Positions 1 through 64,000 of a stretch of 64,000 nucleotides of DNA are shown here, one piece after another. Origin of the DNA: Acetobacter farinalis (GTDB lineage Bacteria; Pseudomonadota; Alphaproteobacteria; Acetobacterales; Acetobacteraceae); the NCBI RefSeq assembly GCF_011516935.1, contig NZ_WOTF01000006.1, positions 1 to 64,000 on the forward strand, written 5' to 3'. The notes beneath the pieces are model-generated. The model ran no database searches. It was not told the DNA's origin and worked only from the letters and a program-made list of their open reading frames with translations. How positions within the stretch are numbered: the stretch's first letter is position 1; every line of letters starts with the position of its first letter. Both the position numbers and the translations under genes were made by a program.

Positions 1-99
1 CTCAAACAGTTCCGCGCGATCGCAACCCGCTACGACAAGCTTAAATCAACCTTCCTCGCTGCGGTGCAGTTCGCCTCAATCATCATACTGCTTAACTGA
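1..99 (+). CDS. IS5-family transposase, C-terminal end (partial)
   Basis: Only the last 32 codons are inside the window; the gene enters from the left edge. The translation contains RAIATRYDKL followed by a hydrophobic tail ending LLN and a TGA stop. That R-x-A-T-R-Y-D-K-L plus hydrophobic tail is the usual C-terminus of IS5/IS4-superfamily DDE transposases, which catalyse cut-and-paste movement of their own element. Catalytic residues lie outside the window, so I cannot tell whether the element is intact. Family call rests on the tail motif only. Confidence 0.8.
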   Translation, partial: LKQFRAIATRYDKLKSTFLAAVQFASIIILLN

Positions 100-116
100 C
101 GACACGCTGTAACAGT
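1..116 (+). mobile_element. right end of an IS5-type insertion sequence
   Basis: The transposase stop codon is at 97-99, and IS5-type elements normally end within about 10-30 bp of that stop. The exact terminal inverted repeat and target duplication cannot be fixed because the left end is outside the window; the end given here is approximate. The next reading frame opens immediately after the transposase, so the insertion probably sits in or just upstream of the following gene. Confidence 0.55.
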
Positions 117-128
117 GTGAGTGGGTAT

Positions 129-611
129 ATGAGTGCGCGTGTTCGCAAGGTTCAAACCAGAACGGCCAAAGCGGAAAAACCGACACTGATGGAGAACCTG
201 AAGGCCACGCGTCGGCCTCAGGCATCCAGAAAGTCTGCGGGGTTTGCTTCGGAACCAGTTGCAGAGCTTCGGGCCGTAAATCCTACCCAACCGGACGTTA
301 CGCCGAATGCTGCGTTGCCGGCCACGAAAACCAACGGAGCACAGCCGTCCATGCAGGAAAAACAGGAAACCCAGTCGGTCATTTTTTTCGATGGTGGCTG
401 GTATCTCGACATGTATCCCGATGTGCGGGAAGCCGGTGTGGACCCTCCGGAACATTTTCTGAATCATGGGTCACAGGAAGGCCGTAGCCCCAACGCGCTG
501 TTTGACAGCCAGGCCTATCTGCGTGCGAACCCGGATGTGGCGGAATTCGAACGCGGCCCGTTTGTCCATTATGTTTGCTTCGGCTTCCAGGAAAAACGCC
601 CCCTTCGCTGA
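129..611 (+). CDS. short protein with tandem WYL...YPDV repeats (possible gene fragment)
   Basis: A 160-residue protein. The first ~85 residues are polar and low complexity. The rest holds about two copies of a ~35-residue unit: FDGGWYLDMYPDV...HFLNHGSQEGR, then LFDSQAYLRANPDV...HYVCFGFQEKR. Such units are known from N-terminal regions of glycosyltransferases and other polysaccharide enzymes; no catalytic domain follows here, so it is either a stand-alone repeat protein or a fragment of a longer gene. ATG 129 is chosen; GTG 117 is in frame and upstream, and the frame stays open back to position 96 at the IS end. No convincing ribosome-binding site is visible, which fits disruption by the IS. 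Confidence 0.5.
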   Translation: MSARVRKVQTRTAKAEKPTLMENLKATRRPQASRKSAGFASEPVAELRAVNPTQPDVTPNAALPATKTNGAQPSMQEKQETQSVIFFDGGWYLDMYPDVREAGVDPPEHFLNHGSQEGRSPNALFDSQAYLRANPDVAEFERGPFVHYVCFGFQEKRPLR

Positions 612-646
612 AAATCAGGCGCGGTTCCTCTTGGGTAGTTTGACGC

Positions 647-1693
647 TCAGAAGACACTGTTAAAAGCAATCTGTGGGGAAATCACGGTGCCGGTGTTGTG
701 GCCTGCAAAATAGGCTGAGACACCGGCAATCACGCCAAACCGGGGTGACCAGCTATATTCTATTGCCGGGGCAATCAGCCAGTCTCCCGTTGAGGCTCTG
801 GTGAAGTCGACGGATTTTCCCTTGCCGTCATACCCCCGCACACGGGCGCCGTTCGCCCAGTCTCGCGCCAGATCCATGGCCAGAACCCATTTCTGGTTCA
901 CACCATATTCCAGAGAAAAGCCGCTTTGCCCGGACATGCCGGGTTGCCCTTTGCCGCGGAAGCCTGTGTCTGTTCCATAGCTGGTGACATCCCTCAGGCG
1001 GGCGGTGGTCAGAGCCCGGCGGAAGGTGCCCCATACGCGCAGACGCAGTTCGTGCTGACCCGGAAGAGTATAGGTGGACTGTTCCGTGAGCGCGGCGCGG
1101 AACACATAGGTCCCGGTTCCAATACCATCCTGCGTGCGGCCCAGCCTGGAATAATCACCGGTCGGCATACTGACGCCGGCAAACAGGCTGAGAGCCGGAA
1201 TGTAGCGCTCAGGCCGTGCATTGAGAAAACGCCACATCAAATCAATGGGCAGATCTCCCAGTTTCAGGCCGCTGGTGGAGCCGTTGTGCCGTTTCCAGCC
1301 ATACGAGATGGAGGGCGTCGTCTGCACGCTGAGCGTATCCAGAATGGAATATTTATAGAGGGTAAAGCTGGTAACAGTCTGCTGGCGTGGGTGCAGGGGG
1401 TGGCTGTTGCCGAGTGCGTCCAGATAGCCGGTGGGCTGGCTGTACATCATGTAGGGCTACCACGCGAGAACACCTTTCTGGGACAGCGCCCCCGAGGGGG
1501 AGACCAGAGAGCCGGTATACCATTGAGGTTTCGGGACATCCGGCACTTGTGACCCTGAAGCGAGACTGTTCCCGGTATCTTCGCCTCTGGCGACTCCCAG
1601 TGATCCGATAAGCAGCAGGAGAGCAAGGAAGGTATGGCCCGACCGCATTCCGGTGAGCGACCTCCTTCTGCTGCGCTCCAGCCGGGCCATCAT
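647..1693 (-). pseudogene. outer-membrane beta-barrel (phenol MetA-pathway transporter-like) gene with in-frame amber codon
   Basis: Two reading pieces on the minus strand are in the same frame, separated by one TAG codon at 1457-1459. The first 78 residues hold a signal peptide (hydrophobic LALLLLIGSLGVARG) and the mature start ending KGVLAW. After the stop the frame continues PYMMYSQPTGYLDALGN and runs 267 residues to a C-terminal phenylalanine, as expected for a beta-barrel. Content resembles the 'transporter' family named after phenol meta-pathway outer-membrane proteins. A single G-to-T change in GAG (giving ..AWEPYMMY..) would explain it. ATG start overlaps the stop of the upstream permease (ATGA at 1690-1693), so the two were one operon. 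Probably inactive unless a suppressor tRNA reads through. Confidence 0.72.
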
Positions 1694-3216
1694 GGCTTGC
1701 GCGGGGTGGCTGGGGGGGTGTCAGCCGGTCCGGGTTTTATGGGATGTTCCAGAAAATCTTCTGTCAACATGATGGAGGGCATGGTGGGCGGGGGCAGCGT
1801 TGCATCAGCGTCCGGCGTATGGCGGGCAAGTTTCCAGCCAATGGTCAGCAGGACCGCCAGAAGGGGAATGCAGCAGATGGTCCATGTGCCGTTGGGGTAG
1901 TCAAAAGCCATCAGGACCAGAACCCCGGCGAAGAACGCCAGTGTCAGCCAGGAACTGACGGGCGCCCACGGCATGGGGAATGAGGTGGCGGGCAGGTCGC
2001 CCCGGTTAATGGCCTTGCGGAGCTTGATCTGGCACAGAACAATGAAGCTCCATGTGCTCAGGATGCCCAGAGAGGCCATATTCAGGACAATTTCAAAAAT
2101 CTGGGTGGGCAGGAAATAATTCAGCACCACGCCCACCAGATAGATGGAGACTGTCATGAGAATGGCGGCTGAAGGCACGGAGCGGGCGTTCATATAGGTC
2201 AGAAACCGCGGGGCGGAGCCGTCCAGCGCCAGCGCGCGCAGAACGCGGCCTGTGGAATACAGGCCTGAATTCAGGCTGGAGAGAGCAGCGGTCAGCACGA
2301 CGATATTCATGACGGTATCAATGCCCGGCACGCCCAGACGCTCGAAAAATGTGACGAACGGGCTGACGCCGGCGTGATAGGCATGCCACGGCAGCAGCAG
2401 AACCAGCAGTGTCACGGTGCCAACGTAAAACAGGGCAATCCGCCAGATGACGGCATTGATGGCTTTGGGCAGTACGGAGTGGACATCCCGGCATTCACCA
2501 GCGGCGGTGCCGATCAGTTCAATGGCCGAATAGGCGAAAATAACGCCCTGTACGAGCACCAGAGAGGGTAGAATTCCGTGGGGAAACAGCCCGCCATTCT
2601 GTGTGATGAGGTGGAGCCCGGTGGTCTCACCGCCAACCGGAATACGTAAGCCTAGAATAACCGCGCCCACCACCAGAAACAGGGCGAGAGCCGCCACCTT
2701 GATGAGCGAGAACCAGAATTCCAGCTCCCCAAACCAGCGCACGCCGATCATGTTCATCCCGGTGATGAGGAGCAGGGCGAACAGCGCGAAAACCCATTGT
2801 GGCACAACGGCAAAGGTGCCCCAGAAGTGCATGTAGAGTGCTACAGCGGTAATATCGACAATGCCTGTCATGGCCCAGTTGAAGAACGCCATGGCCCCGG
2901 CCACAAAAGAAGCTTTCGGGCCAAGAAATTCCCGTGCGTAAGAGACAAAACTGCCGCTGGTGGGGCGGTGCATGACCAGTTCGCCAAGGGCGCGCAGCAT
3001 CAGGAAGGCAAAAATCCCGCACACCAGATAAACCAGCGCCAGAGACGGGCCGACCTGCTGAAGCCGGGAACCTGCCCCCAGAAACAGACCTGTGCCAATG
3101 GCGCCGCCAATGGAGATCATCTGGATCTGTCGTTTGCCGAGCCCGCGATGGTAGCCTTCTTCCGTAAGGGACGGGGCTGGTGGGGCATCAGGCTGGTGGG
3201 GGGCGGTATGCAGCAT
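1690..3216 (-). CDS. ansP: amino-acid permease of the APC family, L-asparagine permease type
   Basis: A 508-residue inner-membrane transporter with about twelve hydrophobic segments. The APC signature GGAIGTGLFLGAG lies at about residues 37-49, followed by LRALGELV and RPTSGSFVSYAREFLG, and INWAMTG-type residues (FFNWAMTGIVDITAVALYM). These match the AnsP branch better than the D-serine/glycine branch, but substrate is inferred. ATG 3216 is preferred because AAGGA sits 7-8 bp upstream; an in-frame start at 3291 would add 25 poorly hydrophobic residues. The gene overlaps the broken outer-membrane gene downstream by 4 bp, suggesting the pair moved one solute across both membranes. Confidence 0.8.
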   Translation of the reverse strand: MLHTAPHQPDAPPAPSLTEEGYHRGLGKRQIQMISIGGAIGTGLFLGAGSRLQQVGPSLALVYLVCGIFAFLMLRALGELVMHRPTSGSFVSYAREFLGPKASFVAGAMAFFNWAMTGIVDITAVALYMHFWGTFAVVPQWVFALFALLLITGMNMIGVRWFGELEFWFSLIKVAALALFLVVGAVILGLRIPVGGETTGLHLITQNGGLFPHGILPSLVLVQGVIFAYSAIELIGTAAGECRDVHSVLPKAINAVIWRIALFYVGTVTLLVLLLPWHAYHAGVSPFVTFFERLGVPGIDTVMNIVVLTAALSSLNSGLYSTGRVLRALALDGSAPRFLTYMNARSVPSAAILMTVSIYLVGVVLNYFLPTQIFEIVLNMASLGILSTWSFIVLCQIKLRKAINRGDLPATSFPMPWAPVSSWLTLAFFAGVLVLMAFDYPNGTWTICCIPLLAVLLTIGWKLARHTPDADATLPPPTMPSIMLTEDFLEHPIKPGPADTPPATPRKP

Positions 3217-3545
3217 TGAGGGTTCCTTGCGGGGGGCAGGGAAAGACTTTTCCTCAGGCGGTCCGGCACGTGCTTCCTGCGGTTTCAGCACCCCGGAGGG
3301 GCTGAAGGGGCGGGAGACTCTGTTTCTGGAGAAAACGCAAATTCACGGGAAGTCTGCGCCGTGCGCTTCAGGAGCCAGTCATTCCAATCAGAGTGTGAAG
3401 TATGACGAGCGTCCAGGCGTTTTTTTATTGATTTCCAGCTTTGGGGTTTTTTTATTTTTATTTTTCATGTTCAAAACTGTAAGGGAAAAATTCAGAATGA
3501 GACAGTGATTATCATGTGATTATTGTTATTTTTGTCATTTTTCAC
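3217..3545. other. non-coding gap upstream of the permease, AT-rich half
   Basis: No supported gene. The right half (about 3418-3545) is strongly T-rich with several T runs. It contains the direct repeat TGATTAT-N4-TGATTAT (3506-3512 and 3517-3523), spaced by one helical turn, which could bind a regulator of the leftward permease gene. This is a pattern observation only; no named binding site is recognised. Confidence 0.35.
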
Positions 3546-4631
3546 TTAAAAGTGAGAGAGGAGCGAGAGCTGCTCGGCTGCAGTCTGCTCTTCAGTGGAG
3601 GCCAGGGACGACACTGTAATGCCCAGCAGCCGCACAGGTTTTGGCAGCGGTAGCAGTGGCCGGAGCAGGAAGTGTGCCGTATGGGCCAGTGCAGTAGCGG
3701 AGGGTACAGGCTCTGTAAAGGAATGGCTGCGTGTGAGCTGAGTGAAGTTCACATAGCGAAGTTTTAATGTTACGGTGCGGCCGGAACGTTGCCGTCTGGT
3801 ACAGGCGTGCCATACGCTTTCGGCCAGTGTGGCTAAGGCATTTTGTAAATCGTTCTCCCGGATCAGGTCTGTTTCGTAGGTCGTTTCTTTCCCGATGGAT
3901 TTGCGGGGGCGGTGCGGCTCGACCGGGCGCGGGTCTTCCCCGCGGGCAATTCCGTAATAAAACGTCGCGGCTTTCCCGAAATGGCGCACGAGGGTGTCCA
4001 GCGTCTGCTCTCGCAGGTCTGCCCCGGTGTAGATCCCCAGAGCGTTCATGCGGGCCGCGGTGGCGGGGCCAATGCCGTGAAAGCTGTTGATGGGAAGTGC
4101 GGCGACAAATGCCTCTCCCGCGCCGGGCGGGAGAACGAACTGGCCATCCGGCTTGCGGTAGTCTGACGCCAGCTTGGCGAGAAATTTGTTGTAGGAGATT
4201 CCCGCGGAGGCCGTCAGCCCGGTTTCCTCCCGGATGGCGGCGCGGATTTCCCTGGCGATGGCGGTGGCCGTGTCGCGCGGCAGCAGTGGCTCTGTGACAT
4301 CCAGATAGGCCTCATCCAGAGAGAGGGGCTGGATAAGGGCCGTATAGCGAGCGAAAATAGCATGAATCTGTGCGGAAACCGCGCGATAGACCTCAAAGCG
4401 CGGGGGCACGAAAATCAGTTCCGGGCATTTCCGTTGCGCAACGACGGAGGGCATGGCGGAGCGCACGCCAAATGTTCGGGCCTCATAGCTTGCCGCCGCA
4501 ACCACGCCGCGTTCCTGCGAACGGCCGACAGCAACAGGACGCCCCCGCAAAGCCGGGTTATCCCGCTGCTCGACCGACGCATAAAAGGCGTCCATGTCGA
4601 TATGAATAATCCGGCGTACAGGCTCAGTCAT
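3546..4631 (-). CDS. dinB: DNA polymerase IV (Y-family translesion polymerase)
   Basis: A 361-residue protein, the usual size for Pol IV, which copies past damaged bases at a cost in fidelity. The catalytic acidic residues are visible: D12 in HIDMDAFYASVEQ and D106/E107 in SLDEAYLD. The C-terminus ends QLSLLSHF, fitting the QLxLF-type peptide by which the polymerase binds the beta sliding clamp. A little-finger region with KSIGKETTYETD is present. I looked for an alphaproteobacterial LexA site (GTTC-N7-GTTC) just upstream and did not see one, so SOS control is not shown by the sequence. Confidence 0.95.
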   Translation of the reverse strand: MTEPVRRIIHIDMDAFYASVEQRDNPALRGRPVAVGRSQERGVVAAASYEARTFGVRSAMPSVVAQRKCPELIFVPPRFEVYRAVSAQIHAIFARYTALIQPLSLDEAYLDVTEPLLPRDTATAIAREIRAAIREETGLTASAGISYNKFLAKLASDYRKPDGQFVLPPGAGEAFVAALPINSFHGIGPATAARMNALGIYTGADLREQTLDTLVRHFGKAATFYYGIARGEDPRPVEPHRPRKSIGKETTYETDLIRENDLQNALATLAESVWHACTRRQRSGRTVTLKLRYVNFTQLTRSHSFTEPVPSATALAHTAHFLLRPLLPLPKPVRLLGITVSSLASTEEQTAAEQLSLLSHF

Positions 4632-4689
4632 GCAGCGCAGACTAGCATGATCTCTCTGGTCCTGAAAAAGCCGGAGAGAAGGGCCTACT

Positions 4690-4730
4690 CAGACTCTGGC
4701 CCAGACTCTTGGGATTTTAGCCCAGACTCT
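4690..4730. repeat. three copies of CAGACTCT
   Basis: The octamer CAGACTCT occurs at 4690-4697, 4702-4709 and 4723-4730 in the gap between dinB and the unknown gene to its right. The flanks are similar too (GGCCCAGACTCT-like), so this looks like a small local duplication. No function is suggested by the sequence. Confidence 0.5.
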
Positions 4731-4764
4731 GGTGCTTACCCGCGGGAAGGGCGGGGTCGTGCTG

Positions 4765-5385
4765 TCAGGGCAAGGCGGGCTGCCGGTGTGGTGCGGGATT
4801 CTGGAGCGCCTGCGGCCACCTGACGGATGCAGGGGTGATTTCAAAATCATGCCAGCGTGCCAGAGAGAGTGAGGCGGCTGTGGTGGGGCGCCTCTGCTGT
4901 GCGGCAGAGGGGTTTTCAGCAGAGGGCCTGACAGGCGGCAGGGTTCGCCCCGTGTGGTGTGAAAGCCAGTAGCCCGCGCCTGCAAGGCAGGCTCCCAGCG
5001 TGGTGATGGCGGTTGTCAGGCGGGTGAGCAGGTTCGGGACTGTCAGCAGGGGTTTCAGCAGGGTGTAAACCGTGGTGTCCTGTTCATTCTGGGCGGCTTC
5101 CGTTGCCAGAAGCAGGCTGTATTCTGTGGGGGTAACGGCCAGAGAGCGGCCGGAGCGGATATCCAGCGCGGGCAGTTCCAGCGCGGCCATGTGGGTCAGT
5201 GTTTCATGGAACGCGTCTGCCACAGCCAGAAATTCCTTCCGGAAACAGGGCAGGAACAGGCTGGTGGCGGAGGCACCGGGGGGGCGGGGGCAGCCGGAGG
5301 CCGTTCCGGCAAGGCGGCGAATGGTCCAGATAGTCAGCCGTTCGCTGCAGGCAAGGTCTGTCAGGTAAACCGGTGAGCGTGTCAT
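4765..5385 (-). CDS. unknown protein with one membrane segment, behind a Fur-box-like site
   Basis: Not recognised. The 206-residue product starts MTRSPVYLTDLACSERLTIW; it is largely alpha-helical in character and has one clear hydrophobic stretch (about residues 128-148, LLTRLTTAITTLGACLAGAG) followed by a polar proline-rich tail. A GCPRP motif lies at about residue 31. ATG 5385 is preferred since AGGA sits 8 bp upstream; the frame extends another 23 codons to 5454 but that would run through the operator-like palindrome at 5443-5463. That palindrome suggests iron-responsive control, so a role in iron handling is a reasonable guess but not shown. Confidence 0.7.
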   Translation of the reverse strand: MTRSPVYLTDLACSERLTIWTIRRLAGTASGCPRPPGASATSLFLPCFRKEFLAVADAFHETLTHMAALELPALDIRSGRSLAVTPTEYSLLLATEAAQNEQDTTVYTLLKPLLTVPNLLTRLTTAITTLGACLAGAGYWLSHHTGRTLPPVRPSAENPSAAQQRRPTTAASLSLARWHDFEITPASVRWPQALQNPAPHRQPALP

Positions 5386-5442
5386 GGCGTCATCCTGAAG
5401 GGTGCGGCCCTTCGGTCCTTTTTTGCGGTGATCTCCTGATCT

Positions 5443-5463
5443 AAATGAGAACAATTCTCATTT
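5443..5463. promoter_or_regulatory. Fur-box-like palindrome
   Basis: AAATGAGAA-CAA-TTCTCATTT: a perfect 9-bp inverted repeat around a 3-bp centre. It matches the general form of Fur-binding sites (TGAGAAT-type half sites). It sits 58 bp upstream of the leftward unknown gene (start 5385) and about 90 bp from the rightward pyrD start, so the unknown gene is the more likely target. A Fur-family regulator gene is present in this window at 51.1-51.6 kb. Confidence 0.65.
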
Positions 5464-5553
5464 GCAAGACAAAAATGCAGGGATCACCATTCTGCCTGAT
5501 GACAGAGGGATTTTCCTCTTTTCTTGTCTGCCTGCTTGGGGCAGTACAGACGC

Positions 5554-6627
5554 ATGTCTGCTCTTGCTTCTCTCTCCCTTCCGCTCCTGCGCAAGCTGGA
5601 CCCCGAAACCGCGCATGAACTCGCGCTGGATGCCCTGATGCTGGGTGTGTCCGTGCCAGTCAAACGCCCGCAGGATGACCCGGCACTGGCCACGCGCACC
5701 ATGGGGATGCGCTTTTCAAACCCGCTTGGTATTGCCGCCGGGTTTGATAAAAATGCCCGTGTTATCCGCCCTCTGGCCAAGCTGGGTTTCGGGTTTGTGG
5801 AAGCCGGAACGGTGACTCCGCGCCCGCAGGAGGGAAACCCGAAGCCCCGCCTGTTCCGCCTGATGGAAGATCGCGCGGTTATCAACCGGATGGGCTTCAA
5901 CAATCAGGGGATTGACCGGTTTACCGTGCGGCTGGCTCGCCTGCATCGCCCTCTGCCATCCGGGCGGGGAGCCGGGGCGGGGGTGCCAATCGGCGCGAAT
6001 CTGGGAATCAACAAGACAGGGGCGGACCCTGAGCGGGATTACCCGGCGCTGGTGGCGCGGGTTAAGCCCTATGTGAATTACATTGTGCTCAACGTGTCTT
6101 CGCCCAACACGCCGGGGCTGCGCGGCCTGCAGGATGCAGCCCGCCTGCGCGGCATTCTCGATGCGATAGCGCAGCGCCACCCCGAGCGGCCGCCTCTGCT
6201 GGTCAAGCTGGCGCCTGATCTGGAAAATGATGCGGTTGGCCCGATTGTGGAAGCGGCCATTGCCGGTGGGGCGCAGGGCCTGATTGTGACCAACACCACG
6301 CTGGCCCGCCCGGCCACACTGCTCAGCCCGTATAAAACGGAAAGCGGTGGCCTTTCCGGCCGACCGCTGCGCACCCGGGCCACGGAAATGCTGCGGCTGG
6401 TGGCTGAGGCCTCTGCCGGGCGCATGGCGCTGATTTCCTGCGGCGGGATTGAATCCGGCGCGGATGTGCTCGACCGCATCCGTCTGGGGGCGGACCTTGT
6501 GCAGTTCTACGCGGCGTTTTCCTATGAAGGTCCGGCCATTCTCGGGCGGTTGAAGCAGGAGATGCTGGACCGCATGCGGGCCGATGGTGTGGAAACGCTC
6601 TCTGATATCCGGGGAGTGGATCTGTAA
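5554..6627 (+). CDS. pyrD: dihydroorotate dehydrogenase (quinone), class 2
   Basis: Oxidises dihydroorotate to orotate in pyrimidine synthesis, passing electrons to quinone at the inner membrane. The 357-residue protein has the class 2 N-terminal helix (LLRKLDPETAHELALDALML) used for membrane association, AAGFDKNA at about 61-68, NRMGFNNQGID, and NVSSPNTPGLR at about 180-190 that carries the catalytic serine of class 2 enzymes. The C-terminal FMN phosphate region (SCGGIESGADVLDRI) is intact. ATG 5554 is chosen over TTG 5524 because the family normally begins just before the LDPE helix. The stop is directly followed by the next gene's ATG. Confidence 0.95.
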   Translation: MSALASLSLPLLRKLDPETAHELALDALMLGVSVPVKRPQDDPALATRTMGMRFSNPLGIAAGFDKNARVIRPLAKLGFGFVEAGTVTPRPQEGNPKPRLFRLMEDRAVINRMGFNNQGIDRFTVRLARLHRPLPSGRGAGAGVPIGANLGINKTGADPERDYPALVARVKPYVNYIVLNVSSPNTPGLRGLQDAARLRGILDAIAQRHPERPPLLVKLAPDLENDAVGPIVEAAIAGGAQGLIVTNTTLARPATLLSPYKTESGGLSGRPLRTRATEMLRLVAEASAGRMALISCGGIESGADVLDRIRLGADLVQFYAAFSYEGPAILGRLKQEMLDRMRADGVETLSDIRGVDL

Positions 6628-7500
6628 ATGGCTTCCGCTCCCTCTGGCATGCAGACGCTTTCCGGCCTTTCCGCCGTGGCGGACCAGTATGATGGCTATA
6701 TTATCGATCTGTGGGGCACGGTGCATGATGGCGTGCAGCCTTACCCCGGTGCGGTAGCGTGCCTTGAGGCCCTGCGGGCAGCGGGGAAGCGGGTGGTGAT
6801 GCTCTCCAACGCACCGCGTCCCGCAGAGGTGGTGTGCCGCCAGCTTGAGGGGTTCGGCATAAGCCGGGCGCTGCATGATGGCGTGATGACCAGCGGGGAG
6901 GAGGTGCGCCGCCTCCTGCGGGAGCGGGATGACCCGTGGTTCGCGCGGCTGGGGCGGCGTGTGCTGCATGTGGGCGGCACGCATGATCTTGGCCTGTATG
7001 ACGGGCTGGATCTGGACCGGGTGGCAGACCCTGAGGAAGCCCAGTTCATTCTGAATACCGGCCCGGATGCGGAGCGCGGGACAGACTCGGTTGAGCCGTA
7101 TCTGCCGGAACTGCGGGTAGGTCTCGCGCGTGGCCTGCCCATGCTGTGCGCGAACCCGGACAGGGTTGTGGTCAAGGGTGGCCGCAGGATGATCTGCGCC
7201 GGAGCTCTGGCGTCTTTTTACGAGCAGCAAGGCGGGAGCGTGCGGTGGGTTGGCAAGCCCTACACGGATGTTTACGCGCCTGTGTTTTCCATGCTGGGTG
7301 TACCGCAGGATCGCATTCTGGCGATTGGCGATGCGCTGGAGACAGATATGCGCGGTGCCGCCGCCGCCGGTATTGCCGGGGCCTGGATTCTGGGCGGCAT
7401 TCATCAGGAAATGGTGGGGGATGATGCCGCCCTTGCCGCAGCGGAAGCGGCTGCGGAGGGGCTGCACCCGGTGGCGACGCTGCCCCGGCTGGTCTGGTAG
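6628..7500 (+). CDS. HAD-superfamily class IIA hydrolase (TIGR01459-type)
   Basis: A 290-residue cytoplasmic protein of the haloacid-dehalogenase fold, NagD-like branch. Motif I reads DLWGTVHDG at residues 27-35: the nucleophile Asp is present but the second Asp of the usual DxD is Trp, as is typical of this subfamily. Motif II is MLSNAPRP, a lysine follows in the GKPYTDVY segment, and motif IV is AIGDALETDMRGA. It is a predicted phosphatase of unknown substrate. It abuts pyrD with zero spacing (TAA then ATG), so the two are co-transcribed and probably translationally coupled. Confidence 0.85.
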   Translation: MASAPSGMQTLSGLSAVADQYDGYIIDLWGTVHDGVQPYPGAVACLEALRAAGKRVVMLSNAPRPAEVVCRQLEGFGISRALHDGVMTSGEEVRRLLRERDDPWFARLGRRVLHVGGTHDLGLYDGLDLDRVADPEEAQFILNTGPDAERGTDSVEPYLPELRVGLARGLPMLCANPDRVVVKGGRRMICAGALASFYEQQGGSVRWVGKPYTDVYAPVFSMLGVPQDRILAIGDALETDMRGAAAAGIAGAWILGGIHQEMVGDDAALAAAEAAAEGLHPVATLPRLVW

Positions 7501-7548
7501 CGCCGGTCTGGAAGAACTGGTCCGGTCGCGCCTGAGCGCGAAGGCGGC

Positions 7549-8364
7549 TTAAAAATCGGGCAGGGTCTGGGCCAGATGGCCGCCCTGCCGGATGGGGGCG
7601 ATGCGGCGGGCCAGACCCGTGGCATCATCCGTTTCCACCATGATGCCGCACATGGTAGCCTCGCCTTCCGCCGGTTGCAGGCGTTCGCCCGGCATCTTGC
7701 GGACAAAGCGGGCCATGGCGGGCTCCTTTGTCATGCCGATCACACTGTCATAATCCCCGCACATGCCGGCATCCGTCTGGAATGCCGTGCCTGCGGGCAG
7801 AATCCTGTGGTCTGCCGTGGGGGTATGGGTGTGGGTGCCCACCACCAGAGAAACCCGGCCATCCAGCACGTTGCCAAAGGCCCATTTCTCACTGGTGGCT
7901 TCCGCATGGATATCCACCACAATGGCCTGCGTGGTTACACCCAGACGGTGGCGGCCCAGCAGCTCATGCATGCAGCGGAAGGGGTCATCCATCGGGTCCA
8001 TGAACAGGCGGCCCATGGCATTGACCACCAGCGCCTTGCGCCCGTCCGGCAGGTCCACCTGCACACTGCCGTTGCCCGGTGTGCCGGGCGGAAAATTGAT
8101 GGGGCGGATAATGCGGGGGGCGGAGGCGATATGCCCGATCAGGTCTCGCCGGTCCCAGCTATGGTTCCCCAGCGTGATGACATCCACCCCGCCTTCAAAC
8201 AGATCAGTCGCAATGGCGGGAGAGAGGCCAAATCCGTGGCTGGCGTTTTCCGCGTTGACCACCACCAGATCCAGCGCAAGCGTTTTCCGCAGCGTTGGCA
8301 GGCGGGATAAAACGGCCTCACGGCCACACCGGCCAACAATATCGCCCAGAAACAGAATTCTCAC
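7549..8364 (-). CDS. YmdB/TIGR00282-family metallophosphoesterase
   Basis: A 271-residue protein of the calcineurin-like phosphoesterase fold; characterised relatives hydrolyse 2',3'-cyclic nucleotides. Metal-binding motifs are all visible: LFLGDIVGR at the N-terminus, NAENASHGFG, LGNHSWD, VDIHAEATSEK and GTHTHTPTAD. Start: GTG 8364 places the first strand exactly where the family begins and has a purine-rich tract upstream; TTG 8388, directly after the neighbour's stop codon, is an alternative. It lies immediately downstream of the 5-formyl-THF cyclo-ligase gene on the same strand. Confidence 0.88.
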   Translation of the reverse strand: MRILFLGDIVGRCGREAVLSRLPTLRKTLALDLVVVNAENASHGFGLSPAIATDLFEGGVDVITLGNHSWDRRDLIGHIASAPRIIRPINFPPGTPGNGSVQVDLPDGRKALVVNAMGRLFMDPMDDPFRCMHELLGRHRLGVTTQAIVVDIHAEATSEKWAFGNVLDGRVSLVVGTHTHTPTADHRILPAGTAFQTDAGMCGDYDSVIGMTKEPAMARFVRKMPGERLQPAEGEATMCGIMVETDDATGLARRIAPIRQGGHLAQTLPDF

Positions 8365-8388
8365 GCCGTCATCTTTCTTCGTTTGCAA

Positions 8389-8979
8389 TCAGTCAAAATG
8401 CAGGGTCTCCCGTTCTGTTACCAGACAGGACAGGGGCTGGTCATAGGGGCCGGTGGGAAGCTGTTCCACTTCCTGCGCGGCCAGAGCATACCCCACACTG
8501 CGTACACCGGGCAGCGTTGCCAGGGTGCGGTCATAATAGCCGCCGCCGTATCCCAGCCGGTTGCCGCTCCGGTCAAACCCCAGCAGGGGGACCAGAATAA
8601 GGTCTGGCGTTTCCAGAGGGCCATCAGGCACCTGCGTGCCAAAGCGGCCACGCAGGAGCGGGGTTTGGGGCGTCCACAGGCGGAAGGAAAGGGGCTGCCC
8701 GCGCGGAGGCGTGTCCGGCAGCAGCACATGCCGCCCGGCAGCGCTGAGCTGGTGGCACAGGGGGCGCAGGTCAATTTCGTGCGCAAGAGGCCAGACGCAG
8801 GCAATGGCGCGGGCCGGGGTTGCCAGAATCAGGGCCGCCAGCCGTTCCCGCAGGAGGGCATCTGCACCCTCGGGGCGGGTTTTAAGGTGTGTCAGGCAGT
8901 GCGCGCGCAGGGCCTGCTTGGCCTCGGCAACCGCCGGGGGGTCTGACACAAGGGAAGAAGGGGAGTGCGAAGCCGCCAT
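8389..8979 (-). CDS. fau: 5-formyltetrahydrofolate cyclo-ligase
   Basis: Converts 5-formyl-THF to 5,10-methenyl-THF with ATP, returning the stored folate to one-carbon metabolism. The C-terminal signature NRLGYGGGYYDRTLA binds the phosphates and pterin; LILVPLLGFDRSGNRLG precedes it. At 196 residues from ATG 8979 the length fits the family. The start is uncertain: ATG 8979 lies inside a candidate 6S RNA, and GTG 8949 (186 residues) would begin translation just after that RNA's predicted closing stem. The zapA gene lies immediately upstream, as in many Proteobacteria. Confidence 0.92.
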   Translation of the reverse strand: MAASHSPSSLVSDPPAVAEAKQALRAHCLTHLKTRPEGADALLRERLAALILATPARAIACVWPLAHEIDLRPLCHQLSAAGRHVLLPDTPPRGQPLSFRLWTPQTPLLRGRFGTQVPDGPLETPDLILVPLLGFDRSGNRLGYGGGYYDRTLATLPGVRSVGYALAAQEVEQLPTGPYDQPLSCLVTERETLHFD

Positions 8980-9067
8980 GGCCGTTGGTCTTTCAACCTC
9001 CAGGACCTGCGTGTGCAGGTGGGCGCCGGATAATGTGACCAGGGCCACAACAGAGCCAGCTCCCTTA
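8958..9067 (-). ncRNA. ssrS: candidate 6S RNA between zapA and the cyclo-ligase gene
   Basis: On the minus strand this segment folds into a long rod. GGGAG (9064-9060) pairs with CTCCC near the 3' end. TGGTC pairs with GACCA further in, and a terminal hairpin ACCTGC-ACAC-GCAGGT is perfect. Unpaired bulges lie between, one of them holding GGCTCTGTTGTGGCCC. The location, just after zapA and before the 5-FTHF cyclo-ligase gene, is where 6S RNA (the RNA polymerase sigma-70 decoy) lies in many Proteobacteria. The span is shorter (~110 nt) than typical 6S RNAs, so the ends may lie further out. Not confirmed by a covariance search. Confidence 0.45.
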
Positions 9068-9469
9068 GGAAGTGCTTATCGGCCCAGGGGATGACTCGCC
9101 TGACGTGCCGGGCAGCTCCGCCTCTTCTATGTAGGCCTGCTCAAGGGTGGCTGCAATAGCTTCCGCACATTCCGCCATGTCAATCAGGCGGCTGTTCATC
9201 AGTTTCTGCTCTGTCCGCAGGCGTTCAGCCTCTTCAACAGCCTGTGTGGTGCTCTCGGGCACATGCTGGCTGGAAAGATCCTGAATTTCGTCCGCCATGA
9301 ACAGAGCTGCCAGCACCAGCACACGGCTTTCCCCGGTAAAACCGAGGTCCCGCACGCGCTGGACGCGGCGTTCAACCTGCTGGGCCATGGCCTGAACATG
9401 CCGTTCCTGACCGTTTTCACACCCGACGGAGTAGCTGTGACCGTTAATGCGAATTGAAACGAGCGCCAT
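9065..9469 (-). CDS. zapA: cell division protein ZapA
   Basis: A 134-residue FtsZ-associated protein that bundles FtsZ protofilaments at the division site. The N-terminal beta region VSIRINGHSYSVGCENGQE, followed by VERRVQRVRDLG and VLVLAALFMADEIQDL, is the standard ZapA fold; a coiled coil occupies the C-terminal half. The gene starts 2 bp after the stop of the small coiled-coil gene upstream, and its stop lies at the 5' edge of the candidate 6S RNA. Confidence 0.9.
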   Translation of the reverse strand: MALVSIRINGHSYSVGCENGQERHVQAMAQQVERRVQRVRDLGFTGESRVLVLAALFMADEIQDLSSQHVPESTTQAVEEAERLRTEQKLMNSRLIDMAECAEAIAATLEQAYIEEAELPGTSGESSPGPISTS

Positions 9470-9471
9470 AA

Positions 9472-9738
9472 TTATTTATCTTCCGGTCGGTCCGCGTGGG
9501 CCAGAGCATCCCGTACACGGCTGATCAGCACGTCTACGTTTGCAACGAGTTCCTGCCTGTCCACACGTTTGCGGTCTTTGGCCTGCCGGCTCTGGGCAAG
9601 CGCAAAGGAAATCCGTTGCAGGGCGCGGTTCAGCCGGTCAATCGGATCTTCTGCCGCGGGTGCGGGGGGTGCTGGCAGCGGGTGCGCTGCGGGTGCGTTT
9701 GACTCTGTTACAGATGGCCCGTGGCCCTGATCTTGCAT
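9472..9738 (-). CDS. small coiled-coil protein upstream of zapA (ZauP-like)
   Basis: An 88-residue protein: a proline/alanine-rich N-terminal third, then a predicted helix DRLNRALQRISFALAQSR continuing to ELVANVDVLISRVRDAL. No enzyme motif. In alphaproteobacteria such as Caulobacter a small coiled-coil protein encoded directly upstream of zapA (ZauP) partners ZapA in FtsZ regulation; position, size and coiled-coil content agree, but I cannot show homology by eye. Separated from zapA by 2 bp, hence surely co-translated. Confidence 0.72.
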   Translation of the reverse strand: MQDQGHGPSVTESNAPAAHPLPAPPAPAAEDPIDRLNRALQRISFALAQSRQAKDRKRVDRQELVANVDVLISRVRDALAHADRPEDK

Positions 9739-9794
9739 TCTTGTCTACCCTTCAGTCAAAAAGGAATCACCCGCAAAACGCGGCGGCGTCAAGC

Positions 9795-10328
9795 ATGGTT
9801 ACGGAAAACAAGACAATTTTATCCGCTCCTTTTCTGCCATACGGCTTCTTTACACTTCATGATTACGCCACCGGCATGGCAGTTTATCACGCGGCGCACA
9901 AAGCGGGTGTGCTAAAACCTGACGCCGGGATGGCCCCGTTCGGGTTTGTGTCCGCCCCCGGTGCCGCGGGGTTCATGGGGATGGGGTGGTGGCGGGCGCT
10001 GCTTGGGCGGATGGAAGAGGCCACCGATTGCCGGTGGTTTGATGCGCTGGATTGCGGCAGCAGTGTAGGCCATGCCATGATGGCTCTCACGCAGGGCCAG
10101 AAAAACGTGATCCTGCAAACCGATTCCAGGCGTATGGACGCCGTGCGGAGTGTGTGTGAAATAGCCGGAGGGCTGCTTTTTTTCGCCCGTCCGCCATCAT
10201 TTGACCTTACCGCACCGCTATCTTCACAAACGCATCTTGCCGCGTATTTCGCACGCAGTTATTGCGAGAAGATGGTACCGGGAAACAGAGGCCCGGCAAT
10301 AAAACCAAGAGGAAGGATTTCTCAATGA
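9795..10328 (+). CDS. unknown protein coupled to the class I aldolase gene
   Basis: Not recognised. The 177-residue product starts MVTENKTILSAPFLPYGFF and includes a glycine-rich stretch GFVSAPGAAGFMGMGWW and DALDCGSSVGHAMMALTQGQ, which suggests a compact alpha/beta fold with no signal peptide. Its TGA stop overlaps the ATG of the aldolase gene (ATGA at 10325-10328), so the two are translationally coupled. It starts 56 bp from the divergent zauP-like gene. A role near glycolysis is only guilt by association. Confidence 0.65.
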   Translation: MVTENKTILSAPFLPYGFFTLHDYATGMAVYHAAHKAGVLKPDAGMAPFGFVSAPGAAGFMGMGWWRALLGRMEEATDCRWFDALDCGSSVGHAMMALTQGQKNVILQTDSRRMDAVRSVCEIAGGLLFFARPPSFDLTAPLSSQTHLAAYFARSYCEKMVPGNRGPAIKPRGRISQ

Positions 10329-11239
10329 CGCTTACCCCGAAGGTTAAGGCTATTCTTGACCAGTATGAGAGTGACAATCCCGGTACAAAAACAAATCTGG
10401 CCCGCTTCCTGAACGCGGGTAAGCTGGCAGGCACGGGTAAGCTGGTCATCCTGCCGGTTGATCAGGGCTTTGAGCATGGCCCGGCGCGCTCCTTTGCCGC
10501 CAACCCTGCTGCGTATGACCCGCACTACCATTTTGAGCTGGCGATTGAAGCCGGGCTGAGCGGCTATGCGGCTCCGCTGGGCATGCTGGAATGTGGCGCA
10601 GCAAAATATGCGTCTGAAATTCCGCTTATCCTGAAATGCAACAGCTCCAACAGCCTTGCTACGGAAAAAGACCAGGCCGTGACCGGCACCGTGGCGGACG
10701 CCCTGCGTCTGGGCTGCGCCGGGATTGGCTTCACCATCTATCCGGGTTCTGAATACTGCTTCGAGCAGATGGAAGAATTCCGTGAACTGGCAGCAGAAGC
10801 CAAGGCCGCTGGTCTGGCTGTTATCCTGTGGAGCTACCCGCGTGGCCCGATGCTGGACAAGGTAGCGGAAACCGCGGTGGACGTGTGTGCCTATGCTGCC
10901 CATATGGCGGCTCTGTGTGGTGCGCACATCATCAAGGTCAAACCGCCGACGGATCAGGTCGCGCTGCCTGTCAACAAAGCGGCTTACGAGGAGAACAAGA
11001 TTGATGTCTCCACGCTGCCGGCGCGTATCCGCCACGTGGTGCAGTCCAGCTTTGCCGGCCGCCGCATCGTGATCTTCTCCGGCGGTGAAAAAGCCGGGAC
11101 GGATAACCTGCTGGCAACCATCAAGGGCATTCAGGAAGGTGGCGGCTTCGGCTCCATCATCGGCCGGAACGTGTTCCAGCGCCCGAAGGCGGAAGCTCTG
11201 GATCTGCTCAACCAGATCATCACCATCTTCAAAAGCTGA
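10325..11239 (+). CDS. fbaB: class I fructose-bisphosphate aldolase, archaeal/DhnA type
   Basis: Cleaves fructose 1,6-bisphosphate to the two triose phosphates through a Schiff base. The 304-residue protein has LPVDQGFEHGP near residue 44, GFTIYPGSEY, and the active-site lysine region HIIKVKPPTD (K204, or K206) and FSGGEKAGTDNLL near the phosphate site; this is the FbaB/DhnA branch, not the eukaryotic class I form. GGAAGGA lies upstream of the ATG. It overlaps the preceding unknown gene by 4 bp and is followed 11 bp later by the ThiE-like gene. Confidence 0.93.
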   Translation: MTLTPKVKAILDQYESDNPGTKTNLARFLNAGKLAGTGKLVILPVDQGFEHGPARSFAANPAAYDPHYHFELAIEAGLSGYAAPLGMLECGAAKYASEIPLILKCNSSNSLATEKDQAVTGTVADALRLGCAGIGFTIYPGSEYCFEQMEEFRELAAEAKAAGLAVILWSYPRGPMLDKVAETAVDVCAYAAHMAALCGAHIIKVKPPTDQVALPVNKAAYEENKIDVSTLPARIRHVVQSSFAGRRIVIFSGGEKAGTDNLLATIKGIQEGGGFGSIIGRNVFQRPKAEALDLLNQIITIFKS

Positions 11240-11250
11240 AAACCACAGGC

Positions 11251-11874
11251 ATGACAACAGGACAGGGGGCCGGGGTGACGGCGTGTGATGTCTATCTCGC
11301 CACCCCCGTTCTGCGGGATGCCGGGTCTTTTCTGCCAGATCTGGCGCGGGGGCTGCAGTGCCAGCCTGCAGCTGTCCTGCTGCGGCTGGCAGACGCTCCG
11401 GATGCGGAGCTGACCAGACAGATCCAGACGTTTCAGTCTGTTGTTCAGGCGCAGGATATTGCCCTGATTCTGGAGGACAGGCCGCTGCTTGCCGCCGGAA
11501 CCGGGTGTGATGGCGTGCATCTGTCCACCCGCTTTGCCGGAGCCTCCATCAAGGATGTCCGCCGGCAGGTGGGGGATGACCTTCAGCTTGGCGTGGCTGT
11601 TGGCGGCAGCCGGGATGCCGCCATGCGTGCGGGTGAGGCCGGGGCTGATTACATCAGCTTTTCAACAGCAACACCCGTTGTGGCGGCAGAAGGGGAAGCT
11701 CCGGAAAGCCTCGCGGCCCTTGTGCGCTGGTGGTGTCTGGTGATGGAACTGCCTGCCGTGGTTGAAGTGGAAGACCCTGCTCAGGTGGCGGACTTCATAC
11801 AGGCGGGCGCGGACTTCGTTCTTCCCGGCCCCTCTTTCTGGGAACAGCCGTCTCTCTGGACGTTTTCCGGCTGA
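11251..11874 (+). CDS. thiamine-phosphate synthase-like (ThiE/TenI family) protein
   Basis: A 207-residue TIM-barrel protein. Visible family marks are LEDRPLLAAGTGCDGVHLS (ThiE proteins have a ND..LA...GADGVHLG segment), the GVAVGGSRDAAMRAGEAGADYISF segment matching G-S-H-...A..A...GADYI, and a closing ADFIQAGADFVLPGPSFW. The usual phosphate loop after GADY(I)..GP(I)F.T is altered to FSTATPV, so it may be a divergent ThiE or a TenI-like protein rather than a standard enzyme. It lies 11 bp after the aldolase gene. Confidence 0.72.
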   Translation: MTTGQGAGVTACDVYLATPVLRDAGSFLPDLARGLQCQPAAVLLRLADAPDAELTRQIQTFQSVVQAQDIALILEDRPLLAAGTGCDGVHLSTRFAGASIKDVRRQVGDDLQLGVAVGGSRDAAMRAGEAGADYISFSTATPVVAAEGEAPESLAALVRWWCLVMELPAVVEVEDPAQVADFIQAGADFVLPGPSFWEQPSLWTFSG

Positions 11875-11997
11875 GGCCCCTTGGGGCGCCATAGTTCAGC
11901 CATGTGCGTCTGCCATGCCTGCAGCCTGATCTTCAGCTTGAAGACCTGTCGGTATGATCGCATACACGACAAGGACGTTTGAAAAAGGGGTGGGTCC

Positions 11998-12441
11998 ATG
12001 GTGAACAAGAAAACTCTTCTGACACTGGCCGTTACTGCCGCTCTGGCCGGAGGCGTGTCTTCCGCGCAGGCGCAGAGCTTTGGCAGCATCGGGCAGAATG
12101 CCCTTTCCGCTGCGACTGGCAGCATGAAAAGCAGTGCTGCCGGAATGCTGGGGAACATGCTTCCCAGCCTGTCTTCCGCCAGCACGAGCAACCTGACCGG
12201 TATTCTGGGATACTGCGTGCAGAACAATGTGCTGTCCGGCGCGGGCGCAACCTCTGCCAGTTCCGTTCTGGGCACCCTGACGCAGCAGCAGGGCGTGACC
12301 TCGTCCAGCAGCTATAGCGCTGGCCAGCAGGGCCTGCTTCAGACGGGGAATAACCAGATGTTTTCTCTGGCAAACCTGCAGGGCCAGCTGAAAACCAAGC
12401 TGTGCAACATGGTGCTGAGCAAGGCTCAGTCCCTGCTGTAA
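11998..12441 (+). CDS. exported DUF2501 (YjjA-like) protein
   Basis: A 147-residue protein with a signal peptide cut after SSAQA (about residue 25). The mature part is rich in Ser, Gly, Leu and Gln and ends GQLKTKLCNMVLSKAQSLL; two cysteines (CVQNN near 73 and LC near 136) could form a disulphide. This matches the DUF2501 family (E. coli YjjA), a small periplasmic protein of unknown function. A strong hairpin terminator follows 26 bp after the stop. Confidence 0.82.
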   Translation: MVNKKTLLTLAVTAALAGGVSSAQAQSFGSIGQNALSAATGSMKSSAAGMLGNMLPSLSSASTSNLTGILGYCVQNNVLSGAGATSASSVLGTLTQQQGVTSSSSYSAGQQGLLQTGNNQMFSLANLQGQLKTKLCNMVLSKAQSLL

Positions 12442-12467
12442 TCAGTCTCTGATGGGCTGATAAAGAC

Positions 12468-12499
12468 GCCTGCCGGTAAAAACCGGCAGGCTTTTTTTT
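12468..12499 (+). terminator. Rho-independent terminator after the DUF2501 gene
   Basis: Perfect 9-bp stem GCCTGCCGG / CCGGCAGGC with a TAAAAA loop, followed by eight T. It ends the rightward gene; the stop codon of the convergent fasciclin gene begins just beyond at 12504. Confidence 0.92.
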
Positions 12500-12503
12500 G
12501 TGC

Positions 12504-13481
12504 TCAGCGCACCAGATCATCCTGCAGGCCGGGGGGCGTGGCAAGCGTGTTGGCGCTTGCTGCCCGATGGCCCGGCAGAGGCTGGCTGGTAAAGGCGGCA
12601 ACCGGGGCGGCTGCGGCCTGGCTGGCCATTGCAGTGTGCGTCACTTTGCGGGCGGTCGTGCGGGTGGCGGCCCGTGCATGGCGTGGGGCCGACGCAGGCT
12701 GGCTGACAGGCGGCAGCAGCAGAGACTGCGTGAAATACAGCATGCCGTTGGATTGCGGAACGCCGGTCACCCACAGGCGTGTGGTCATGCCTTCCCCGTT
12801 GCCCAGAATGATCTGGCCTGTGGGCTGATCAATCCATGCGGAAAGCGTGCGGCCATTCAGTGTGGGCAGTCCGACGGAATGAGTGGGAGAGGCCAGAGCA
12901 GCGGCACGCAGCTTATCGGCTGACCATTTTCCCTTCACGATGGAATAGGCCAGAATTTCCCGCAGGAGCGCCGTGTTTTCCGGGGTGGTCAGCTTGCCAT
13001 TGGTGCGTTTTGCATACTGCTCCAGCACAGTGTTCGGGATACCGAAAACGGTAAAAGGCCCGCTCTGCTGGAGGGTGGCGAACAGCCCGGTTGTGTTCAG
13101 GCCGTGAACGTAATCCGCCATCTCGATCGAGGCGGGCAGCGTGTCAGACAGCGGGCGGTCACAGAAGGCGGGGCTTTCCGGGTCGGCATAGGCAATGAGG
13201 CTGTCCGGAATGCCTTTCTGGTTTTCTGCCGCGGCCTTACCCGGCGCATAGGTCCGAGCCCCGGAAATGGTGGGCAGCATATAGGAGCAGGTTGAGGCAT
13301 GGGTAAGGTAGGGGTCCTGCCGGGCCTGACTCTGGCACCCGGCCAGAGCCGTGAGCGCCAGAAGCGCCGGAGCCAGCAGGACTGGCCTGAAAGAGACTCG
13401 TTTGAAAGAGACTGGCTTGAAAGAGACCGGTCTGAAAGATGCCGGCTTGGATGTACGTGCCGGTGCGCAGTGAGGCCACAT
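12504..13481 (-). CDS. fasciclin-domain lipoprotein
   Basis: A 325-residue exported protein. The signal region ends with a lipobox ALTALAGC (Cys at about residue 49), so it should be lipid-anchored. The middle (about 120-260) has a fasciclin/FAS1 arrangement: GLFATLQQSGPFTVFGIPNTVLEQY, LREILAYSIVKG, LPTLNGRTLSAWI and NGMLYFTQSLLLPP, a fold used for adhesion. The C-terminus is Ala/Thr-rich and disordered. ATG 13481 has GGGAG 6 bp upstream. Its N-terminal region is encoded by four 15-bp tandem repeats (see 13380-13439), unusual in a signal sequence. Confidence 0.82.
   Translation of the reverse strand: MWPHCAPARTSKPASFRPVSFKPVSFKRVSFRPVLLAPALLALTALAGCQSQARQDPYLTHASTCSYMLPTISGARTYAPGKAAAENQKGIPDSLIAYADPESPAFCDRPLSDTLPASIEMADYVHGLNTTGLFATLQQSGPFTVFGIPNTVLEQYAKRTNGKLTTPENTALLREILAYSIVKGKWSADKLRAAALASPTHSVGLPTLNGRTLSAWIDQPTGQIILGNGEGMTTRLWVTGVPQSNGMLYFTQSLLLPPVSQPASAPRHARAATRTTARKVTHTAMASQAAAAPVAAFTSQPLPGHRAASANTLATPPGLQDDLVR
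13380..13439. repeat. four 15-bp tandem repeats inside the lipoprotein signal region
   Basis: Plus-strand units GACTGGCCTGAAAGA, GACTCGTTTGAAAGA, GACTGGCTTGAAAGA and GACCGGTCTGAAAGA follow without gaps. On the coding strand each gives a SF(R/K)(P/R)V pentapeptide just before the hydrophobic core of the signal peptide. Because 15 is a multiple of 3, changes in copy number would lengthen the positively charged N-region without breaking the frame. Confidence 0.92.
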
Positions 13482-13551
13482 GGGCGTCTCCCAAAAAATC
13501 ATGCCTTGAAAAACAGGACTGGAGTCGTGTGGCAGACTGCGCCGGGCATGG

Positions 13552-13956
13552 TCAGCATCCGTCTCCCCGCATGGTCCAGGCGGAGACAACTCCGTTTACC
13601 AGCTCAAACGTGGTCTGGCAGGTGTATGTATAGCTATAGGCTGTACCGCCCCAACCGCCACCCCAGCCGGGTCCACCCCAACCGCCCCAGCCCGGGCCGC
13701 CCCAGCCGCCATACCCCCAGCCACCGTAGCCCCAGCCGCTCATGGGCATGGAGTAATCGGTCTGCTGGGTGATGTAGGCAAGGAAGGTGTGTTGACCGGA
13801 GGTGAACTGGCGGGTGGGCACCCCAAAGGCCCGGACAACGTCTGTCGCCTGTTTGCCAATCATGGAATCAAGCTGGCGGCGTTCCTTGGCAGTTGGGACC
13901 TCACAGGCTGCCAGAGACAGCATGCTCACCAGAAGAAGGAGTTTTTTATGCGTCAT
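13552..13956 (-). CDS. small lipoprotein with Gly/Trp-rich repeats
   Basis: A 134-residue exported protein. The signal peptide ends LSLAAC with the lipid-anchored Cys at 18. A short globular part follows (MIGKQATDVVRAFGVPTRQFTSGQHTFLAY), reminiscent of the SmpA/BamE-like 'small lipoprotein' fold. It is interrupted by a Gly/Trp/Tyr/Pro repeat block GWGYGGWGYGGWGGPGWGG (about residues 78-103) before TAYSYTYTCQTTFELVNGVV. Function unknown; the paired Cys (C116 and the final C134) could form a disulphide. ATG 13956 is chosen because it begins the signal peptide; no strong ribosome-binding site is visible. Confidence 0.75.
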   Translation of the reverse strand: MTHKKLLLLVSMLSLAACEVPTAKERRQLDSMIGKQATDVVRAFGVPTRQFTSGQHTFLAYITQQTDYSMPMSGWGYGGWGYGGWGGPGWGGWGGPGWGGGWGGTAYSYTYTCQTTFELVNGVVSAWTMRGDGC

Positions 13957-14052
13957 GACACAATCCAGACAGGGTGAAACATGCCAGCCCGGCAGCATGT
14001 GCAAAATGCTACCGGGCCAAGGTTAACAAACACGTACCCTAAATCTTGCAGA

Positions 14053-15090
14053 CTAACGGCTCAGCCACAAGACATCCTGTATCCGGCGTGTGCCGCAGGC
14101 CAGCATCACCAGCCTGTCAAACCCCAGTGCAATGCCGGAACAGGGGGGCATGTGGGGCAGGGCCTCCAGCAGGGTTTCATCCAGCGGCCACTCCGCCCGT
14201 GTGGGGTAGAGCGCCTTCCGGGCCGCCCGGTCTGCCAGAAAGCGGCGGCGCTGTTCCTCCGCGTCTGTCAGTTCCTCAAAGGCATTGGCCAGCTCCATGC
14301 CCGCCGCATACAGCTCAAACCGCAGGGCAACGCGCGGGTCTGCCGAGTCCCGCCGGGCAAGAGCGGCCTGGCTGGCGGGCCAGTGGGTGAGGAACGTGGG
14401 GCGGGTGCGGCCTATGGCAGGTTCCACCCGCTCCAGCAGCAGCCGGAAGAACAGGTCTTCCCATGTTTCATCCGCCCGGAGCGTGCAGCCTGCAGCCTGT
14501 GCCAGAGCTTTGGCATCCCCTTCCGTTGGCAGCAGGTCCACACCGGCATGGCGGCGAAAGGCCTCCTCCATGGTCAGGCGCTCAAATGGCGTGTGGAGTT
14601 CCAGAGTCCGGTCCCGCTCCGGGCCGGTATGCTCCAGCCGGGGGGGCAGCACGGCCTTGATCAGGGCTTCGGTTTCATCCATCAGCGCGGCAAGCCCGGC
14701 GGCGGGGTGATACCATTCCAGCATGGTGAATTCCGGCGCATGCAGGGCGCTCTGCTCGCCATTGCGCCAGACCCGCGCGAACTGGAACACCGGCAGGCCC
14801 GTGGCGGCGACAATGCGCTTCATGGCAAATTCCGGGCTGGTATGCAGGAACAGGGTTTCCTGCTCGCCCTGCGGTGTCTCACGCTCGGTGCGGAAGGGGT
14901 AGAGATGCACCTCCTCTCCCGGTACGGGCACGGCGTAGGGCGTTTCCACTTCCATATGGCCCTGTGCTTCCAGAAAGGCGCGGATGCCGCGCACCATCAA
15001 CCCGCGGCGGCGCAGAAAAGGCAGGCGGTCACGAATATGCGCCGGATCCGGCAGCGCGGAATGGCGGTGTGGGATTGCAGAACTGGACAT
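14053..15090 (-). CDS. epmA: EF-P--(R)-beta-lysine ligase
   Basis: A 345-residue class II lysyl-tRNA-synthetase-like enzyme that lacks the anticodon-binding domain and attaches beta-lysine to elongation factor P, helping ribosomes through polyproline stretches. Motif 2 is seen in FARVWRNGE and APEFTMLEWY, motif 3 in SGIALGFDRLVMLA near the end; the active-site FLHTSPEFAMKRI is intact. Length matches EpmA (~325 aa), not LysS (~500 aa). It is divergent from epmB with only 20 bp between the two start codons. Confidence 0.93.
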   Translation of the reverse strand: MSSSAIPHRHSALPDPAHIRDRLPFLRRRGLMVRGIRAFLEAQGHMEVETPYAVPVPGEEVHLYPFRTERETPQGEQETLFLHTSPEFAMKRIVAATGLPVFQFARVWRNGEQSALHAPEFTMLEWYHPAAGLAALMDETEALIKAVLPPRLEHTGPERDRTLELHTPFERLTMEEAFRRHAGVDLLPTEGDAKALAQAAGCTLRADETWEDLFFRLLLERVEPAIGRTRPTFLTHWPASQAALARRDSADPRVALRFELYAAGMELANAFEELTDAEEQRRRFLADRAARKALYPTRAEWPLDETLLEALPHMPPCSGIALGFDRLVMLACGTRRIQDVLWLSR

Positions 15091-15110
15091 GGTGAGAGTA
15101 GAGCCGTCAC

Positions 15111-16160
15111 ATGTCTCATCCGGTCAAGCCCCATCCCATCCCCCGCAGGCTTTTACGCACGCCTGAGGATCTGATTGCCGCTGGTCTGGTGCCTCCTGAA
15201 CAGAAGGACGCGCTGGAGGCCGTGGCGCAGGCCTATGCCACAGCCATTCCGCCCGCGTTTCTGGACCTGATTACCCATCCGGATGACCCGATTGGCGTGC
15301 AGGTCATCCCCTCTCCTGAAGAACTGCTGGTCACACCGGAAGAGCAGTCTGACCCGATCGGGGATGACGCACTCTCTCCCGTGCCGGGTATTGTGCACCG
15401 CTATGCGGACCGTGCCCTGCTCAAGCCCCTGCTGGTCTGCCCGCTTTACTGCCGGTTCTGTTTCCGGCGGGAGCATGTGGGGCCGGATGGCGGCGTGCTG
15501 GATGATGCCGCGCTGGAAACAGCGCTGGACTGGCTGCGGGCACACCCCGCCATTCAGGAAGTGATCCTGACAGGGGGAGACCCGCTGATGCTCTCCCCGC
15601 GCCGGCTCGGGCAGATTATCACCGCACTGTCCGCCATGCCGCATGTCACCACCATTCGCCTGCATACCCGGGTGCCGGTGGCCGCCCCGGAGCGGATGAC
15701 AGAGGCGCTGCTGGATGTGCTGGAGACGGATAAATCCATGTGGATGGCCGTCCACATAAACCATGCGCGGGAGATGTCGGATGCCGCCCGGGCTGGCCTG
15801 AAGCGCCTTGTGCGGCGGGGCATTCCGCTGCTGGGCCAGTCTGTTCTGCTGCGCGGCGTGAATGATAGCGAGCAGGCTCTGGAAGACCTGTTCCGCAGTA
15901 TGGTGGCGGTGCGGATGCGCCCCTATTACCTGCATCAGCTCGACCCGGCTCCCGGCACGGCGCGCTTCCATGTGCCGGTGGAGGAGGGGCAGCGCCTGCT
16001 GGCGGGCCTGCGCGGGCGCGTTACCGGGCTGGCCTGGCCCACCTACGTGCTGGATATCCCGGGCGGTTACGGCAAGGTGCCGTTAGGCCCGGGCTATGTT
16101 GAGGGCGCCCTGCAGGTACGAGACCCGGAAGGGCGCTCGCATACCGTGCGGCGGCTGTAG
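15111..16160 (+). CDS. epmB: EF-P beta-lysylation protein, lysine 2,3-aminomutase-like
   Basis: A 349-residue radical-SAM enzyme that makes (R)-beta-lysine for EpmA. The iron-sulphur cysteines are C110, C114 and C117 in CPLYCRFCFRREHVG; the substrate/SAM region EVILTGGDPLML and the PLP-lysine region near the C-terminus (LDIPGGYGKVPL) are present. It stands back to back with epmA, which supports the EpmB role over a catabolic aminomutase. No efp or epmC gene is in the window. The stop lies 9 bp from the convergent ggt stop. Confidence 0.92.
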   Translation: MSHPVKPHPIPRRLLRTPEDLIAAGLVPPEQKDALEAVAQAYATAIPPAFLDLITHPDDPIGVQVIPSPEELLVTPEEQSDPIGDDALSPVPGIVHRYADRALLKPLLVCPLYCRFCFRREHVGPDGGVLDDAALETALDWLRAHPAIQEVILTGGDPLMLSPRRLGQIITALSAMPHVTTIRLHTRVPVAAPERMTEALLDVLETDKSMWMAVHINHAREMSDAARAGLKRLVRRGIPLLGQSVLLRGVNDSEQALEDLFRSMVAVRMRPYYLHQLDPAPGTARFHVPVEEGQRLLAGLRGRVTGLAWPTYVLDIPGGYGKVPLGPGYVEGALQVRDPEGRSHTVRRL

Positions 16161-16169
16161 GCGCGCAGG

Positions 16170-18008
16170 TTACTCGCCTATAGCTGCGCCGCCGGGGTGC
16201 CTGCGGTCATACCCGCCATAGTAGCGGGCTGAGCCTTTTTCGTTCAGGCGGGGGCCACCCACCAGAATGCCTTCGGGAATCCCCCACGGAGCATGGGGTG
16301 AAAAATGATACCCTTCGTGCTCCAGCGTTTTTTCAACCTCCGGGGAGACCGCACCGCTTTCTGCCTCCACGGAGTCCGGCAGCCACTGCTGGTGCAGGCG
16401 CGGCAGATCAATAGCCTGCTGGATATCCAGCCCGTAATCCACCACGCCGAGCACAACAGAGAGCACAATGGTGGGAATACGGGAGCCGCCGGGGCTGCCA
16501 ATAACCATCACCGGTTTTCCGTCACGGGAGAGAATGGTGGGAGACATGGAGGAAAGGGGTGTCTTGCCCGGTGCAATGGCGTTGGCCGTACTCCCCACAA
16601 TGCCGAACATGTTGGTCGAACCGGGTTTGGCGGAGAAGTCGTCCATCTCGTCATTCATGAAAATACCGGTGTTGCCGCCAATCACCTTTGAGCCAAACCA
16701 GCCGTTCAGCGTGTAGGTGGTGGAAATGGCAAAGCCGTTTTTATCAATAACGGAAAACTGGGTTGTTTCGTGCTTTTCCGGGGTGGCGTCACCCGCTTTC
16801 AGTGTCGCGGAAGGGATGGCGATATCCGTGGGAATGTGCGCGCGGATTTCCGCCGCATAGGCGGGGTCCAGCAGATGCGCGACCGGATTTTTTACGAAGG
16901 CCGGGTCTCCAAGGTCACGCCGGTCGGAATAGGCGTGACGCATGGCTTCAATTTCATAGTGCAGGGCCGGGGCGGTATGCAGGCCCAGAGCATGCATGTC
17001 ATAGCCCGAGAGAATGTCGAGAATTTCACACAGGGCAATCCCGCCAGCGCTGGGCGGCGGCGCGGTTTCAACCAGAAATCCGCGATACGTGCAGCGGAGG
17101 GGGGTGAGGTCCCGCGGGGTGTAGCGTGCAAAATCAGAGGCCTGCAGCACACCACCATTTTTACTGGATTCTGCAAGAATGGCCTGCGCTATTGGCCCTT
17201 TGTAGAAAGCATCCGGGCCGTTCTGGGCAATCTGTTCCAGAGAGCGGGCAAGGTCTTTCTGCACCAGACGGTCCCCCACCTGCAGGGGTGAGCCATCTGG
17301 GCGCAGGAAAATGGTCCGGGCGAAGCGATCAGCCCTGAAAGCTTCGGTCGATGTGTTCAGGAGGGAGACATCGCCTTCCTCCAGCACAAATCCATCACGG
17401 GCCAGCGCAATGGCCGGGGCCATCACAGCTTTACGGGAGAGATGCCCCCATGTGCGATGCACCTTGTCCAGCCCCGCCACGGTGCCGGGAATGGCGACAG
17501 ACTTCCAGCCGGTGACGGAAAGGTCCGGAATCACAGCGCCCTTGGCGTCCAGATACATATCGGCACGGGCGGCTAGGGGGGCCTTTTCCCGGAAATCGAT
17601 AAACACGGCCTGTTTGCCCGGTTCACGCAGCAGCATGAACCCGCCGCCGCCAATATTGCCTGCCGCCGGATACACAACGGCCAGAGCATAGCCCATGGCC
17701 ACGGCCGCATCGGCTGCGTTCCCGCCCTGCGCGAGAATACGCGCCCCGACCTGAGAGGCCAGCTTCTGGGCCGAAACAGCCATGCCATGTTCCCCCGGTG
17801 TGGGGGCGAGGGGCGGAAGCCCGCCCGGCTGAAGGGAGCCATATGCCAGTGGGTCCGGTGCACTGGCGGGCTGAGGTGCCGCGAAGGAGGAAACAGGCAT
17901 GCTGCCCGCGCCACACGTCAGCAGAACCAGAGCGGCAGAACGCAGGGCGGCCAGAGGGCGGCCTGCCAGAGAGCGGCTGGGTAGAGGGCGGTTGGGCAGA
18001 ATGGACAT
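16170..18008 (-). CDS. ggt: gamma-glutamyltransferase
   Basis: A 612-residue periplasmic enzyme of the Ntn-hydrolase fold that cleaves or transfers the gamma-glutamyl group of glutathione. It is made as a proenzyme that cuts itself before a catalytic threonine: HETTQFSV places that residue at T416, giving ~370- and ~200-residue subunits as in the family. A signal peptide ending near SSFAA (about 43) is present; GNIGGGGFML, STANAIAPGKTPLSSMSPTI and GSPGGSRIP are family signatures. It sits downstream of map on the same strand with a 5-bp gap. Confidence 0.95.
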   Translation of the reverse strand: MSILPNRPLPSRSLAGRPLAALRSAALVLLTCGAGSMPVSSFAAPQPASAPDPLAYGSLQPGGLPPLAPTPGEHGMAVSAQKLASQVGARILAQGGNAADAAVAMGYALAVVYPAAGNIGGGGFMLLREPGKQAVFIDFREKAPLAARADMYLDAKGAVIPDLSVTGWKSVAIPGTVAGLDKVHRTWGHLSRKAVMAPAIALARDGFVLEEGDVSLLNTSTEAFRADRFARTIFLRPDGSPLQVGDRLVQKDLARSLEQIAQNGPDAFYKGPIAQAILAESSKNGGVLQASDFARYTPRDLTPLRCTYRGFLVETAPPPSAGGIALCEILDILSGYDMHALGLHTAPALHYEIEAMRHAYSDRRDLGDPAFVKNPVAHLLDPAYAAEIRAHIPTDIAIPSATLKAGDATPEKHETTQFSVIDKNGFAISTTYTLNGWFGSKVIGGNTGIFMNDEMDDFSAKPGSTNMFGIVGSTANAIAPGKTPLSSMSPTILSRDGKPVMVIGSPGGSRIPTIVLSVVLGVVDYGLDIQQAIDLPRLHQQWLPDSVEAESGAVSPEVEKTLEHEGYHFSPHAPWGIPEGILVGGPRLNEKGSARYYGGYDRRHPGGAAIGE

Positions 18009-18013
18009 GCGGG

Positions 18014-18814
18014 TCAGCCTTCAGTCGGATAGGGCGGGCAGGTATAGCCAGCGGGCGAGAGGGTGAAAATCTCGTAGCCGGTTTCGGTAACCCCCAGCAT
18101 ATGTTCAAACTGGGCGGACAGAGAGCGGTCCCGCGTGACGGCTGTCCATCCGTCATCAAGAATCTTCACGTCAGCTTTGCCGATATTCAGCATCGGTTCA
18201 ATGGTAAACACCATCCCGGCCTTCAGCTTCATGCCCTCTCCGGGTTTTCCGAAATGCAGCACCGTGGGTTCCGCATGGAAGGTGCGGCCAATGCCATGCC
18301 CGCAGAAATCTTCCACAATGGAGTAGCGGTGTTTTTCAGCCAGTGTCTGGATGGCGTGCCCGATATCACCCAGCGTCGCGCCAGGGCGGACCACTTCAAT
18401 ACCGCGCATCAGGCACTCGTACGTGGTTTCAATCAGTTTGGCGGCTTTCAGGGGCACTTTGCCAACGGTATACATGCGGCTGTTATCACCATACCAGCCA
18501 TCGACAATGGAGGTGACGTCAATATTGACGATATCCCCTTCCTGAAGGGCTTTCTCTCCGGGAATGCCGTGGCACACCACATGATTGATGGAAATGCAGC
18601 TCGATTTGGGGAAGCCACGATAGTTCAGCGGGGCCGGAATGGCACCGTGGTCCAGAGTGTATTCGTGAATGATACGGTCAAGTTCACCCGTGGTTACGCC
18701 GGGTTTGACGTAAGGGGTGATCATATCCAGGGTGGCCGCAGCAAGGCGCCCCGCGATGCGCAGGCCCTCAAAATCCTGTTCGTTATACAGAATAATGCCG
18801 TTTCTGCCTGCCAT
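18014..18814 (-). CDS. map: type I methionine aminopeptidase
   Basis: Removes the N-terminal methionine from new proteins. The 266-residue protein has all five metal ligands in context: VNIDVTSIVDGWYGDNSRMY (two Asp), GHGIGRTFHAEP (His), MVFTIEPMLNIG (Glu) and SAQFEHM (Glu). It is the short type Ia form without an N-terminal extension. ATG 18814 is chosen: GGGAG lies 8 bp upstream, while the frame could extend to 18886. Confidence 0.96.
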   Translation of the reverse strand: MAGRNGIILYNEQDFEGLRIAGRLAAATLDMITPYVKPGVTTGELDRIIHEYTLDHGAIPAPLNYRGFPKSSCISINHVVCHGIPGEKALQEGDIVNIDVTSIVDGWYGDNSRMYTVGKVPLKAAKLIETTYECLMRGIEVVRPGATLGDIGHAIQTLAEKHRYSIVEDFCGHGIGRTFHAEPTVLHFGKPGEGMKLKAGMVFTIEPMLNIGKADVKILDDGWTAVTRDRSLSAQFEHMLGVTETGYEIFTLSPAGYTCPPYPTEG

Positions 18815-18924
18815 GCTGATGCTCCCTTTTGATACAGCGCTCATTTCAGAGAGATGCAAAATGGAGACAGGGCGCAGCAAAGGCAACCCGCTTCCTGAGT
18901 GGAAGCGGGGAATTCAGGAAAAAA

Positions 18925-20100
18925 TCACGTGTGGTTGCGTGAGGAACGGCCAGACCGTGTGCGGTGTGTTGTGGCGGTGGCGGGGCGTACTTTTGCCCCG
19001 ATCAGCCGCACATGGTGCCCCCCTGTAACCGGCGTTGCCAGCACATAGCGGCGGCCGTGGCGCAGGGACCGGCGGCCTGTGGGGGCTTCGGCCACTTCCA
19101 GCGGTGCATGGCGGGCGGAGGCCGCCGCCAGCATGATCACGCGGCCACCACGGGTACGGCGGGCGGAAACCGTATTGCGAGCCAGAACCAGCGGACGCGG
19201 CACCGGCGCCACGCCCTCGGCATCAAAGCCGCGGTCAAGCTGGTTTGCCATGGCAATCGTGCGCTGGCCGTTGGAGGAGGCCCCCAGCACCACGCCCACA
19301 AGCCGCACATCATTGCGGATGGCGGATGTGACAAGGTTGTGCCCGGCTTCCTGCGTGTAGCCGGTTTTCATGCCATCCGCCCCGGCATAGACTTTCAGCA
19401 TGGGGTTATGATTGGGGATCATGCGCCCATGGAAGCGGAAAGCCGCTACGGAGAAGTAATGATAATCTTCCGGGAAGTCTGTCACGATATGGCGTGCCAG
19501 AACAGCCAGATCACGCGCGGTGGTCAGCTGTTCGGGGTCCGGCAGACCGGAAGCATTGCGGAAGGTCGTGTTGGTCATGCCCAGAGCACGGGCCTGCTGC
19601 GTCATCATCGCGGCAAACTGCGGCTCACTGCCGCCGCCCAGAAGTTCACCCAGCGCACACGCGGCATCATTGGCGGATTTGGTGACCAGCGCCAGAATAG
19701 CCTGCTCGACCGTCAGATGAGAGCCGGGAACCAGACCGAGTTTTGAGGGTTCCATAATAGAGGCATGGATGGAGACAGGCACACTCTGGTCAAGCGTGAT
19801 GGTGCCGGCACGTAGTGCGGAAAACGCCATGTAGAGCGTCATCAGCTTGGTCAGGCTCGCGGGGTAGCGGCGCAGGTCCGGATCATCCTGAGCGAGCACG
19901 GCGCCTGTGCGGGCATCCATGACGATAGAGCTCATCTGCCCGGCATATTGTGCGTGGGCTGCACGTTCAGTGATAAAGGAGCCCAGAGCAACCCCGGCCA
20001 GCAGACCGGCCCATTTGCGCAACCGGGAGGGACGTAAGCATGAAGGTGCGGCCTGTGTGTGGTGGCCTGTCCCGTGTCCTGCTGCGTGAATTTCTGGCAC
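18925..20100 (-). CDS. D-alanyl-D-alanine carboxypeptidase (peptidase S11)
   Basis: A 391-residue penicillin-binding protein of the low-molecular-weight class that trims the fifth D-Ala from peptidoglycan stem peptides. The three active-site motifs are S82-x-x-K85 (ASLTKLMT), S142-x-N144 (KSANDAA) and K245-T-G247 (DGMKTGYT). A signal peptide ends near AAHAQ (about 50). Unlike DacA/DacC the C-terminal domain is replaced by a basic Arg/Thr-rich tail (RTRSGRSSRNHT). Start is GTG 20100, with GTAGGA 8 bp upstream. Confidence 0.92.
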   Translation of the reverse strand: MPEIHAAGHGTGHHTQAAPSCLRPSRLRKWAGLLAGVALGSFITERAAHAQYAGQMSSIVMDARTGAVLAQDDPDLRRYPASLTKLMTLYMAFSALRAGTITLDQSVPVSIHASIMEPSKLGLVPGSHLTVEQAILALVTKSANDAACALGELLGGGSEPQFAAMMTQQARALGMTNTTFRNASGLPDPEQLTTARDLAVLARHIVTDFPEDYHYFSVAAFRFHGRMIPNHNPMLKVYAGADGMKTGYTQEAGHNLVTSAIRNDVRLVGVVLGASSNGQRTIAMANQLDRGFDAEGVAPVPRPLVLARNTVSARRTRGGRVIMLAAASARHAPLEVAEAPTGRRSLRHGRRYVLATPVTGGHHVRLIGAKVRPATATTHRTRSGRSSRNHT

Positions 20101-20379
20101 TGCGCGATCCTACCTGTTTTTTTCTTCAGGATATCAGGGTTGTGGTACTTCAGATTATAAGGCCGCGTCTATAAGAAATCTGGAGACTCCGGACTCTGCG
20201 CGGTGCTCTTGACCTCATGGTGTCAGGGTATCATGTGGCATAAATAAGGCATTTTTCACGGTATTGTCTTGATTTTGGAACGTTTCTCAGAGTCAAAGCC
20301 CCTTCCATCCTTTCCTTGATTACCAATATGATAGCCTATGATTTTTTCTGTCAGAAACCGGGAACGGAGTTCCAACCCG

Positions 20380-20760
20380 ATGGTATCGCGTCATTTTTCA
20401 GTCCTGCACACAGGCAACGGGCCTTCCCGGCGTGATGCCGGAGGGGTGGATTCGGGTGACGATATGAACGATGTCGGCGTGGTGGTGCGGGCGCGGCCCA
20501 AAACGCGCAAGCCCGCCATGTACAAGGTTCTGATGCTGAATGATGACTACACGCCGATGGAATTTGTCGTGCATGTGCTCGAACGGTTTTTCCAGAAGAA
20601 TCGGGATGAGGCGACCAGCATCATGCTGAACGTGCACAAACGCGGTGTGGGCGTGTGTGGCGTGTTCACCTACGAGGTGGCCGAGACAAAGGTCACGCAG
20701 GTGATGGATCTGGCCCGGCAGAACCAGCATCCGCTACAGTGCACGCTTGAAAAGGACTGA
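20380..20760 (+). CDS. clpS: ATP-dependent Clp protease adaptor ClpS
   Basis: Delivers N-degron substrates to ClpAP. The 126-residue protein has the conserved core [23 protein letters not shown], then [23 protein letters not shown]; the N-terminal ~40 residues are a flexible tail. The start is ambiguous among ATG 20338, 20380 (GGAG upstream) and 20464; the middle one is used. It precedes clpA by 152 bp, the common clpS-clpA order. Confidence 0.93.
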
Positions 20761-20912
20761 GTACAGGGCAGCAAAAAAGCTCACATACTATTTTTTATGC
20801 AGTTGTGACTCGCAATTCCTCGCAAAGCAGCCAAATATGATGCGAAGATACCAGACACGGTGGCGGTCATAGTCTCCGTACTCTGGCCATCTGGGGAAAG
20901 GAGCGTCTCGTC

Positions 20913-23258
20913 ATGTTGTCACGCAATCTTGAGCAGACGCTACATCAGGCGCTTATTCTGGCCGGCGAGCGGCATCACGAATATGCCACGCTGGAGCATC
21001 TGCTGCTTGCCCTGGTTGATGATACGGATGCCGTAACGGTGTTCCGGGCGTGTGGCGTTGATCTTGATCGCCTGCGCACCGATCTGACAGGTTTTCTCGA
21101 CAAGGATCTGGCCGGTCTGGCCTCTGACCGGCCCACCGAACCAAAACCCACGGCCGCGTTCCAGCGCGTTATCCAGCGTGCGGCCATTCACGTGCAGTCC
21201 ACCGGGCGGGATGAGGTGACAGGCGCCAACGTGCTTGTGGCCCTGTTTGCCGAGCGTGAAAGCCATGCTGTCTATTTCCTGCAATTGCAGGACATGACGC
21301 GTCTGGACGCTGTCAATTTCCTCTCGCACGGTATCGCCAAGGCACCGGACCGCTCGACGCGCCGCCCCGTGACGGGAACCGGCGCGAATTCCGGCCCGGA
21401 AAAAGGTGAGGATGCCGAGCGGGGTGAAAGCCGCAGCCAGAAAAATCAGGATGCGCTCTCCACCTACTGCGTCAACCTCAACACCAAGGCGCTGGCGGGC
21501 AAGGTTGACCCGCTGATCGGGCGGGATGAGGAAATTGAGCGCACCATCCAGATCCTGTGCCGCCGCACCAAGAACAATCCGCTTTATGTGGGTGACCCCG
21601 GCGTGGGGAAAACCGCCATTGCCGAAGGGCTTGCCCGCCGCATTGTGGAAGGCAACGTGCCGGAAGTGCTGCTGAAAGCCACCATCTATTCTCTGGATAT
21701 GGGGGCGCTGCTTGCCGGCACCCGCTACCGTGGGGATTTTGAAGAACGCCTGAAAGCGGTGGTGACGGAGCTGGATCAGGACCCGCACGGAATTCTGTTT
21801 ATTGATGAAATCCACACCGTGATCGGGGCCGGGGCTACGTCAGGCGGGGCTATGGATGCATCCAACCTGCTGAAGCCAGCTCTGGCCGCGGGCACACTCC
21901 GCTGCATCGGCTCCACCACCTACAAGGAATTCCGCCAGCATTTTGAAAAGGACCGGGCTCTGGTGCGCCGGTTCCAGAAAATTGATGTGCCGGAACCCAG
22001 TGTGGATGATGCCGTCAAAATTCTGCGCGGCCTGAAGAGCAGCTACGAAAAGCACCACAAGGTGCGCTACACGGATGATGCCATTCGCGGGGCCGTGGAG
22101 CTTTCCGCCAAATATATTCATGACCGCAAACTGCCGGACAAGGCGATTGACGTGATTGATGAGGTGGGTGCCTCACGCATGCTTCAGCCGGAAGGGCGGC
22201 GGCGTAAAACCGTCAACCTGAAGGATGTGGAAGATATCATCGCCCGCATTGCCCGCATTCCGCCCAAGAGCATTTCGGCGGATGACAAGGAAGTGCTGCG
22301 GTCTCTGGAGCGTGACCTCAAGGGAATGGTGTTCGGGCAGGATCAGGCGATTGATACGCTCTCCGCCGCCATCAAGCTTTCCCGCGCCGGGCTGCGTGAC
22401 CCTGAAAAGCCGATTGGCAACTATCTCTTCTCCGGCCCGACGGGCGTGGGGAAAACCGAGGTGGCGCGCCAGCTTTCCACCACCTTGGGGATTGAGCTGA
22501 TCCGGTTTGACATGTCCGAATACATGGAGCGGCACTCCATCTCCCGCCTGCTGGGTGCGCCTCCGGGCTATGTCGGGTTTGATCAGGGCGGCCTGTTGAC
22601 CGATGCCATTGATCAGCATCCGCATGCGGTGTTGCTGCTTGATGAAATCGAGAAAGCACACCCTGACCTGTATAACATGCTGTTGCAGGTGATGGATCAC
22701 GGGCGGTTGACGGACCATAATGGCAAGACGGTGGATTTCCGGAATGTCATTCTGATCATGACCACCAATGCCGGGGCTTCGGATCTCAGCAAGGAGGCCA
22801 TTGGTTTCGGGCGTGATGCACGGACCGGGGAGGATGAAGAGGCCATCAAACGTCTGTTCACCCCGGAATTCCGGAACCGTCTGGATGCCATTATTCCGTT
22901 TGCCAACCTCACGCCGGAAACGGTGGGCTGCGTGGTTGAGAAGTTTGTGCTCCAGCTTGAAGCCCAGCTTGCAGACCGCAACGTGACCATCGAGCTTTCT
23001 TCCGCAGCCAAGGAGTGGCTGGCGGAGCGTGGGTATGACCGGCTTTATGGTGCGCGCCCGCTGGCGCGTGTCATTCAGGAGCACATCAAGAAGCCGCTGG
23101 CTGAAGAACTTCTGTTCGGCAAGCTGACAAAAGGCGGCGCTGTAAAAATCGGCCTGAAGAACGATGCACTCGTGTTCGATATCCTGCCGAGCAAAACGTC
23201 CGGCAGCACGAAAGAAGATGAGCGCGGAGATGAACGGGAAGAAGAAGCGGCTGACTGA
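20913..23258 (+). CDS. clpA: ATP-dependent Clp protease ATP-binding subunit ClpA
   Basis: A 781-residue AAA+ unfoldase that feeds proteins into the ClpP chamber. The N-domain has [28 protein letters not shown]. Walker A of module 1 is GDPGVGKT (227-234) with Walker B ILFIDEIH; module 2 has GPTGVGKT (about 508-515) and [13 protein letters not shown]. The absence of the long middle coiled coil separates it from ClpB. The tail is acidic (DEREGD...EEEAAD). A good ribosome-binding site GGAAAGGAG precedes the ATG. A terminator follows. Confidence 0.96.
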
Positions 23259-23274
23259 TACAGCCTGCTTCTGC

Positions 23275-23308
23275 GGCCAGCCTGATCAGTCAGGCTGGCC
23301 GTTTTTTT
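23275..23308 (+). terminator. Rho-independent terminator after clpA
   Basis: Stem GGCCAGCCTGA / TCAGGCTGGCC with a four-base loop TCAG, followed by G and seven T. It lies 16 bp after the clpA stop and faces the convergent DUF3465 gene. Confidence 0.92.
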
Positions 23309-23354
23309 ATGCGCGCCTTTTCAGGCGGGGAGCAGCCCGGCGTGTCGGCCGGAT

Positions 23355-23855
23355 TTACTGATAGCGTGTGCCGTTAACGGCCACATAGCCCGGCACATGC
23401 CAGGAAGAGCCGGTGCCATGGTGGGTCCAGTCAATGCCCTGACGCCGCATGGAATCAAAATAATAGCGGCCAACCACTTCGACCTGATCTCCCTTGGCCA
23501 CCCAAGGCCATGCGGGTGCCTGCATCTCATCCAGCCCTGAGACAACGCGGATGGAGACTGTCGGGGTTACAGCCACGTAAAAATATCCGTGCCAGCCGCT
23601 CCGGGTGCGTTTCGCGTTGGGGCTGACAGCCAGAACCCTGCCGCAGATATGCACAGCCGTATCCGCTTTGTCTCCGCCATTCTCATACGCGAGCTGTTTG
23701 GAGATAAAATCCTGATTATCGCACGTTGCGGAAACGGTCTGGGGGGCATCAGAGGTTTCATAATGCCTGCCTCGGCTCAGGGCCGGGGGTGTCAGGCTTG
23801 CAAGGCCTGCCAGCAGCAAGGCAGAGATGGGAAGAAGACGGGCATATGCCATCAT
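23355..23855 (-). CDS. exported DUF3465-type protein
   Basis: A 166-residue protein with a signal peptide ending near PPALS (about 27). The mature part has AVHICGRVLAVSPNAKR, the OB-fold-like GDQVEVVGRYYFD, and WTHHGTGSSWHVPGYVAVNG, matching the DUF3465 pattern of a V-x-G-x-V start, a V-E-x-x-G-x-Y strand and a W-T-H-H segment. Function unknown; two cysteines in the mature region may pair. It is 12 bp downstream of the PPK2 gene on the same strand. Confidence 0.75.
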   Translation of the reverse strand: MMAYARLLPISALLLAGLASLTPPALSRGRHYETSDAPQTVSATCDNQDFISKQLAYENGGDKADTAVHICGRVLAVSPNAKRTRSGWHGYFYVAVTPTVSIRVVSGLDEMQAPAWPWVAKGDQVEVVGRYYFDSMRRQGIDWTHHGTGSSWHVPGYVAVNGTRYQ

Positions 23856-23867
23856 GGAACAGACCTT

Positions 23868-24764
23868 TTAGTGTTTTTCGGCCATCAGGTGCGCGCGGTA
23901 CTCGTTCAGGAACTGTGAGACATCCGGCGCGGGCTGCGGGGGTGTCTGGTCCAGGTTTTTCAGTGCGCGGATAATGGCGCCGATCACGACCAGCCGTGCA
24001 TACCATTTATGGTTGGCAGGCACCACAACCCATGGGGCATATGGGCGTGCCGTCTCGGCAATGGCATCCTGATAGGCTTTGGTGTAGTCGTTCCAGTATT
24101 CTCGCTCCTTGATGTCAGAGGGTGAGAATTTCCAGCGTTTGTCGGGAATATCCAGACGCGCCAGAAGCCGTTCGCGCTGCTCTTCCTTGGAAATATGCAG
24201 GAAAAACTTCAGAACGACCGTGCCCTGACGGGACAGGTAGTGTTCCAGATGGCGGATATCCTTGTAACGGCCAGCCCAGAATTCCGGTGTGTTGACGGGG
24301 CCGCTCAGATGCTCGCTGTCCAGAAGTTCCGGATGCACGCGCGTCACCAGAACATCTTCATAGTGGCTGCGATTAAAGATTGCGATGCGGCCAACCTGCG
24401 GGGCGGCCGCATGAATGCGCCACAGAAACCCATGCTGCAATTCCAGCGGGCCGGGTTGCTTGAAAGACGTGACAGACACCCCTTGGGGGTTCACGCCAGA
24501 CATGACGTGCTTGATGGTGCCGTCTTTGCCTGCGCTATCCATGCCCTGGAGAATAATCAGCATGGAGTGGGTCTGGTTCGCGTAAAGCAGCCCCTGCAAA
24601 TCCTGCAGGCGTGTTTTCACGGTTTTGAGAAGCTCCGCCCCTTCTTCCTTGGTCAGGCCCAGATTGCCATTATCATCCGGGTTGTGGCGGCTGAGGTCAA
24701 ACTGTGCTCCGTCGGTAATGTGATAGCTGTCCAGAGCGTGCAGAAACTTGGCGAGTTTGTTCAT
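23868..24764 (-). CDS. ppk2: polyphosphate kinase 2 family protein
   Basis: A 298-residue P-loop kinase that transfers phosphate between polyphosphate and nucleotides. Walker A is GMDSAGKDGT (about 74-83); the family segment NRSHYEDVLVTRVHPE and lid region KFFLHISKEEQRERLLARL follow, as does WKFSPSDIKEREYWNDY. Length matches the single-domain PPK2 class; which nucleotide it uses cannot be told by eye. Likely helps balance nucleotides and polyphosphate under stress. Confidence 0.9.
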   Translation of the reverse strand: MNKLAKFLHALDSYHITDGAQFDLSRHNPDDNGNLGLTKEEGAELLKTVKTRLQDLQGLLYANQTHSMLIILQGMDSAGKDGTIKHVMSGVNPQGVSVTSFKQPGPLELQHGFLWRIHAAAPQVGRIAIFNRSHYEDVLVTRVHPELLDSEHLSGPVNTPEFWAGRYKDIRHLEHYLSRQGTVVLKFFLHISKEEQRERLLARLDIPDKRWKFSPSDIKEREYWNDYTKAYQDAIAETARPYAPWVVVPANHKWYARLVVIGAIIRALKNLDQTPPQPAPDVSQFLNEYRAHLMAEKH

Positions 24765-24909
24765 GGATCTGACTCTTGGTAAGTGCCTGCCACTCTTAAA
24801 ATCCGGCGACAGAACGGGTAAAAAACAGAACTCCGGGCGTCAGGGAGAGAAATGCCGGAAACAGGCATCCCCATGCGCAAAGGTTGCTAAACGGTGCCGG
24901 GAGCCACAT

Positions 24910-25524
24910 ATGCAGCTTATGGTTTTTCCGCATGCTTCCCTTCTTGAACAGTCTGCCCGTCCCGGTGGCACATTGGCTGGCCTTCTTCTGGTGGCAACAC
25001 CGGCTCTGAGCGTAACGCAGTTTGACAGGAGTGTCATTTATCTTTGCGCGCACGCCTCGGGGGAAGGCGCCATGGGGCTGGTCATCAATCGGCGTCTGCC
25101 CAGGCCCGGCTTTGAAGAACTGCTTGAACAGCTGGATATTGAACCCTCTCCCCCCTTGCGGCGGCTGGGCTTGTGTGCTGGCGGCCCTGTGGAGGAAATG
25201 CGGGGGTTTGTGCTGCACTCCTCTGACTGGAAGGGTGAGGGCAGCATGCAGATTTCAGAGGCGGCGACCTTAACAGCGAGCCTGGATGTACTGAATGTCA
25301 TGGCCAAGGGGGGCGGCCCGCAGGATGCTCTGCTGGCCATGGGGCATGCAAGCTGGGAAGCAGGGCAACTGGAAGAGGAAATTTTCCAGCATGATGCCTG
25401 GCTGCTCGCCCCTTTCAGCCGGGAGGTGGTCTTCGGGCATGATCACACCGCCAAATGGCGGCAGGCGCTTGCCCTGATCAATATCGACCCGATCCGCCTG
25501 ACAAGCCGCCCCGGCCACGCCTGA
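24910..25524 (+). CDS. YqgE/AlgH family protein
   Basis: A 204-residue cytoplasmic protein of unknown biochemical function, broadly conserved in Proteobacteria. Family marks are LAGLLLVATPALSVTQFDRSVIYL, GAMGLVINRRL, LCAGGPVEEMRGFVLHS, and the C-terminal LAMGHASWEAGQLEEEI followed by DAWL. ATG 24910 is preferred, with GGGAG 8 bp upstream, over in-frame upstream codons that would overlap the divergent PPK2 start. It converges with the alginate-export-type gene, leaving only 6 bp between stops. Confidence 0.9.
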   Translation: MQLMVFPHASLLEQSARPGGTLAGLLLVATPALSVTQFDRSVIYLCAHASGEGAMGLVINRRLPRPGFEELLEQLDIEPSPPLRRLGLCAGGPVEEMRGFVLHSSDWKGEGSMQISEAATLTASLDVLNVMAKGGGPQDALLAMGHASWEAGQLEEEIFQHDAWLLAPFSREVVFGHDHTAKWRQALALINIDPIRLTSRPGHA

Positions 25525-25530
25525 GGCGGT

Positions 25531-27291
25531 TTAAAAGCGGAAGACAAAATTGGACTGGTAATAGGTGCCGCTTGAGCCGCCCGCATGGTTCAACGCGCTG
25601 GATGTCATGAAGCGCGAGACATACTGCGTCCAGGACAGATGCGTATTGATCTGCCAGGCGAGCGAGGCCTGCGGTGCCATGCCCACAAATTTGCCTTTGA
25701 ACTGATAGGGAAAGCTGTAGGCCCCGGAGGATTTGTAGACAGGGTCATTCTGGCTGTACCGCCAGAAAAAAGGATATTTGACCTGAAAGCTGAAAGATTT
25801 CAGGAATGTTGCCTTGATAAGGGGTGCCACGCTGATCAGGTTTGACCCTGTCATGTAGGTGGTTGTGTCCAGATAGTTGGTTTGCGGGCTGAAGGGCGAG
25901 ATATAAGTGCCTATGGCACCGGAGGTTTTGCGCACATTGCCACCGGAATACACGTCCGTTTGCACACCTGCGAAGGTATGAAAGGGATCATGCGGGATAC
26001 GATACCCTACAAGTGTATTCAGCGCATAAGCGTTGACAGTGCGCGCCTGATTTGTTTTCGCATCTTTGAAAACGCCACCCTGCCAGATGCTGCCAAGAGA
26101 AAATTCGAATGGCCCGGCTATCCCATGCCAGCGAACACCAAAGTTATTGCGGGTATTGGACCCTTTCTCGGTGCCTTTGGGTGTGGCAATCGCGCCGGAT
26201 GTTCCTGAGAGTTTATATCCGACGTAAAACAGATCCAGAAAGGAATTGTATCTGTCACCCATAAAGCGTCCATCCGGGGGAGCCCATGTCATATTGAAAC
26301 CATAGAGGCGCGTTGAGTAATTTTCCGTATCATGGAACATTTTTGTCTGGGCATCATTGGTCTGGACAAAATCCCAGCCATCAATGCGGATGCGTGGCCA
26401 GACCATATACGCCCGAAAACCGTTCCATGAGAGGGGGACGTTCGGGGTTTCCCGGTTGTAAAGCATGTAGGAGGGGGCATCGAGAAACTGCTGCCGACCG
26501 AATATAAATCCGCTCTTGGCGTTCAGTATGGTCCACTTTGTTTCAATGAAAGCCTGTTGTGCATCAAGGCGCTTTCGGTAAGTGCTTCCGTATCCATACG
26601 CGTTCCAGCCTGCGGCATCGCCATTGACCAACTGACCAAACAGCCGGACATGTGCGCCAAGATGCAGGTCCGCTCCATACAGGTTGCGTACAGCAAACCG
26701 CCCGGAATCATTATTATGCTGGGTGCCCAGGTTGGGGCGGCTTTCAAACCAGTTTCTCAGGCGCGTCTCTCCTGAAAAACTCAGCCATATGGAGCCACTT
26801 TCATTCAGGGCGATATATTTGAGGACATCAAACGGGTCTTTCCGTCTGGATTTGTCCCGCAGGCGGCTCCAGTCTTCAGCCCAAGGCGCCACGCCATATT
26901 CCCCCACCGGGCCAAAACCCGCGGCTTCTCCGTTGCCACGGTTGAAGACACCCCAGTCATACTGGCGGCCCGAGACACGCCCCTGCTTGCCGGTTGTGCG
27001 GACCGGCTGGCCGGTAGGGGTGGCGTGCGGGTACAACACAACAGGCGGAAATGGCGGTGCCTGCGCCCCGCTGAGAGGCTGAACCAGAATATGTTCACCA
27101 TGATGGGAGAGGTACGCACCTGCCGGTTTGTCTTGCGCCACGCCGGAACTCTCCGCCGGGGCAGCCAGCGCACCGGGCAGGAGAAGGGCGGAGGAAGCCA
27201 TGCCACAGGCCAGAAAAAGCGCACCCCGAAAGAGAGAGCGGTGCATGCCGGTTTTCCCGGCGGGGGCGGAGCAAGACCTGAAGTGAGCCAT
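25531..27291 (-). CDS. alginate-export (AlgE-like) family outer-membrane porin
   Basis: A 586-residue beta-barrel protein. It has an N-terminal signal peptide (hydrophobic GALFLACGMASSALLLPGALA) then ~100 residues of linker. The barrel begins near IWLSFSGETRLRNWFESRPN and continues through LYGADLHLGAHVRLFGQLVNG, ETKWTILNAKSGFIFGRQQ and DGWDFVQTNDAQTKMF, ending in aromatic FVFRF as outer-membrane barrels do. This is the alginate_exp family; members in this group also transport other anionic solutes, so no alginate role is claimed. No alginate biosynthesis genes are nearby. Start 27291 or ATG 27246. Confidence 0.85.
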   Translation of the reverse strand: MAHFRSCSAPAGKTGMHRSLFRGALFLACGMASSALLLPGALAAPAESSGVAQDKPAGAYLSHHGEHILVQPLSGAQAPPFPPVVLYPHATPTGQPVRTTGKQGRVSGRQYDWGVFNRGNGEAAGFGPVGEYGVAPWAEDWSRLRDKSRRKDPFDVLKYIALNESGSIWLSFSGETRLRNWFESRPNLGTQHNNDSGRFAVRNLYGADLHLGAHVRLFGQLVNGDAAGWNAYGYGSTYRKRLDAQQAFIETKWTILNAKSGFIFGRQQFLDAPSYMLYNRETPNVPLSWNGFRAYMVWPRIRIDGWDFVQTNDAQTKMFHDTENYSTRLYGFNMTWAPPDGRFMGDRYNSFLDLFYVGYKLSGTSGAIATPKGTEKGSNTRNNFGVRWHGIAGPFEFSLGSIWQGGVFKDAKTNQARTVNAYALNTLVGYRIPHDPFHTFAGVQTDVYSGGNVRKTSGAIGTYISPFSPQTNYLDTTTYMTGSNLISVAPLIKATFLKSFSFQVKYPFFWRYSQNDPVYKSSGAYSFPYQFKGKFVGMAPQASLAWQINTHLSWTQYVSRFMTSSALNHAGGSSGTYYQSNFVFRF

Positions 27292-27351
27292 GAGACATTC
27301 CAGAAAGCAGGCGTAAAACCGGGAGATGCGTCATCCAATAAACACGAATAA

Positions 27352-27386
27352 TTATCGTATTTAATAAATCAAACATAATACGATAA
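27352..27386. promoter_or_regulatory. 10-bp inverted repeat with 15-bp spacer (operator-like)
   Basis: TTATCGTATT (27352-27361) and AATACGATAA (27377-27386) are perfect inverted copies around a 15-base A/T-rich spacer. The size and position, 60 bp upstream of the porin start, fit a dimeric regulator site; which regulator is unknown. Confidence 0.6.
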
Positions 27387-27489
27387 AAATCGCAATATAG
27401 GAATCGATCGGATATCGCATTAAATTTTCAGGCCGAAGAGAGGGGGTGTGTGAAAATTTCTACCGGTTATAAGTCTGAAAAATATAGAA

Positions 27490-27501
27490 ATTATCGATAA
27501 T
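27490..27501. promoter_or_regulatory. ATTATCGATAAT palindrome
   Basis: A perfect 12-bp palindrome 170 bp upstream of the sulfate-type binding protein, sharing TTATCG with the inverted repeat at 27352-27386. Possibly a second site for the same regulator. Confidence 0.4.
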
Positions 27502-27671
27502 GACTGCCGTTGTTCGCGGGGTGCGGGTGCGGAGCATAAAAACGAAGTTAAAATGTATATTCCGGTTGCGGGGATTGGATCGTGTGGTATCGTGGAATAC
27601 TATTCTCGCGTTCTCGTCCTTGGTCCGGAATGTTCAGGGTGGGGCAGATATCAGGCGGCGGAGAGACTGAC

Positions 27672-28712
27672 ATGACAAACGGATCCTTCTTTCTATCCCG
27701 ACGGTCCTTCCTGGGGGCGGCGTCTCTGGCGGGGGGGCTTGCTGCCGGGAGCAGGCTGCTTGGATCACCGTCATCCGCGGCAACGGCCCAGCTGCTGAAC
27801 GTCTCTTATGACCCGACCCGGGAATTGTACGCGGACATTAATCGTGCCTTTGCGGCGTTCTGGGCGAAGAGCCATCCGGGCGAGGCTGTTTTTGTCAGAA
27901 CCTCCAACGGAGGGTCAGGCGCACAGGCCCGGTCCGTGCTGGAAGGGGCTCCGGCGGATATCGTCAGTCTGGGGCTGGCGTATGATATTGATGTTCTGGC
28001 CCGGCACGGCCTGCTGGCCGCGGACTGGCAGAAGCGCCTGCCTCATAATTCCACACCTTATACCAGCACCATTGTTTTTCTGGTGCGCAAGGGGAACCCG
28101 AAGCAGATTCATGACTGGGCGGATCTGGTGCGGGATGATGTGAAGGTCATCACCCCCAACCCGAAAACATCCGGTGGGGCGCGGTGGAACTATCTGGCAG
28201 CCTGGGGCTGGGCGCTGCGGCAGCCCGGTGGTTCTGAAGAGACGGCGCGCGCCTATCTCAAGGCGCTGTTCGCGCATGTGCCGGTTCTGGATACCGGCGC
28301 GCGCGGGGCGACAAATACTTTTGTGCAGCGTGGTCTGGGAGATGTTCTGCTGGCATGGGAAGATGAAGCCCTGCTGGCCGCGCGGGATATCGGGCCGGAC
28401 AGGTTTGACCTTGTGGTCCCCAAGCTCACCATTCTGGCTGAACCGCCGGTGGCTGTGGTGGACAGTAATGTGGCAAAGCACAACACGCAGGCACAGGCGC
28501 AGGCCTATGTGAACTTCCTGTTCTCGCCCGAAGGGCAGCGGATTGGCGCCAAACATTATTTCCGCCCGGTTGATGCGGCCGTTGCGGCGGAAAATACGTC
28601 ACGTTTCCCGAAGGTTGAAACGTTCGATGTTGCCAGCCTTGGCGGCTGGACGGCGCTTCAGAAAACCCATTTCGGCGAAAATGGAGTGTTTGACCAGATT
28701 TCTCAGGGGTGA
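27672..28712 (+). CDS. sulfate-type ABC transporter substrate-binding protein, Tat-exported
   Basis: A 346-residue periplasmic protein resembling Sbp/CysP. The N-terminus MTNGSFFLSRRSFLG has a twin-arginine motif (R10, R11) followed by a hydrophobic run, so export folded via Tat is predicted. Family signatures: NVSYDPTRELY, RTSNGGSGAQARSVLEG, NPKTSGGARWNYLAAW, GARGATNTFVQRGLGD, which line the sulfate/thiosulfate pocket. No permease or ATPase gene is adjacent; the neighbours are a porin gene and rapZ, so it is an orphan here. ATG 27672 has GGAG upstream. Confidence 0.9.
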   Translation: MTNGSFFLSRRSFLGAASLAGGLAAGSRLLGSPSSAATAQLLNVSYDPTRELYADINRAFAAFWAKSHPGEAVFVRTSNGGSGAQARSVLEGAPADIVSLGLAYDIDVLARHGLLAADWQKRLPHNSTPYTSTIVFLVRKGNPKQIHDWADLVRDDVKVITPNPKTSGGARWNYLAAWGWALRQPGGSEETARAYLKALFAHVPVLDTGARGATNTFVQRGLGDVLLAWEDEALLAARDIGPDRFDLVVPKLTILAEPPVAVVDSNVAKHNTQAQAQAYVNFLFSPEGQRIGAKHYFRPVDAAVAAENTSRFPKVETFDVASLGGWTALQKTHFGENGVFDQISQG

Positions 28713-28830
28713 GTGCGGAGCCGCGCTGAAAGCCGCAAAGAGAGAGACTTTGCGGCATTTCGGGAAGGCTCTCTCCGCTGGTGCGGGGGGAGGGGGCAAG
28801 ACCGCAGCCGGGACAGGTTTCAGAAAGCTG

Positions 28831-29814
28831 TCAGGAAACTGGAGATGTCGGTTCAGTCTTGGCCGCTTCAGCGGGTCTGCGGGCCCATTGCCATGTGCCC
28901 AGACCAAGGCGCGCCAGTTCCCGGTGCATGATCATGATGGGCCACTGCCCGGAGCCTTTGTAATTGCCCATGCCGTCCGGCGCGGAAAGCCGTTTGGCCA
29001 GAGCCTCCACCAGTGTCACGGACCGGTGGCGGCCGCCTGAGCACCCGATGGCGATGGTGGCATATTTTTTGCCCTCCTGCACAAAACGCGGCAGGACGAG
29101 CTGAAGAAGGCTGTGAATCTGGTTCAGGAACGGCAGATAATCACTGTCTTCCGTCACATAGGCGGCAACATCGGCATCCAGCCCGGTTTTGGGGGCTAGA
29201 GCCGGGTCATAATGCGGGTTTCTGAGGAAGCGCGCATCCAGAACGAGATCCGCCTCACGCGGCAGCCCCGCCGGGTAGGCGAAGGACATGAGGGCGACGG
29301 TCAGCCCCTCTCCCGGAGCGCCTTCCCAAGGGCTGAAGCGGCTTTCCACAAACTGCCGCAACTCCGGCGGGGGCATGTCCGAGGTATCAATCACCAGATC
29401 GGCCGCCGCACGCAGCGGGGCTGTCAGGGCTGTTTCCTCTTCAATCCCTTCCTTGATGCTGCCATGCAGCGCTAGAGGATGGCGGCGGCGGGTGGCGGTA
29501 TAGCGGCGGAGGAGCACATTTTCTTCCGCTGTGGCGTAAATCAGTTCCACACGCAGATTAGGGTTCATGCGCAGGCGGGCAATGGCCTCCAGCACGGCAG
29601 AGGCATCAAACCCGCGCGTGCGGGAATCCACACCAATGGCAACGGGGCGCTCTGCCCGCGCGACAATATCATCCAGCATGCCCAGCGGCGGGTTATCAAT
29701 AACTTCGTGATCCAGATCTTCCAGAATCCGCAGAATGGAAGACTTTCCGGCACCAGACAGGCCTGAGACCAGCAGGATGCGGCGTGGGACAAGGGTATCA
29801 TCCACCGTGCGCAT
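28831..29814 (-). CDS. rapZ: RNase adapter / nucleotide-binding protein RapZ
   Basis: A 327-residue protein. The N-terminal P-loop is VSGLSGAGKSS (about 16-26), then DNPPLGMLDDIV. The C-terminal domain has DARFLRNPHYDPAL, LPFLNQIHSLLQ and AIGCSGGRHRSVTLVEAL, the RNA/metabolite-binding half. In E. coli it directs decay of the GlmZ small RNA; in alphaproteobacteria the gene is usually near hprK and PTS-Ntr genes, but here hprK is not seen. The tail after residue 300 is alanine-rich. Confidence 0.93.
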   Translation of the reverse strand: MRTVDDTLVPRRILLVSGLSGAGKSSILRILEDLDHEVIDNPPLGMLDDIVARAERPVAIGVDSRTRGFDASAVLEAIARLRMNPNLRVELIYATAEENVLLRRYTATRRRHPLALHGSIKEGIEEETALTAPLRAAADLVIDTSDMPPPELRQFVESRFSPWEGAPGEGLTVALMSFAYPAGLPREADLVLDARFLRNPHYDPALAPKTGLDADVAAYVTEDSDYLPFLNQIHSLLQLVLPRFVQEGKKYATIAIGCSGGRHRSVTLVEALAKRLSAPDGMGNYKGSGQWPIMIMHRELARLGLGTWQWARRPAEAAKTEPTSPVS

Positions 29815-30059
29815 TTCAGCTGTTTCCCTCCAGTGTCGTTACATGATCCTGAACCGGCGAAAGCCCAAGGTAGGGCATCCCCGCCCTTTGGGCAAAGAGT
29901 ATGACCAGCTTCGCCCCAACTCCGCAACACACAAGCACGCATAGGCGCTGTGGGGAGACTGCAGGAAAAGCGCCAAGCTTATACCAGATGTTAAGCTATT
30001 TGTTTGTTACGAAAGAGAAATTTGCCGTTTGCCGGGACATGCCGTTATAACGGGAGACT

Positions 30060-30431
30060 ATGGGGAATATTGTTCAGAATAGATCAGGACACAAGCCCGG
30101 TTCATGTGCCAAAGTGGAGCGCATACAGGGTGGGCTGAGGATCACCGGCCTGCGCGCGCCGCAGCCGCAAGGTGAAACAATTGCCGAACAGTGCCGGGCC
30201 GCACTGGAATACGGGGCCACGCTGCTTTCTGACTATGGGTATTCCATGCAGGATGTGACACGGGTGACGTATCTTGTGTCGGACACGAAGGATTTCCCGT
30301 CCTGCTTTCCGACACTGCGCCATGTTTTTTCAAAAATTTCCCCATCCGTCACGCTGATGTGGGTCAGAAAATTTTCCAACCCGCACGTGCTGATTGAGTT
30401 TGAGCTGGGGATTGAACCCGCTCAGCTCTGA
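30060..30431 (+). CDS. RidA/YjgF family protein
   Basis: A 123-residue protein of the chorismate-mutase-like trimer fold. Family features: ITGLRAPQPQGETIAEQCRAALEYGATLL, then DVTRVTYLVSD and the final EFELGIEPAQL. Classic RidA, which removes reactive enamines, has an Arg in IEVEAVA or similar near the end; here the C-terminal segment is HVLIEFELG without that residue in the usual place, so it may belong to another Rid subgroup. It lies between rapZ and chvG on the opposite strand. Confidence 0.8.
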   Translation: MGNIVQNRSGHKPGSCAKVERIQGGLRITGLRAPQPQGETIAEQCRAALEYGATLLSDYGYSMQDVTRVTYLVSDTKDFPSCFPTLRHVFSKISPSVTLMWVRKFSNPHVLIEFELGIEPAQL

Positions 30432-30463
30432 CGCCTCAAGTCAGAGGCCGGGGGCATCCGGGA

Positions 30464-32251
30464 TCAGGGCGCTGCGCGCGGAAGCCGGACGGTAAAGCGC
30501 GCTCCGGCAATATTTCCCTGCGCATCATGCCGGTTTTCCACTGAAATTGTGCCATGCAGCGCATCCACAATCTGGCGGCTGATGGACAGCCCCAGTCCGG
30601 AATGCTGGCCAAAATGCTCGTTTTTGGGGCGTTCAGAATAAAACCGGTCAAAAATGGAGTCGAGCTTGGCCTGAGGAATGCCGGGGCCTTCGTCTGATAC
30701 CGAGAGGGCCAGCATCGTGCCCGCTGGCACGACCTCAAGCAAAATACGGCCATTGGGGGGTGAGAAGGAAATGGCGTTGCCAATCAGGTTGCGCAGCACC
30801 TGCACCAGCCGGTCTTCCACAGCCATGACCCTGAGCGGGTGCTCGGGCGTATCCCCTTCGCTGTGTGTCAGCAGTATTGGCTCACCCTCTTTGCGGGTGG
30901 CCTGATGAATTTCCGCCAGAACAGACAGAAGCGGCACGATGGCAACCGGCACCGGCTGGGCGCGGGACATTTCGGCATCCAGCCTGCTGGCGTCGGAAAT
31001 ATCGGTAATCAGCCGGTCCAGCCGCCGGACGTCATCATTGATAATGGTCAGAAGCCGGCGCTTCTGGTTCAGGTCTTCAATGCGCAGCAGCGTTTCAATG
31101 GCGGAGCGGATGGAAGAAAGCGGGTTCTTGATCTCGTGGCTGACATCCGCGGCAAAGCGTTCAATGGCGTCCATCCGCTTCCACAGGGCCTGTGCGCTGG
31201 CCTGAAGGGCGCGGGCCAGATCGCCTATTTCATCCCGGCGGGCCAGCAGGCGGGCGGGCACCGTGCCGGTGCGCCCGGAGGATTCGCGCATGATCTGGGC
31301 AGAGGCCGCAAGCCGCAGCAGCGGGCGCGCAATGGTGAGGGACAGATACCATGAGAGCAGCACGGTAATGACCAGCACCATCAGGAAGAGGGACAGGATG
31401 GAAGAGCGGATGGCGAACAGGGCGCGATCAACCTGAGAGGCCGCGCGGGTGAGCTGAATGATGCCCACGGTCCGCCCATCATGGATGACCGGTTCCGCTA
31501 CCGTGATAATCAGCCGGCCATTGGCCGTGCGCCGGATGTAGGGGGGCGCTTCCGGCGGCGGGCGCTGGAAGGTGCCGTTGGCATCCGTGGGGCGGGCAGG
31601 GTCTGCCGGGGTATCGGCTTCATCCGTATCCAGGGTGACAATGCTGGAGCTGTGGGTGCTCCACAGCCATGTCAGCGTGCGTTCATACAGCCCCGGCGCG
31701 GCGTGCTGGTGGTGGAAAGGATGTGCCTGGTGGTCTTCCGCATGAGTCTGTGCGTCTCCATGCGGTGGGGGTGTGTCCTGCACATCAGCCAGATTATCCG
31801 CCAGAACCTGACCATCAGGGCCAAAAAGGCGGGCATGGGCGTTCGGGCTTGGCTCAGTCAGCCGCAGCAGCAGCGGGCGCGCGAGGGCCGATTCAAGGGT
31901 GAACCCATCCGGCCCTGTCCCTTTCTGGCGCATGCTGCGGACAGCAATCTGGCCGAGCGCGCCAGCATAAATCCGCGCCTGCTCTCTGAGGCCATTGACC
32001 TCGGTTGCCAGCAGGCTGTTCCGAAACTGGTTGAGAAACAGCATGGTGACGGCCAGCAGCACCAGCGGCAGGACATTCACCAGCATGATGCGCCGCATGA
32101 GCGGGGAGAGCAGCCGCGTGCGGGAGGCCGCATAGGCGGCGGTGGCTTCCACACTGTTCTGCCCCTGCCGCGGGGCCTGACCGGGGATGCGCAGGCGGCG
32201 CAACCCGGAAGAAAGCGTGGAAGAAACAGGCATGCGTTTCCGGCTCGTCAT
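30464..32251 (-). CDS. chvG: sensor histidine kinase ChvG
   Basis: A 595-residue inner-membrane sensor. Membrane segments lie at about 55-75 and 283-303 with a large periplasmic domain between. HAMP follows, then the H-box FAADVSHEIKNPLSSIRSA (H372), N-box LIGNAISFSPPNG and G-box VSDEGPGIPQAKLDSIFDRFY. In rhizobia and Agrobacterium ChvG senses acid and envelope stress. Unusual here: periplasmic residues 164-183 carry seven histidines in 20 (HGDAQTHAEDHQAHPFHHQH). It lies 15 bp downstream of chvI. Confidence 0.93.
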   Translation of the reverse strand: MTSRKRMPVSSTLSSGLRRLRIPGQAPRQGQNSVEATAAYAASRTRLLSPLMRRIMLVNVLPLVLLAVTMLFLNQFRNSLLATEVNGLREQARIYAGALGQIAVRSMRQKGTGPDGFTLESALARPLLLRLTEPSPNAHARLFGPDGQVLADNLADVQDTPPPHGDAQTHAEDHQAHPFHHQHAAPGLYERTLTWLWSTHSSSIVTLDTDEADTPADPARPTDANGTFQRPPPEAPPYIRRTANGRLIITVAEPVIHDGRTVGIIQLTRAASQVDRALFAIRSSILSLFLMVLVITVLLSWYLSLTIARPLLRLAASAQIMRESSGRTGTVPARLLARRDEIGDLARALQASAQALWKRMDAIERFAADVSHEIKNPLSSIRSAIETLLRIEDLNQKRRLLTIINDDVRRLDRLITDISDASRLDAEMSRAQPVPVAIVPLLSVLAEIHQATRKEGEPILLTHSEGDTPEHPLRVMAVEDRLVQVLRNLIGNAISFSPPNGRILLEVVPAGTMLALSVSDEGPGIPQAKLDSIFDRFYSERPKNEHFGQHSGLGLSISRQIVDALHGTISVENRHDAQGNIAGARFTVRLPRAAP

Positions 32252-32266
32252 GTATATGTACCGGGC

Positions 32267-32980
32267 TCAGTCTTCCCGGTATCGGTAGCCAATGCCGTAC
32301 AGCGTTTCGATCTGATTGAAATTGTCATCAACCTGCCGGAATTTTTTCCGGACGCGCTTGATATGGCTGTCGATGGTGCGGTCATCCACATACACGGTGT
32401 CACCATAGGCGGCGTCAATCAGTTGATCGCGTGACTTGACCAGCCCCGGCCGCATGGCAAGGGTTTTGACCAGCAGGAATTCCGTCACCGTCAGAGGCAC
32501 ATCTTCCCCGTTCCATGTGCATTTGTGGCGCAGCTCATCCAGAGAGAGTGCCCCACGCACCAGAGCGCCCCCGGTGGGGGTGCCACTGGCTTCCGCCCGG
32601 CTGGCTTCGTTCCGGCGGAGCAGGGCGCGGATGCGCTCCAGCAGCAGGCGCTGGGAGAAGGGTTTGGTGATGTAGTCATCCGCGCCAAGGCGCAGGCCCA
32701 TCAGTTGATCAACTTCCTCATCCTTGGAGGAAAGGAAGATCACAGGAAGGTGAGAGCGGGCTCGCAGGCGCTGCAACAGTTCCATGCCGTCCATGCGGGG
32801 CATCTTGATATCCAGAACCGCGAGGTCAACCGGATAGGCTGTCAGGCCCTGAAGAGCCGATTCGCCATCCGTATAGGTCCGGACGTGGAACCCTTCGGCT
32901 TCCAATGTCATCTGTACCGATGTCAGGATATTACGGTCATCATCAACCAGAGCGATCGTCTGCTTGGTGCGGTCTGCCAT
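32267..32980 (-). CDS. chvI: response regulator ChvI
   Basis: A 237-residue OmpR-type DNA-binding regulator paired with ChvG. The receiver has the acidic pocket ALVDDD (D13-D15), phosphorylation site D57 in [12 protein letters not shown], and K in DYITKPFS. The winged helix ends with [30 protein letters not shown]. It controls envelope and acid-response genes in relatives. The downstream sensor overlaps no other gene; both are on one transcript. Confidence 0.93.
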
Positions 32981-33181
32981 GGTGTGCGTTTTCCTTCCTC
33001 TCGGTCAGCGCAAGCCCCTCAGCATACGCGCATCCGGGCCCGGATGCTATGGGCCCTGAATTTTTGATCCGTCCATTTTTTTGAGCACGTTGTGGGCGGA
33101 TTGTAAAACCAGCGGCAAAATCCGCACGGAGACGTGTTGCAGGTCTTGTCGGGTTCCGTCTGCTTGCTTACTTCTTAAGGC

Positions 33182-33781
33182 ATGACCCAAGATACAGATC
33201 CTACAAAGGTTGGAACGCAGGCCGCACCGGCTGAGTCCGACCACGCCGCCCAGCATCAGGACGCCGCCGCAGCCGGGGCTGACCAGGCTGCCGGGCTGTC
33301 TCCCGCTGAGCAGCGCATTGCCGAGCTTGAGCAGGAAGCTGCCGAGCTGAAGGAAAAATGGCTGCGTTCGGAAGCTGAAAACCAGAACCTGCGTACCCGC
33401 GCCAAACGGGAAGTGGATGATGCCCGCCAGTATGCGGTGCAGAAATTCGCGCGGGATGTGGTGGAAGCTGCTGAAAATCTGCGCCGCGCCCTGTCCAGCC
33501 TTCCGGCTGCACGGGAGGGTGAAGATACGGTCCTCACCAAGATACGCGAAGGCATTGAAAGCACTGAACGGTCTTTCATCTCCATTCTGGAACGCAATGG
33601 CATTCAGTGTGATGATCCGTCCGGCAAGGCGTTTGATGCCAACCAGCATCAGGCGATGGCCGAGCAGCCCAGCGGGGAGCATGCGCCAGGCACGGTCATT
33701 CAGGCCTGGACACCGACATGGACCCTGCATGGCCGCCTGCTGAAGCCGGCTATGGTTGTTGTGGCCAAAGCTGGCGGATAA
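33182..33781 (+). CDS. grpE: nucleotide-exchange factor GrpE
   Basis: Releases ADP from DnaK during the chaperone cycle. The 199-residue protein has an N-terminal Ala/Gln-rich disordered tail, then the coiled coil RIAELEQEAAELKEKWLRSEAE and the beta domain PNQHQAMAEQPS-type segment (DANQHQAMAEQPSGEHAPGTVIQAW). The start ATG 33182 begins the family's typical acidic tail; the gap of ~205 bp to dnaK contains a heat-shock-promoter-like sequence. Confidence 0.93.
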   Translation: MTQDTDPTKVGTQAAPAESDHAAQHQDAAAAGADQAAGLSPAEQRIAELEQEAAELKEKWLRSEAENQNLRTRAKREVDDARQYAVQKFARDVVEAAENLRRALSSLPAAREGEDTVLTKIREGIESTERSFISILERNGIQCDDPSGKAFDANQHQAMAEQPSGEHAPGTVIQAWTPTWTLHGRLLKPAMVVVAKAGG

Positions 33782-33852
33782 GGTCTGGTAGGCCCCGCCG
33801 TCTGACGGAGCAGGCGGCGGCGGAAAAATTGTTTTTCGCCAGGTGTCCGGCT

Positions 33853-33880
33853 CTTGAAACAGGTTTTGGGGCATCATACA
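33853..33880 (+). promoter_or_regulatory. putative sigma-32-type promoter upstream of dnaK
   Basis: CTTGAAA at 33853-33859 matches the RpoH -35 element, followed after 12 bases by CATCATAC resembling a weak -10. It lies ~105 bp upstream of the dnaK start. The -10 match is imperfect, so this is a suggestion only. Confidence 0.4.
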
Positions 33881-33986
33881 TCAGGTATAACATCCCAGGG
33901 CCGGTTCCAGTGTGGGAACAGGCCGGAAGGAAATAGGACGCCGTCCGGTGCTTCGGGCCAGACGGGGTCGCTTAAAAGGAGCAGAC

Positions 33987-35900
33987 ATGAGCAAAGTTAT
34001 TGGTATTGACCTTGGCACGACCAACTCCTGTGTTGCAGTGCGCGAAGGCAATGAAAACCGCGTTATTGAAAACAGCGAAGGCGCACGCACGACGCCGTCC
34101 ATGGTCGCGTTCACCGAAGTCGGTGAAATGCTGGTAGGACAGGCCGCGAAACGTCAGGCTGTCACCAACCCCACCAACACGCTCTATGCAGTCAAGCGTC
34201 TGATCGGCCGCCGGTATGATGACCCGACCGTCCAGAAAGACAAGGAAATGGTCCCCTACGCCATTATCAAAGGTGATAACGGCGATGCGTGGGTCGAGGC
34301 GCGCGGCAAGGGGTATGCCCCCTCCCAGATTTCCGCGTTCGTGCTTGGCAAGATGAAGGAAACCGCCGAGGCTTATCTCGGTGAGAAAGTGACGCAGGCC
34401 GTTATCACGGTTCCGGCATACTTCAATGATGCACAGCGTCAGGCCACCAAGGATGCAGGGCGCATCGCCGGTCTGGAAGTGCTGCGTATCATCAACGAAC
34501 CGACCGCAGCGGCCCTTGCCTACGGCATGGAAAAGAAGAGCGGCGGCACGGTTGCGGTTTATGACCTTGGCGGCGGCACGTTCGACGTGTCCGTGCTGGA
34601 AATTTCTGATGGCGTGATCGAAGTGAAATCCACCAACGGGGATACGTTCCTGGGTGGTGAAGACTTTGACAACCGTATCATCGATTATCTGGCAGACGAG
34701 TTCAAACGTGAACAGGGCATTGACCTGCGGTCTGACAAGCTGGCTCTGCAGCGCCTGAAAGAAGCGGCTGAAAAAGCGAAGATCGAGCTGTCTTCCGCCA
34801 AGGAAACGGAAGTCAACCTGCCGTTCATCACCGCGGACGCATCCGGTCCGAAGCATCTGCTGCTGAAGCTGACCCGCGCCAAGCTGGAAAGCCTTGTTGA
34901 TGACCTGATCCAGCGCACGCTCGAGCCCTGCAAGGCAGCGCTGAAGGATGCTGGCATTTCTGCTTCCGAAGTGGATGAAGTCATCCTCGTCGGTGGTATG
35001 ACCCGCATGCCCAAGGTGATTGAAGCCGTTAAGCAGTTCTTCGGGAAAGACCCTGCCCGTAACGTGAACCCGGATGAAGTGGTGGCCATTGGTGCCGCTA
35101 TTCAGGGTGCGGTGCTGAAAGGGGACGTGAAGGACGTTCTGCTGCTGGACGTGACTCCGCTTTCTCTCGGCATTGAAACGCTGGGCGGCGTGTTCACACG
35201 TCTGATCGACCGGAACACGACCATCCCGACGAAGAAGAGCCAGACCTTCTCCACGGCGGAAGACAACCAGAACGCCGTGACCATCAAGGTCTATCAGGGC
35301 GAACGTGAAATGGCAGCGGACAACAAGCTGCTGGGTAACTTCGACCTGACGGGCATTGCCCCGGCTCCGCGTGGCGTGCCGCAGATTGAAGTGACATTCG
35401 ATATCGATGCCAACGGTATTGTCTCCGTCTCCGCCAAGGACAAGGCAACCGGCAAGGAACAGCAGATCAAGATCCAGGCTTCTGGTGGTCTGTCCGACAG
35501 CGATATCGAAAAGATGGTGAAAGACGCTGAAGCGAACGCTGAAGCCGATAAAGCCAAGCGTGAACAGGTTGAAGTGCGTAACAACGCGGAAAGCCTTGTG
35601 CATCAGGTCGAAAAGTCTCTGTCTGAAGCCGGTGACAAGGTTCCGGCTGCTGACAAAACGGAAGCTGAAAGCGCGATTGCGGCAGTCAAGACCGCTCTTG
35701 AAGGCAGCGATGCGGAAGCCATCAAGACGGCAAGTGACCGCCTGACACAGGCCGCCATGAAGATTGGTGAAGCAGTCTATAAGGCTGGTCAGGCGGGTGA
35801 AGCCGCTCCGGCAGGAGAAGCCGGTACTGCGGGTGCCCAGCCGCATGACGAGAAAATTGTCGATGCGGACTTTGAAGACGTGAACGACAAAAAGTCCTGA
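33987..35900 (+). CDS. dnaK: molecular chaperone DnaK (Hsp70)
   Basis: A 637-residue ATP-driven chaperone. Begins [18 protein letters not shown] (phosphate-1 motif). Phosphate-2 [17 protein letters not shown], adenosine motif [12 protein letters not shown], the interdomain linker [18 protein letters not shown] and the substrate lid rich in Ala/Glu are all present, ending [13 protein letters not shown] 33987 is chosen by the conserved N-terminus and the AAAAGGAG upstream; the frame opens earlier at 33912. Order grpE-dnaK-dnaJ is a heat-shock cluster. Confidence 0.98.
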
Positions 35901-35914
35901 TCGGACGCTGTTAT

Positions 35915-35956
35915 CCGGTGCTGCGCTGTGCGCAGGGCAGCACCGGCCTTTATTTT
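35915..35956 (+). terminator. hairpin terminator after dnaK
   Basis: Stem CCGGTGCTGC / GCAGCACCGG around a 12-base loop that can itself pair (CTGCGC/GCGCAG), followed by CCTTTATTTT. The T-tract is interrupted, so it may be leaky and allow some dnaJ transcription from dnaK's promoter. Confidence 0.7.
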
Positions 35957-36050
35957 CCGGCGTCCGCGCTTCTTGGAAGGCGGGCGCTTTTTGCTATCCC
36001 GGACATCTGTTGCGCTTTTGTAAAAAGCAGTTTCCTGCAAGAGGACTTCT

Positions 36051-37199
36051 ATGGCCATCAAGGTTGATTATTACGAAATTCTTGAAGTTTCCCGGACTGT
36101 TTCATCCGATGAACTCAAGAAAGCGTATCGTAAGCTGGCCATGCAATATCATCCGGACCGCAACCCCGGAGATGCAGCGGCTGAAGCGAAATTCAAGGAA
36201 ATCAATCAGGCCTATGATGTTCTGAAAGATGACCAGAAGCGCGCGGCTTATGATCGTTTTGGGCATTCCGCCTTTGAAAACGGTGGCGGTGGCCCCGGTG
36301 GGTTTGACTTCCACGGTTTTGGCGGTGGTGGTGGCGGTGGTCTGGGCGATATTTTCGAGCAGATGTTCGGAGATATGATGGGTGGCCGCCGTGGTGGCCG
36401 TGCCCGTACGGGTAACGATATTCAGACCCATGTTGAAATCACGCTGGAAGAAGCCTTTGCCGGCGTGAAAAAGGATGTGCGGATCATCACGCGCGTGGCG
36501 TGTGACTCCTGCCATGGCACGGGCTCCAATGATGGCGAGGCCGGCGCGGAAACCTGCCCGAGCTGCCATGGTGCGGGAAAGGTGCGGGCGCAGCAGGGGT
36601 TCTTTGTGGTGGAACGGCCTTGCCCGACCTGCCACGGCGCCGGGCGCGTTGTGAAAAACCCGTGCAAGGTCTGCCATGGGGAAGGGACGGTCGAAAAGGA
36701 ACGGACCCTGGCCGTGCAGATTCCCGCCGGTGTGGAAGATGGCACCCGGATCCGCATTTCTGGTGAGGGTGAAGCCGGCGGTCAGGGTGTGCCTGCCGGG
36801 GATCTGTATGTGCATGTGTCTGTTTCAGAACACAGCATTTTCCAGCGTGATGGTGCGAACGTCTATTGTCGCGTCCCGCTGCGGATGGGGCAGGCGGCTC
36901 TGGGCACGGAAATTGAAGTGCCGGTTATTGATGGGAACCGCGCCAAGGTCAAAATCCCTGCGGGCACACAGACTGGCGCGCATTTCCGCCTGCGTGGCAA
37001 GGGCTTTTCTGTTCTGCGTTCCAGTGCGCGGGGGGATATGTATATTCAGGTAACGGTGGAAACGCCGCAGCACCTGAGCAAGCGCCAGAAAGAACTGCTG
37101 GAAGAGTTTGAAAAGGAAGCGGGTGAAAACGTGAAGGGAAGCCCGGAACATACGGGGTTCTTCGCCCGTGTTCGGGACTTTTTTGAAAACAAGGGATAA
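36051..37199 (+). CDS. dnaJ: chaperone DnaJ (Hsp40)
   Basis: Stimulates DnaK ATPase and hands over unfolded proteins. The 382-residue protein has a J domain with HPD at 34-36, a Gly/Phe region from about 78-118, and four CxxCxGxG zinc-binding repeats at about 151-212 ([32 protein letters not shown]). The C-terminal substrate domains follow with [20 protein letters not shown]. All key residues are intact. AAGAGG precedes the ATG. Confidence 0.97.
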
Positions 37200-37241
37200 T
37201 GCTGCCTCGGCATTTTTCCTGATGGGTTTTTCCGTAAGCCG

Positions 37242-37270
37242 GGCACTCTGTGTGTCCGGCTTTCTGGTAT
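37242..37270 (+). terminator. weak hairpin between dnaJ and dapB
   Basis: GCCGGGCAC / GTGTCCGGC forms a 9-bp stem with one G-U pair and a TCTGT loop, followed by TTTCTGG. The T-tract is short, so it may be a partial terminator or attenuating hairpin before dapB. Confidence 0.4.
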
Positions 37271-37299
37271 GGTGCGTGTAAAAAGAAGGAACTTTCCGC

Positions 37300-38094
37300 A
37301 TGACAGATCAGGCGCTGCGTATCGGCATTGCAGGCGTTACCGGGCGTGTGGGCCGCCTGCTGGTGGAGGAAGTGCAGGCCGCCGGGGCTGTGCTTGCAGG
37401 AGGCACGGCACGGGATCAGGCGAAAGCAGCCGGTCTGCCGGAAGGCCTGCCTCTGTATACGGACATGGCCAGTCTGGCGGCTGTCAGTGATGTGGTGATC
37501 GATTTTACCCATGCGGAAACGGTCCTGCCGCATGCGCAGGTTCTGGCGGAGCAGGGCGCGGCGTGGGTGCTGGGCACAACCGGCCTTTCCGAAGCACAGC
37601 AGGCGGCCGTCATGCAGGCGGCTGAGCGGATCGGGATTGTTCATGCGGCCAATTTTTCCGCAGGCGTTACGCTGGTGCGGCGTCTGGCGCAGATGATGGG
37701 GCAGGCGCTGCCCGCCAACTCCTATGACGCCGAGATTGTTGAAATGCACCATCGGCAGAAGGTCGATGCGCCATCAGGCACGGCCCTGGCGATTGGGGAG
37801 GCTGTGGCAAAGGGGCGGGGTGTTGCACTGGCTGCTGTGCGGGAGAGCGGGCGGGATGGCCATACCGGCCCGCGCGCGCCGGGCGCCATCGGGTTTGCCG
37901 CCCTCAGAGGCGGGCAGATTGTCGGCGAGCATGAGGTTCTGTTCACCTCGGCGGATGAGCAGATCACCCTGACACATCGGGCGTTTGACCGGCGCGTGTT
38001 CGCGGCTGGTGCGGTGCGGGCGGCGCTCTGGCTGAAAGGGCGTCCAGCCGGATATTACGGGATGGAAGAGGTACTCGGCCTGCCACCCTGCTGA
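37300..38094 (+). CDS. dapB: 4-hydroxy-tetrahydrodipicolinate reductase
   Basis: Reduces HTPA to tetrahydrodipicolinate in the lysine/meso-diaminopimelate pathway. The 264-residue protein has the NAD(P)-binding GITGVTGRVG-type start (IGIAGVTGRVGRLL), DVVIDFTHAETV, LGTTGLSEAQ, and the catalytic EMHHRQKVDAPSGTAL with the His-His pair. VLFTSADEQITLTHRAFDRRVFAAGAVRAA closes the fold. It follows dnaJ by 100 bp; separate transcription is likely. Confidence 0.95.
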   Translation: MTDQALRIGIAGVTGRVGRLLVEEVQAAGAVLAGGTARDQAKAAGLPEGLPLYTDMASLAAVSDVVIDFTHAETVLPHAQVLAEQGAAWVLGTTGLSEAQQAAVMQAAERIGIVHAANFSAGVTLVRRLAQMMGQALPANSYDAEIVEMHHRQKVDAPSGTALAIGEAVAKGRGVALAAVRESGRDGHTGPRAPGAIGFAALRGGQIVGEHEVLFTSADEQITLTHRAFDRRVFAAGAVRAALWLKGRPAGYYGMEEVLGLPPC

Positions 38095-38382
38095 GGTGTG
38101 TTGCAGTTTTTTAATGCGCTGACTCGATATACTTTTAGTGGTAGTGATTTTTTTTCATATCCGCTTGTGTATGGCAGTATTCTGCGGCCCATGTGCCGGA
38201 ATAAGCCACATTTGATGCGGGAAATATGCGGTATTCAGGGGGTGGGGGAGACGGTCCTGATCCCTGCATGGCCGTAATACACTTGACCATTCGCCACTAT
38301 TCCGCCACACGGTCCCGTCGCCTTTTCTTAAGGCGGCGGTCACAATTCCTTATTCATAGTGCGTGGGGCAGACGGCACCATC
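38095..38382 (+). other. long leader of metK, no recognised riboswitch
   Basis: 288 bases without a gene. It contains a T run (about 38147-38156) and the hairpin CGCC-TTTTCTTAA-GGCG at about 38319-38335, just before the start region. I looked for SAM-II, SAM/SAH and SAH riboswitch cores and did not recognise one. The function of the hairpin is unknown. Confidence 0.4.
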
Positions 38383-39570
38383 ATGCGTAAAGACGGCGAT
38401 TTCCTGTTTACCTCGGAATCTGTTTCCGAAGGTCATCCAGACAAGGTTGCAGACCGGATCAGCGATACTGTTCTGGATGCTTATCTTGCAGCGGACCCGG
38501 AAGCCCGCGTGGCCTGTGAAACGCTGGTAACCACAAACCGGATCATTCTGGCCGGTGAGGTGCGTGGCCCCTCCTCCGTGACGTCCGAAGGCCTTATCGA
38601 GGCTGCACGGGCTGCGGTGAAGGACATTGGGTACGATCAGGAGGGTTTCTCCTGGCGCACGGCTGATGCCGCCAACTACCTGCACGCCCAGTCTGCTGAC
38701 ATTGCAGTGGGTGTGGACAGCGCAGGCGACAAGGACGAAGGCGCGGGCGACCAGGGCATCATGTTCGGTCATGCCTCCACCGAGACCGACACCCTGATGC
38801 CGGCAACCATCTATTACGCACACCGCATCCTGCACGAAATTCGTGACCTGCGCCGTGCGGGTGACCCGCGCGCCGCCGGCCTTCAGCCGGACGCGAAAAG
38901 CCAGGTCACGCTGCGCTACGTCAACGGTCGCCCTGTAGGGGCCACATCCGTTGTGATCTCCACCCAGCATGATGAAGGCGTAAGCCAGAAAAAGCTGCGT
39001 GAAGAGCTGGGCGAGATCGTGCGTGGCGTTCTGCCGGAGGGCTGGATGCCGCCGGAAGACGAACTCTACGTCAACCCCACCGGGATCTTCGTGATTGGTG
39101 GTCCGGACGGGGATTGCGGTCTGACCGGGCGCAAGATTATTGTGGACACCTACGGTGGCGCAGCCCCGCATGGCGGCGGTGCCTTCTCCGGTAAGGACCC
39201 GACAAAGGTTGACCGTTCCGCGGCCTATGCCTGCCGCTATCTGGCCAAGAACGTTGTGGCTGCCGGTCTTGCAGACCGTTGCACGCTTCAGGTATCTTAC
39301 GCCATTGGCGTGTCTCATCCGCTGTCTGTCTATGTGGATCTGGATGGCACAGGCAAGGATGTGGATGAAGCCCGTCTGGGTGCCGTTCTGCGTGAGGTGA
39401 TGGATCTCTCCCCGCGTGGTATCCGCAACCATCTGCGTCTGAACCGCCCGATTTACGCGGAAACCTCTGCTTATGGCCATTTCGGCCGTACGCCGGATGA
39501 TGCGCGTGATAACTTTACGTGGGAGCGCACCGATCTGGTGGATGCCCTGCGTGGCGCCTTCAACCGCTAA
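38383..39570 (+). CDS. metK: S-adenosylmethionine synthetase
   Basis: Makes SAM from methionine and ATP. The 395-residue protein begins with [21 protein letters not shown] (ATP/metal site), followed by [12 protein letters not shown], and [22 protein letters not shown] (phosphate and potassium site). Length fits the family. ATG 38383 is used; in-frame GTG 38359 adds eight residues. Neither has a strong ribosome-binding site. The 288-base leader may regulate it. Confidence 0.97.
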
Positions 39571-39584
39571 GGTTTGAAGACACG

Positions 39585-40298
39585 ATGACGGAGGAAGTGC
39601 GCGGGCCGGACGTCAAGCCGTCGCCTGAACGACTTTACGGACGCCCGCGTGGCCACTCGCTGCGCCCCCGTCAGCAACGCCTTCTGGATGAGGCTCTGCC
39701 CCGCCTGCGCTTTCCGCTGGATCGCGCGGGTGAACCGGGCACAGCCTTTACCCGCCCGCCCGAACAGATCTGGTTTGAAGTCGGATTCGGCGGCGGAGAA
39801 CACGTGGTGGCGCAGCATAATGCCCACCCCGATGTCGGCTATATTGCCTCTGAAGTTTTTGATAACGGCCTGTGCTCTCTGCTGACCCGCTTCGTGCCGG
39901 TTGGGCAGGAGTCGCATTCCGCTGTTCCCGAGATGCTGCGCCTGTGGGATGATGATGCCCGCGTGCTGCTGCGGGCCATGCCCGATGCCTCGCTGGACCG
40001 GCTGTTCCTGATGTTTCCAGACCCGTGGCCCAAGGCCCGTCACGCCAAGCGGCGCTTCATGCACCCGGAAAACGTGGCTCTTGTTGCCCGCCTGCTCAAG
40101 CCCGGTGCTGTCTGGCGCGTGGCGAGTGATGACCCGACCTATCAGGCATGGGTTGAAGAGGTCATGGGCGCACAGGCGTTTTTCGATGCACCGCCGCCGG
40201 TTTCTGAACGACCGGACGGCTGGTTTCCGACCCGTTATGAAGCCAAGGCGATCGCGGCAGGGCGCCAGCCGCTGTATTGGACCTTTACGCGTCGGTAA
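39585..40298 (+). CDS. trmB: tRNA (guanine-N7-)-methyltransferase
   Basis: Adds the m7G46 modification to tRNAs. The 237-residue SAM-dependent enzyme has WFEVGFGGGEHVVAQHNAHP (SAM-binding motif), YIASEVFDNGL, and MFPDPWPKARHAKRRF, the TrmB-specific DPWPK(x)RHxKRR signature. It starts 15 bp after the metK stop, so the two are probably one transcript. Confidence 0.95.
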   Translation: MTEEVRGPDVKPSPERLYGRPRGHSLRPRQQRLLDEALPRLRFPLDRAGEPGTAFTRPPEQIWFEVGFGGGEHVVAQHNAHPDVGYIASEVFDNGLCSLLTRFVPVGQESHSAVPEMLRLWDDDARVLLRAMPDASLDRLFLMFPDPWPKARHAKRRFMHPENVALVARLLKPGAVWRVASDDPTYQAWVEEVMGAQAFFDAPPPVSERPDGWFPTRYEAKAIAAGRQPLYWTFTRR

Positions 40299-40389
40299 AA
40301 GGTTTTGAGGTGCGGGGCGGTTGCTCCCGCGCCGCTTGTTGGCTAATGAGCCGCCTTACTTCAGGCTTAGCCGTGCGAAAGGTCCGCCA

Positions 40390-41967
40390 ATGAACCAGAC
40401 GACGCAACCCGTGCGCCGCGCATTGATTTCTGTTTCCGATAAAACGGGGCTTCTTGACCTCGGGCGCGCGCTGGTCGCGCACGGTGCGGAAATTCTTTCC
40501 ACAGGGGGTTCCGCCCGCGCGCTGCGTGAAGCGGGCCTGCCCGTGACCGAGGTGTCTGACCACACCGGATTCCCCGAGATTCTCGATGGCCGCGTGAAAA
40601 CGCTCGTGCCCAAGATTCATGGCGGTATCCTCGGGCGGCGTGACCTGCCTGCGCATGTGGCCCAGATGGAAGAGCACGGCATCGCCCCGATCGATCTGGT
40701 TGCGGTCAACCTGTATCCGTTTGAAAAAACGGTTGCTTCCGGCGCTGGCGCTGAAGATTGCATTGAAAACATTGATATTGGCGGCCCGGCCCTGATCCGC
40801 GCGGCGGCTAAAAACCATGACCATGTGGTGGTGCTGACCGATACCGCCCAGTATGCGGGGCTGATCGAGGCTCTGGGGCAGGGCGGCAGCACGCTGGAGA
40901 TGCGCCGTGGCTATGCCGGTGCGGCCTATGCCCGCACCGCCGCGTATGATGCCGCCATTGCGGCATGGTTTGCCGCACAGGCGCAGGACACCCTGCCGGA
41001 GCGCTTTGTGCTGGCTGGCCAGCGTGCGGAAGTATTGCGCTATGGTGAAAACCCGCACCAGCAGGCCGCGTTCTACAAAGATGGCAGCACACGCCCCGGT
41101 GTGGCCACGGCTGTGCAGGTGCAGGGCAAGGCCCTCTCCTACAACAACATCAATGATACGGATGCCGCGTTTGAAGCCGTGGCAGAGTTTGACCGCCCTG
41201 CGGTGGTGATTGTCAAACATGCCAACCCATGTGGTGTGGCGGTGGGTGACACGCTTTCCGCCTGCTGGGACAGCGCGCTGCGGTGTGACCCGGTTTCGGC
41301 CTTTGGCGGCATTGTCGCGTTGAACCGCACGTTGGATGCGGCAACAGCGAGCAAAATTGCCACGCTTTTCACTGAGGTGATTGTCGCTCCGGATGCGGAG
41401 GAAGAGGCGAAAGCCATTCTGGCCAGCAAGAAAAATCTGCGCCTGCTGCTTACCGGTGGCTTGCCGGATGCGGCGGCGGCGGGTGTGGTTGTGCGCTCTG
41501 TGGCCGGTGGTTTTCTGGCGCAGACCCGTGACAACGGGCAGATTCGCCCCGAGTCCCTGCGTGTTGTGACAAAACGCGCCCCCACCGCACAGGAAATGGA
41601 AGACCTGATGTTTGCCTTCCGTGTGGCCAAGCACGTGAAGTCCAACGCCATTGTCTATGCGAAAAATAACGCCACGGTAGGGATTGGCGCAGGCCAGATG
41701 AGCCGTGTCGACTCTGCGCGGATTGCCGCCAGCAAAAGCGGAGAAGCAGCTAAGGCAGCCGGGCAGGATGCACCGCTCACGCACGGTTCCGTGGCGGCGT
41801 CTGATGCATTCTTCCCGTTTGCGGATGGGCTGGAAACCATTGTGGTCGCTGGCGCAACCGCCGTTATCCAGCCGGGTGGGTCCATCCGGGATGATGAGGT
41901 GATTGCTGCGGCCGATGCCGCCGGGATTGCCATGGTCTTTACCGGTATGCGTCATTTCCGTCACTGA
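40390..41967 (+). CDS. purH: bifunctional AICAR transformylase / IMP cyclohydrolase
   Basis: Carries out the last two steps of IMP synthesis. The 525-residue protein has the N-terminal cyclohydrolase ([44 protein letters not shown]) and the transformylase with [20 protein letters not shown] and [14 protein letters not shown]. The C-terminus ends [14 protein letters not shown] 40390 is preferred, with AAAGG upstream. Confidence 0.97.
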
Positions 41968-42084
41968 CACGCTTTTCCGGCTCTTGCCGGATGCGGATTC
42001 CTGACGAAGAATAGAGCGTTTTCATCCTTGTTCCGGCCTGAAGTCCGCGTGATTTCGGGCTGGATCGCTCCTTTTGGTTGATCC

Positions 42085-42849
42085 ATGCGCTCTCTGCTCT
42101 CGCTTCCAGCTTTTTTTCTGGCATCGTCCGTCGCTCTAGCTGCCCCCGCCTCTCAGGGGCCTGCCGGACGGCAGGATGCAGCAGCGTTTGCTTCACACCA
42201 GACTGCGACAGAAAAGGAAGCGGACGGCGTTTATGATCTGTCCGGCCTGCCGCGCTTTACGGGGCAGGTGGCGCAGTTTCTGCCCTCCTCCCATGGCAGC
42301 GTGATCGGCCTTGTGCTGGCGGATGGCACACAGGTGTTTGTCTCGCCCGATCAGGGGCACACGCTGGCCGGGTCGATCAAACCTGGAGAGACTGTCGAGA
42401 TTCGCGGGATTAAAGGCCGCACACTCCCTATTATCCGGGCGTTTGGCATTACCAGCCCGCGTGGGCGCAGTATGCAGGACACCTTCATTGCCATGCCGCG
42501 CCAGTCCACCGAGATGATTGCAGGACCCGATCTGGTGCTGCATGGCGAAGTCTGGATGCCGCTCTATGATCTGGACGGCAAGCTGAGTGGCGCGGTGCTG
42601 AAAGACCATTCCGTGATCTATCTTGCCCCCAGTGAGGCCGCGCGTCTGGCGGCCTGGCTGAAACCGGGCCAGATGCTCTATGCCGTGGGCACGGGCAGCA
42701 GTGGTGATCTGGGTGTTGCGATCGACGCACGGGAAATAGGACCAGCCGCCAATCAGATGGTCGGAGTGGCGGTGGGGAATGCTCCCCCGCCTGGCCCTGC
42801 GCCGGGGAGTGCTGGATATGATATTATTCCGGGCTCAGAAGGGCATTAA
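42085..42849 (+). CDS. exported protein with two related ~70-residue modules, function unknown
   Basis: Not recognised as a named family. The 254-residue product has a signal peptide ending near SVALA (about 19). Two modules follow: TGQVAQFL...GLVLADGTQVFVSP...LAGSIKPGETVEI, then HGEVWMPL...GAVLKDHSVIYLAP...LAAWLKPGQMLYAV. They share G-x-V, V-L-x-D-x-x-V-(F/Y)-(V/L)-x-P and a (I/L)KPG turn at similar spacing. They look like duplicated beta-rich (OB-like) units. The tail is proline/glycine-rich. It lies 117 bp after purH. Confidence 0.72.
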   Translation: MRSLLSLPAFFLASSVALAAPASQGPAGRQDAAAFASHQTATEKEADGVYDLSGLPRFTGQVAQFLPSSHGSVIGLVLADGTQVFVSPDQGHTLAGSIKPGETVEIRGIKGRTLPIIRAFGITSPRGRSMQDTFIAMPRQSTEMIAGPDLVLHGEVWMPLYDLDGKLSGAVLKDHSVIYLAPSEAARLAAWLKPGQMLYAVGTGSSGDLGVAIDAREIGPAANQMVGVAVGNAPPPGPAPGSAGYDIIPGSEGH

Positions 42850-42978
42850 CAGGCTGCGTTGGGTAACCGCTTGAGTCCAAAGCGAGAGAACTTTTCTTTT
42901 CTCCCTGCGTTGTGCTGAGGGACATGCAAGGCCGTATCGATCTTCCGTGAGATTACGGCACTCCTGAGGAGAAGCGAG

Positions 42979-43146
42979 ATGCCTATTCTGCGGTGGTTTC
43001 TGGCTTTTCTGATTCTGGCCATGCTTGCCTCCCTCTTTGGGTTTGGGGGAGCGGCTTCCGGGTTTGCCAGTATTGCGAAAGTTCTACTGTTTATTTTTGT
43101 TGTGCTGCTGGTGGCCAGTTTTTTCTTTGGTCGCTCACGCGGCTGA
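42979..43146 (+). CDS. DUF1328-type small membrane protein
   Basis: A 55-residue microprotein (too short for most ORF cut-offs): MPILRWFLAFLILAMLASLF, then a short Gly/Ala-rich turn GFGGAASGFASIAKV, and a second helix LFIFVVLLVASFFFGRSRG. Two membrane helices around a GFGG turn are the DUF1328/YtjA pattern; function unknown, often stress-linked. A ribosome-binding site GAGGAG lies 8 bp upstream. A terminator follows about 50 bp downstream. Confidence 0.85.
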   Translation: MPILRWFLAFLILAMLASLFGFGGAASGFASIAKVLLFIFVVLLVASFFFGRSRG

Positions 43147-43193
43147 AGGGCCAGCCGTCCACACGCCCTGATGTGGAAAGATGAGAAAAACGG

Positions 43194-43231
43194 AAAAGCG
43201 TGTTGTCCTGAAAAGGCAGCACGCTTTTTTT
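43194..43231 (+). terminator. Rho-independent terminator after the DUF1328 gene
   Basis: AAAAGCGTGTTG / CAGCACGCTTTTTTT forms an 8-bp stem (one G-U pair) with a long loop TCCTGAAAAGG, followed by seven T. It sits 48 bp after the small gene's stop. Confidence 0.88.
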
Positions 43232-43281
43232 ATGATCAGTGGCCCAGAGGGGCCCGAAGTGAGTAAGGTAGGGCAGGTAGT

Positions 43282-43647
43282 ATGGGGGAAGGGCCTGCAT
43301 TCATGGAAAAGCCGATGGACCATATTCTCTGGTCGGATTTTGAAAAAATTGTGATGGTTTCTGGCACTATTCTGCGTGCCGAACCTTTTCCCGAAGCCCG
43401 CAAACCGGCCTTTAAAATCTGGGTGGATTTCGGGCCGTATGGTGAGCGCAAAACCAGTGCGCAGGTCACACGCCTTTACACGCCGGAGACTCTGATCGGG
43501 CGGCAGATTATCGGGATTATCAATTTCCCTGAAAAGCAGATTGGTCCGTTTCGTTCCCAGTTTCTGCTTGCGGGGTTTGAAACGGAACAGGGTGTTGTGC
43601 TGGCTTCTCTGGAAAGGCCGGTGCCCAACGGCACCCGGTTAAGCTGA
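43282..43647 (+). CDS. csaA: CsaA-like tRNA-binding-domain protein
   Basis: A 121-residue stand-alone OB-fold tRNA-binding domain, similar to the secretion chaperone CsaA. Core pattern: [56 protein letters not shown], then SQFLLAGF and [16 protein letters not shown], which closes the barrel. In-frame ATG codons at 43303 and 43315 are also possible starts. Its stop overlaps the start of the leftward terminator shared with glyS. Confidence 0.88.
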
Positions 43648-43680
43648 AAAAAAGGGGACGTGGTGTGGCACCACGTCCCC
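43647..43680 (-). terminator. Rho-independent terminator for glyS, overlapping the csaA stop
   Basis: GGGGACGTGGTG / CACCACGTCCCC is a perfect 12-bp stem with a TGG loop. On the plus strand a run of seven A precedes it, so on the minus strand the hairpin is followed by seven T. It therefore terminates the leftward glyQ-glyS transcript; the last base of the csaA TGA lies in the A run. Confidence 0.9.
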
Positions 43681-43707
43681 CTTCAGAATTCAGCCCCGGA
43701 GAAGGGG

Positions 43708-45768
43708 TTAGCCTTCAATCTGGCTGAAATCCGCAATCAGACGCATCATGCGGCCCAGGCGGGAGAGCAGGCGCAGGCGGTTAAGCCTCAGGGCTGCGTC
43801 TTCCGCATTTACCGTGACGGCTTCAAAGAACTTGTCCAGAGGGCCACGCAGGCTGGCGGCCGCGCGCATGGCATCGGTGAAGCGTTCTTCCGCGAAGGCG
43901 TGCTCCACAGCGGGTTCAACCTGATCCAGCGCCGTGGCCAGAGCCTGTTCTTCCGGCTGGGCGAACAGGGCCGGGTCTGGCGTGCCGTCATGCGGGCCAT
44001 CCTTGCGGTCTTCAATCCGCAGGATGTTGGCGGCACGACGGGTGGCGGCAAGCAGGTTTTTACCATCTTCCGTGGCCAGCATGGTTTCCAGCGCCTGCGC
44101 GCGGGCCAGAAGGCGGGTGATGTCCGTATCTGTGTTCCCGGTGGAAATGGCGGCAAGGCAGTCATACCGCGCGCCTTCCGAGCGCAGCTGCACGCGCAGG
44201 CGTTCCGCCATGAACTGTGGCAGCAGGTCCAGATCCGGCGCATTGCGCAGGGGCTCCAGCAGGGCTTCACTCGCCAGCAGGAACAGCCTGACCAGATCCA
44301 GCCGCAAACCGTTTTCACGGATCAGGCGGATAATGCCCAGCGCGGCGCGGCGCAGACCAAACGGGTCCCCCGAGCCGGATGGTTTTTCACCGGCGGCAAA
44401 GAAGGCCGCCAGCATGTCAAACCGGTCCGCCAGACCAAGTGCGATGGAAACCGGGGCTGTGGGCACCGTGTCCCCCGGGCCGCGCGGCATATATTGCTCA
44501 CTGATTGCCTGACAGACAGCCGGGCTCTCGCCATCATGGTGGGCATAATACCCCCCCATGACACCCTGAAGCTCAGGGAACTCTCCAACCATGCCCGTGG
44601 TCAGGTCCGTTTTGGCCAGTTCTGCCGCACGTTCCGCATCGGCGGCTGATGCGCCTACCATCGGGGCAATCAGACCGGCCAGACGGACCATGCGGCGGGT
44701 GCGTGCGCCTTGGCTGCCGAGCTTGGCATGGAAGGTAATGGCGTCCAGCGCGCCCAGCCGGGAGGCAAGGCTCTGCTTGCGGTCCAGATCCCAGAAGTGG
44801 CGGGCATCGGCAAAGCGGGCGCGCAGCACGCGCTCGTTACCGGTGACAATCAGGGTGCCGTCATCCGCCGGGGCGATATTGGCGGCAAATGCGAAGCGCG
44901 GGGCCGCTGACCCATCCGTGTTGCGGAGCGCGAAATAGCGCTGGTTGACGCGCATGGAAACCTGCATCACCTCGGGCGGCAGGTCCATATACCGGTCATC
45001 AATTCGGCCAAGGAACAGCACGGGCCATTCCACCAGCCCGGCCACTTCCTCCACCAGCCCGGAATCGGGCACAAGGGACAGGCCTTCAGCCGAGGCAAGC
45101 GCCGTGAGGCCCTGCAGGATGTTTTCCCGGCGTTCCGCAGCATTTACCAGCACATGCCGGCCGCGCAGTGTTTCCTGCCATTCCGCGGCATTGCTGACAG
45201 CCACAGGGCCGGGGGAGAGGAAGCGGTGGCCTTCCGTCAGGTTGCCGGAGTGCAGGTGGTGGCCGTTATCCTCGTCCTGAGCCAGAGAGAACGGCACGGT
45301 CTCCCCATCCAGAATGCACAGGATGCGGCGCAGGGGGCGCACCCATGTAAAGGCGCTGCCCTGGCCCCAGCGCATGGATTTCGGCCAGGGGAAGCGGCGC
45401 AGCAGGTCCGGCAGGACAGCGGCAATATGCAGTCTGGCGCTGATGGCGGGTTCTTCGCGCTCCAGCACCCAGAAGCCGTTTTGCAGGGTCAGGGCATCCT
45501 GCGTCACGCTATGCTTGCGTGTGAAGCCTTCCAGCGCCTTTTCCGGCGCGCCCTCACGCGGGCCGCGTTCAGAAACAGTGCGGCCCGGCACCGTGGCGTC
45601 CAGCGTGCAGGAGGCGGCAATGCGGCGCGGCCCGGTATAGGCCACAGCGGCCTGCGGGTTCAGGGGAGCCAGCGTTTCGGACAGCAGGCGCAGCAGGGTT
45701 TCCCCGGCCTGTTGCTGCATGCGGGCGGGAATTTCTTCTGAAAAGAGTTCTATCAGCAGTTCGGGCAT
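43708..45768 (-). CDS. glyS: glycyl-tRNA synthetase beta subunit
   Basis: A 686-residue subunit of the alpha2beta2 GlyRS of bacteria; it carries the tRNA-binding and HD-like domains. Begins MPELLIELFSEEIPARM, the typical start; TYTGPRRIA-type residues, FFDLDRK-like WDLDRKQSLASRL and KFFEAVTVNAED near the end are all present. ATG 45768 lies 4 bp after the glyQ stop, with GAGGAC inside glyQ as ribosome-binding site, so the subunits are translated together. Confidence 0.95.
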   Translation of the reverse strand: MPELLIELFSEEIPARMQQQAGETLLRLLSETLAPLNPQAAVAYTGPRRIAASCTLDATVPGRTVSERGPREGAPEKALEGFTRKHSVTQDALTLQNGFWVLEREEPAISARLHIAAVLPDLLRRFPWPKSMRWGQGSAFTWVRPLRRILCILDGETVPFSLAQDEDNGHHLHSGNLTEGHRFLSPGPVAVSNAAEWQETLRGRHVLVNAAERRENILQGLTALASAEGLSLVPDSGLVEEVAGLVEWPVLFLGRIDDRYMDLPPEVMQVSMRVNQRYFALRNTDGSAAPRFAFAANIAPADDGTLIVTGNERVLRARFADARHFWDLDRKQSLASRLGALDAITFHAKLGSQGARTRRMVRLAGLIAPMVGASAADAERAAELAKTDLTTGMVGEFPELQGVMGGYYAHHDGESPAVCQAISEQYMPRGPGDTVPTAPVSIALGLADRFDMLAAFFAAGEKPSGSGDPFGLRRAALGIIRLIRENGLRLDLVRLFLLASEALLEPLRNAPDLDLLPQFMAERLRVQLRSEGARYDCLAAISTGNTDTDITRLLARAQALETMLATEDGKNLLAATRRAANILRIEDRKDGPHDGTPDPALFAQPEEQALATALDQVEPAVEHAFAEERFTDAMRAAASLRGPLDKFFEAVTVNAEDAALRLNRLRLLSRLGRMMRLIADFSQIEG

Positions 45769-45772
45769 GATC

Positions 45773-46657
45773 TTATTTGTCCTCGCCAGCCAGCCAGGTC
45801 TCACAGCACAGTTTTGCCAGCGTGCGCACACGGCCAATGTAGGAGGCCCGCTCACTCACACTGATCACGCCGCGTGCATCCAGCAGGTTGAACAGGTGGC
45901 TCGCCTTCAGGCACTGGTCATAGGCTGGCTGCGCGACACCGGCTTCGGCCAGCGCCACACTTTCCTTTTCCGCATCGGCAAAGTGGCGGAACAGCAGCTC
46001 TGTATCAGCCAGTTCAAAATTATGGCGGGAATAGTCCTTTTCCGCACGCAGGAAGACATCCCCGTAGGTCAGGCCTGCCCCGTTATAATCCAGGTCATAA
46101 ACGTTCTCTACGCCCTGCACATACATGGCCAGACGTTCGAGACCGTAGGTCAGCTCTGTGGAGGGGAGAGTGACCGGAATACCGCCCACCTGCTGGAAAT
46201 ACGTAAACTGCGTGACTTCCATCCCGTCACACCAGACTTCCCAACCCAGACCCCATGCGCCGATGGTCGGGTTTTCCCAGTCATCTTCCACAAAGCGGAT
46301 ATCGTGGCGGTCCGGATCAATCCCGATGGCGCGGTAGCTGTCCAGAAGCAGTTTCTGGCTCTCTTCCGGCGTGGGCTTCAGCAGAACCTGATATTGATAA
46401 TAATGCTGCAGGCGGTTGGGGTTTTCCCCATAGCGGCCATCGGACGGGCGGCGGCATGGCTGCACATAGGCAGCTTTCCACGGCGTATTTCCCAGCGCCC
46501 GCAGGGTGGTATGGGGGGAAAGCGTGCCTGCACCGATTTCCTGATCATAAGGCTGGAGAATGGCGCACCCCTGCCTTGACCAGAACTGGTGGAGGGTCAG
46601 GATCAGGTCCTGAAAGGAAAGGGGCCGCTCGGTAGGGCGGGGAGACGCCGGGTCCAT
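45773..46657 (-). CDS. glyQ: glycyl-tRNA synthetase alpha subunit
   Basis: The 294-residue catalytic alpha subunit. Signatures: [55 protein letters not shown]-type segment ([17 protein letters not shown]) and [11 protein letters not shown]. The start is set at ATG 46657 from the family's N-terminus; the frame remains open a further 90 codons upstream. Translated together with glyS. Confidence 0.95.
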
Positions 46658-46901
46658 GGTCAGGATGAAACTCCGCAGTGTGACAGTCAGGGTGTGCGCA
46701 TGGCGCGCACGGCGGGAGCACACCATACAGGGGTGCAGCGCATTCAGGAAGAGAAGGCGAAAAACTCCCTGCGGCTCTCCCCTTGCAACGCTCTTGCCTG
46801 CACGCCACATGACGGTCAGAGTGGGGCTATGTGATGCCGGCTGTCTGGAAGCTGGCGGACTGAAGCCGATAAACGAATGCCGCAGGCAGGGAAGGTAGAA
46901 G

Positions 46902-47690
46902 ATGACCAACGAGGAACGTGACCTCATTGCGAAATTTGTAGCCAGAGTGGGTGGTGCGTCCCAGCCTGGTTTTGGCAGCGTGCCCAGTACGCGGCCTGAT
47001 CTTCCGCCGGTTGACCCTGAAGCCGACAGATTTCTGGCACAGGAATTCCAGCAGTATCCTGAAGCACGCTATCGCATTACGCAGATGGCCGTTGTGCAGG
47101 AAATGGCGCTGGTGGAAGCACAGAACCGTATCCAGCAGCTCCAGTTTCAGCTTCAGCAGGCGCAGCAGGCCTTACAGCAGGCTCAGACGCAGCAGAAACC
47201 TGCGGGCGGCGGTTTTCTTGGCGGGCTTTTCGGGGGTGGGCAGCGTGATGCGCAGGCTCAGCCGCAGCAGGCTCCCCCGCCGGGCTGGGGTGGCCGTCCG
47301 GCTGCCGCACCGCAGTATCAGCCTCAATACCAGCCCCAGTACCAGCCGCAGCCCCTGCCTTATGGCGCGCAGCCGGGCATGTTCCGTAGTGGCACCGGCT
47401 TTCTGGGCACGGCTCTTTCAACCGCCACGGGTGTGGCGGGCGGGATGCTGGCCGCAAATGCCCTGACAGACCTGTTCAGTGGTCACCATGGTGGCGGAGC
47501 AGATGCCGGATGGGGTGCGGGGCAGCCGACTGAGACAATTATCAACAATAATTATGGTGACGGTGCCGGGGCTGACCCGTTTGGCGGAGCCGGAACGTCT
47601 GCTGATCCGGGTTTTGATGCCGGAAGCAATGGCTGGGGCGATGCTGGCGGAGATGCCGGCGGCGGCTGGAGTGACGATCAGGACTTCTGA
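46902..47690 (+). CDS. DUF2076 protein
   Basis: A 262-residue protein: the N-terminal [18 protein letters not shown] and [32 protein letters not shown] are the DUF2076 core. A Gln-rich coiled coil comes next (about 67-97). Then a Gly/Pro/Gln-rich region with [12 protein letters not shown] repeats, a short hydrophobic [12 protein letters not shown] that could enter a membrane, and an Asp/Gly-rich tail. Function unknown. It starts 244 bp from the divergent glyQ. Confidence 0.85.
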
Positions 47691-47718
47691 GAGCGCTGCC
47701 TTGAAAGCGTAGTCTCGA

Positions 47719-47752
47719 AAAAAGGGGCGGCTTCGGTCGCCCTTTGGTTTTT
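47719..47752. terminator. bidirectional terminator between DUF2076 and the XRE gene
   Basis: AAAGGGGCGGC / GTCGCCCTTT with a TTCG loop; A-rich on the left, GGTTTTT on the right. It can stop the rightward DUF2076 transcript and the leftward XRE transcript. One base bulges in the stem. Confidence 0.75.
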
Positions 47753-48300
47753 CAGGAGATCTGGTCTGGCGAACTGATGGAGTCCAGCGGCGGAGCCATG
47801 GACCGCACAAGATCCAGCACGCGTTTGCGAACGGTCGGGTCTGGAATGCGGTAATAGGCCCGGATCAGTTCAATGGTTTCCTTGCGGGAAAACAGGGAGG
47901 CTTCGCTTTCTGAAAAAACCGATGCCGTGCCGGTTTGAAACGGGCTTTCAAACGGCTTGCGGTTTTGTGAAAAATGGTCGTGCAGGTGGGGCTGGTCGTG
48001 ATGTTCCGCCGGACGGTCAAGAGTGGGCATATCATCAAAAAAGAAGCTGATCGGCACATCCAGCGCACTTGCCAGATCGTACAGGCGGGAGGCACCCACC
48101 CGGTTGGTACCGCGTTCGTATTTCTGTACCTGCTGGAATGTGATGCCCAGAGCCTCCCCCAGCTTTTCCTGAGAGATACCCAGAAGCGTGCGCCGGAGCC
48201 GGATCCGGCGTCCAACATGCATGTCAACAGAACCCGCCCGTGGTGAGGGTGTTTTCTGGTCAGAGGGGGGGGAGACAGTCTTTGTCACGCGGTCACTCAT
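47752..48300 (-). CDS. XRE-family helix-turn-helix regulator
   Basis: A 182-residue DNA-binding protein. The HTH is RIRLRRTLLGISQEKLGEALGI followed by TFQQVQKYERGTNRVGASRLYDLA, a form very common among alphaproteobacterial XRE proteins. A linker rich in His/Asp (HHDQPHLHDHFSQNRK) and a helical C-terminal domain FSRKETIELIRAYYRI follow. Targets unknown. ATG 48300 is chosen; the frame extends another 29 codons. No ribosome-binding site is clear. Confidence 0.85.
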   Translation of the reverse strand: MSDRVTKTVSPPSDQKTPSPRAGSVDMHVGRRIRLRRTLLGISQEKLGEALGITFQQVQKYERGTNRVGASRLYDLASALDVPISFFFDDMPTLDRPAEHHDQPHLHDHFSQNRKPFESPFQTGTASVFSESEASLFSRKETIELIRAYYRIPDPTVRKRVLDLVRSMAPPLDSISSPDQIS

Positions 48301-48477
48301 CTGGAAAGGGTTCGTTGTATAAACCCGACTGAACCAGACTATAAACCATTTCTTAAACATTCCAGTGCTGCTGGTGACGTCATTCACAACGGCGCGTGAG
48401 TTTTTTGAGAATTTGAAATAATGCCTTGAAAGAAAAAGAGAATATCAGAAAAAATTTAACACCTCATATATATTTTC

Positions 48478-48510
48478 AAGAAAGGAAAAAGGTCTTTGTG
48501 GAGGACCTTT
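48478..48510 (-). terminator. probable terminator downstream of lnt
   Basis: AAAGGTC / GACCTTT forms a 7-bp stem; on the minus strand it is followed by TTCCTTTCTT. It lies about 60 bp after the lnt stop in an otherwise AT-rich gap that shows no supported gene. Confidence 0.45.
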
Positions 48511-48569
48511 CAGGAATGGAAAAGGCAATTCAGAAAATCCGAATTGTTAGAAAAAAACACACTTTTGTT

Positions 48570-50189
48570 TCAATCAGGCTTCCTCCGGCTTGTGCGGGCA
48601 AAAGCAGCCAGAAATGCAATCAGGCACAGCAGGGCGGGCAGGGTGCGCCCGTATCGGGCGAATAAAGGAGTAGGTAAAGCGGGTGGCAGGGGGACAACCA
48701 GCGTGCCGGTTCTGCCCCAGCCCAGACGTTCCAGCTCATGTCCAAACCCGTCATAGGCTATGGAAATGCCGGTATTGGCCGCGCGGGCAATGGGTAACCC
48801 TTCTTCTACCGCACGCAGCCTGACGGAGGAGAGATGCTGGCGCGGGCCCGCACTGTTTCCAAACCAGCCATCATTGGTGACATTGGCCAGCCAGCGGGGG
48901 CGGTCATGCCGGTCAACCGTCAGGCCGGAGAAAATCACCTCATAGCAGACCAAGGGGCCAACGGGGGGCACCCCTGGCAGATGCCATGTGCGGGGGCCGG
49001 GGCCTGCGGCCATGCCACCCTGGGGCACAATTTGCAGCGGGATAAAGGGCGGCTGGTACTCACCAAACGGAACAAGCCGGGCCTTGTCATAAATCCCGGC
49101 AATGTCTCCATTGGGGGCCAGAGCCAGAACAGAGTTCCGGTAGCGCCCGTTATCATCCATACGCAGCGCGCCGATCAAACCGGCATCGGCACCGGCCCCC
49201 CATTCCATGATGATCTGGCGGGCCCGCGGGCTGTCCTGCAGCAGGTCAGAGCCGGGGAAAGAGGTTTCCGGCCACAGGAAGACAATCGGGCGGGAGAGAG
49301 CATCCGCAAAGGCGGGCTGCGGAACGAGACGGCGGGCCTGAAGCACGCCATCTGCTGTCAGGCGCAGGTAACGCTGGAAAATATCACGGGGGTTGAGATG
49401 GCCGATTTTCTCGGTTTCCGGCACGTTCCCTTGCACGATCACGGCAACAGGCCCGTTTTCCCCGGCGGGATGCACGGTCTTCAGCCGGATCAGGCTGGCG
49501 GTCAGGGCAAGGCTCACCACCACAGCCGCACAGGCGGCCACGCGCAGGCGGTCTGCCCGCTGCGGGAAAAGGTGGCAGGGGTGCCCTGCGCGGGCCCGGA
49601 ATGCATCCTGCAGGGCCTCTCCGCAGAACAGGGCACCAAACACCACAAAAAAGGTCAGACCATCCACGCCAATCCATGCCGCAGGCTGAATCAACACATC
49701 TCCCACCGCGCCGGGAATGGCGAGACCGCTCCCTAACGGGTTCCATGTAAACCCGCTGAACAGGAAGACGCGCCCCATATCAAACAGCGTCCAGCCAGCA
49801 GCAAAGGCCAGAAGCCGGCGCGGCCCGGCAGGCACAAGGCGGCACAGGGCGGCCGGAGCCGCAACCATGGGGGCAAGAATGAGCGCGCACCCCAGTGACG
49901 GGAACGGCACAAACCACCAGAACTCTGCCGCACGGATCATGACGGCATTAACCATCCAGTACAGACTGGCGGCATATAGCCCGAAACCAAACAGCGCGCC
50001 CGCCCATGCGGCGGCTTTCCAGCTTCCGGCGCGGTTCAGCACCCGGCCCAGCACAGGAAATGTCACCAGCAGCACAGGCAGGAGATGCACGGGCGGCAGG
50101 GCCAGAGCGGAGAGTGCGCCCATGGCCAGCATGAGGCCTGCCTGCCGCCATTTCTGGCCACGGCTCAACTTATTGGGGGTCGGGGTCAT
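48570..50189 (-). CDS. lnt: apolipoprotein N-acyltransferase
   Basis: Adds the third acyl chain to lipoproteins in the inner membrane. The 539-residue protein has about six membrane helices in the first ~210 residues, then a nitrilase-type domain with the Glu-Lys-Cys triad in context: FLWPETSFPG, YDKARLVPFGEYQP and GPLVCYEVIFSG. ATG 50189 is chosen for the GCAGG upstream. In-window lipoproteins (fasciclin, Gly/Trp) would be its substrates. Confidence 0.94.
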   Translation of the reverse strand: MTPTPNKLSRGQKWRQAGLMLAMGALSALALPPVHLLPVLLVTFPVLGRVLNRAGSWKAAAWAGALFGFGLYAASLYWMVNAVMIRAAEFWWFVPFPSLGCALILAPMVAAPAALCRLVPAGPRRLLAFAAGWTLFDMGRVFLFSGFTWNPLGSGLAIPGAVGDVLIQPAAWIGVDGLTFFVVFGALFCGEALQDAFRARAGHPCHLFPQRADRLRVAACAAVVVSLALTASLIRLKTVHPAGENGPVAVIVQGNVPETEKIGHLNPRDIFQRYLRLTADGVLQARRLVPQPAFADALSRPIVFLWPETSFPGSDLLQDSPRARQIIMEWGAGADAGLIGALRMDDNGRYRNSVLALAPNGDIAGIYDKARLVPFGEYQPPFIPLQIVPQGGMAAGPGPRTWHLPGVPPVGPLVCYEVIFSGLTVDRHDRPRWLANVTNDGWFGNSAGPRQHLSSVRLRAVEEGLPIARAANTGISIAYDGFGHELERLGWGRTGTLVVPLPPALPTPLFARYGRTLPALLCLIAFLAAFARTSRRKPD

Positions 50190-50285
50190 GTGTTCAGCCT
50201 GCCCTGCAGGGAAAAAGCGCCGGAGTGCGCGGGAGGTCAGCACGGAGGGCAGGCAGAAAAGGTGGTGTCAGCCTGAGCGTGTTGC

Positions 50286-51134
50286 TTAATCCAGCGCATC
50301 GCGCAGGCGGCGTTCATAGTGGCGGTAATATTTGTCTGCCAGCAGTTCGCTTTTCACCAGAACGGCAACGTCTGTGGTGTTGAACTGCGTATCAATTACC
50401 GCGCCATCTCCCACATAGCCGCCAAGGCGCAGATAGCCTTTGATCAACGGGGGCAGGCTGGCCAGACTCCTGCGGAAATCGAGGGAATGCGGGTCCACCC
50501 GCAGCATGTCCACCCGCCGTTCCGGCAGGGCCTTCACCCGCAGGGCGGGTGGGGCCAGATGATTGTGATAGAGGTATGTCAGCTCGTTTGCGATGGCGTC
50601 GGGGTTGGTTCCCGGCAGGCTGGCGCAGCCGAACAGTACATCAATGCGATGCAGGAAAATGTAGGAGGCAATGCCCCGCCACAAAAGCTGCATGGCGGCC
50701 CGCCCGCGATAGTCCTTGTCCACGCAGGAGCGGCCAACTTCCAGCAGCCGCCCGGGAAATTCTGTCAGCGGGGAAATATCGTATTCGCTGGCGGAGTAGA
50801 AACGGCCAATTTTGGCGGCGGCATCCCCCTGCATGAGCCGGTAGGTGCCCACCACGCCGCGGGCATCGGACGCAATGGCGTGGTCAATCACCAGCAGGTG
50901 GTCGGCCACGGCATCAAACTCATCAAAGTCGCGTTTGAGGCGGAGGGTCTCCGCATCCGGATGCGCGCCCATTTCTTCATAAAACACACGGTAGCGCAGG
51001 GCCTGTGCGGCATCCCGCTCATCATCCGTGGCGGCAATGCGCACACTCAGGTTTCCACCCCGCAGTTCGGGAAAGCCCTTGCGTTCCAGATCCAGAGTGG
51101 AGAGAGAACCGGCGGACAGTTGGTCTGCGCTCAT
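50286..51134 (-). CDS. olsB: ornithine lipid N-acyltransferase, OlsB
   Basis: Transfers a 3-hydroxy-acyl chain from ACP to ornithine, the first step of ornithine-lipid synthesis. The 282-residue protein has the GNAT-type core: LRYRVFYEEMGA, KRDFDEFDAVADHLLVID, LLEVGRSCVDKDYRGRAAMQLLWRGIA and LFGCASLPGT. No OlsA gene is adjacent. It overlaps the fur gene by 4 bp (ATGA at 51131-51134), so it is translationally coupled downstream of fur. Confidence 0.9.
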   Translation of the reverse strand: MSADQLSAGSLSTLDLERKGFPELRGGNLSVRIAATDDERDAAQALRYRVFYEEMGAHPDAETLRLKRDFDEFDAVADHLLVIDHAIASDARGVVGTYRLMQGDAAAKIGRFYSASEYDISPLTEFPGRLLEVGRSCVDKDYRGRAAMQLLWRGIASYIFLHRIDVLFGCASLPGTNPDAIANELTYLYHNHLAPPALRVKALPERRVDMLRVDPHSLDFRRSLASLPPLIKGYLRLGGYVGDGAVIDTQFNTTDVAVLVKSELLADKYYRHYERRLRDALD

Positions 51135-51610
51135 GAAGCCGCTCCTTTACGTTTTGAGGGCTGAGGCGCTTTGGCCTCCTGCTGCACGGTGCGCTTTCTG
51201 CCGAACAGTTCAAGCCGCATGGAAACAAAATCGAAGCCCAGCCGCTCGGCAACACGGCGCATCAGCTCTTCATGTTCCTGATCTTCAAATTCAATAACCT
51301 TGCCATTATCAACATCAATCAGATGGTAATGGTGGCGGCCATGTTCCGTGGCTTCATAGCGCGCACGGCCTCCGCCAAAGTCACGCCGTTCGAGAATACC
51401 CTTTTCTTCCAGCAGGCGCACTGTACGATAAACAGTGGCTACGGAAATGCGGGAATCAAGCACGGACGCACGGCGGTATAATTCTTCCACATCGGGGTGA
51501 TCATCAGCATCTGACAGAACGCGTGCAATGACACGGCGCTGACCAGTCATTTTCAGGCCATGTTCGACGCAGAGCTGCGCGATCCGAGATTCTGTCGACT
51601 GTGACTTCAA
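51131..51610 (-). CDS. fur: Fur-family transcriptional regulator
   Basis: A 159-residue metal-responsive repressor. The winged helix has MTGQRRVIARVLSDADDHPDVEELYRRA and ISVATVYRTVRLLEEKGIL; the metal-sensing stretch is HGRHHYHLIDVDNGKVIEFED (H90-H96). It lacks the CxxC pairs of zinc-binding Fur, a feature of alphaproteobacterial Fur/Mur, which can sense manganese or iron; which metal cannot be told here. Candidate targets in this window include the palindrome at 5443-5463. Confidence 0.92.
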   Translation of the reverse strand: MKSQSTESRIAQLCVEHGLKMTGQRRVIARVLSDADDHPDVEELYRRASVLDSRISVATVYRTVRLLEEKGILERRDFGGGRARYEATEHGRHHYHLIDVDNGKVIEFEDQEHEELMRRVAERLGFDFVSMRLELFGRKRTVQQEAKAPQPSKRKGAAS

Positions 51611-51768
51611 GGGCGCAAATCCTGCTTGTTACCACCTGCGTTCATAAAATCTCAGGTAGCCGAAAAGGGTGGGGGTTGTCCAATTTTACACGGGTATGCA
51701 GGTTTCTTTAGCTCTGGTTTCCCCTGCCTTATAGTGCCTTTCAGCGTTGCTTCATGGAGTATGGTTTT

Positions 51769-52065
51769 ATGAAAACCCCAACAGACCTGCCAGTGCCCCC
51801 CTCAGCCGAGCCGTCACACCCGGAGGCTGTCATGCTGGATATCACCCATGAAAAATGCCCGATGACCTTTGTGCGCACCCGTCTTGCGCTGGATGGCATG
51901 GCTGCGGGCAGCCTTCTGGCCGTGCGGCTGATGGGGGAAGAACCGCACAGGAACGTCCGGCGCTCCGTGCTGGCGCTGGGGCATATTGTGCTGGCGGAAC
52001 AGGCGGAAGCAGATGGCAGCGTTGTGCTGACCATCCTGAAAAAAGACCCCACACCAGCAGGCTGA
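51769..52065 (+). CDS. TusA-like sulfurtransferase
   Basis: A 98-residue protein of the TusA/SirA fold. The conserved Cys-Pro is in LDITHEKCPMTFVRTRLALDGM; MGEEPHRNVRRSVLALGH follows in place of the usual second half. Members pass sulfur between proteins for tRNA thiolation or cofactor work. ATG 51769 has GGAG upstream; ATG 51754 is in frame. It converges with rho. Confidence 0.82.
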   Translation: MKTPTDLPVPPSAEPSHPEAVMLDITHEKCPMTFVRTRLALDGMAAGSLLAVRLMGEEPHRNVRRSVLALGHIVLAEQAEADGSVVLTILKKDPTPAG

Positions 52066-52089
52066 GCACAGCCGCCAGAGTGGGGTCAG

Positions 52090-52111
52090 GCGGCTTTACA
52101 GAGAAAGCCGC
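52090..52111. terminator. inverted repeat between the TusA-like gene and rho
   Basis: GCGGCTTT / AAAGCCGC, a perfect 8-bp inverted repeat with a six-base loop, sits between convergent genes; a second GC-only hairpin CCCCGG-AG-CCGGGG follows near 52123-52136. Neither has a T-tract, so these may act as RNA 3'-end protecting hairpins rather than strong terminators. Confidence 0.4.
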
Positions 52112-52136
52112 GGGAGGATGAACCCCGGAGCCGGGG

Positions 52137-53432
52137 TCAGTTGTTCATGGCCTCGAAGAAATCCGCGTTGGATTTGCTGTATTTGAGCTTGTCCAGCAGG
52201 AAGTCCATCGCATCCATGGAGCCCATGGGCGCCAGAATACGGCGCAGGACCCACATTTTGGAAAGTGTGGCGCGGTCCACCAGCATTTCTTCCTTACGCG
52301 TGCCGCTCTTGGTGATGTCAATGGCGGGGAAGGTGCGCTTGTCAGCCAGTTTACGGTCAAGGATCAGCTCGGAGTTACCCGTGCCCTTGAACTCTTCAAA
52401 AATCACTTCGTCCATGCGGCTGCCGGTATCAATCAGCGCCGTGGCGATAATGGTCAGAGAGCCGCCTTCCTCAATGTTACGCGCCGCGCCGAAGAAGCGC
52501 TTGGGGCGCTGCAGGGCGTTGGCATCCACACCGCCGGTCAGCACCTTGCCGGATGACGGCACAACGGTGTTGTAGGCGCGGGCCAGACGGGTGATGGAGT
52601 CCAGCAGGATCACAACATCGCGCTTGTGCTCCACCAGACGCTTGGCTTTTTCCAGCACCATTTCCGTCACCTGAACGTGGCGGTGGGCCGGTTCATCAAA
52701 GGTGGAGGAAATCACTTCCCCGCGCACGGAGCGGGCCATGTCCGTCACTTCTTCCGGGCGCTCGTCAATCAGCAGCACGATCAGGAAGCATTCGGGGTGA
52801 TTGGCGGAAATGGAGGAGGCAATGCTCTGCAGCATGACCGTTTTACCGGTGCGCGGCGGAGCAACAATCAGCGCGCGCTGGCCCATCCCGATGGGGGAGA
52901 CCAGATCAATCACGCGGGGCGTGAAATCCTGCGTGCTCTTGCCTTTCTTGCCCTTGGTTTCGCTTACCGGCGGGGCATCGTTTTCCACTTCCATCTTCAG
53001 GCGGCGCTCGGGGTAGAGCGGTGTCAGATTATCGAAGTTGATGCGGTGCCGGACGGCTTCGGGCGGCTCGAAATTGATGCTGTTGATTTTCAGCAGGGAG
53101 AAATAGCGCTCTCCGTCACGCGGGGCGCGGATCTGCCCTTCCACCGTATCCCCCGTGCGCAGACCGAAGCGGCGCACCTGGGCGGGGGAGATGTAGATAT
53201 CGTCCGGGCCGGGGAGGTAGTTTGATTCGGGGGAGCGGAGGTAACCGAACCCGTCATGCAGGATCTCGAGTGTGCCATCACCGTAGATCGCCTGATCATT
53301 ATCGGCCAGTGCCTTCAGAATGGCGAACATCATGTCCTGTTTGCGCAGGGATGATGCATTTTCAATATTCAGGTCTTCGGCACAGGCCAGAAGATCGGCC
53401 GGAGATTTGGCCTTGAGTTCCGCAAGATGCAT
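52137..53432 (-). CDS. rho: transcription termination factor Rho
   Basis: A 431-residue hexameric RNA helicase. N-terminal [19 protein letters not shown] and the cold-shock-like [20 protein letters not shown] bind RNA; Walker A is APPRTGKT (191-198), with [12 protein letters not shown] (Walker B) and [13 protein letters not shown]. The Q-loop and R-loop regions are intact: [27 protein letters not shown]. No insertion domain. The gap of 282 bases upstream (53433-53714) shows no gene and probably is the rho leader. Confidence 0.97.
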
Positions 53433-53714
53433 TTAGGAATGCCCTGACTGGCAGTAGTTCAGAAAAGGGGAGGTCCGGATCAGTCTTGCGCGAGGCCCGA
53501 AGATACAGCGCGTAACAGCCATGGTTACGGTGTGAGGCCGGATGGCAGGACAATCCTGACGGGGAGGGAAGTACTGGACAGGTGAAGTCAGCCAGTTCTG
53601 GTGACAGAGAATAAAACCACCAGCCTGCTTCGTCAACCAGACTTTCAGAAGCCTGCGGCGGGCAGGTGCGCTGTGGCGGCCCGGTGCTGTGTTCGTCTCG
53701 CCGTATGTCCGGCT

Positions 53715-54926
53715 TTATTTGATGCCGCCCAGCCAGCCCTTGCGCCAGAACCACAGGAGCGGCAGCACGATGGAGGCCGCCATAAGGCCCAGAGAATACC
53801 AGTATCCAAAGGACCAGTTCAGTTCGGGAATATCCTTGAAGTTCATGCCATACACCCCGGCAATCAGGGTGGGGGCCACACCAATAAAGCTGACAACAGT
53901 CAGCACCTTCATCACGCCATTCTGTTCAATACTGATAAAGCCCAACGTGGCATCCAGCAGAAATTCTACTTTGCTTGTTGCCTGAGAGACGTAATCGCTC
54001 AGGGAGGACAGGTCGCGGTTGGCTGTTGCCATGCGGGCGCGCAAGGCACCGGAGAGCGCATAGGGAGCGTTCTCGGCGGGAAGGGTGCTGTTGCCGGTAT
54101 CGAGGCGACGGCTTGTCAGCGGCAGGCCGGAGGCAAGGGCCAGACTGTCCTTTTTGCTTTCGCTCAGGAAAATGGTGATGCGCTCCAGCCCGAGCAGGGA
54201 ATCCCGCAAGCGAGAACACAGGTCACCCGAAGCGCCAACACGTTCCAGCAGGTCACGCTGCCGGGCGGCGATGCTCCGGACAGGCGGCTTGCTTTGTTTC
54301 CGCCTGAAAATGTCCAGAGAAAGCTTGTCCAGCAACGTGCCGAAACTCTCCAGAATATCAGCCAGCCGGTCCACGATTGTTTCAATCAGCGCAACCAGAA
54401 TGTCTCCGGGGCCGATGAATGCGGGAGCGGGTCCCTTGTGCGCCGTGCCCGGGGTGGACTGTGCTTCATGAGGTTGGCCGGGTGCGCTCTCCCTGCCCGG
54501 CGCAGGGCTTGGTGCTGCTTCGGACGCCGGGGTGGGGGCTGTCACTGCCGCGGGAGCAGTAGAGGGCAGGGTGTGCTCCGCCACAAGCTGGGCGACAGTC
54601 TCAAAGGAGGGGTAGGGCTGGTAGCGGATGGTAAGCAGCCGCTCGGCGGTCAGAATAAAGCCGACGGGAGAGGTCTGGAATTCTGTCCCGATTTTCTTGA
54701 GAAGAGGCGTTGAAAGAAATGCGGCTCCGTTGCGTACGCTGATACGCGAGGAACTCTCAATTTCATTCAGGTCATCCAGCGTGGGCAGAGGCTGGCCACA
54801 GATGCGGGTTGCGAGCGCCTGCTCCTGCGGGGTGGGGTTGAGCAGGTCAATCCACGCTACGCCGTCGGCATCGGCCTCACTCTCGATTGCCCGCGCCGGG
54901 GCTCCGGGCGTGTGGGCCAGAAACAT
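53715..54926 (-). CDS. corA: CorA-family magnesium/divalent cation transporter
   Basis: A 403-residue inner-membrane channel. The signature GMN is at 360-362 (IAGVYGMNF), between two C-terminal helices (about 342-359 and 375-396). Residues about 121-169 are an unusual Pro/Ala/Ser/Thr-rich insertion in the cytoplasmic domain, compared with the short loop usual at this place. The rest matches the family's cytoplasmic funnel: SVRNGAAFLSTPLL, FILTAERLLTIRY. Confidence 0.9.
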   Translation of the reverse strand: MFLAHTPGAPARAIESEADADGVAWIDLLNPTPQEQALATRICGQPLPTLDDLNEIESSSRISVRNGAAFLSTPLLKKIGTEFQTSPVGFILTAERLLTIRYQPYPSFETVAQLVAEHTLPSTAPAAVTAPTPASEAAPSPAPGRESAPGQPHEAQSTPGTAHKGPAPAFIGPGDILVALIETIVDRLADILESFGTLLDKLSLDIFRRKQSKPPVRSIAARQRDLLERVGASGDLCSRLRDSLLGLERITIFLSESKKDSLALASGLPLTSRRLDTGNSTLPAENAPYALSGALRARMATANRDLSSLSDYVSQATSKVEFLLDATLGFISIEQNGVMKVLTVVSFIGVAPTLIAGVYGMNFKDIPELNWSFGYWYSLGLMAASIVLPLLWFWRKGWLGGIK

Positions 54927-55221
54927 TCAGCCTCTCCTTGGGGTGTCGTCGCCTGCATCATGCTTGGGTCTTGCGTTGCAAGACCATGCCCCGAGCGGAC
55001 AAGGGCTGACAAGCAGTGGTTTAAAGGGGCTGCCGTGCCTTAGGCTTGGGCTGGTTTTTCCGGCGGGCGGATTTCGGGTTTGCGGCACCCTGACGTGCAA
55101 AATTTAGGGGAGGCGGCCCCTGTGCAAGGGCTTGTGGCTTCTGGTAAGCCAGACTCCTGCTTTCCGGGGCAGCGGGAGCACCCAGCATAACGCGCAAAGA
55201 TCAGGAGCGGCGGAACCAGCC

Positions 55222-56469
55222 ATGGCAGATCAGGCAGAACGGCACAGCACACAGGCCGCACACCCCAATTCCCTCCGGCATGGCCCGGATGCACGCGGCC
55301 ATTTTGGCGGCCTCTATGGCGGGCGGTTTGTCGCGGAAACCCTCATGCCGCTGCTGCTGGAGCTGAATGAGGCGTATGAGGCTGCCAAGGCAGACCCGGC
55401 CTTTCATAAGGAACTGGCGTTCTACCTGCGTGATTATGTCGGGCGGCCCAGCCCGCTCTGGTTTGCCCGCCGCATGACGGAAGAGCTTGGCGGCGCCAAA
55501 CTCTACATGAAGCGCGAAGAGCTCAACCATACCGGCTCTCACAAGCTGAATAACGTCATGGGGCAGATTTTGCTGGCCCGCCGCATGGGCCGCACCCGCA
55601 TTGTGGCGGAAACCGGAGCCGGGCAGCACGGCGTGGCCACGGCTACCGTCTGCGCGCTGTTTGGCATGAAATGCGTGGTCTATATGGGGGCCACGGACGT
55701 TGAGCGGCAGAAGCCCAACGTGTTTCGCATGCGTCTGCTGGGGGCCGAGGTCGTGCCGGTGACCTCCGGGGCCGGAACGCTGAAGGACGCCATGAACGAA
55801 GCCATGCGCGACTGGGTGGCTAACGTTGCGGATACCTATTTTCTGGTGGGTACCGTGGCCGGCCCGCACCCGTATCCTGCCATGGTGCGTGATTTCCAGA
55901 GCGTGATTGGCGAGGAAACCAGAGAGCAGATGTTGGCTCAGGAAGGCCGCCTGCCGGATGTGATTGTCGCCGCCATTGGGGGTGGCTCCAATGCGATGGG
56001 GATTTTCCATCCGTTTCTGGATGACGCCTCCGTCCGGCTGATTGGCGTTGAAGCCGCAGGATGCGGGCTGGACAGCGGCAGGACAGCGGCCTCCATTGAA
56101 CGTGGCCGCCCCGGTGTGCTGCACGGTAATCGCACCTACCTGCTGCAGAATGCGGACGGGCAGATTGAAGAGGCCCATTCCATCAGTGCCGGTCTGGACT
56201 ATCCGGGTGTCGGGCCGGAGCATTCCTGGCTGAGTGATATTGGCCGCGCTGAGTATGTCGGGGCCACGGATGATGAAGCCCTGCAGGCATTCCAGCTCTG
56301 CACCCGCACGGAGGGGATTATTCCCGCGCTGGAATCCGCCCACGCCATTGCCCATGCGGCCAAGATTGCTCCCACACTGCCGAAAGAGACGCTGCTGGTC
56401 ATCAATATTTCAGGCCGGGGTGACAAGGATATTTTCACCGTTGCCGAGCATCTGGGAGTAAAACTGTGA
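55222..56469 (+). CDS. trpB: tryptophan synthase beta subunit
   Basis: Condenses indole with serine to tryptophan. The 415-residue protein binds PLP through K108 in [11 protein letters not shown]; other marks are [26 protein letters not shown] and [16 protein letters not shown] 55222 is set by the conserved start; the frame is open 30 codons upstream. A 295-base divergent gap to corA holds its promoter. No trpF is upstream here. The stop overlaps the GTG start of trpA. Confidence 0.97.
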
Positions 56470-57299
56470 GCCGTATTGCCGCCCGCTTCAAAACACTGGC
56501 CGCACAGGGGCGCGGTGCGCTCATCCCCTATCTGGAAGCGTTCGACCCGGATCTTGAAACTTCTCTGGCGCTGCTCAAGGCCATGCCCGCTGCCGGGGCG
56601 GACCTGATTGAAGTCGGCATGCCGTTCTCCGACCCGTCAGCCGATGGCCCCATTATTCAGCTCGCCGCCATCCGGGGGCTGAAGGCCGGGGCTTCTGTGG
56701 CGGGCGTGCTGGAGATGATCGCGGCTTTCCGCAAGGAAGATCAGGAAACCCCCATCATTCTGATGGGCTACCTGAACCCTGTGGAAGCATACGGCCATGC
56801 CCGTTTCTGTGCGGATGCGGCCAAAGCCGGGGTTGATGGCCTGATTCTGGTCGATCTGCCGCCTGAAGAAGCCGATATTCTGGAGCAGCCCGCGCAGGAT
56901 GCCGGGTTGGACATTATCCGTCTGGTGGCACCCACCACGCCGGATGAGCGCCTGCGGTATGTGCTCTCCCATGCGTCCGGCTTTGTCTATTATGTGAGCA
57001 TTACCGGTATTACCGGCACACGGACAGCCAGTGCTGCGGAATTGCAGTCGGCTCTTGCGCGCATCCGCGCCGCGACGGATCTGCCGGTGGCCATCGGTTT
57101 TGGCATCCGCACGCCGGAGCAGGCCGCAACGGCTGCCGGAATTGCGGATGGCGCTGTGGTGGCCTCTGCCCTGCTGGCCACGCTGGCGGAAACTCTGGAT
57201 AGCACCGGCAAGGCAACAGACCAGACCCTGCCGCGCGTGCTGGGGCAGATTGAAACGCTGGCTGCTGCCGTGCGGGCCGGGGAGAAAAAGGCGGGATGA
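56466..57299 (+). CDS. trpA: tryptophan synthase alpha subunit
   Basis: Splits indole-glycerol phosphate to indole for the beta subunit. The 277-residue TIM barrel has [16 protein letters not shown], the catalytic Glu in [20 protein letters not shown], and [17 protein letters not shown] and GFIYYVS-type [16 protein letters not shown] at the phosphate site. Start is GTG 56466 overlapping the trpB stop (GTGA), so they are translationally coupled. Confidence 0.96.
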
Positions 57300-57360
57300 C
57301 TCGTCTTTTTTTCCGTAAAGCAGCTTTCATGCGGACAGCCTTGCGGTCTGCCACGCGGGC

Positions 57361-58629
57361 ATGAGCAGTCCGTTCCGTGTTGTTGTAATCGGGGCCGGGC
57401 CTGCCGGGCTGGCCGCGGCGGAGTATCTTTCCGCCGCAGGCTGCGCGGTGCAGGTTGTGGAGCATATGCCCAGTCCGGGCCGTAAGTTTCTTATGGCCGG
57501 TCGTGGCGGGCTGAACATCACGCATTCCGAACCTTCAGAAAAATTCCTCAGCCGGTATGGCGCGGCGTCCTCATGGCTTGCTCCGGCACTTGCCGCGTGG
57601 ACAGTGGAGGATATCCGGCACTGGATGAGCGGGCTGGAGCAGGAAAGTTTTGTCGGCTCTTCCGGCCGTGTTTTCCCCAAGGCCATGAAGGCTTCTCCGC
57701 TTTTGCGGGCATGGCTGGCCCGCCTGCGTGCGCAGGGTGTGGTGCTGCACACCCGCACAGGCTGGACAGGCTGGGATGCCGCCGGACATCTGACCTTTTC
57801 GCATCCGCAGTCTGAGGATGCCGCGTCCGCATCGCACAGCCCCGCTGTGTTTTCAGCGCCTGATGCCGTCATTCTGGCGCTTGGCGGGGCAAGCTGGCCG
57901 CGTCTGGGGAGTGATGGAGGCTGGGTGCCGCTGCTGGAAGCGCGCGGGGTTACGCTCTCGCCCCTACGGCCTGCAAACTGTGGTTTCCAGACAGACTGGC
58001 CGGAGGCTGTGCGGGAAAGGTTCGCCGGAACGCCGCTCAAGCCGGTCTCGCTGACGTTTGGTGGTCAGACGGTGCGGGGGGAAGTGATTGTTACCGCAAA
58101 AGGGCTGGAAGGTGGCGCGCTTTATGCGCTGTCCGCCCCGCTGCGGGAGCATCTGGCGCATCATGGTGTGGCGGAGGTGCTGTGTGACCTACGGCCCGAT
58201 CTTTCGGTGGAAGAGCTGACACAGCGGCTGGCTGCCGTGCGCCCGCGTGAGAGCCTGTCCAACAAGCTGCGCAAGGCCCTGCGCCTGCCGCCTGTGGCTG
58301 TGGCGCTGCTGCGGGAGGCCGGGCCTGTTCCGGTGTCCACTCCCGCTCTGGCGGCCCGACTCAAGGCGTTGCCGGTGCGGCTGACAGGGCCGGAGCCGCT
58401 GGAGCGCGCTATTTCCACCGCAGGGGGCATTGCGCAGGCCGCGTGTGATGAGCGGTTGATGCTGCGTGCGCAGCCCGGTGTTTTTGCAGCAGGTGAAATG
58501 CTGGACTGGGAGGCTCCAACCGGCGGCTATCTGCTGCATGCATGTCTCGCAACCGGGCGGCTGGCGGCACAGGGGGCGCTTGCATGGTTGCGGGATAAGC
58601 ATCCGGAGGGGTATCGGAAGCCCCTATGA
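57361..58629 (+). CDS. NAD(P)/FAD-dependent flavoprotein (TIGR03862/HI0933-like)
   Basis: A 422-residue oxidoreductase-like flavoprotein. It begins VVVIGAGPAGLAAAEYLSAAG (FAD-binding), has LMAGRGGLNITHSEP and ILALGGASWPRLGSDGGW, typical of the HI0933/BaiN family, and ends with GVFAAGEMLDWEAPTGGYLLHACLATGR (second FAD segment). Substrate unknown. It starts 61 bp after trpA and its stop overlaps the next gene's ATG by 4 bp. Confidence 0.9.
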   Translation: MSSPFRVVVIGAGPAGLAAAEYLSAAGCAVQVVEHMPSPGRKFLMAGRGGLNITHSEPSEKFLSRYGAASSWLAPALAAWTVEDIRHWMSGLEQESFVGSSGRVFPKAMKASPLLRAWLARLRAQGVVLHTRTGWTGWDAAGHLTFSHPQSEDAASASHSPAVFSAPDAVILALGGASWPRLGSDGGWVPLLEARGVTLSPLRPANCGFQTDWPEAVRERFAGTPLKPVSLTFGGQTVRGEVIVTAKGLEGGALYALSAPLREHLAHHGVAEVLCDLRPDLSVEELTQRLAAVRPRESLSNKLRKALRLPPVAVALLREAGPVPVSTPALAARLKALPVRLTGPEPLERAISTAGGIAQAACDERLMLRAQPGVFAAGEMLDWEAPTGGYLLHACLATGRLAAQGALAWLRDKHPEGYRKPL

Positions 58630-60122
58630 GCAGTACCATGCCGAATAACAATATGATTGTGATGGGGGATGTGTCCGGTGGTGGTCCGGCACAGATGGAC
58701 CTTGCCGAGCTTCTGGCCACCCGCCTTCTTGTGCAGGGCAATTCCGGGTCTGGAAAATCGCACCTTCTGCGGCGTCTGCTTGAGCAGTCGGCGCGCATGG
58801 TGCAGCAGGCGATTATTGACCCGGAAGGGGATTTTGTCAGTCTGGCCGAGAAATTCGGCCATCTGGTGATTGATGGCGCAGCCTGTTCGGAAATGGCGCT
58901 GCATGCCGCGGGTGAGCGGATGCGCAGGCATCGGGCGTCCGTTGTGCTCAATCTGGAAGGTCTGGATGCAGACCAGCAGATGAAATGGGCCGCGGCCTTT
59001 CTGGGCGGCATGTTCGAAGCCCCGCGTGAGTATTGGTACCCCGTGCTGGTGGTGGTGGATGAAGCCCAGCTTTTTGCCCCCGCCGCCGCCGGGGAGGTAT
59101 CTGATGAAGCACGCCGTGCTTCGCTGGGGGCCATGACAAATCTGATGTGCCGTGGCCGCAAGCGCGGTCTGGCAGGCATTATCGCCACACAGCGTCTGGC
59201 CAAGCTGGCCAAGAACGTGGCGGCGGAAGCCTCCAATTTTCTGATGGGCCGCACCTTTCTGGATATCGATATGGCCCGTGCGGCGGACCTGCTGGGAATG
59301 GAGCGGCGGCAGGCCGAAGCCTTCCGGGATCTGCCTCGGGGAACCTTTGTGGCGCTGGGGCCAGCCATGTGCCGCAGGCCGGTGCCGGTGCGCGTGGGCG
59401 CGGTGGAAACGGAAAGCCGCTCCGCCGGCCCGATGCTGACGCCCTTCGAGCCGCCCTCCGCCCCGGTGCATGAGCTTATTCTGGCCCCGGTGCCTGTTTC
59501 GGAAACGCTGGCGCGCCCCAGAAAGGCCCCCGTCACGCCGCAGCCGGACCTGCTGAGCCAGCTTGCCGCGCATGGTGAGGCACAGGCTGCTGTCCTGCAG
59601 GAGGAGCAGCCGGAAGAATCGTCGGAAGATCAGGCGGAGCGTGAGGCCCGCATGAACGCAATCCTGCGGGATATACTGGCGGATGATGAAACCTCATTCC
59701 GCGCCGCGGCCGTGCTGTATCAGGATTTTCTGGTGCGCTGCCGCATTGCCGGGCTGGGGCGTAACGCGCTGGACCTGAAAGCCTTTAATCGTGCTCTGGC
59801 CACGGCGCGGAGCGGCGTGAGTGAGGATATGGTGGCCTCGGACGACTGGCAGCAGGCGGAGGCTCTGGCCAATGCCCTGCCGGAAGACCTGCAATCCGTT
59901 TTCCTGTTCCTGGCGCGTGCGGCCATCAGCCGTCAGGCGTGCCCCTCTGATGCGGAAATTGCCCGAGTTTACGGCACGGCCTCACAGGGGCGGGCCCGCA
60001 GGCTTCTGGAATGGCTGGAAGACCGGAATATCATCGTCCTGCGGGCCGATGGCATGGGGCGGCGGGTCATGACTGTCATCGGGCCGGGGTGGGAGACGCT
60101 GCCCGGCGTTCCACAAGGGTGA
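58626..60122 (+). CDS. HerA-like DUF87 ATPase
   Basis: A 498-residue P-loop ATPase of the HerA/FtsK (DUF87) group. Walker A is QGNSGSGKSHLLRRL (about 37-51) and Walker B VLVVVDEAQLFAP (D145, E146), with CRGRKRGLAGIIATQRLAKL as sensor/arginine region. The C-terminal ~230 residues are a Pro/Glu-rich linker and a helical domain of unknown type (PSDAEIARVYGTASQGRARRLL). No nurA nuclease gene is adjacent. The coupling to the flavoprotein (ATGA overlap) is unusual for HerA proteins. Role unknown, possibly DNA processing. Confidence 0.8.
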   Translation: MSSTMPNNNMIVMGDVSGGGPAQMDLAELLATRLLVQGNSGSGKSHLLRRLLEQSARMVQQAIIDPEGDFVSLAEKFGHLVIDGAACSEMALHAAGERMRRHRASVVLNLEGLDADQQMKWAAAFLGGMFEAPREYWYPVLVVVDEAQLFAPAAAGEVSDEARRASLGAMTNLMCRGRKRGLAGIIATQRLAKLAKNVAAEASNFLMGRTFLDIDMARAADLLGMERRQAEAFRDLPRGTFVALGPAMCRRPVPVRVGAVETESRSAGPMLTPFEPPSAPVHELILAPVPVSETLARPRKAPVTPQPDLLSQLAAHGEAQAAVLQEEQPEESSEDQAEREARMNAILRDILADDETSFRAAAVLYQDFLVRCRIAGLGRNALDLKAFNRALATARSGVSEDMVASDDWQQAEALANALPEDLQSVFLFLARAAISRQACPSDAEIARVYGTASQGRARRLLEWLEDRNIIVLRADGMGRRVMTVIGPGWETLPGVPQG

Positions 60123-60189
60123 GTTCTGTTAAAAAAAGTGCGGGTTTCCGGGCATGACGGGCGCGGCATGCAGTGCTATAGGCCGAAGC

Positions 60190-61359
60190 ATGACGGATGA
60201 CCCGCCCTTTAGCCCGGCTTTGCTGCCGGCTGGTTTTGTTGATCTCCTGACCCCTGATGCCCGTACCGAGGCAGAGGGGGTTGCTACGCTTATGGGCGTG
60301 TTCGCTTCGCATGGGTATGACCGTGTACGGCCGCCGCTCATGGAGTTTGAAGAGACCTTGCTGGCGGGAGCCGGAGCGGCTCTGGCGGAACAGAGCTTCC
60401 GGGTGATGGACCCTGATACCCGCAAGATGATGGTCCTGCGGCCCGATATCACCCCCCAGATCGCCCGTATGGCCGCGACTCGGCTTGGCGCCGCCCCCCG
60501 GCCCCTGCGTCTGTCCTATGCCGGAACGTGCGTGGTGGTCATGCCTGCCGCGGCGGAAGAGAGCGGGCGGCAGATCATGCAGGCGGGTATCGAGCTGATC
60601 GGCCCGGATAGCCCGCAGGCCGATGCCGAGGTTGTTGCTGTCGGGGCGGAAGCCTTGGCCCGGCTTGGCGTGCCAGATGTCTCGTTTGATCTGACCATGC
60701 CGCCGCTTGTTCCGGCGCTGCTGGAAGAAGCCGGTATTTCCGCCGCTGTGCGCCCGGCGCTCATGCGGGCGCTGGACCGCAAGGATGCCGCTGCCGTGGC
60801 GGAACTGGGCGGTGCCGTGGCTGAAACACTGATTGCACTGCTGCGCGCTGCCGGCCCGGCGGAACAGGCTGTTGAACAGCTTGCCCATATCAGCCTGCCG
60901 CCTCGCGCACGGGCGTTCAGTGAGCGTCTGGCCGCAACGGTTACCGCGCTTCGTCACGTGAAGCCTGATCTGTGCCTGACGGTCGATCCAGTCGAATTCC
61001 GGGGCTGGAAATATCATACCGGCGTGTGTGTCACGCTGTTTGCCGTGGGGCGTGCGGAAGAACTCGGGCGCGGTGGCCGGTATCTTTCCAATGAGAATGA
61101 ACCGGCCTGCGGGCTGACATTCCGGCCGGATGTGCTGTTCCGGGCCATTCCGCCCGCACAGGCCATGCGGCGGATCTATCTTGCCCCGGATGCACAGCCG
61201 CAGGCTGCGGCGCGCCTGCGCGCGGAAGGGTGTGCCACGCTGGCAGCCCTGCCGCCGGAGGCCCCGTATCGCGCAGGCCCGGAGCATGATCGGGCCGAGG
61301 CGCGGCGTTTGGGGTGCAGCCACATTCTTTCCGGTGCAACATGCACAGAGCTTGACTGA
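60190..61359 (+). CDS. hisZ: ATP phosphoribosyltransferase regulatory subunit HisZ
   Basis: A 389-residue relative of histidyl-tRNA synthetase without aminoacylation function; it forms an octamer with the short HisG and gives it histidine feedback. The HisRS-like core has LPAGFVDLLTPDARTEAEGV, PPLMEFEETLL, and MVLRPDITPQIARMAATRL, and near the end GRAEELGRGGRYLSNE. Length fits HisZ rather than HisS (~420 plus anticodon domain). hisG is not in the window; purA follows by 72 bp. Confidence 0.92.
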   Translation: MTDDPPFSPALLPAGFVDLLTPDARTEAEGVATLMGVFASHGYDRVRPPLMEFEETLLAGAGAALAEQSFRVMDPDTRKMMVLRPDITPQIARMAATRLGAAPRPLRLSYAGTCVVVMPAAAEESGRQIMQAGIELIGPDSPQADAEVVAVGAEALARLGVPDVSFDLTMPPLVPALLEEAGISAAVRPALMRALDRKDAAAVAELGGAVAETLIALLRAAGPAEQAVEQLAHISLPPRARAFSERLAATVTALRHVKPDLCLTVDPVEFRGWKYHTGVCVTLFAVGRAEELGRGGRYLSNENEPACGLTFRPDVLFRAIPPAQAMRRIYLAPDAQPQAAARLRAEGCATLAALPPEAPYRAGPEHDRAEARRLGCSHILSGATCTELD

Positions 61360-61431
61360 TCTCTCCCGCTCAAGAGGCACACAGGCCCGTTAGCAGATTT
61401 TTCAGGCAGATTTTCCAGGAGCAGACCGTTT

Positions 61432-62721
61432 ATGTCCAACGTCACGGTGATCGGCGCCCAGTGGGGCGATGAAGGCAAAGGTAAGATTGTAGACTGGCTG
61501 GCCAGCCGGGCAGACATTGTTGTGCGCTTTCAGGGCGGGCACAATGCCGGGCATACGCTGGTTGTGGGTAATCAGGTTTACAAGCTCTCCCTGCTGCCGT
61601 CCGGCGTGGTCAGCGGCAAGCTGGGCATTATCGGGAACGGCGTGGTGGTGGACCCGCAGGCGCTGCTGGCGGAAATCGGCCGGATCAAGGAACAGGGTCT
61701 GATCGTGACCCCCGACACCCTGAAAATTGCAGAAAACGCTCCGCTGATCCTGCCCGTGCATGGCGCGCTCGATCGTGCGCGTGAAGCCGCCCGTGGGGAC
61801 CGCAAGATCGGCACCACAGGCCGTGGTATCGGCCCGGCCTATGAAGACAAGGTAGCCCGCCGCGCCATCCGCCTGTGTGACCTGGCCGAGCCGGAAACGC
61901 TGGACTGGAAGCTGGACGAACTGCTGCTGCACCACAACACGCTGCTGGCGGGGCTGGGTGCCGAAACGTTCAAAAAGGAAGACCTGCTGGCCTTCCTGAC
62001 GGACATTGCCCCCAAGGTCCTGCCGTTCATGGCCCCGACATGGGACATTCTGGACGAAGCCCGCCGTGGTGGCCGCCGTATCCTGTTTGAAGGCGCTCAG
62101 GCGGTTATGCTGGATGTGGACCACGGGACTTACCCGTTCGTCACCAGTTCCAACACGGTGGCCGCCAATGCCGGCACCGGGGCGGGCATGGGGCCGAATG
62201 CTGCCGGGTTCGTGCTGGGCATTGCCAAAGCCTATTGCACCCGCGTGGGTGAAGGGCCGTTCCCGACCGAACTGTTTGATGATGTTGGCCGCAAGATTGG
62301 TGAACGCGGGCATGAGTTCGGCACCGTGACAGGCCGCCCGCGCCGCTGTGGCTGGTTTGATGCCATTCTGGTCCGCCATGCCGTGCGCGTGGGGGGGGTG
62401 AATGGTCTGGCTTTGACCAAGCTGGACGTGCTGGATGGTCTGGACGAAATCCGTATCTGCATCGGCTATGAGCTGGACGGGAAGAAAACGGACCGGTTCC
62501 CGTCCTCCCCGGCGGCTCAGTCCCGGATCAAGCCGATTTTTGAAACCATGGAAGGCTGGAAAGAAACCACCCACGGCGCACGGCGCTGGGCGGATCTTCC
62601 GGCACAGGCCATCAAATATGTCCGCCGGATTGAAGAGCTGGTTGGGGCTCCTGTCACCCTGCTGTCCACCAGCCCGGACCGTGATGACACCATCCTGATG
62701 CGTGACCCGTTTGAAGACTGA
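61432..62721 (+). CDS. purA: adenylosuccinate synthetase
   Basis: Converts IMP and Asp, with GTP, to adenylosuccinate in AMP synthesis. The 429-residue protein begins [23 protein letters not shown] (phosphate loop and catalytic Asp), continues with [27 protein letters not shown] and [22 protein letters not shown]. All key motifs are intact. Confidence 0.97.
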
Positions 62722-62740
62722 GTGAACACCAGTCCTTAAT

Positions 62741-62757
62741 CGACCAGTCCTTGGTCG
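62741..62757. terminator. small hairpin after purA
   Basis: CGACCA / TGGTCG, a 6-bp stem with a GTCCT loop, followed by GTTT. It overlaps a 10-bp direct repeat ACCAGTCCTT (62730-62739 and 62744-62753). Likely a weak terminator for purA. Confidence 0.4.
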
Positions 62758-62858
62758 GTTTCAGGGCCCGCTGAGTCTCTCCTTTTGAAACAGCTCTTCC
62801 GGAGTTTTTCAGGGGGAGACGATGCGGGTCTTTTCGTTTCTGCTGCGTGCTGGGGCCT

Positions 62859-62943
62859 TCAGTCCGCCTGCATGATGGCCAGTTCCATGCCGTTCGGCTC
62901 ACGGAAATGGAAGCGCTGCCCGGTTTTGAAAAAAGCGGCGGAG
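62859..62943 (-). pseudogene. C-terminal remnant of a VOC/glyoxalase-family gene
   Basis: On the minus strand an open stretch reads GQRFHFREPNGMELAIMQAD then TGA. This is the closing strand of a VOC (glyoxalase/bleomycin-resistance) domain: F-R-(D/E)-P-(D/N)-G-x-x-(L/I)-x-(I/L). Upstream of it the frame turns unlike a VOC protein and there is no start or N-terminal half before the phoB region. It is therefore a truncated leftover, not a working gene. Confidence 0.6.
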
Positions 62944-63043
62944 AGCCGGGGCCGGTGGGTCTGAAGTGTGTAACTTTTATGACACCAGTTGTTTTCTTCC
63001 GGGTGGCGCGCTTATTCTGCGCCCGAATCGCTATGGGGTGTTC

Positions 63044-63736
63044 ATGACACACAATGCAAGCGTGCTCGTCGTTGAGGATGATCCCGCACTTTCCCGGTTG
63101 ATCTGCTATAACCTTGAAAAACAGGGGTATGACGTACGTCTGGCGGGCGATGGCCATACCGCGCTTGACCAGATCAGCCGTCGTGCGCCTGACCTGATTC
63201 TGCTGGACTGGATGCTGCCCGGCATTTCAGGGCTGGAAGTGTGCCGGCAACTCAGAGAGCAGCCTAAAACCCGCTCCATTCCTATCATCATGCTCAGCGC
63301 ACGCGGGCAGGAGACAGATAGTGTGCGCGGGCTGGAAATTGGCGCGGATGATTATCTGGTCAAACCCTTCGGCATGGAAGCGCTGTTCGCCCGTGTGAAG
63401 GCCATGCTGCGGCGGCTGCCGCCTTCGGGCAACGTCCTGAAATTTGATTCCCTGAGTCTGGACCGTGTTGCGCACAAGGTCGAGCGGAACGGGCGGCACC
63501 TGCCGCTGGGGCCAACGGAATACCGGCTGCTGGAATTTCTGATGACGCACCCCGGGCAGGTCTTCTCGCGTGAGGAATTGCTGGAACAGGCGTGGGAGCG
63601 GAGTTCCTGTGTGGAGCTTCGCACAGTGGATGTGCATATTCGCAGGCTGCGGCAGACGCTGAATGCAGAGGACGAGAAAGATCTTATCCGAACCGTTCGC
63701 GCCCGGGGCTATGCTCTTGATATGCCACAGGACTGA
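63044..63736 (+). CDS. phoB: phosphate regulon response regulator PhoB
   Basis: A 230-residue OmpR-type DNA-binding regulator. The receiver has VVEDD near residue 10, phosphorylation site D55 in LILLDWMLPGISGLEVCRQL, and K in DDYLVKPFGMEAL. The winged helix shows LPLGPTEYRLLEFLMTHPGQVFSREELLEQAW and VDVHIRRLRQTL, as in PhoB. ATG 63044 is set by the conserved N-terminus. No pst or phoU genes are visible; a phoR-like sensor starts just downstream. Confidence 0.92.
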   Translation: MTHNASVLVVEDDPALSRLICYNLEKQGYDVRLAGDGHTALDQISRRAPDLILLDWMLPGISGLEVCRQLREQPKTRSIPIIMLSARGQETDSVRGLEIGADDYLVKPFGMEALFARVKAMLRRLPPSGNVLKFDSLSLDRVAHKVERNGRHLPLGPTEYRLLEFLMTHPGQVFSREELLEQAWERSSCVELRTVDVHIRRLRQTLNAEDEKDLIRTVRARGYALDMPQD

Positions 63737-63766
63737 TCACGCTGTTTCCTGGCGGAGCGCCATGTG

Positions 63767-64000
63767 ATGCATGAGGCTCTGCTTGCAGTGGCCGGGATGC
63801 TGGTAGGCAGCGGGGTGACCGCCAGCCTCCTTGTCACGCGGCTCCGTCCTGAAAAAGTTGTGGTTCCCGAATATCATCAGGAAGACAGCGTCTCCTCCTT
63901 CAGGGCACCTGTGCCGGCTGTGGTGGAGCAGGTCATGGCCTGCCTGCCCGCCGCCACGCTGGTGCTGGATGCGGAGCGGCGGCTGCATTTTGCCTCGCCG
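63767..64000 (+). CDS. phoR: PhoR-like sensor histidine kinase, N-terminal part (partial)
   Basis: The frame runs off the right end, so only 78 codons are present. It begins MHEALLAVAGMLVGSGVTASLLV (one membrane segment), then a polar linker and the start of a PAS-like domain (VVEQVMACLPAATLVLDAERRL). Position 30 bp after phoB makes PhoR by far the likeliest identity. GTG 63764 is an alternative start; GGAG lies upstream. Confidence 0.8.
   Translation, partial: MHEALLAVAGMLVGSGVTASLLVTRLRPEKVVVPEYHQEDSVSSFRAPVPAVVEQVMACLPAATLVLDAERRLHFASP

Follow-up and report, generated by a model that had tools for sequence, protein, structure and literature searches.

A Fur-box-associated family of predicted helical proteins in Alphaproteobacteria with a possible link to bacterioferritin iron storage

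The ferredoxin Bfd is the main basis for our understanding of how bacteria draw on the iron held in bacterioferritin. According to the article texts, bfd of G. diazotrophicus is raised at low iron (PMC9368920), and Caulobacter bfd increases 57-fold in low iron and 40-fold in a fur mutant (PMC3751524). Within the Fur regulon of Alphaproteobacteria, tonB-exbBD of G. diazotrophicus is described in PMC9368920 as having its Fur box between the -35 and -10 elements. A classical box in the corresponding position, between a putative -35 and -10, is seen at a locus in a 64,000-nucleotide stretch of Acetobacter farinalis DNA (contig NZ_WOTF01000006.1, positions 1 to 64,000; hereafter the window), upstream of a gene for a 206-residue protein, P0001. 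As with the bfd-bfr pair, many genes of the family to which P0001 belongs have a Fur box in front and some have bfr as a neighbour, and low-iron expression would be expected of the family. Unlike Bfd (PF04324) and Bfr, to which it has no sequence relation, the family is predicted to form a helical domain without the conserved [2Fe-2S] cysteine set, and its role is one that we infer.

The interest of the finding lies in a widespread, unnamed family that is associated with Fur boxes and linked in part to bacterioferritin. Neither its class-wide extent nor the bfr, bfd and fur neighbourhood of the relatives figured in the initial annotation of this DNA. A literature search limited to listings and article texts found no description of the family, which does not establish that none has been published. 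No mention of it was found in the texts of PMC9368920 and PMC3751524, supplementary gene lists aside. Two Caulobacter hypothetical genes that are Fur-repressed according to the text of PMC3751524, CC_2367 and CC_2904, may or may not be members.

The palindrome and the putative promoter of the 206-residue gene

A perfect inverted repeat of Fur type had been claimed upstream of the 206-residue reading frame, and it is present 57 bp before the ATG, with 9/9 complementarity between the arms. The repeat reads AAATGAGAA-CAA-TTCTCATTT, with 9-bp arms at 5443-5451 and 5455-5463 and a 3-nt gap. Its 15-bp core, read on the minus strand from 5460 to 5446 as TGAGAATTGTTCTCA, has zero mismatches to TGAKAAYNRTTMTCA. 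The order on that strand is TTGCAA-ATGAGAATTGTTCTCAT-TTAGAT, in which the palindrome takes up the 17-bp spacer between a putative -35 and a putative -10 element (Table 1). A simple sigma-70 scan detected no promoter at these -35/-10 elements, so the assignment rests on reading by eye and on conservation.

Table 1. Features of the P0001 locus and the presumed regulator gene (window coordinates).
Feature	Position	Strand	Basis
Fur box, 21-bp palindrome (9-3-9 inverted repeat); 7-1-7 15-bp core 5446-5460	5443..5463		sequence; conservation at 19/19 Acetobacter loci
Putative -35, TTGCAA	5462..5467	-	read from sequence; TTG kept in the relatives compared
Putative -10, TTAGAT (TTAAAT in several relatives)	5439..5444	-	read from sequence
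mRNA leader hairpin (6-bp stem), immediately 5' of the Shine-Dalgarno	5395..5415	-	
Putative Shine-Dalgarno, AGGA	5393..5396	-	read from sequence
P0001, 206 aa; predicted helical domain ~1-140, flexible tail 141-206; Fur-box-associated family	4765..5385	-	
pyrD, quinone-dependent dihydroorotate dehydrogenase, divergent neighbour	5554..6627	+	
fur, presumed regulator	51131..51610	-	PF01475 match, E 3.3e-32

We propose that Fur uses the palindrome as its operator. Placed between the putative -35 and -10 of the P0001 gene, iron-loaded Fur would block RNA polymerase. Judged by position and conservation, Fur would keep the promoter shut while iron is present, and expression would begin once iron runs short. 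The presumed regulator is encoded in the window itself: the Fur protein that the initial annotation had named at 51.1-51.6 kb was confirmed by its PF01475 match. The fur ORF overlaps the next ORF on the same strand (50286-51134) by 4 bases, so the two may be co-transcribed.

At up to two mismatches the palindrome is the only match to TGAGAAYNRTTCTCA in the window. Since 30 of 100 shuffled windows likewise give at least one match (mean 0.40), a single site in a single sequence is not decisive; conservation in relatives is what makes the palindrome more than chance. The initial annotation had named conservation before orthologues as its refutation test, and the palindrome was found to be kept at 19/19 Acetobacter loci – all the relatives recovered by scanning named genomes, every one of them Acetobacter and two from metagenome-assembled genomes – and in other genera as well. 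In the 19 loci the box lies 73-75 bp before the start and scores 13-15 of 15 to the Fur pattern, the A. garciniae variant being TGAGAATGATTATCA. Other genera of the Acetobacteraceae carry TGATAATCATTATCA (L010) or TGATAATCTTTCTCA (L009, L012) at the same position, or weaker boxes (11/15 at L008 and L064, 12/15 at L019). At L017/L085 no box belonging to the family gene is seen, and L085 has no site anywhere in the locus at the thresholds used.

Across the class, 39 of 90 family genes have a match of at least 13/15 to the plain Fur pattern in the 150 bp before the start. The sample comes from 80 loci (20 picked for spread, 60 from better-scoring class-profile places), includes paralogues and related genera and is hence non-independent. 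At this level the pattern is found in 0.40% of 9,000 random windows and in 5 of 549 upstream windows of other genes at the same loci. At 12/15 the corresponding figures are 53/90 family genes versus 2.3% of random and 4.6% of other-gene windows, and the class loci alone yield 24/60 at 13/15. The remaining 37 of the 90 stay below 12/15 for the plain box; some of these have TGCAAATCATTTGCA, some none. A relaxed pattern, TGMNAAYNRTTNKCA, scores at least 14/15 in 56/90 family genes versus 7/549 other genes; because it was chosen after the data had been seen, the plain Fur pattern is the one to trust. On this sequence evidence, the 206-residue gene is very probably under Fur control.

A genome scan with the palindrome pattern (TGAKAAYNRTTMTCA, at most one mismatch), a check proposed in the initial annotation, yielded 10 sites in the 2.94-Mb genome versus 1 for the reversed pattern used as control. 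Two sites are perfect, the window site and one inside an ORF, and five of the ten fall within ORFs, including this only other perfect one. Among the other five, one precedes the 206-residue gene; one adjoins a gene for a TonB-dependent receptor and overlaps the mechanically assigned start of a small divergent ORF; one separates the bacterioferritin gene from that for a 2OG-Fe(II) oxygenase, to which it is much closer than to the bfr start ~220 bp away; one precedes a Sel1-repeat gene, the next gene after the bfr-oxygenase box region; and one is between a candidate permease gene, which we take to be of the NRAMP type, and the following ORF. The bfr-oxygenase box of this genome is at G000:C22:18965-18979 (L005).

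Distribution and genomic neighbourhood of the family

P0001 was described at the outset as an unrecognised protein, and indeed it matches no Pfam or NCBIfam model; Pfam searched at E 1 returned nothing, neither Fer2_BFD (PF04324) nor ferritin (PF00210). A search with P0001 itself gave matches in 13/150 genomes of the window's taxonomic family, profile A1 in 149/395 genomes of the order and 11/289 of the class, and profile A2, to which distant members had been added, in 106/385 alphaproteobacterial genomes and 79/277 genera. Ten further members produced only sub-threshold, chance-like matches to Pfam and NCBIfam. Running both collections on all 90 rows of A3 returned one DUF6628, one TYW2_N and one ParB match, of which we took the latter two as chance. 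DUF6628 (PF20333) matches one of the 90 members at E 2.1e-4, while P0001 and 89 of the 90 scanned do not match, and it rises above its curated cut-off in only 1 of 289 genomes. By sequence, DUF6628 seems to be a distant branch of the family, because its two best matches in those 289 genomes overlap family genes. Plasmids gave no match for P0001 and none for a distant member as DNA; another distant member, searched as protein, matched four Azospirillum records, three labelled hypothetical protein and one unannotated. Since no family model covers this Fur-box-associated family and no solved structure is recognisably related to it, it could fill a gap in the picture of iron homeostasis in Alphaproteobacteria.

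Across the 90 rows R23 and E88 are invariant and Q99 almost so. A cysteine ahead of the E88 motif is common outside the core Acetobacteraceae set (42/66 rows in the commonest column) and absent from P0001, in whose branch no conserved metal-binding residues are evident.

Some relatives have iron-storage genes as neighbours. We compared the family-gene list with an independent list of TIGR00754 bacterioferritin matches from the same 385 genomes (4.2 Mb per genome): bfr lies within 3 kb of at least 14 of 137 family genes, in 13 genomes, against an expectation of 0.2. Clustering of the ORFs at the 80 loci placed a bacterioferritin cluster in 14 loci and a bfd cluster in 9; the clusters of comparable or larger size (ABC-transporter ATPase type, 16; permease type, 12; LysR type, 10; another, 10), named by eye, look like large generic families. 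The gene orders include family-bfd-bfr (L080, L192), bfd-bfr-family (L189), bfd-family (L086, where the box precedes bfd, the first gene of its set), and bfd-family with a convergent bfr (L085); L082 has bfd together with two copies each of the family gene and bfr. Ten neighbours were checked, and all proved to be FUR, Ferritin or Fer2_BFD. In genome G060 (L088, 4799-6603) four elements are neighbours, in the order FUR-family gene, Fur-like box, family gene, bacterioferritin gene. Counted by genome among the bfr matches listed (n=385), 83 have both family gene and bfr, 23 the family gene only, 69 bfr only and 210 neither; genome size is a confounder of this co-occurrence. In the genome of the window bfr is on another contig, away from the P0001 gene. 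No stand-alone bfd was found in that genome, because both Fer2_BFD matches fall in one long reading frame.

The likeliest role for P0001 is in the iron-storage cycle, given that Bfr and Bfd are encoded close to some relatives and are regulated like them. The protein would be made under iron shortage and would help to release or redirect bacterioferritin iron, as Bfd does. With relatives often behind a like switch and sometimes adjoining iron-storage genes, it is probably an iron-starvation or iron-storage protein. The box, its conservation, the family, its neighbourhood and the predicted soluble fold come from computation; we infer Fur binding, the iron response, an interaction with Bfr and the direction of iron flow. 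Several findings count against the reading: most family genes, the window copy among them, have no listed bfr nearby; 23 of the 106 family-positive genomes gave no bfr match among those listed; many family genes have weak boxes; the box near bfr in the window genome is closer to the oxygenase; the branch of P0001 shows no evident conserved metal-binding residues; and no structural relative hints at a function. The reading as a whole – a Fur-repressed, starvation-induced cytosolic protein that probably works with the bacterioferritin/Bfd system – we regard as evenly poised, and the bacterioferritin-linked role by itself as tentative. A bolder version, which we think unlikely, casts the family as a third component of bacterioferritin storage, whose flexible tail, with a free terminal His in many distant members, would dock on bacterioferritin (or Bfd) and control the release or handing-on of iron; it may then replace Bfd where no stand-alone bfd was found, as in the window Acetobacter.

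In the main alternative, the proximity to bfr and bfd would reflect shared regulation only, with P0001 acting as a Fur-regulated starvation adaptor or iron-sparing factor on a target other than bacterioferritin and the tail as its working end. Consistent with such an adaptor, 123 of the 137 family genes have no bfr within 3 kb among the bfr matches listed, and several genomes carry two to four paralogues, often paired. The last residue is also His in 42/66 rows outside the core Acetobacteraceae set, versus 7/417 other ORFs, a control from which family genes were excluded; the 66 rows include five from the window's taxonomic family (L092-L096), of which 0/5 end in His. This terminal His, however, would suit a bacterioferritin role or an adaptor alike. 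Two points argue against the adaptor: unrelated families repeatedly show adjacency to bfr and bfd, at a rate well beyond chance, and no alternative target is suggested; we consider it possible but rather doubtful. Examples of the terminal His are found at L080 5774 (+) and L081 5383 (-), and P0001 itself ends in Pro.

Predicted fold and the membrane question

AlphaFold (90 rows) predicts helices in P0001 at residues 13-30, 46-68, 86-99, 103-110 and 117-136, with pLDDT of 92-97 in the blocks covering 51-140, 66-77 over residues 31-50 and 55-69 in the tail from 141. A distant member that adjoins bfd and bfr is modelled as a similar all-helical domain (94-98 over residues 21-150). The initial annotation had assigned P0001 a single membrane helix and seen in it a new iron-responsive, single-span membrane protein. 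Residues 123-142 are indeed free of D, E, K, R, N, Q and H, but the best 19-residue Kyte-Doolittle window reaches only 1.28, and 15/90 family members reach 1.6. In the AlphaFold models of P0001 and of the distant member, the segment is packed into the globular domain and forms its final helix. We therefore consider a membrane-spanning P0001 very unlikely; as modelled, it is far more likely to be soluble. Members of this alphaproteobacterial family would be soluble, all-helical and probably cytosolic, and would end in a flexible tail. From the initial interpretation, we retain the box of Fur type and its place in the promoter region of a gene that had not been recognised, while the single transmembrane helix is withdrawn together with the CPRP motif, which is peculiar to the window protein and not conserved.

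Searches for a structural relative were negative within the PDB. The profile against PDB sequences gave a best E of 0.037, mostly to de novo helical designs, and Foldseek against the PDB with the two models gave best E values of 0.36 and 1.4, with no convincing relative. The best VIA-align hit (Z 4.4; 4.3 A over 110 aligned residues, a nuclear-receptor ligand domain) and the best for the second model (Z 3.9) were both taken as a common helical arrangement. Ferritin-like chains appear only among the weak matches, at Foldseek E 2.7 or worse and VIA Z under 3. On these models we assign P0001 to no known fold and make no claim that its fold is new.

Box variants in relatives and the mRNA leader

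In the distant members L148, L171, L176 and L177 the upstream site has the form TGCAAATCATTTGCA, which we take to resemble a Mur box, and another regulator of the Fur family (Mur-, Zur- or Irr-like) might bind the site in at least some lineages. The Acetobacteraceae sites, however, have the classical Fur form, a FUR-family gene is present in the window and another adjoins the box in L088, and in an informal comparison matches to the Irr (ICE) box stay at 8-11 of 15 throughout; we regard a regulator other than Fur as very unlikely. About as improbable is that the box, which lies between divergent starts ~91 bp from the pyrD ATG, serves pyrD or both genes and is nothing special to the 206-residue gene, since in other genera with different neighbours it stays by the family gene at similar spacing.

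Family genes are often arranged as divergent or tandem pairs (L157 5068-6041, L151 5056-6117 and L161 4884-5775; further pairs at L163 4995-5877, L082 4563-5608 and L083 5461-6730). The divergent pairs of L157 and L151 have one Fur-like box common to both genes.

The mRNA leader of P0001 can form a hairpin directly ahead of the Shine-Dalgarno sequence (Table 1). Rfam matched nothing in 4600-5700, and RNAalifold on the leader alignment gave no consensus structure; MAFFT seems to have misaligned the stems. Among 36 distinct Acetobacteraceae leaders, 26 carry a 6-8-bp stem whose end falls 8-12 nt ahead of the start codon, and 15 of the 36 are individually below p 0.05 against shuffles. The stem sequences vary (GAAGGG, TGAGGG, GGAGGC, CGGGCCAC, CCGGACAT, GGCCGGG). 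As a conserved element the hairpin is suggestive, not established. Read on the plus strand, the same 5395-5415 segment of the window is a terminator-like site.
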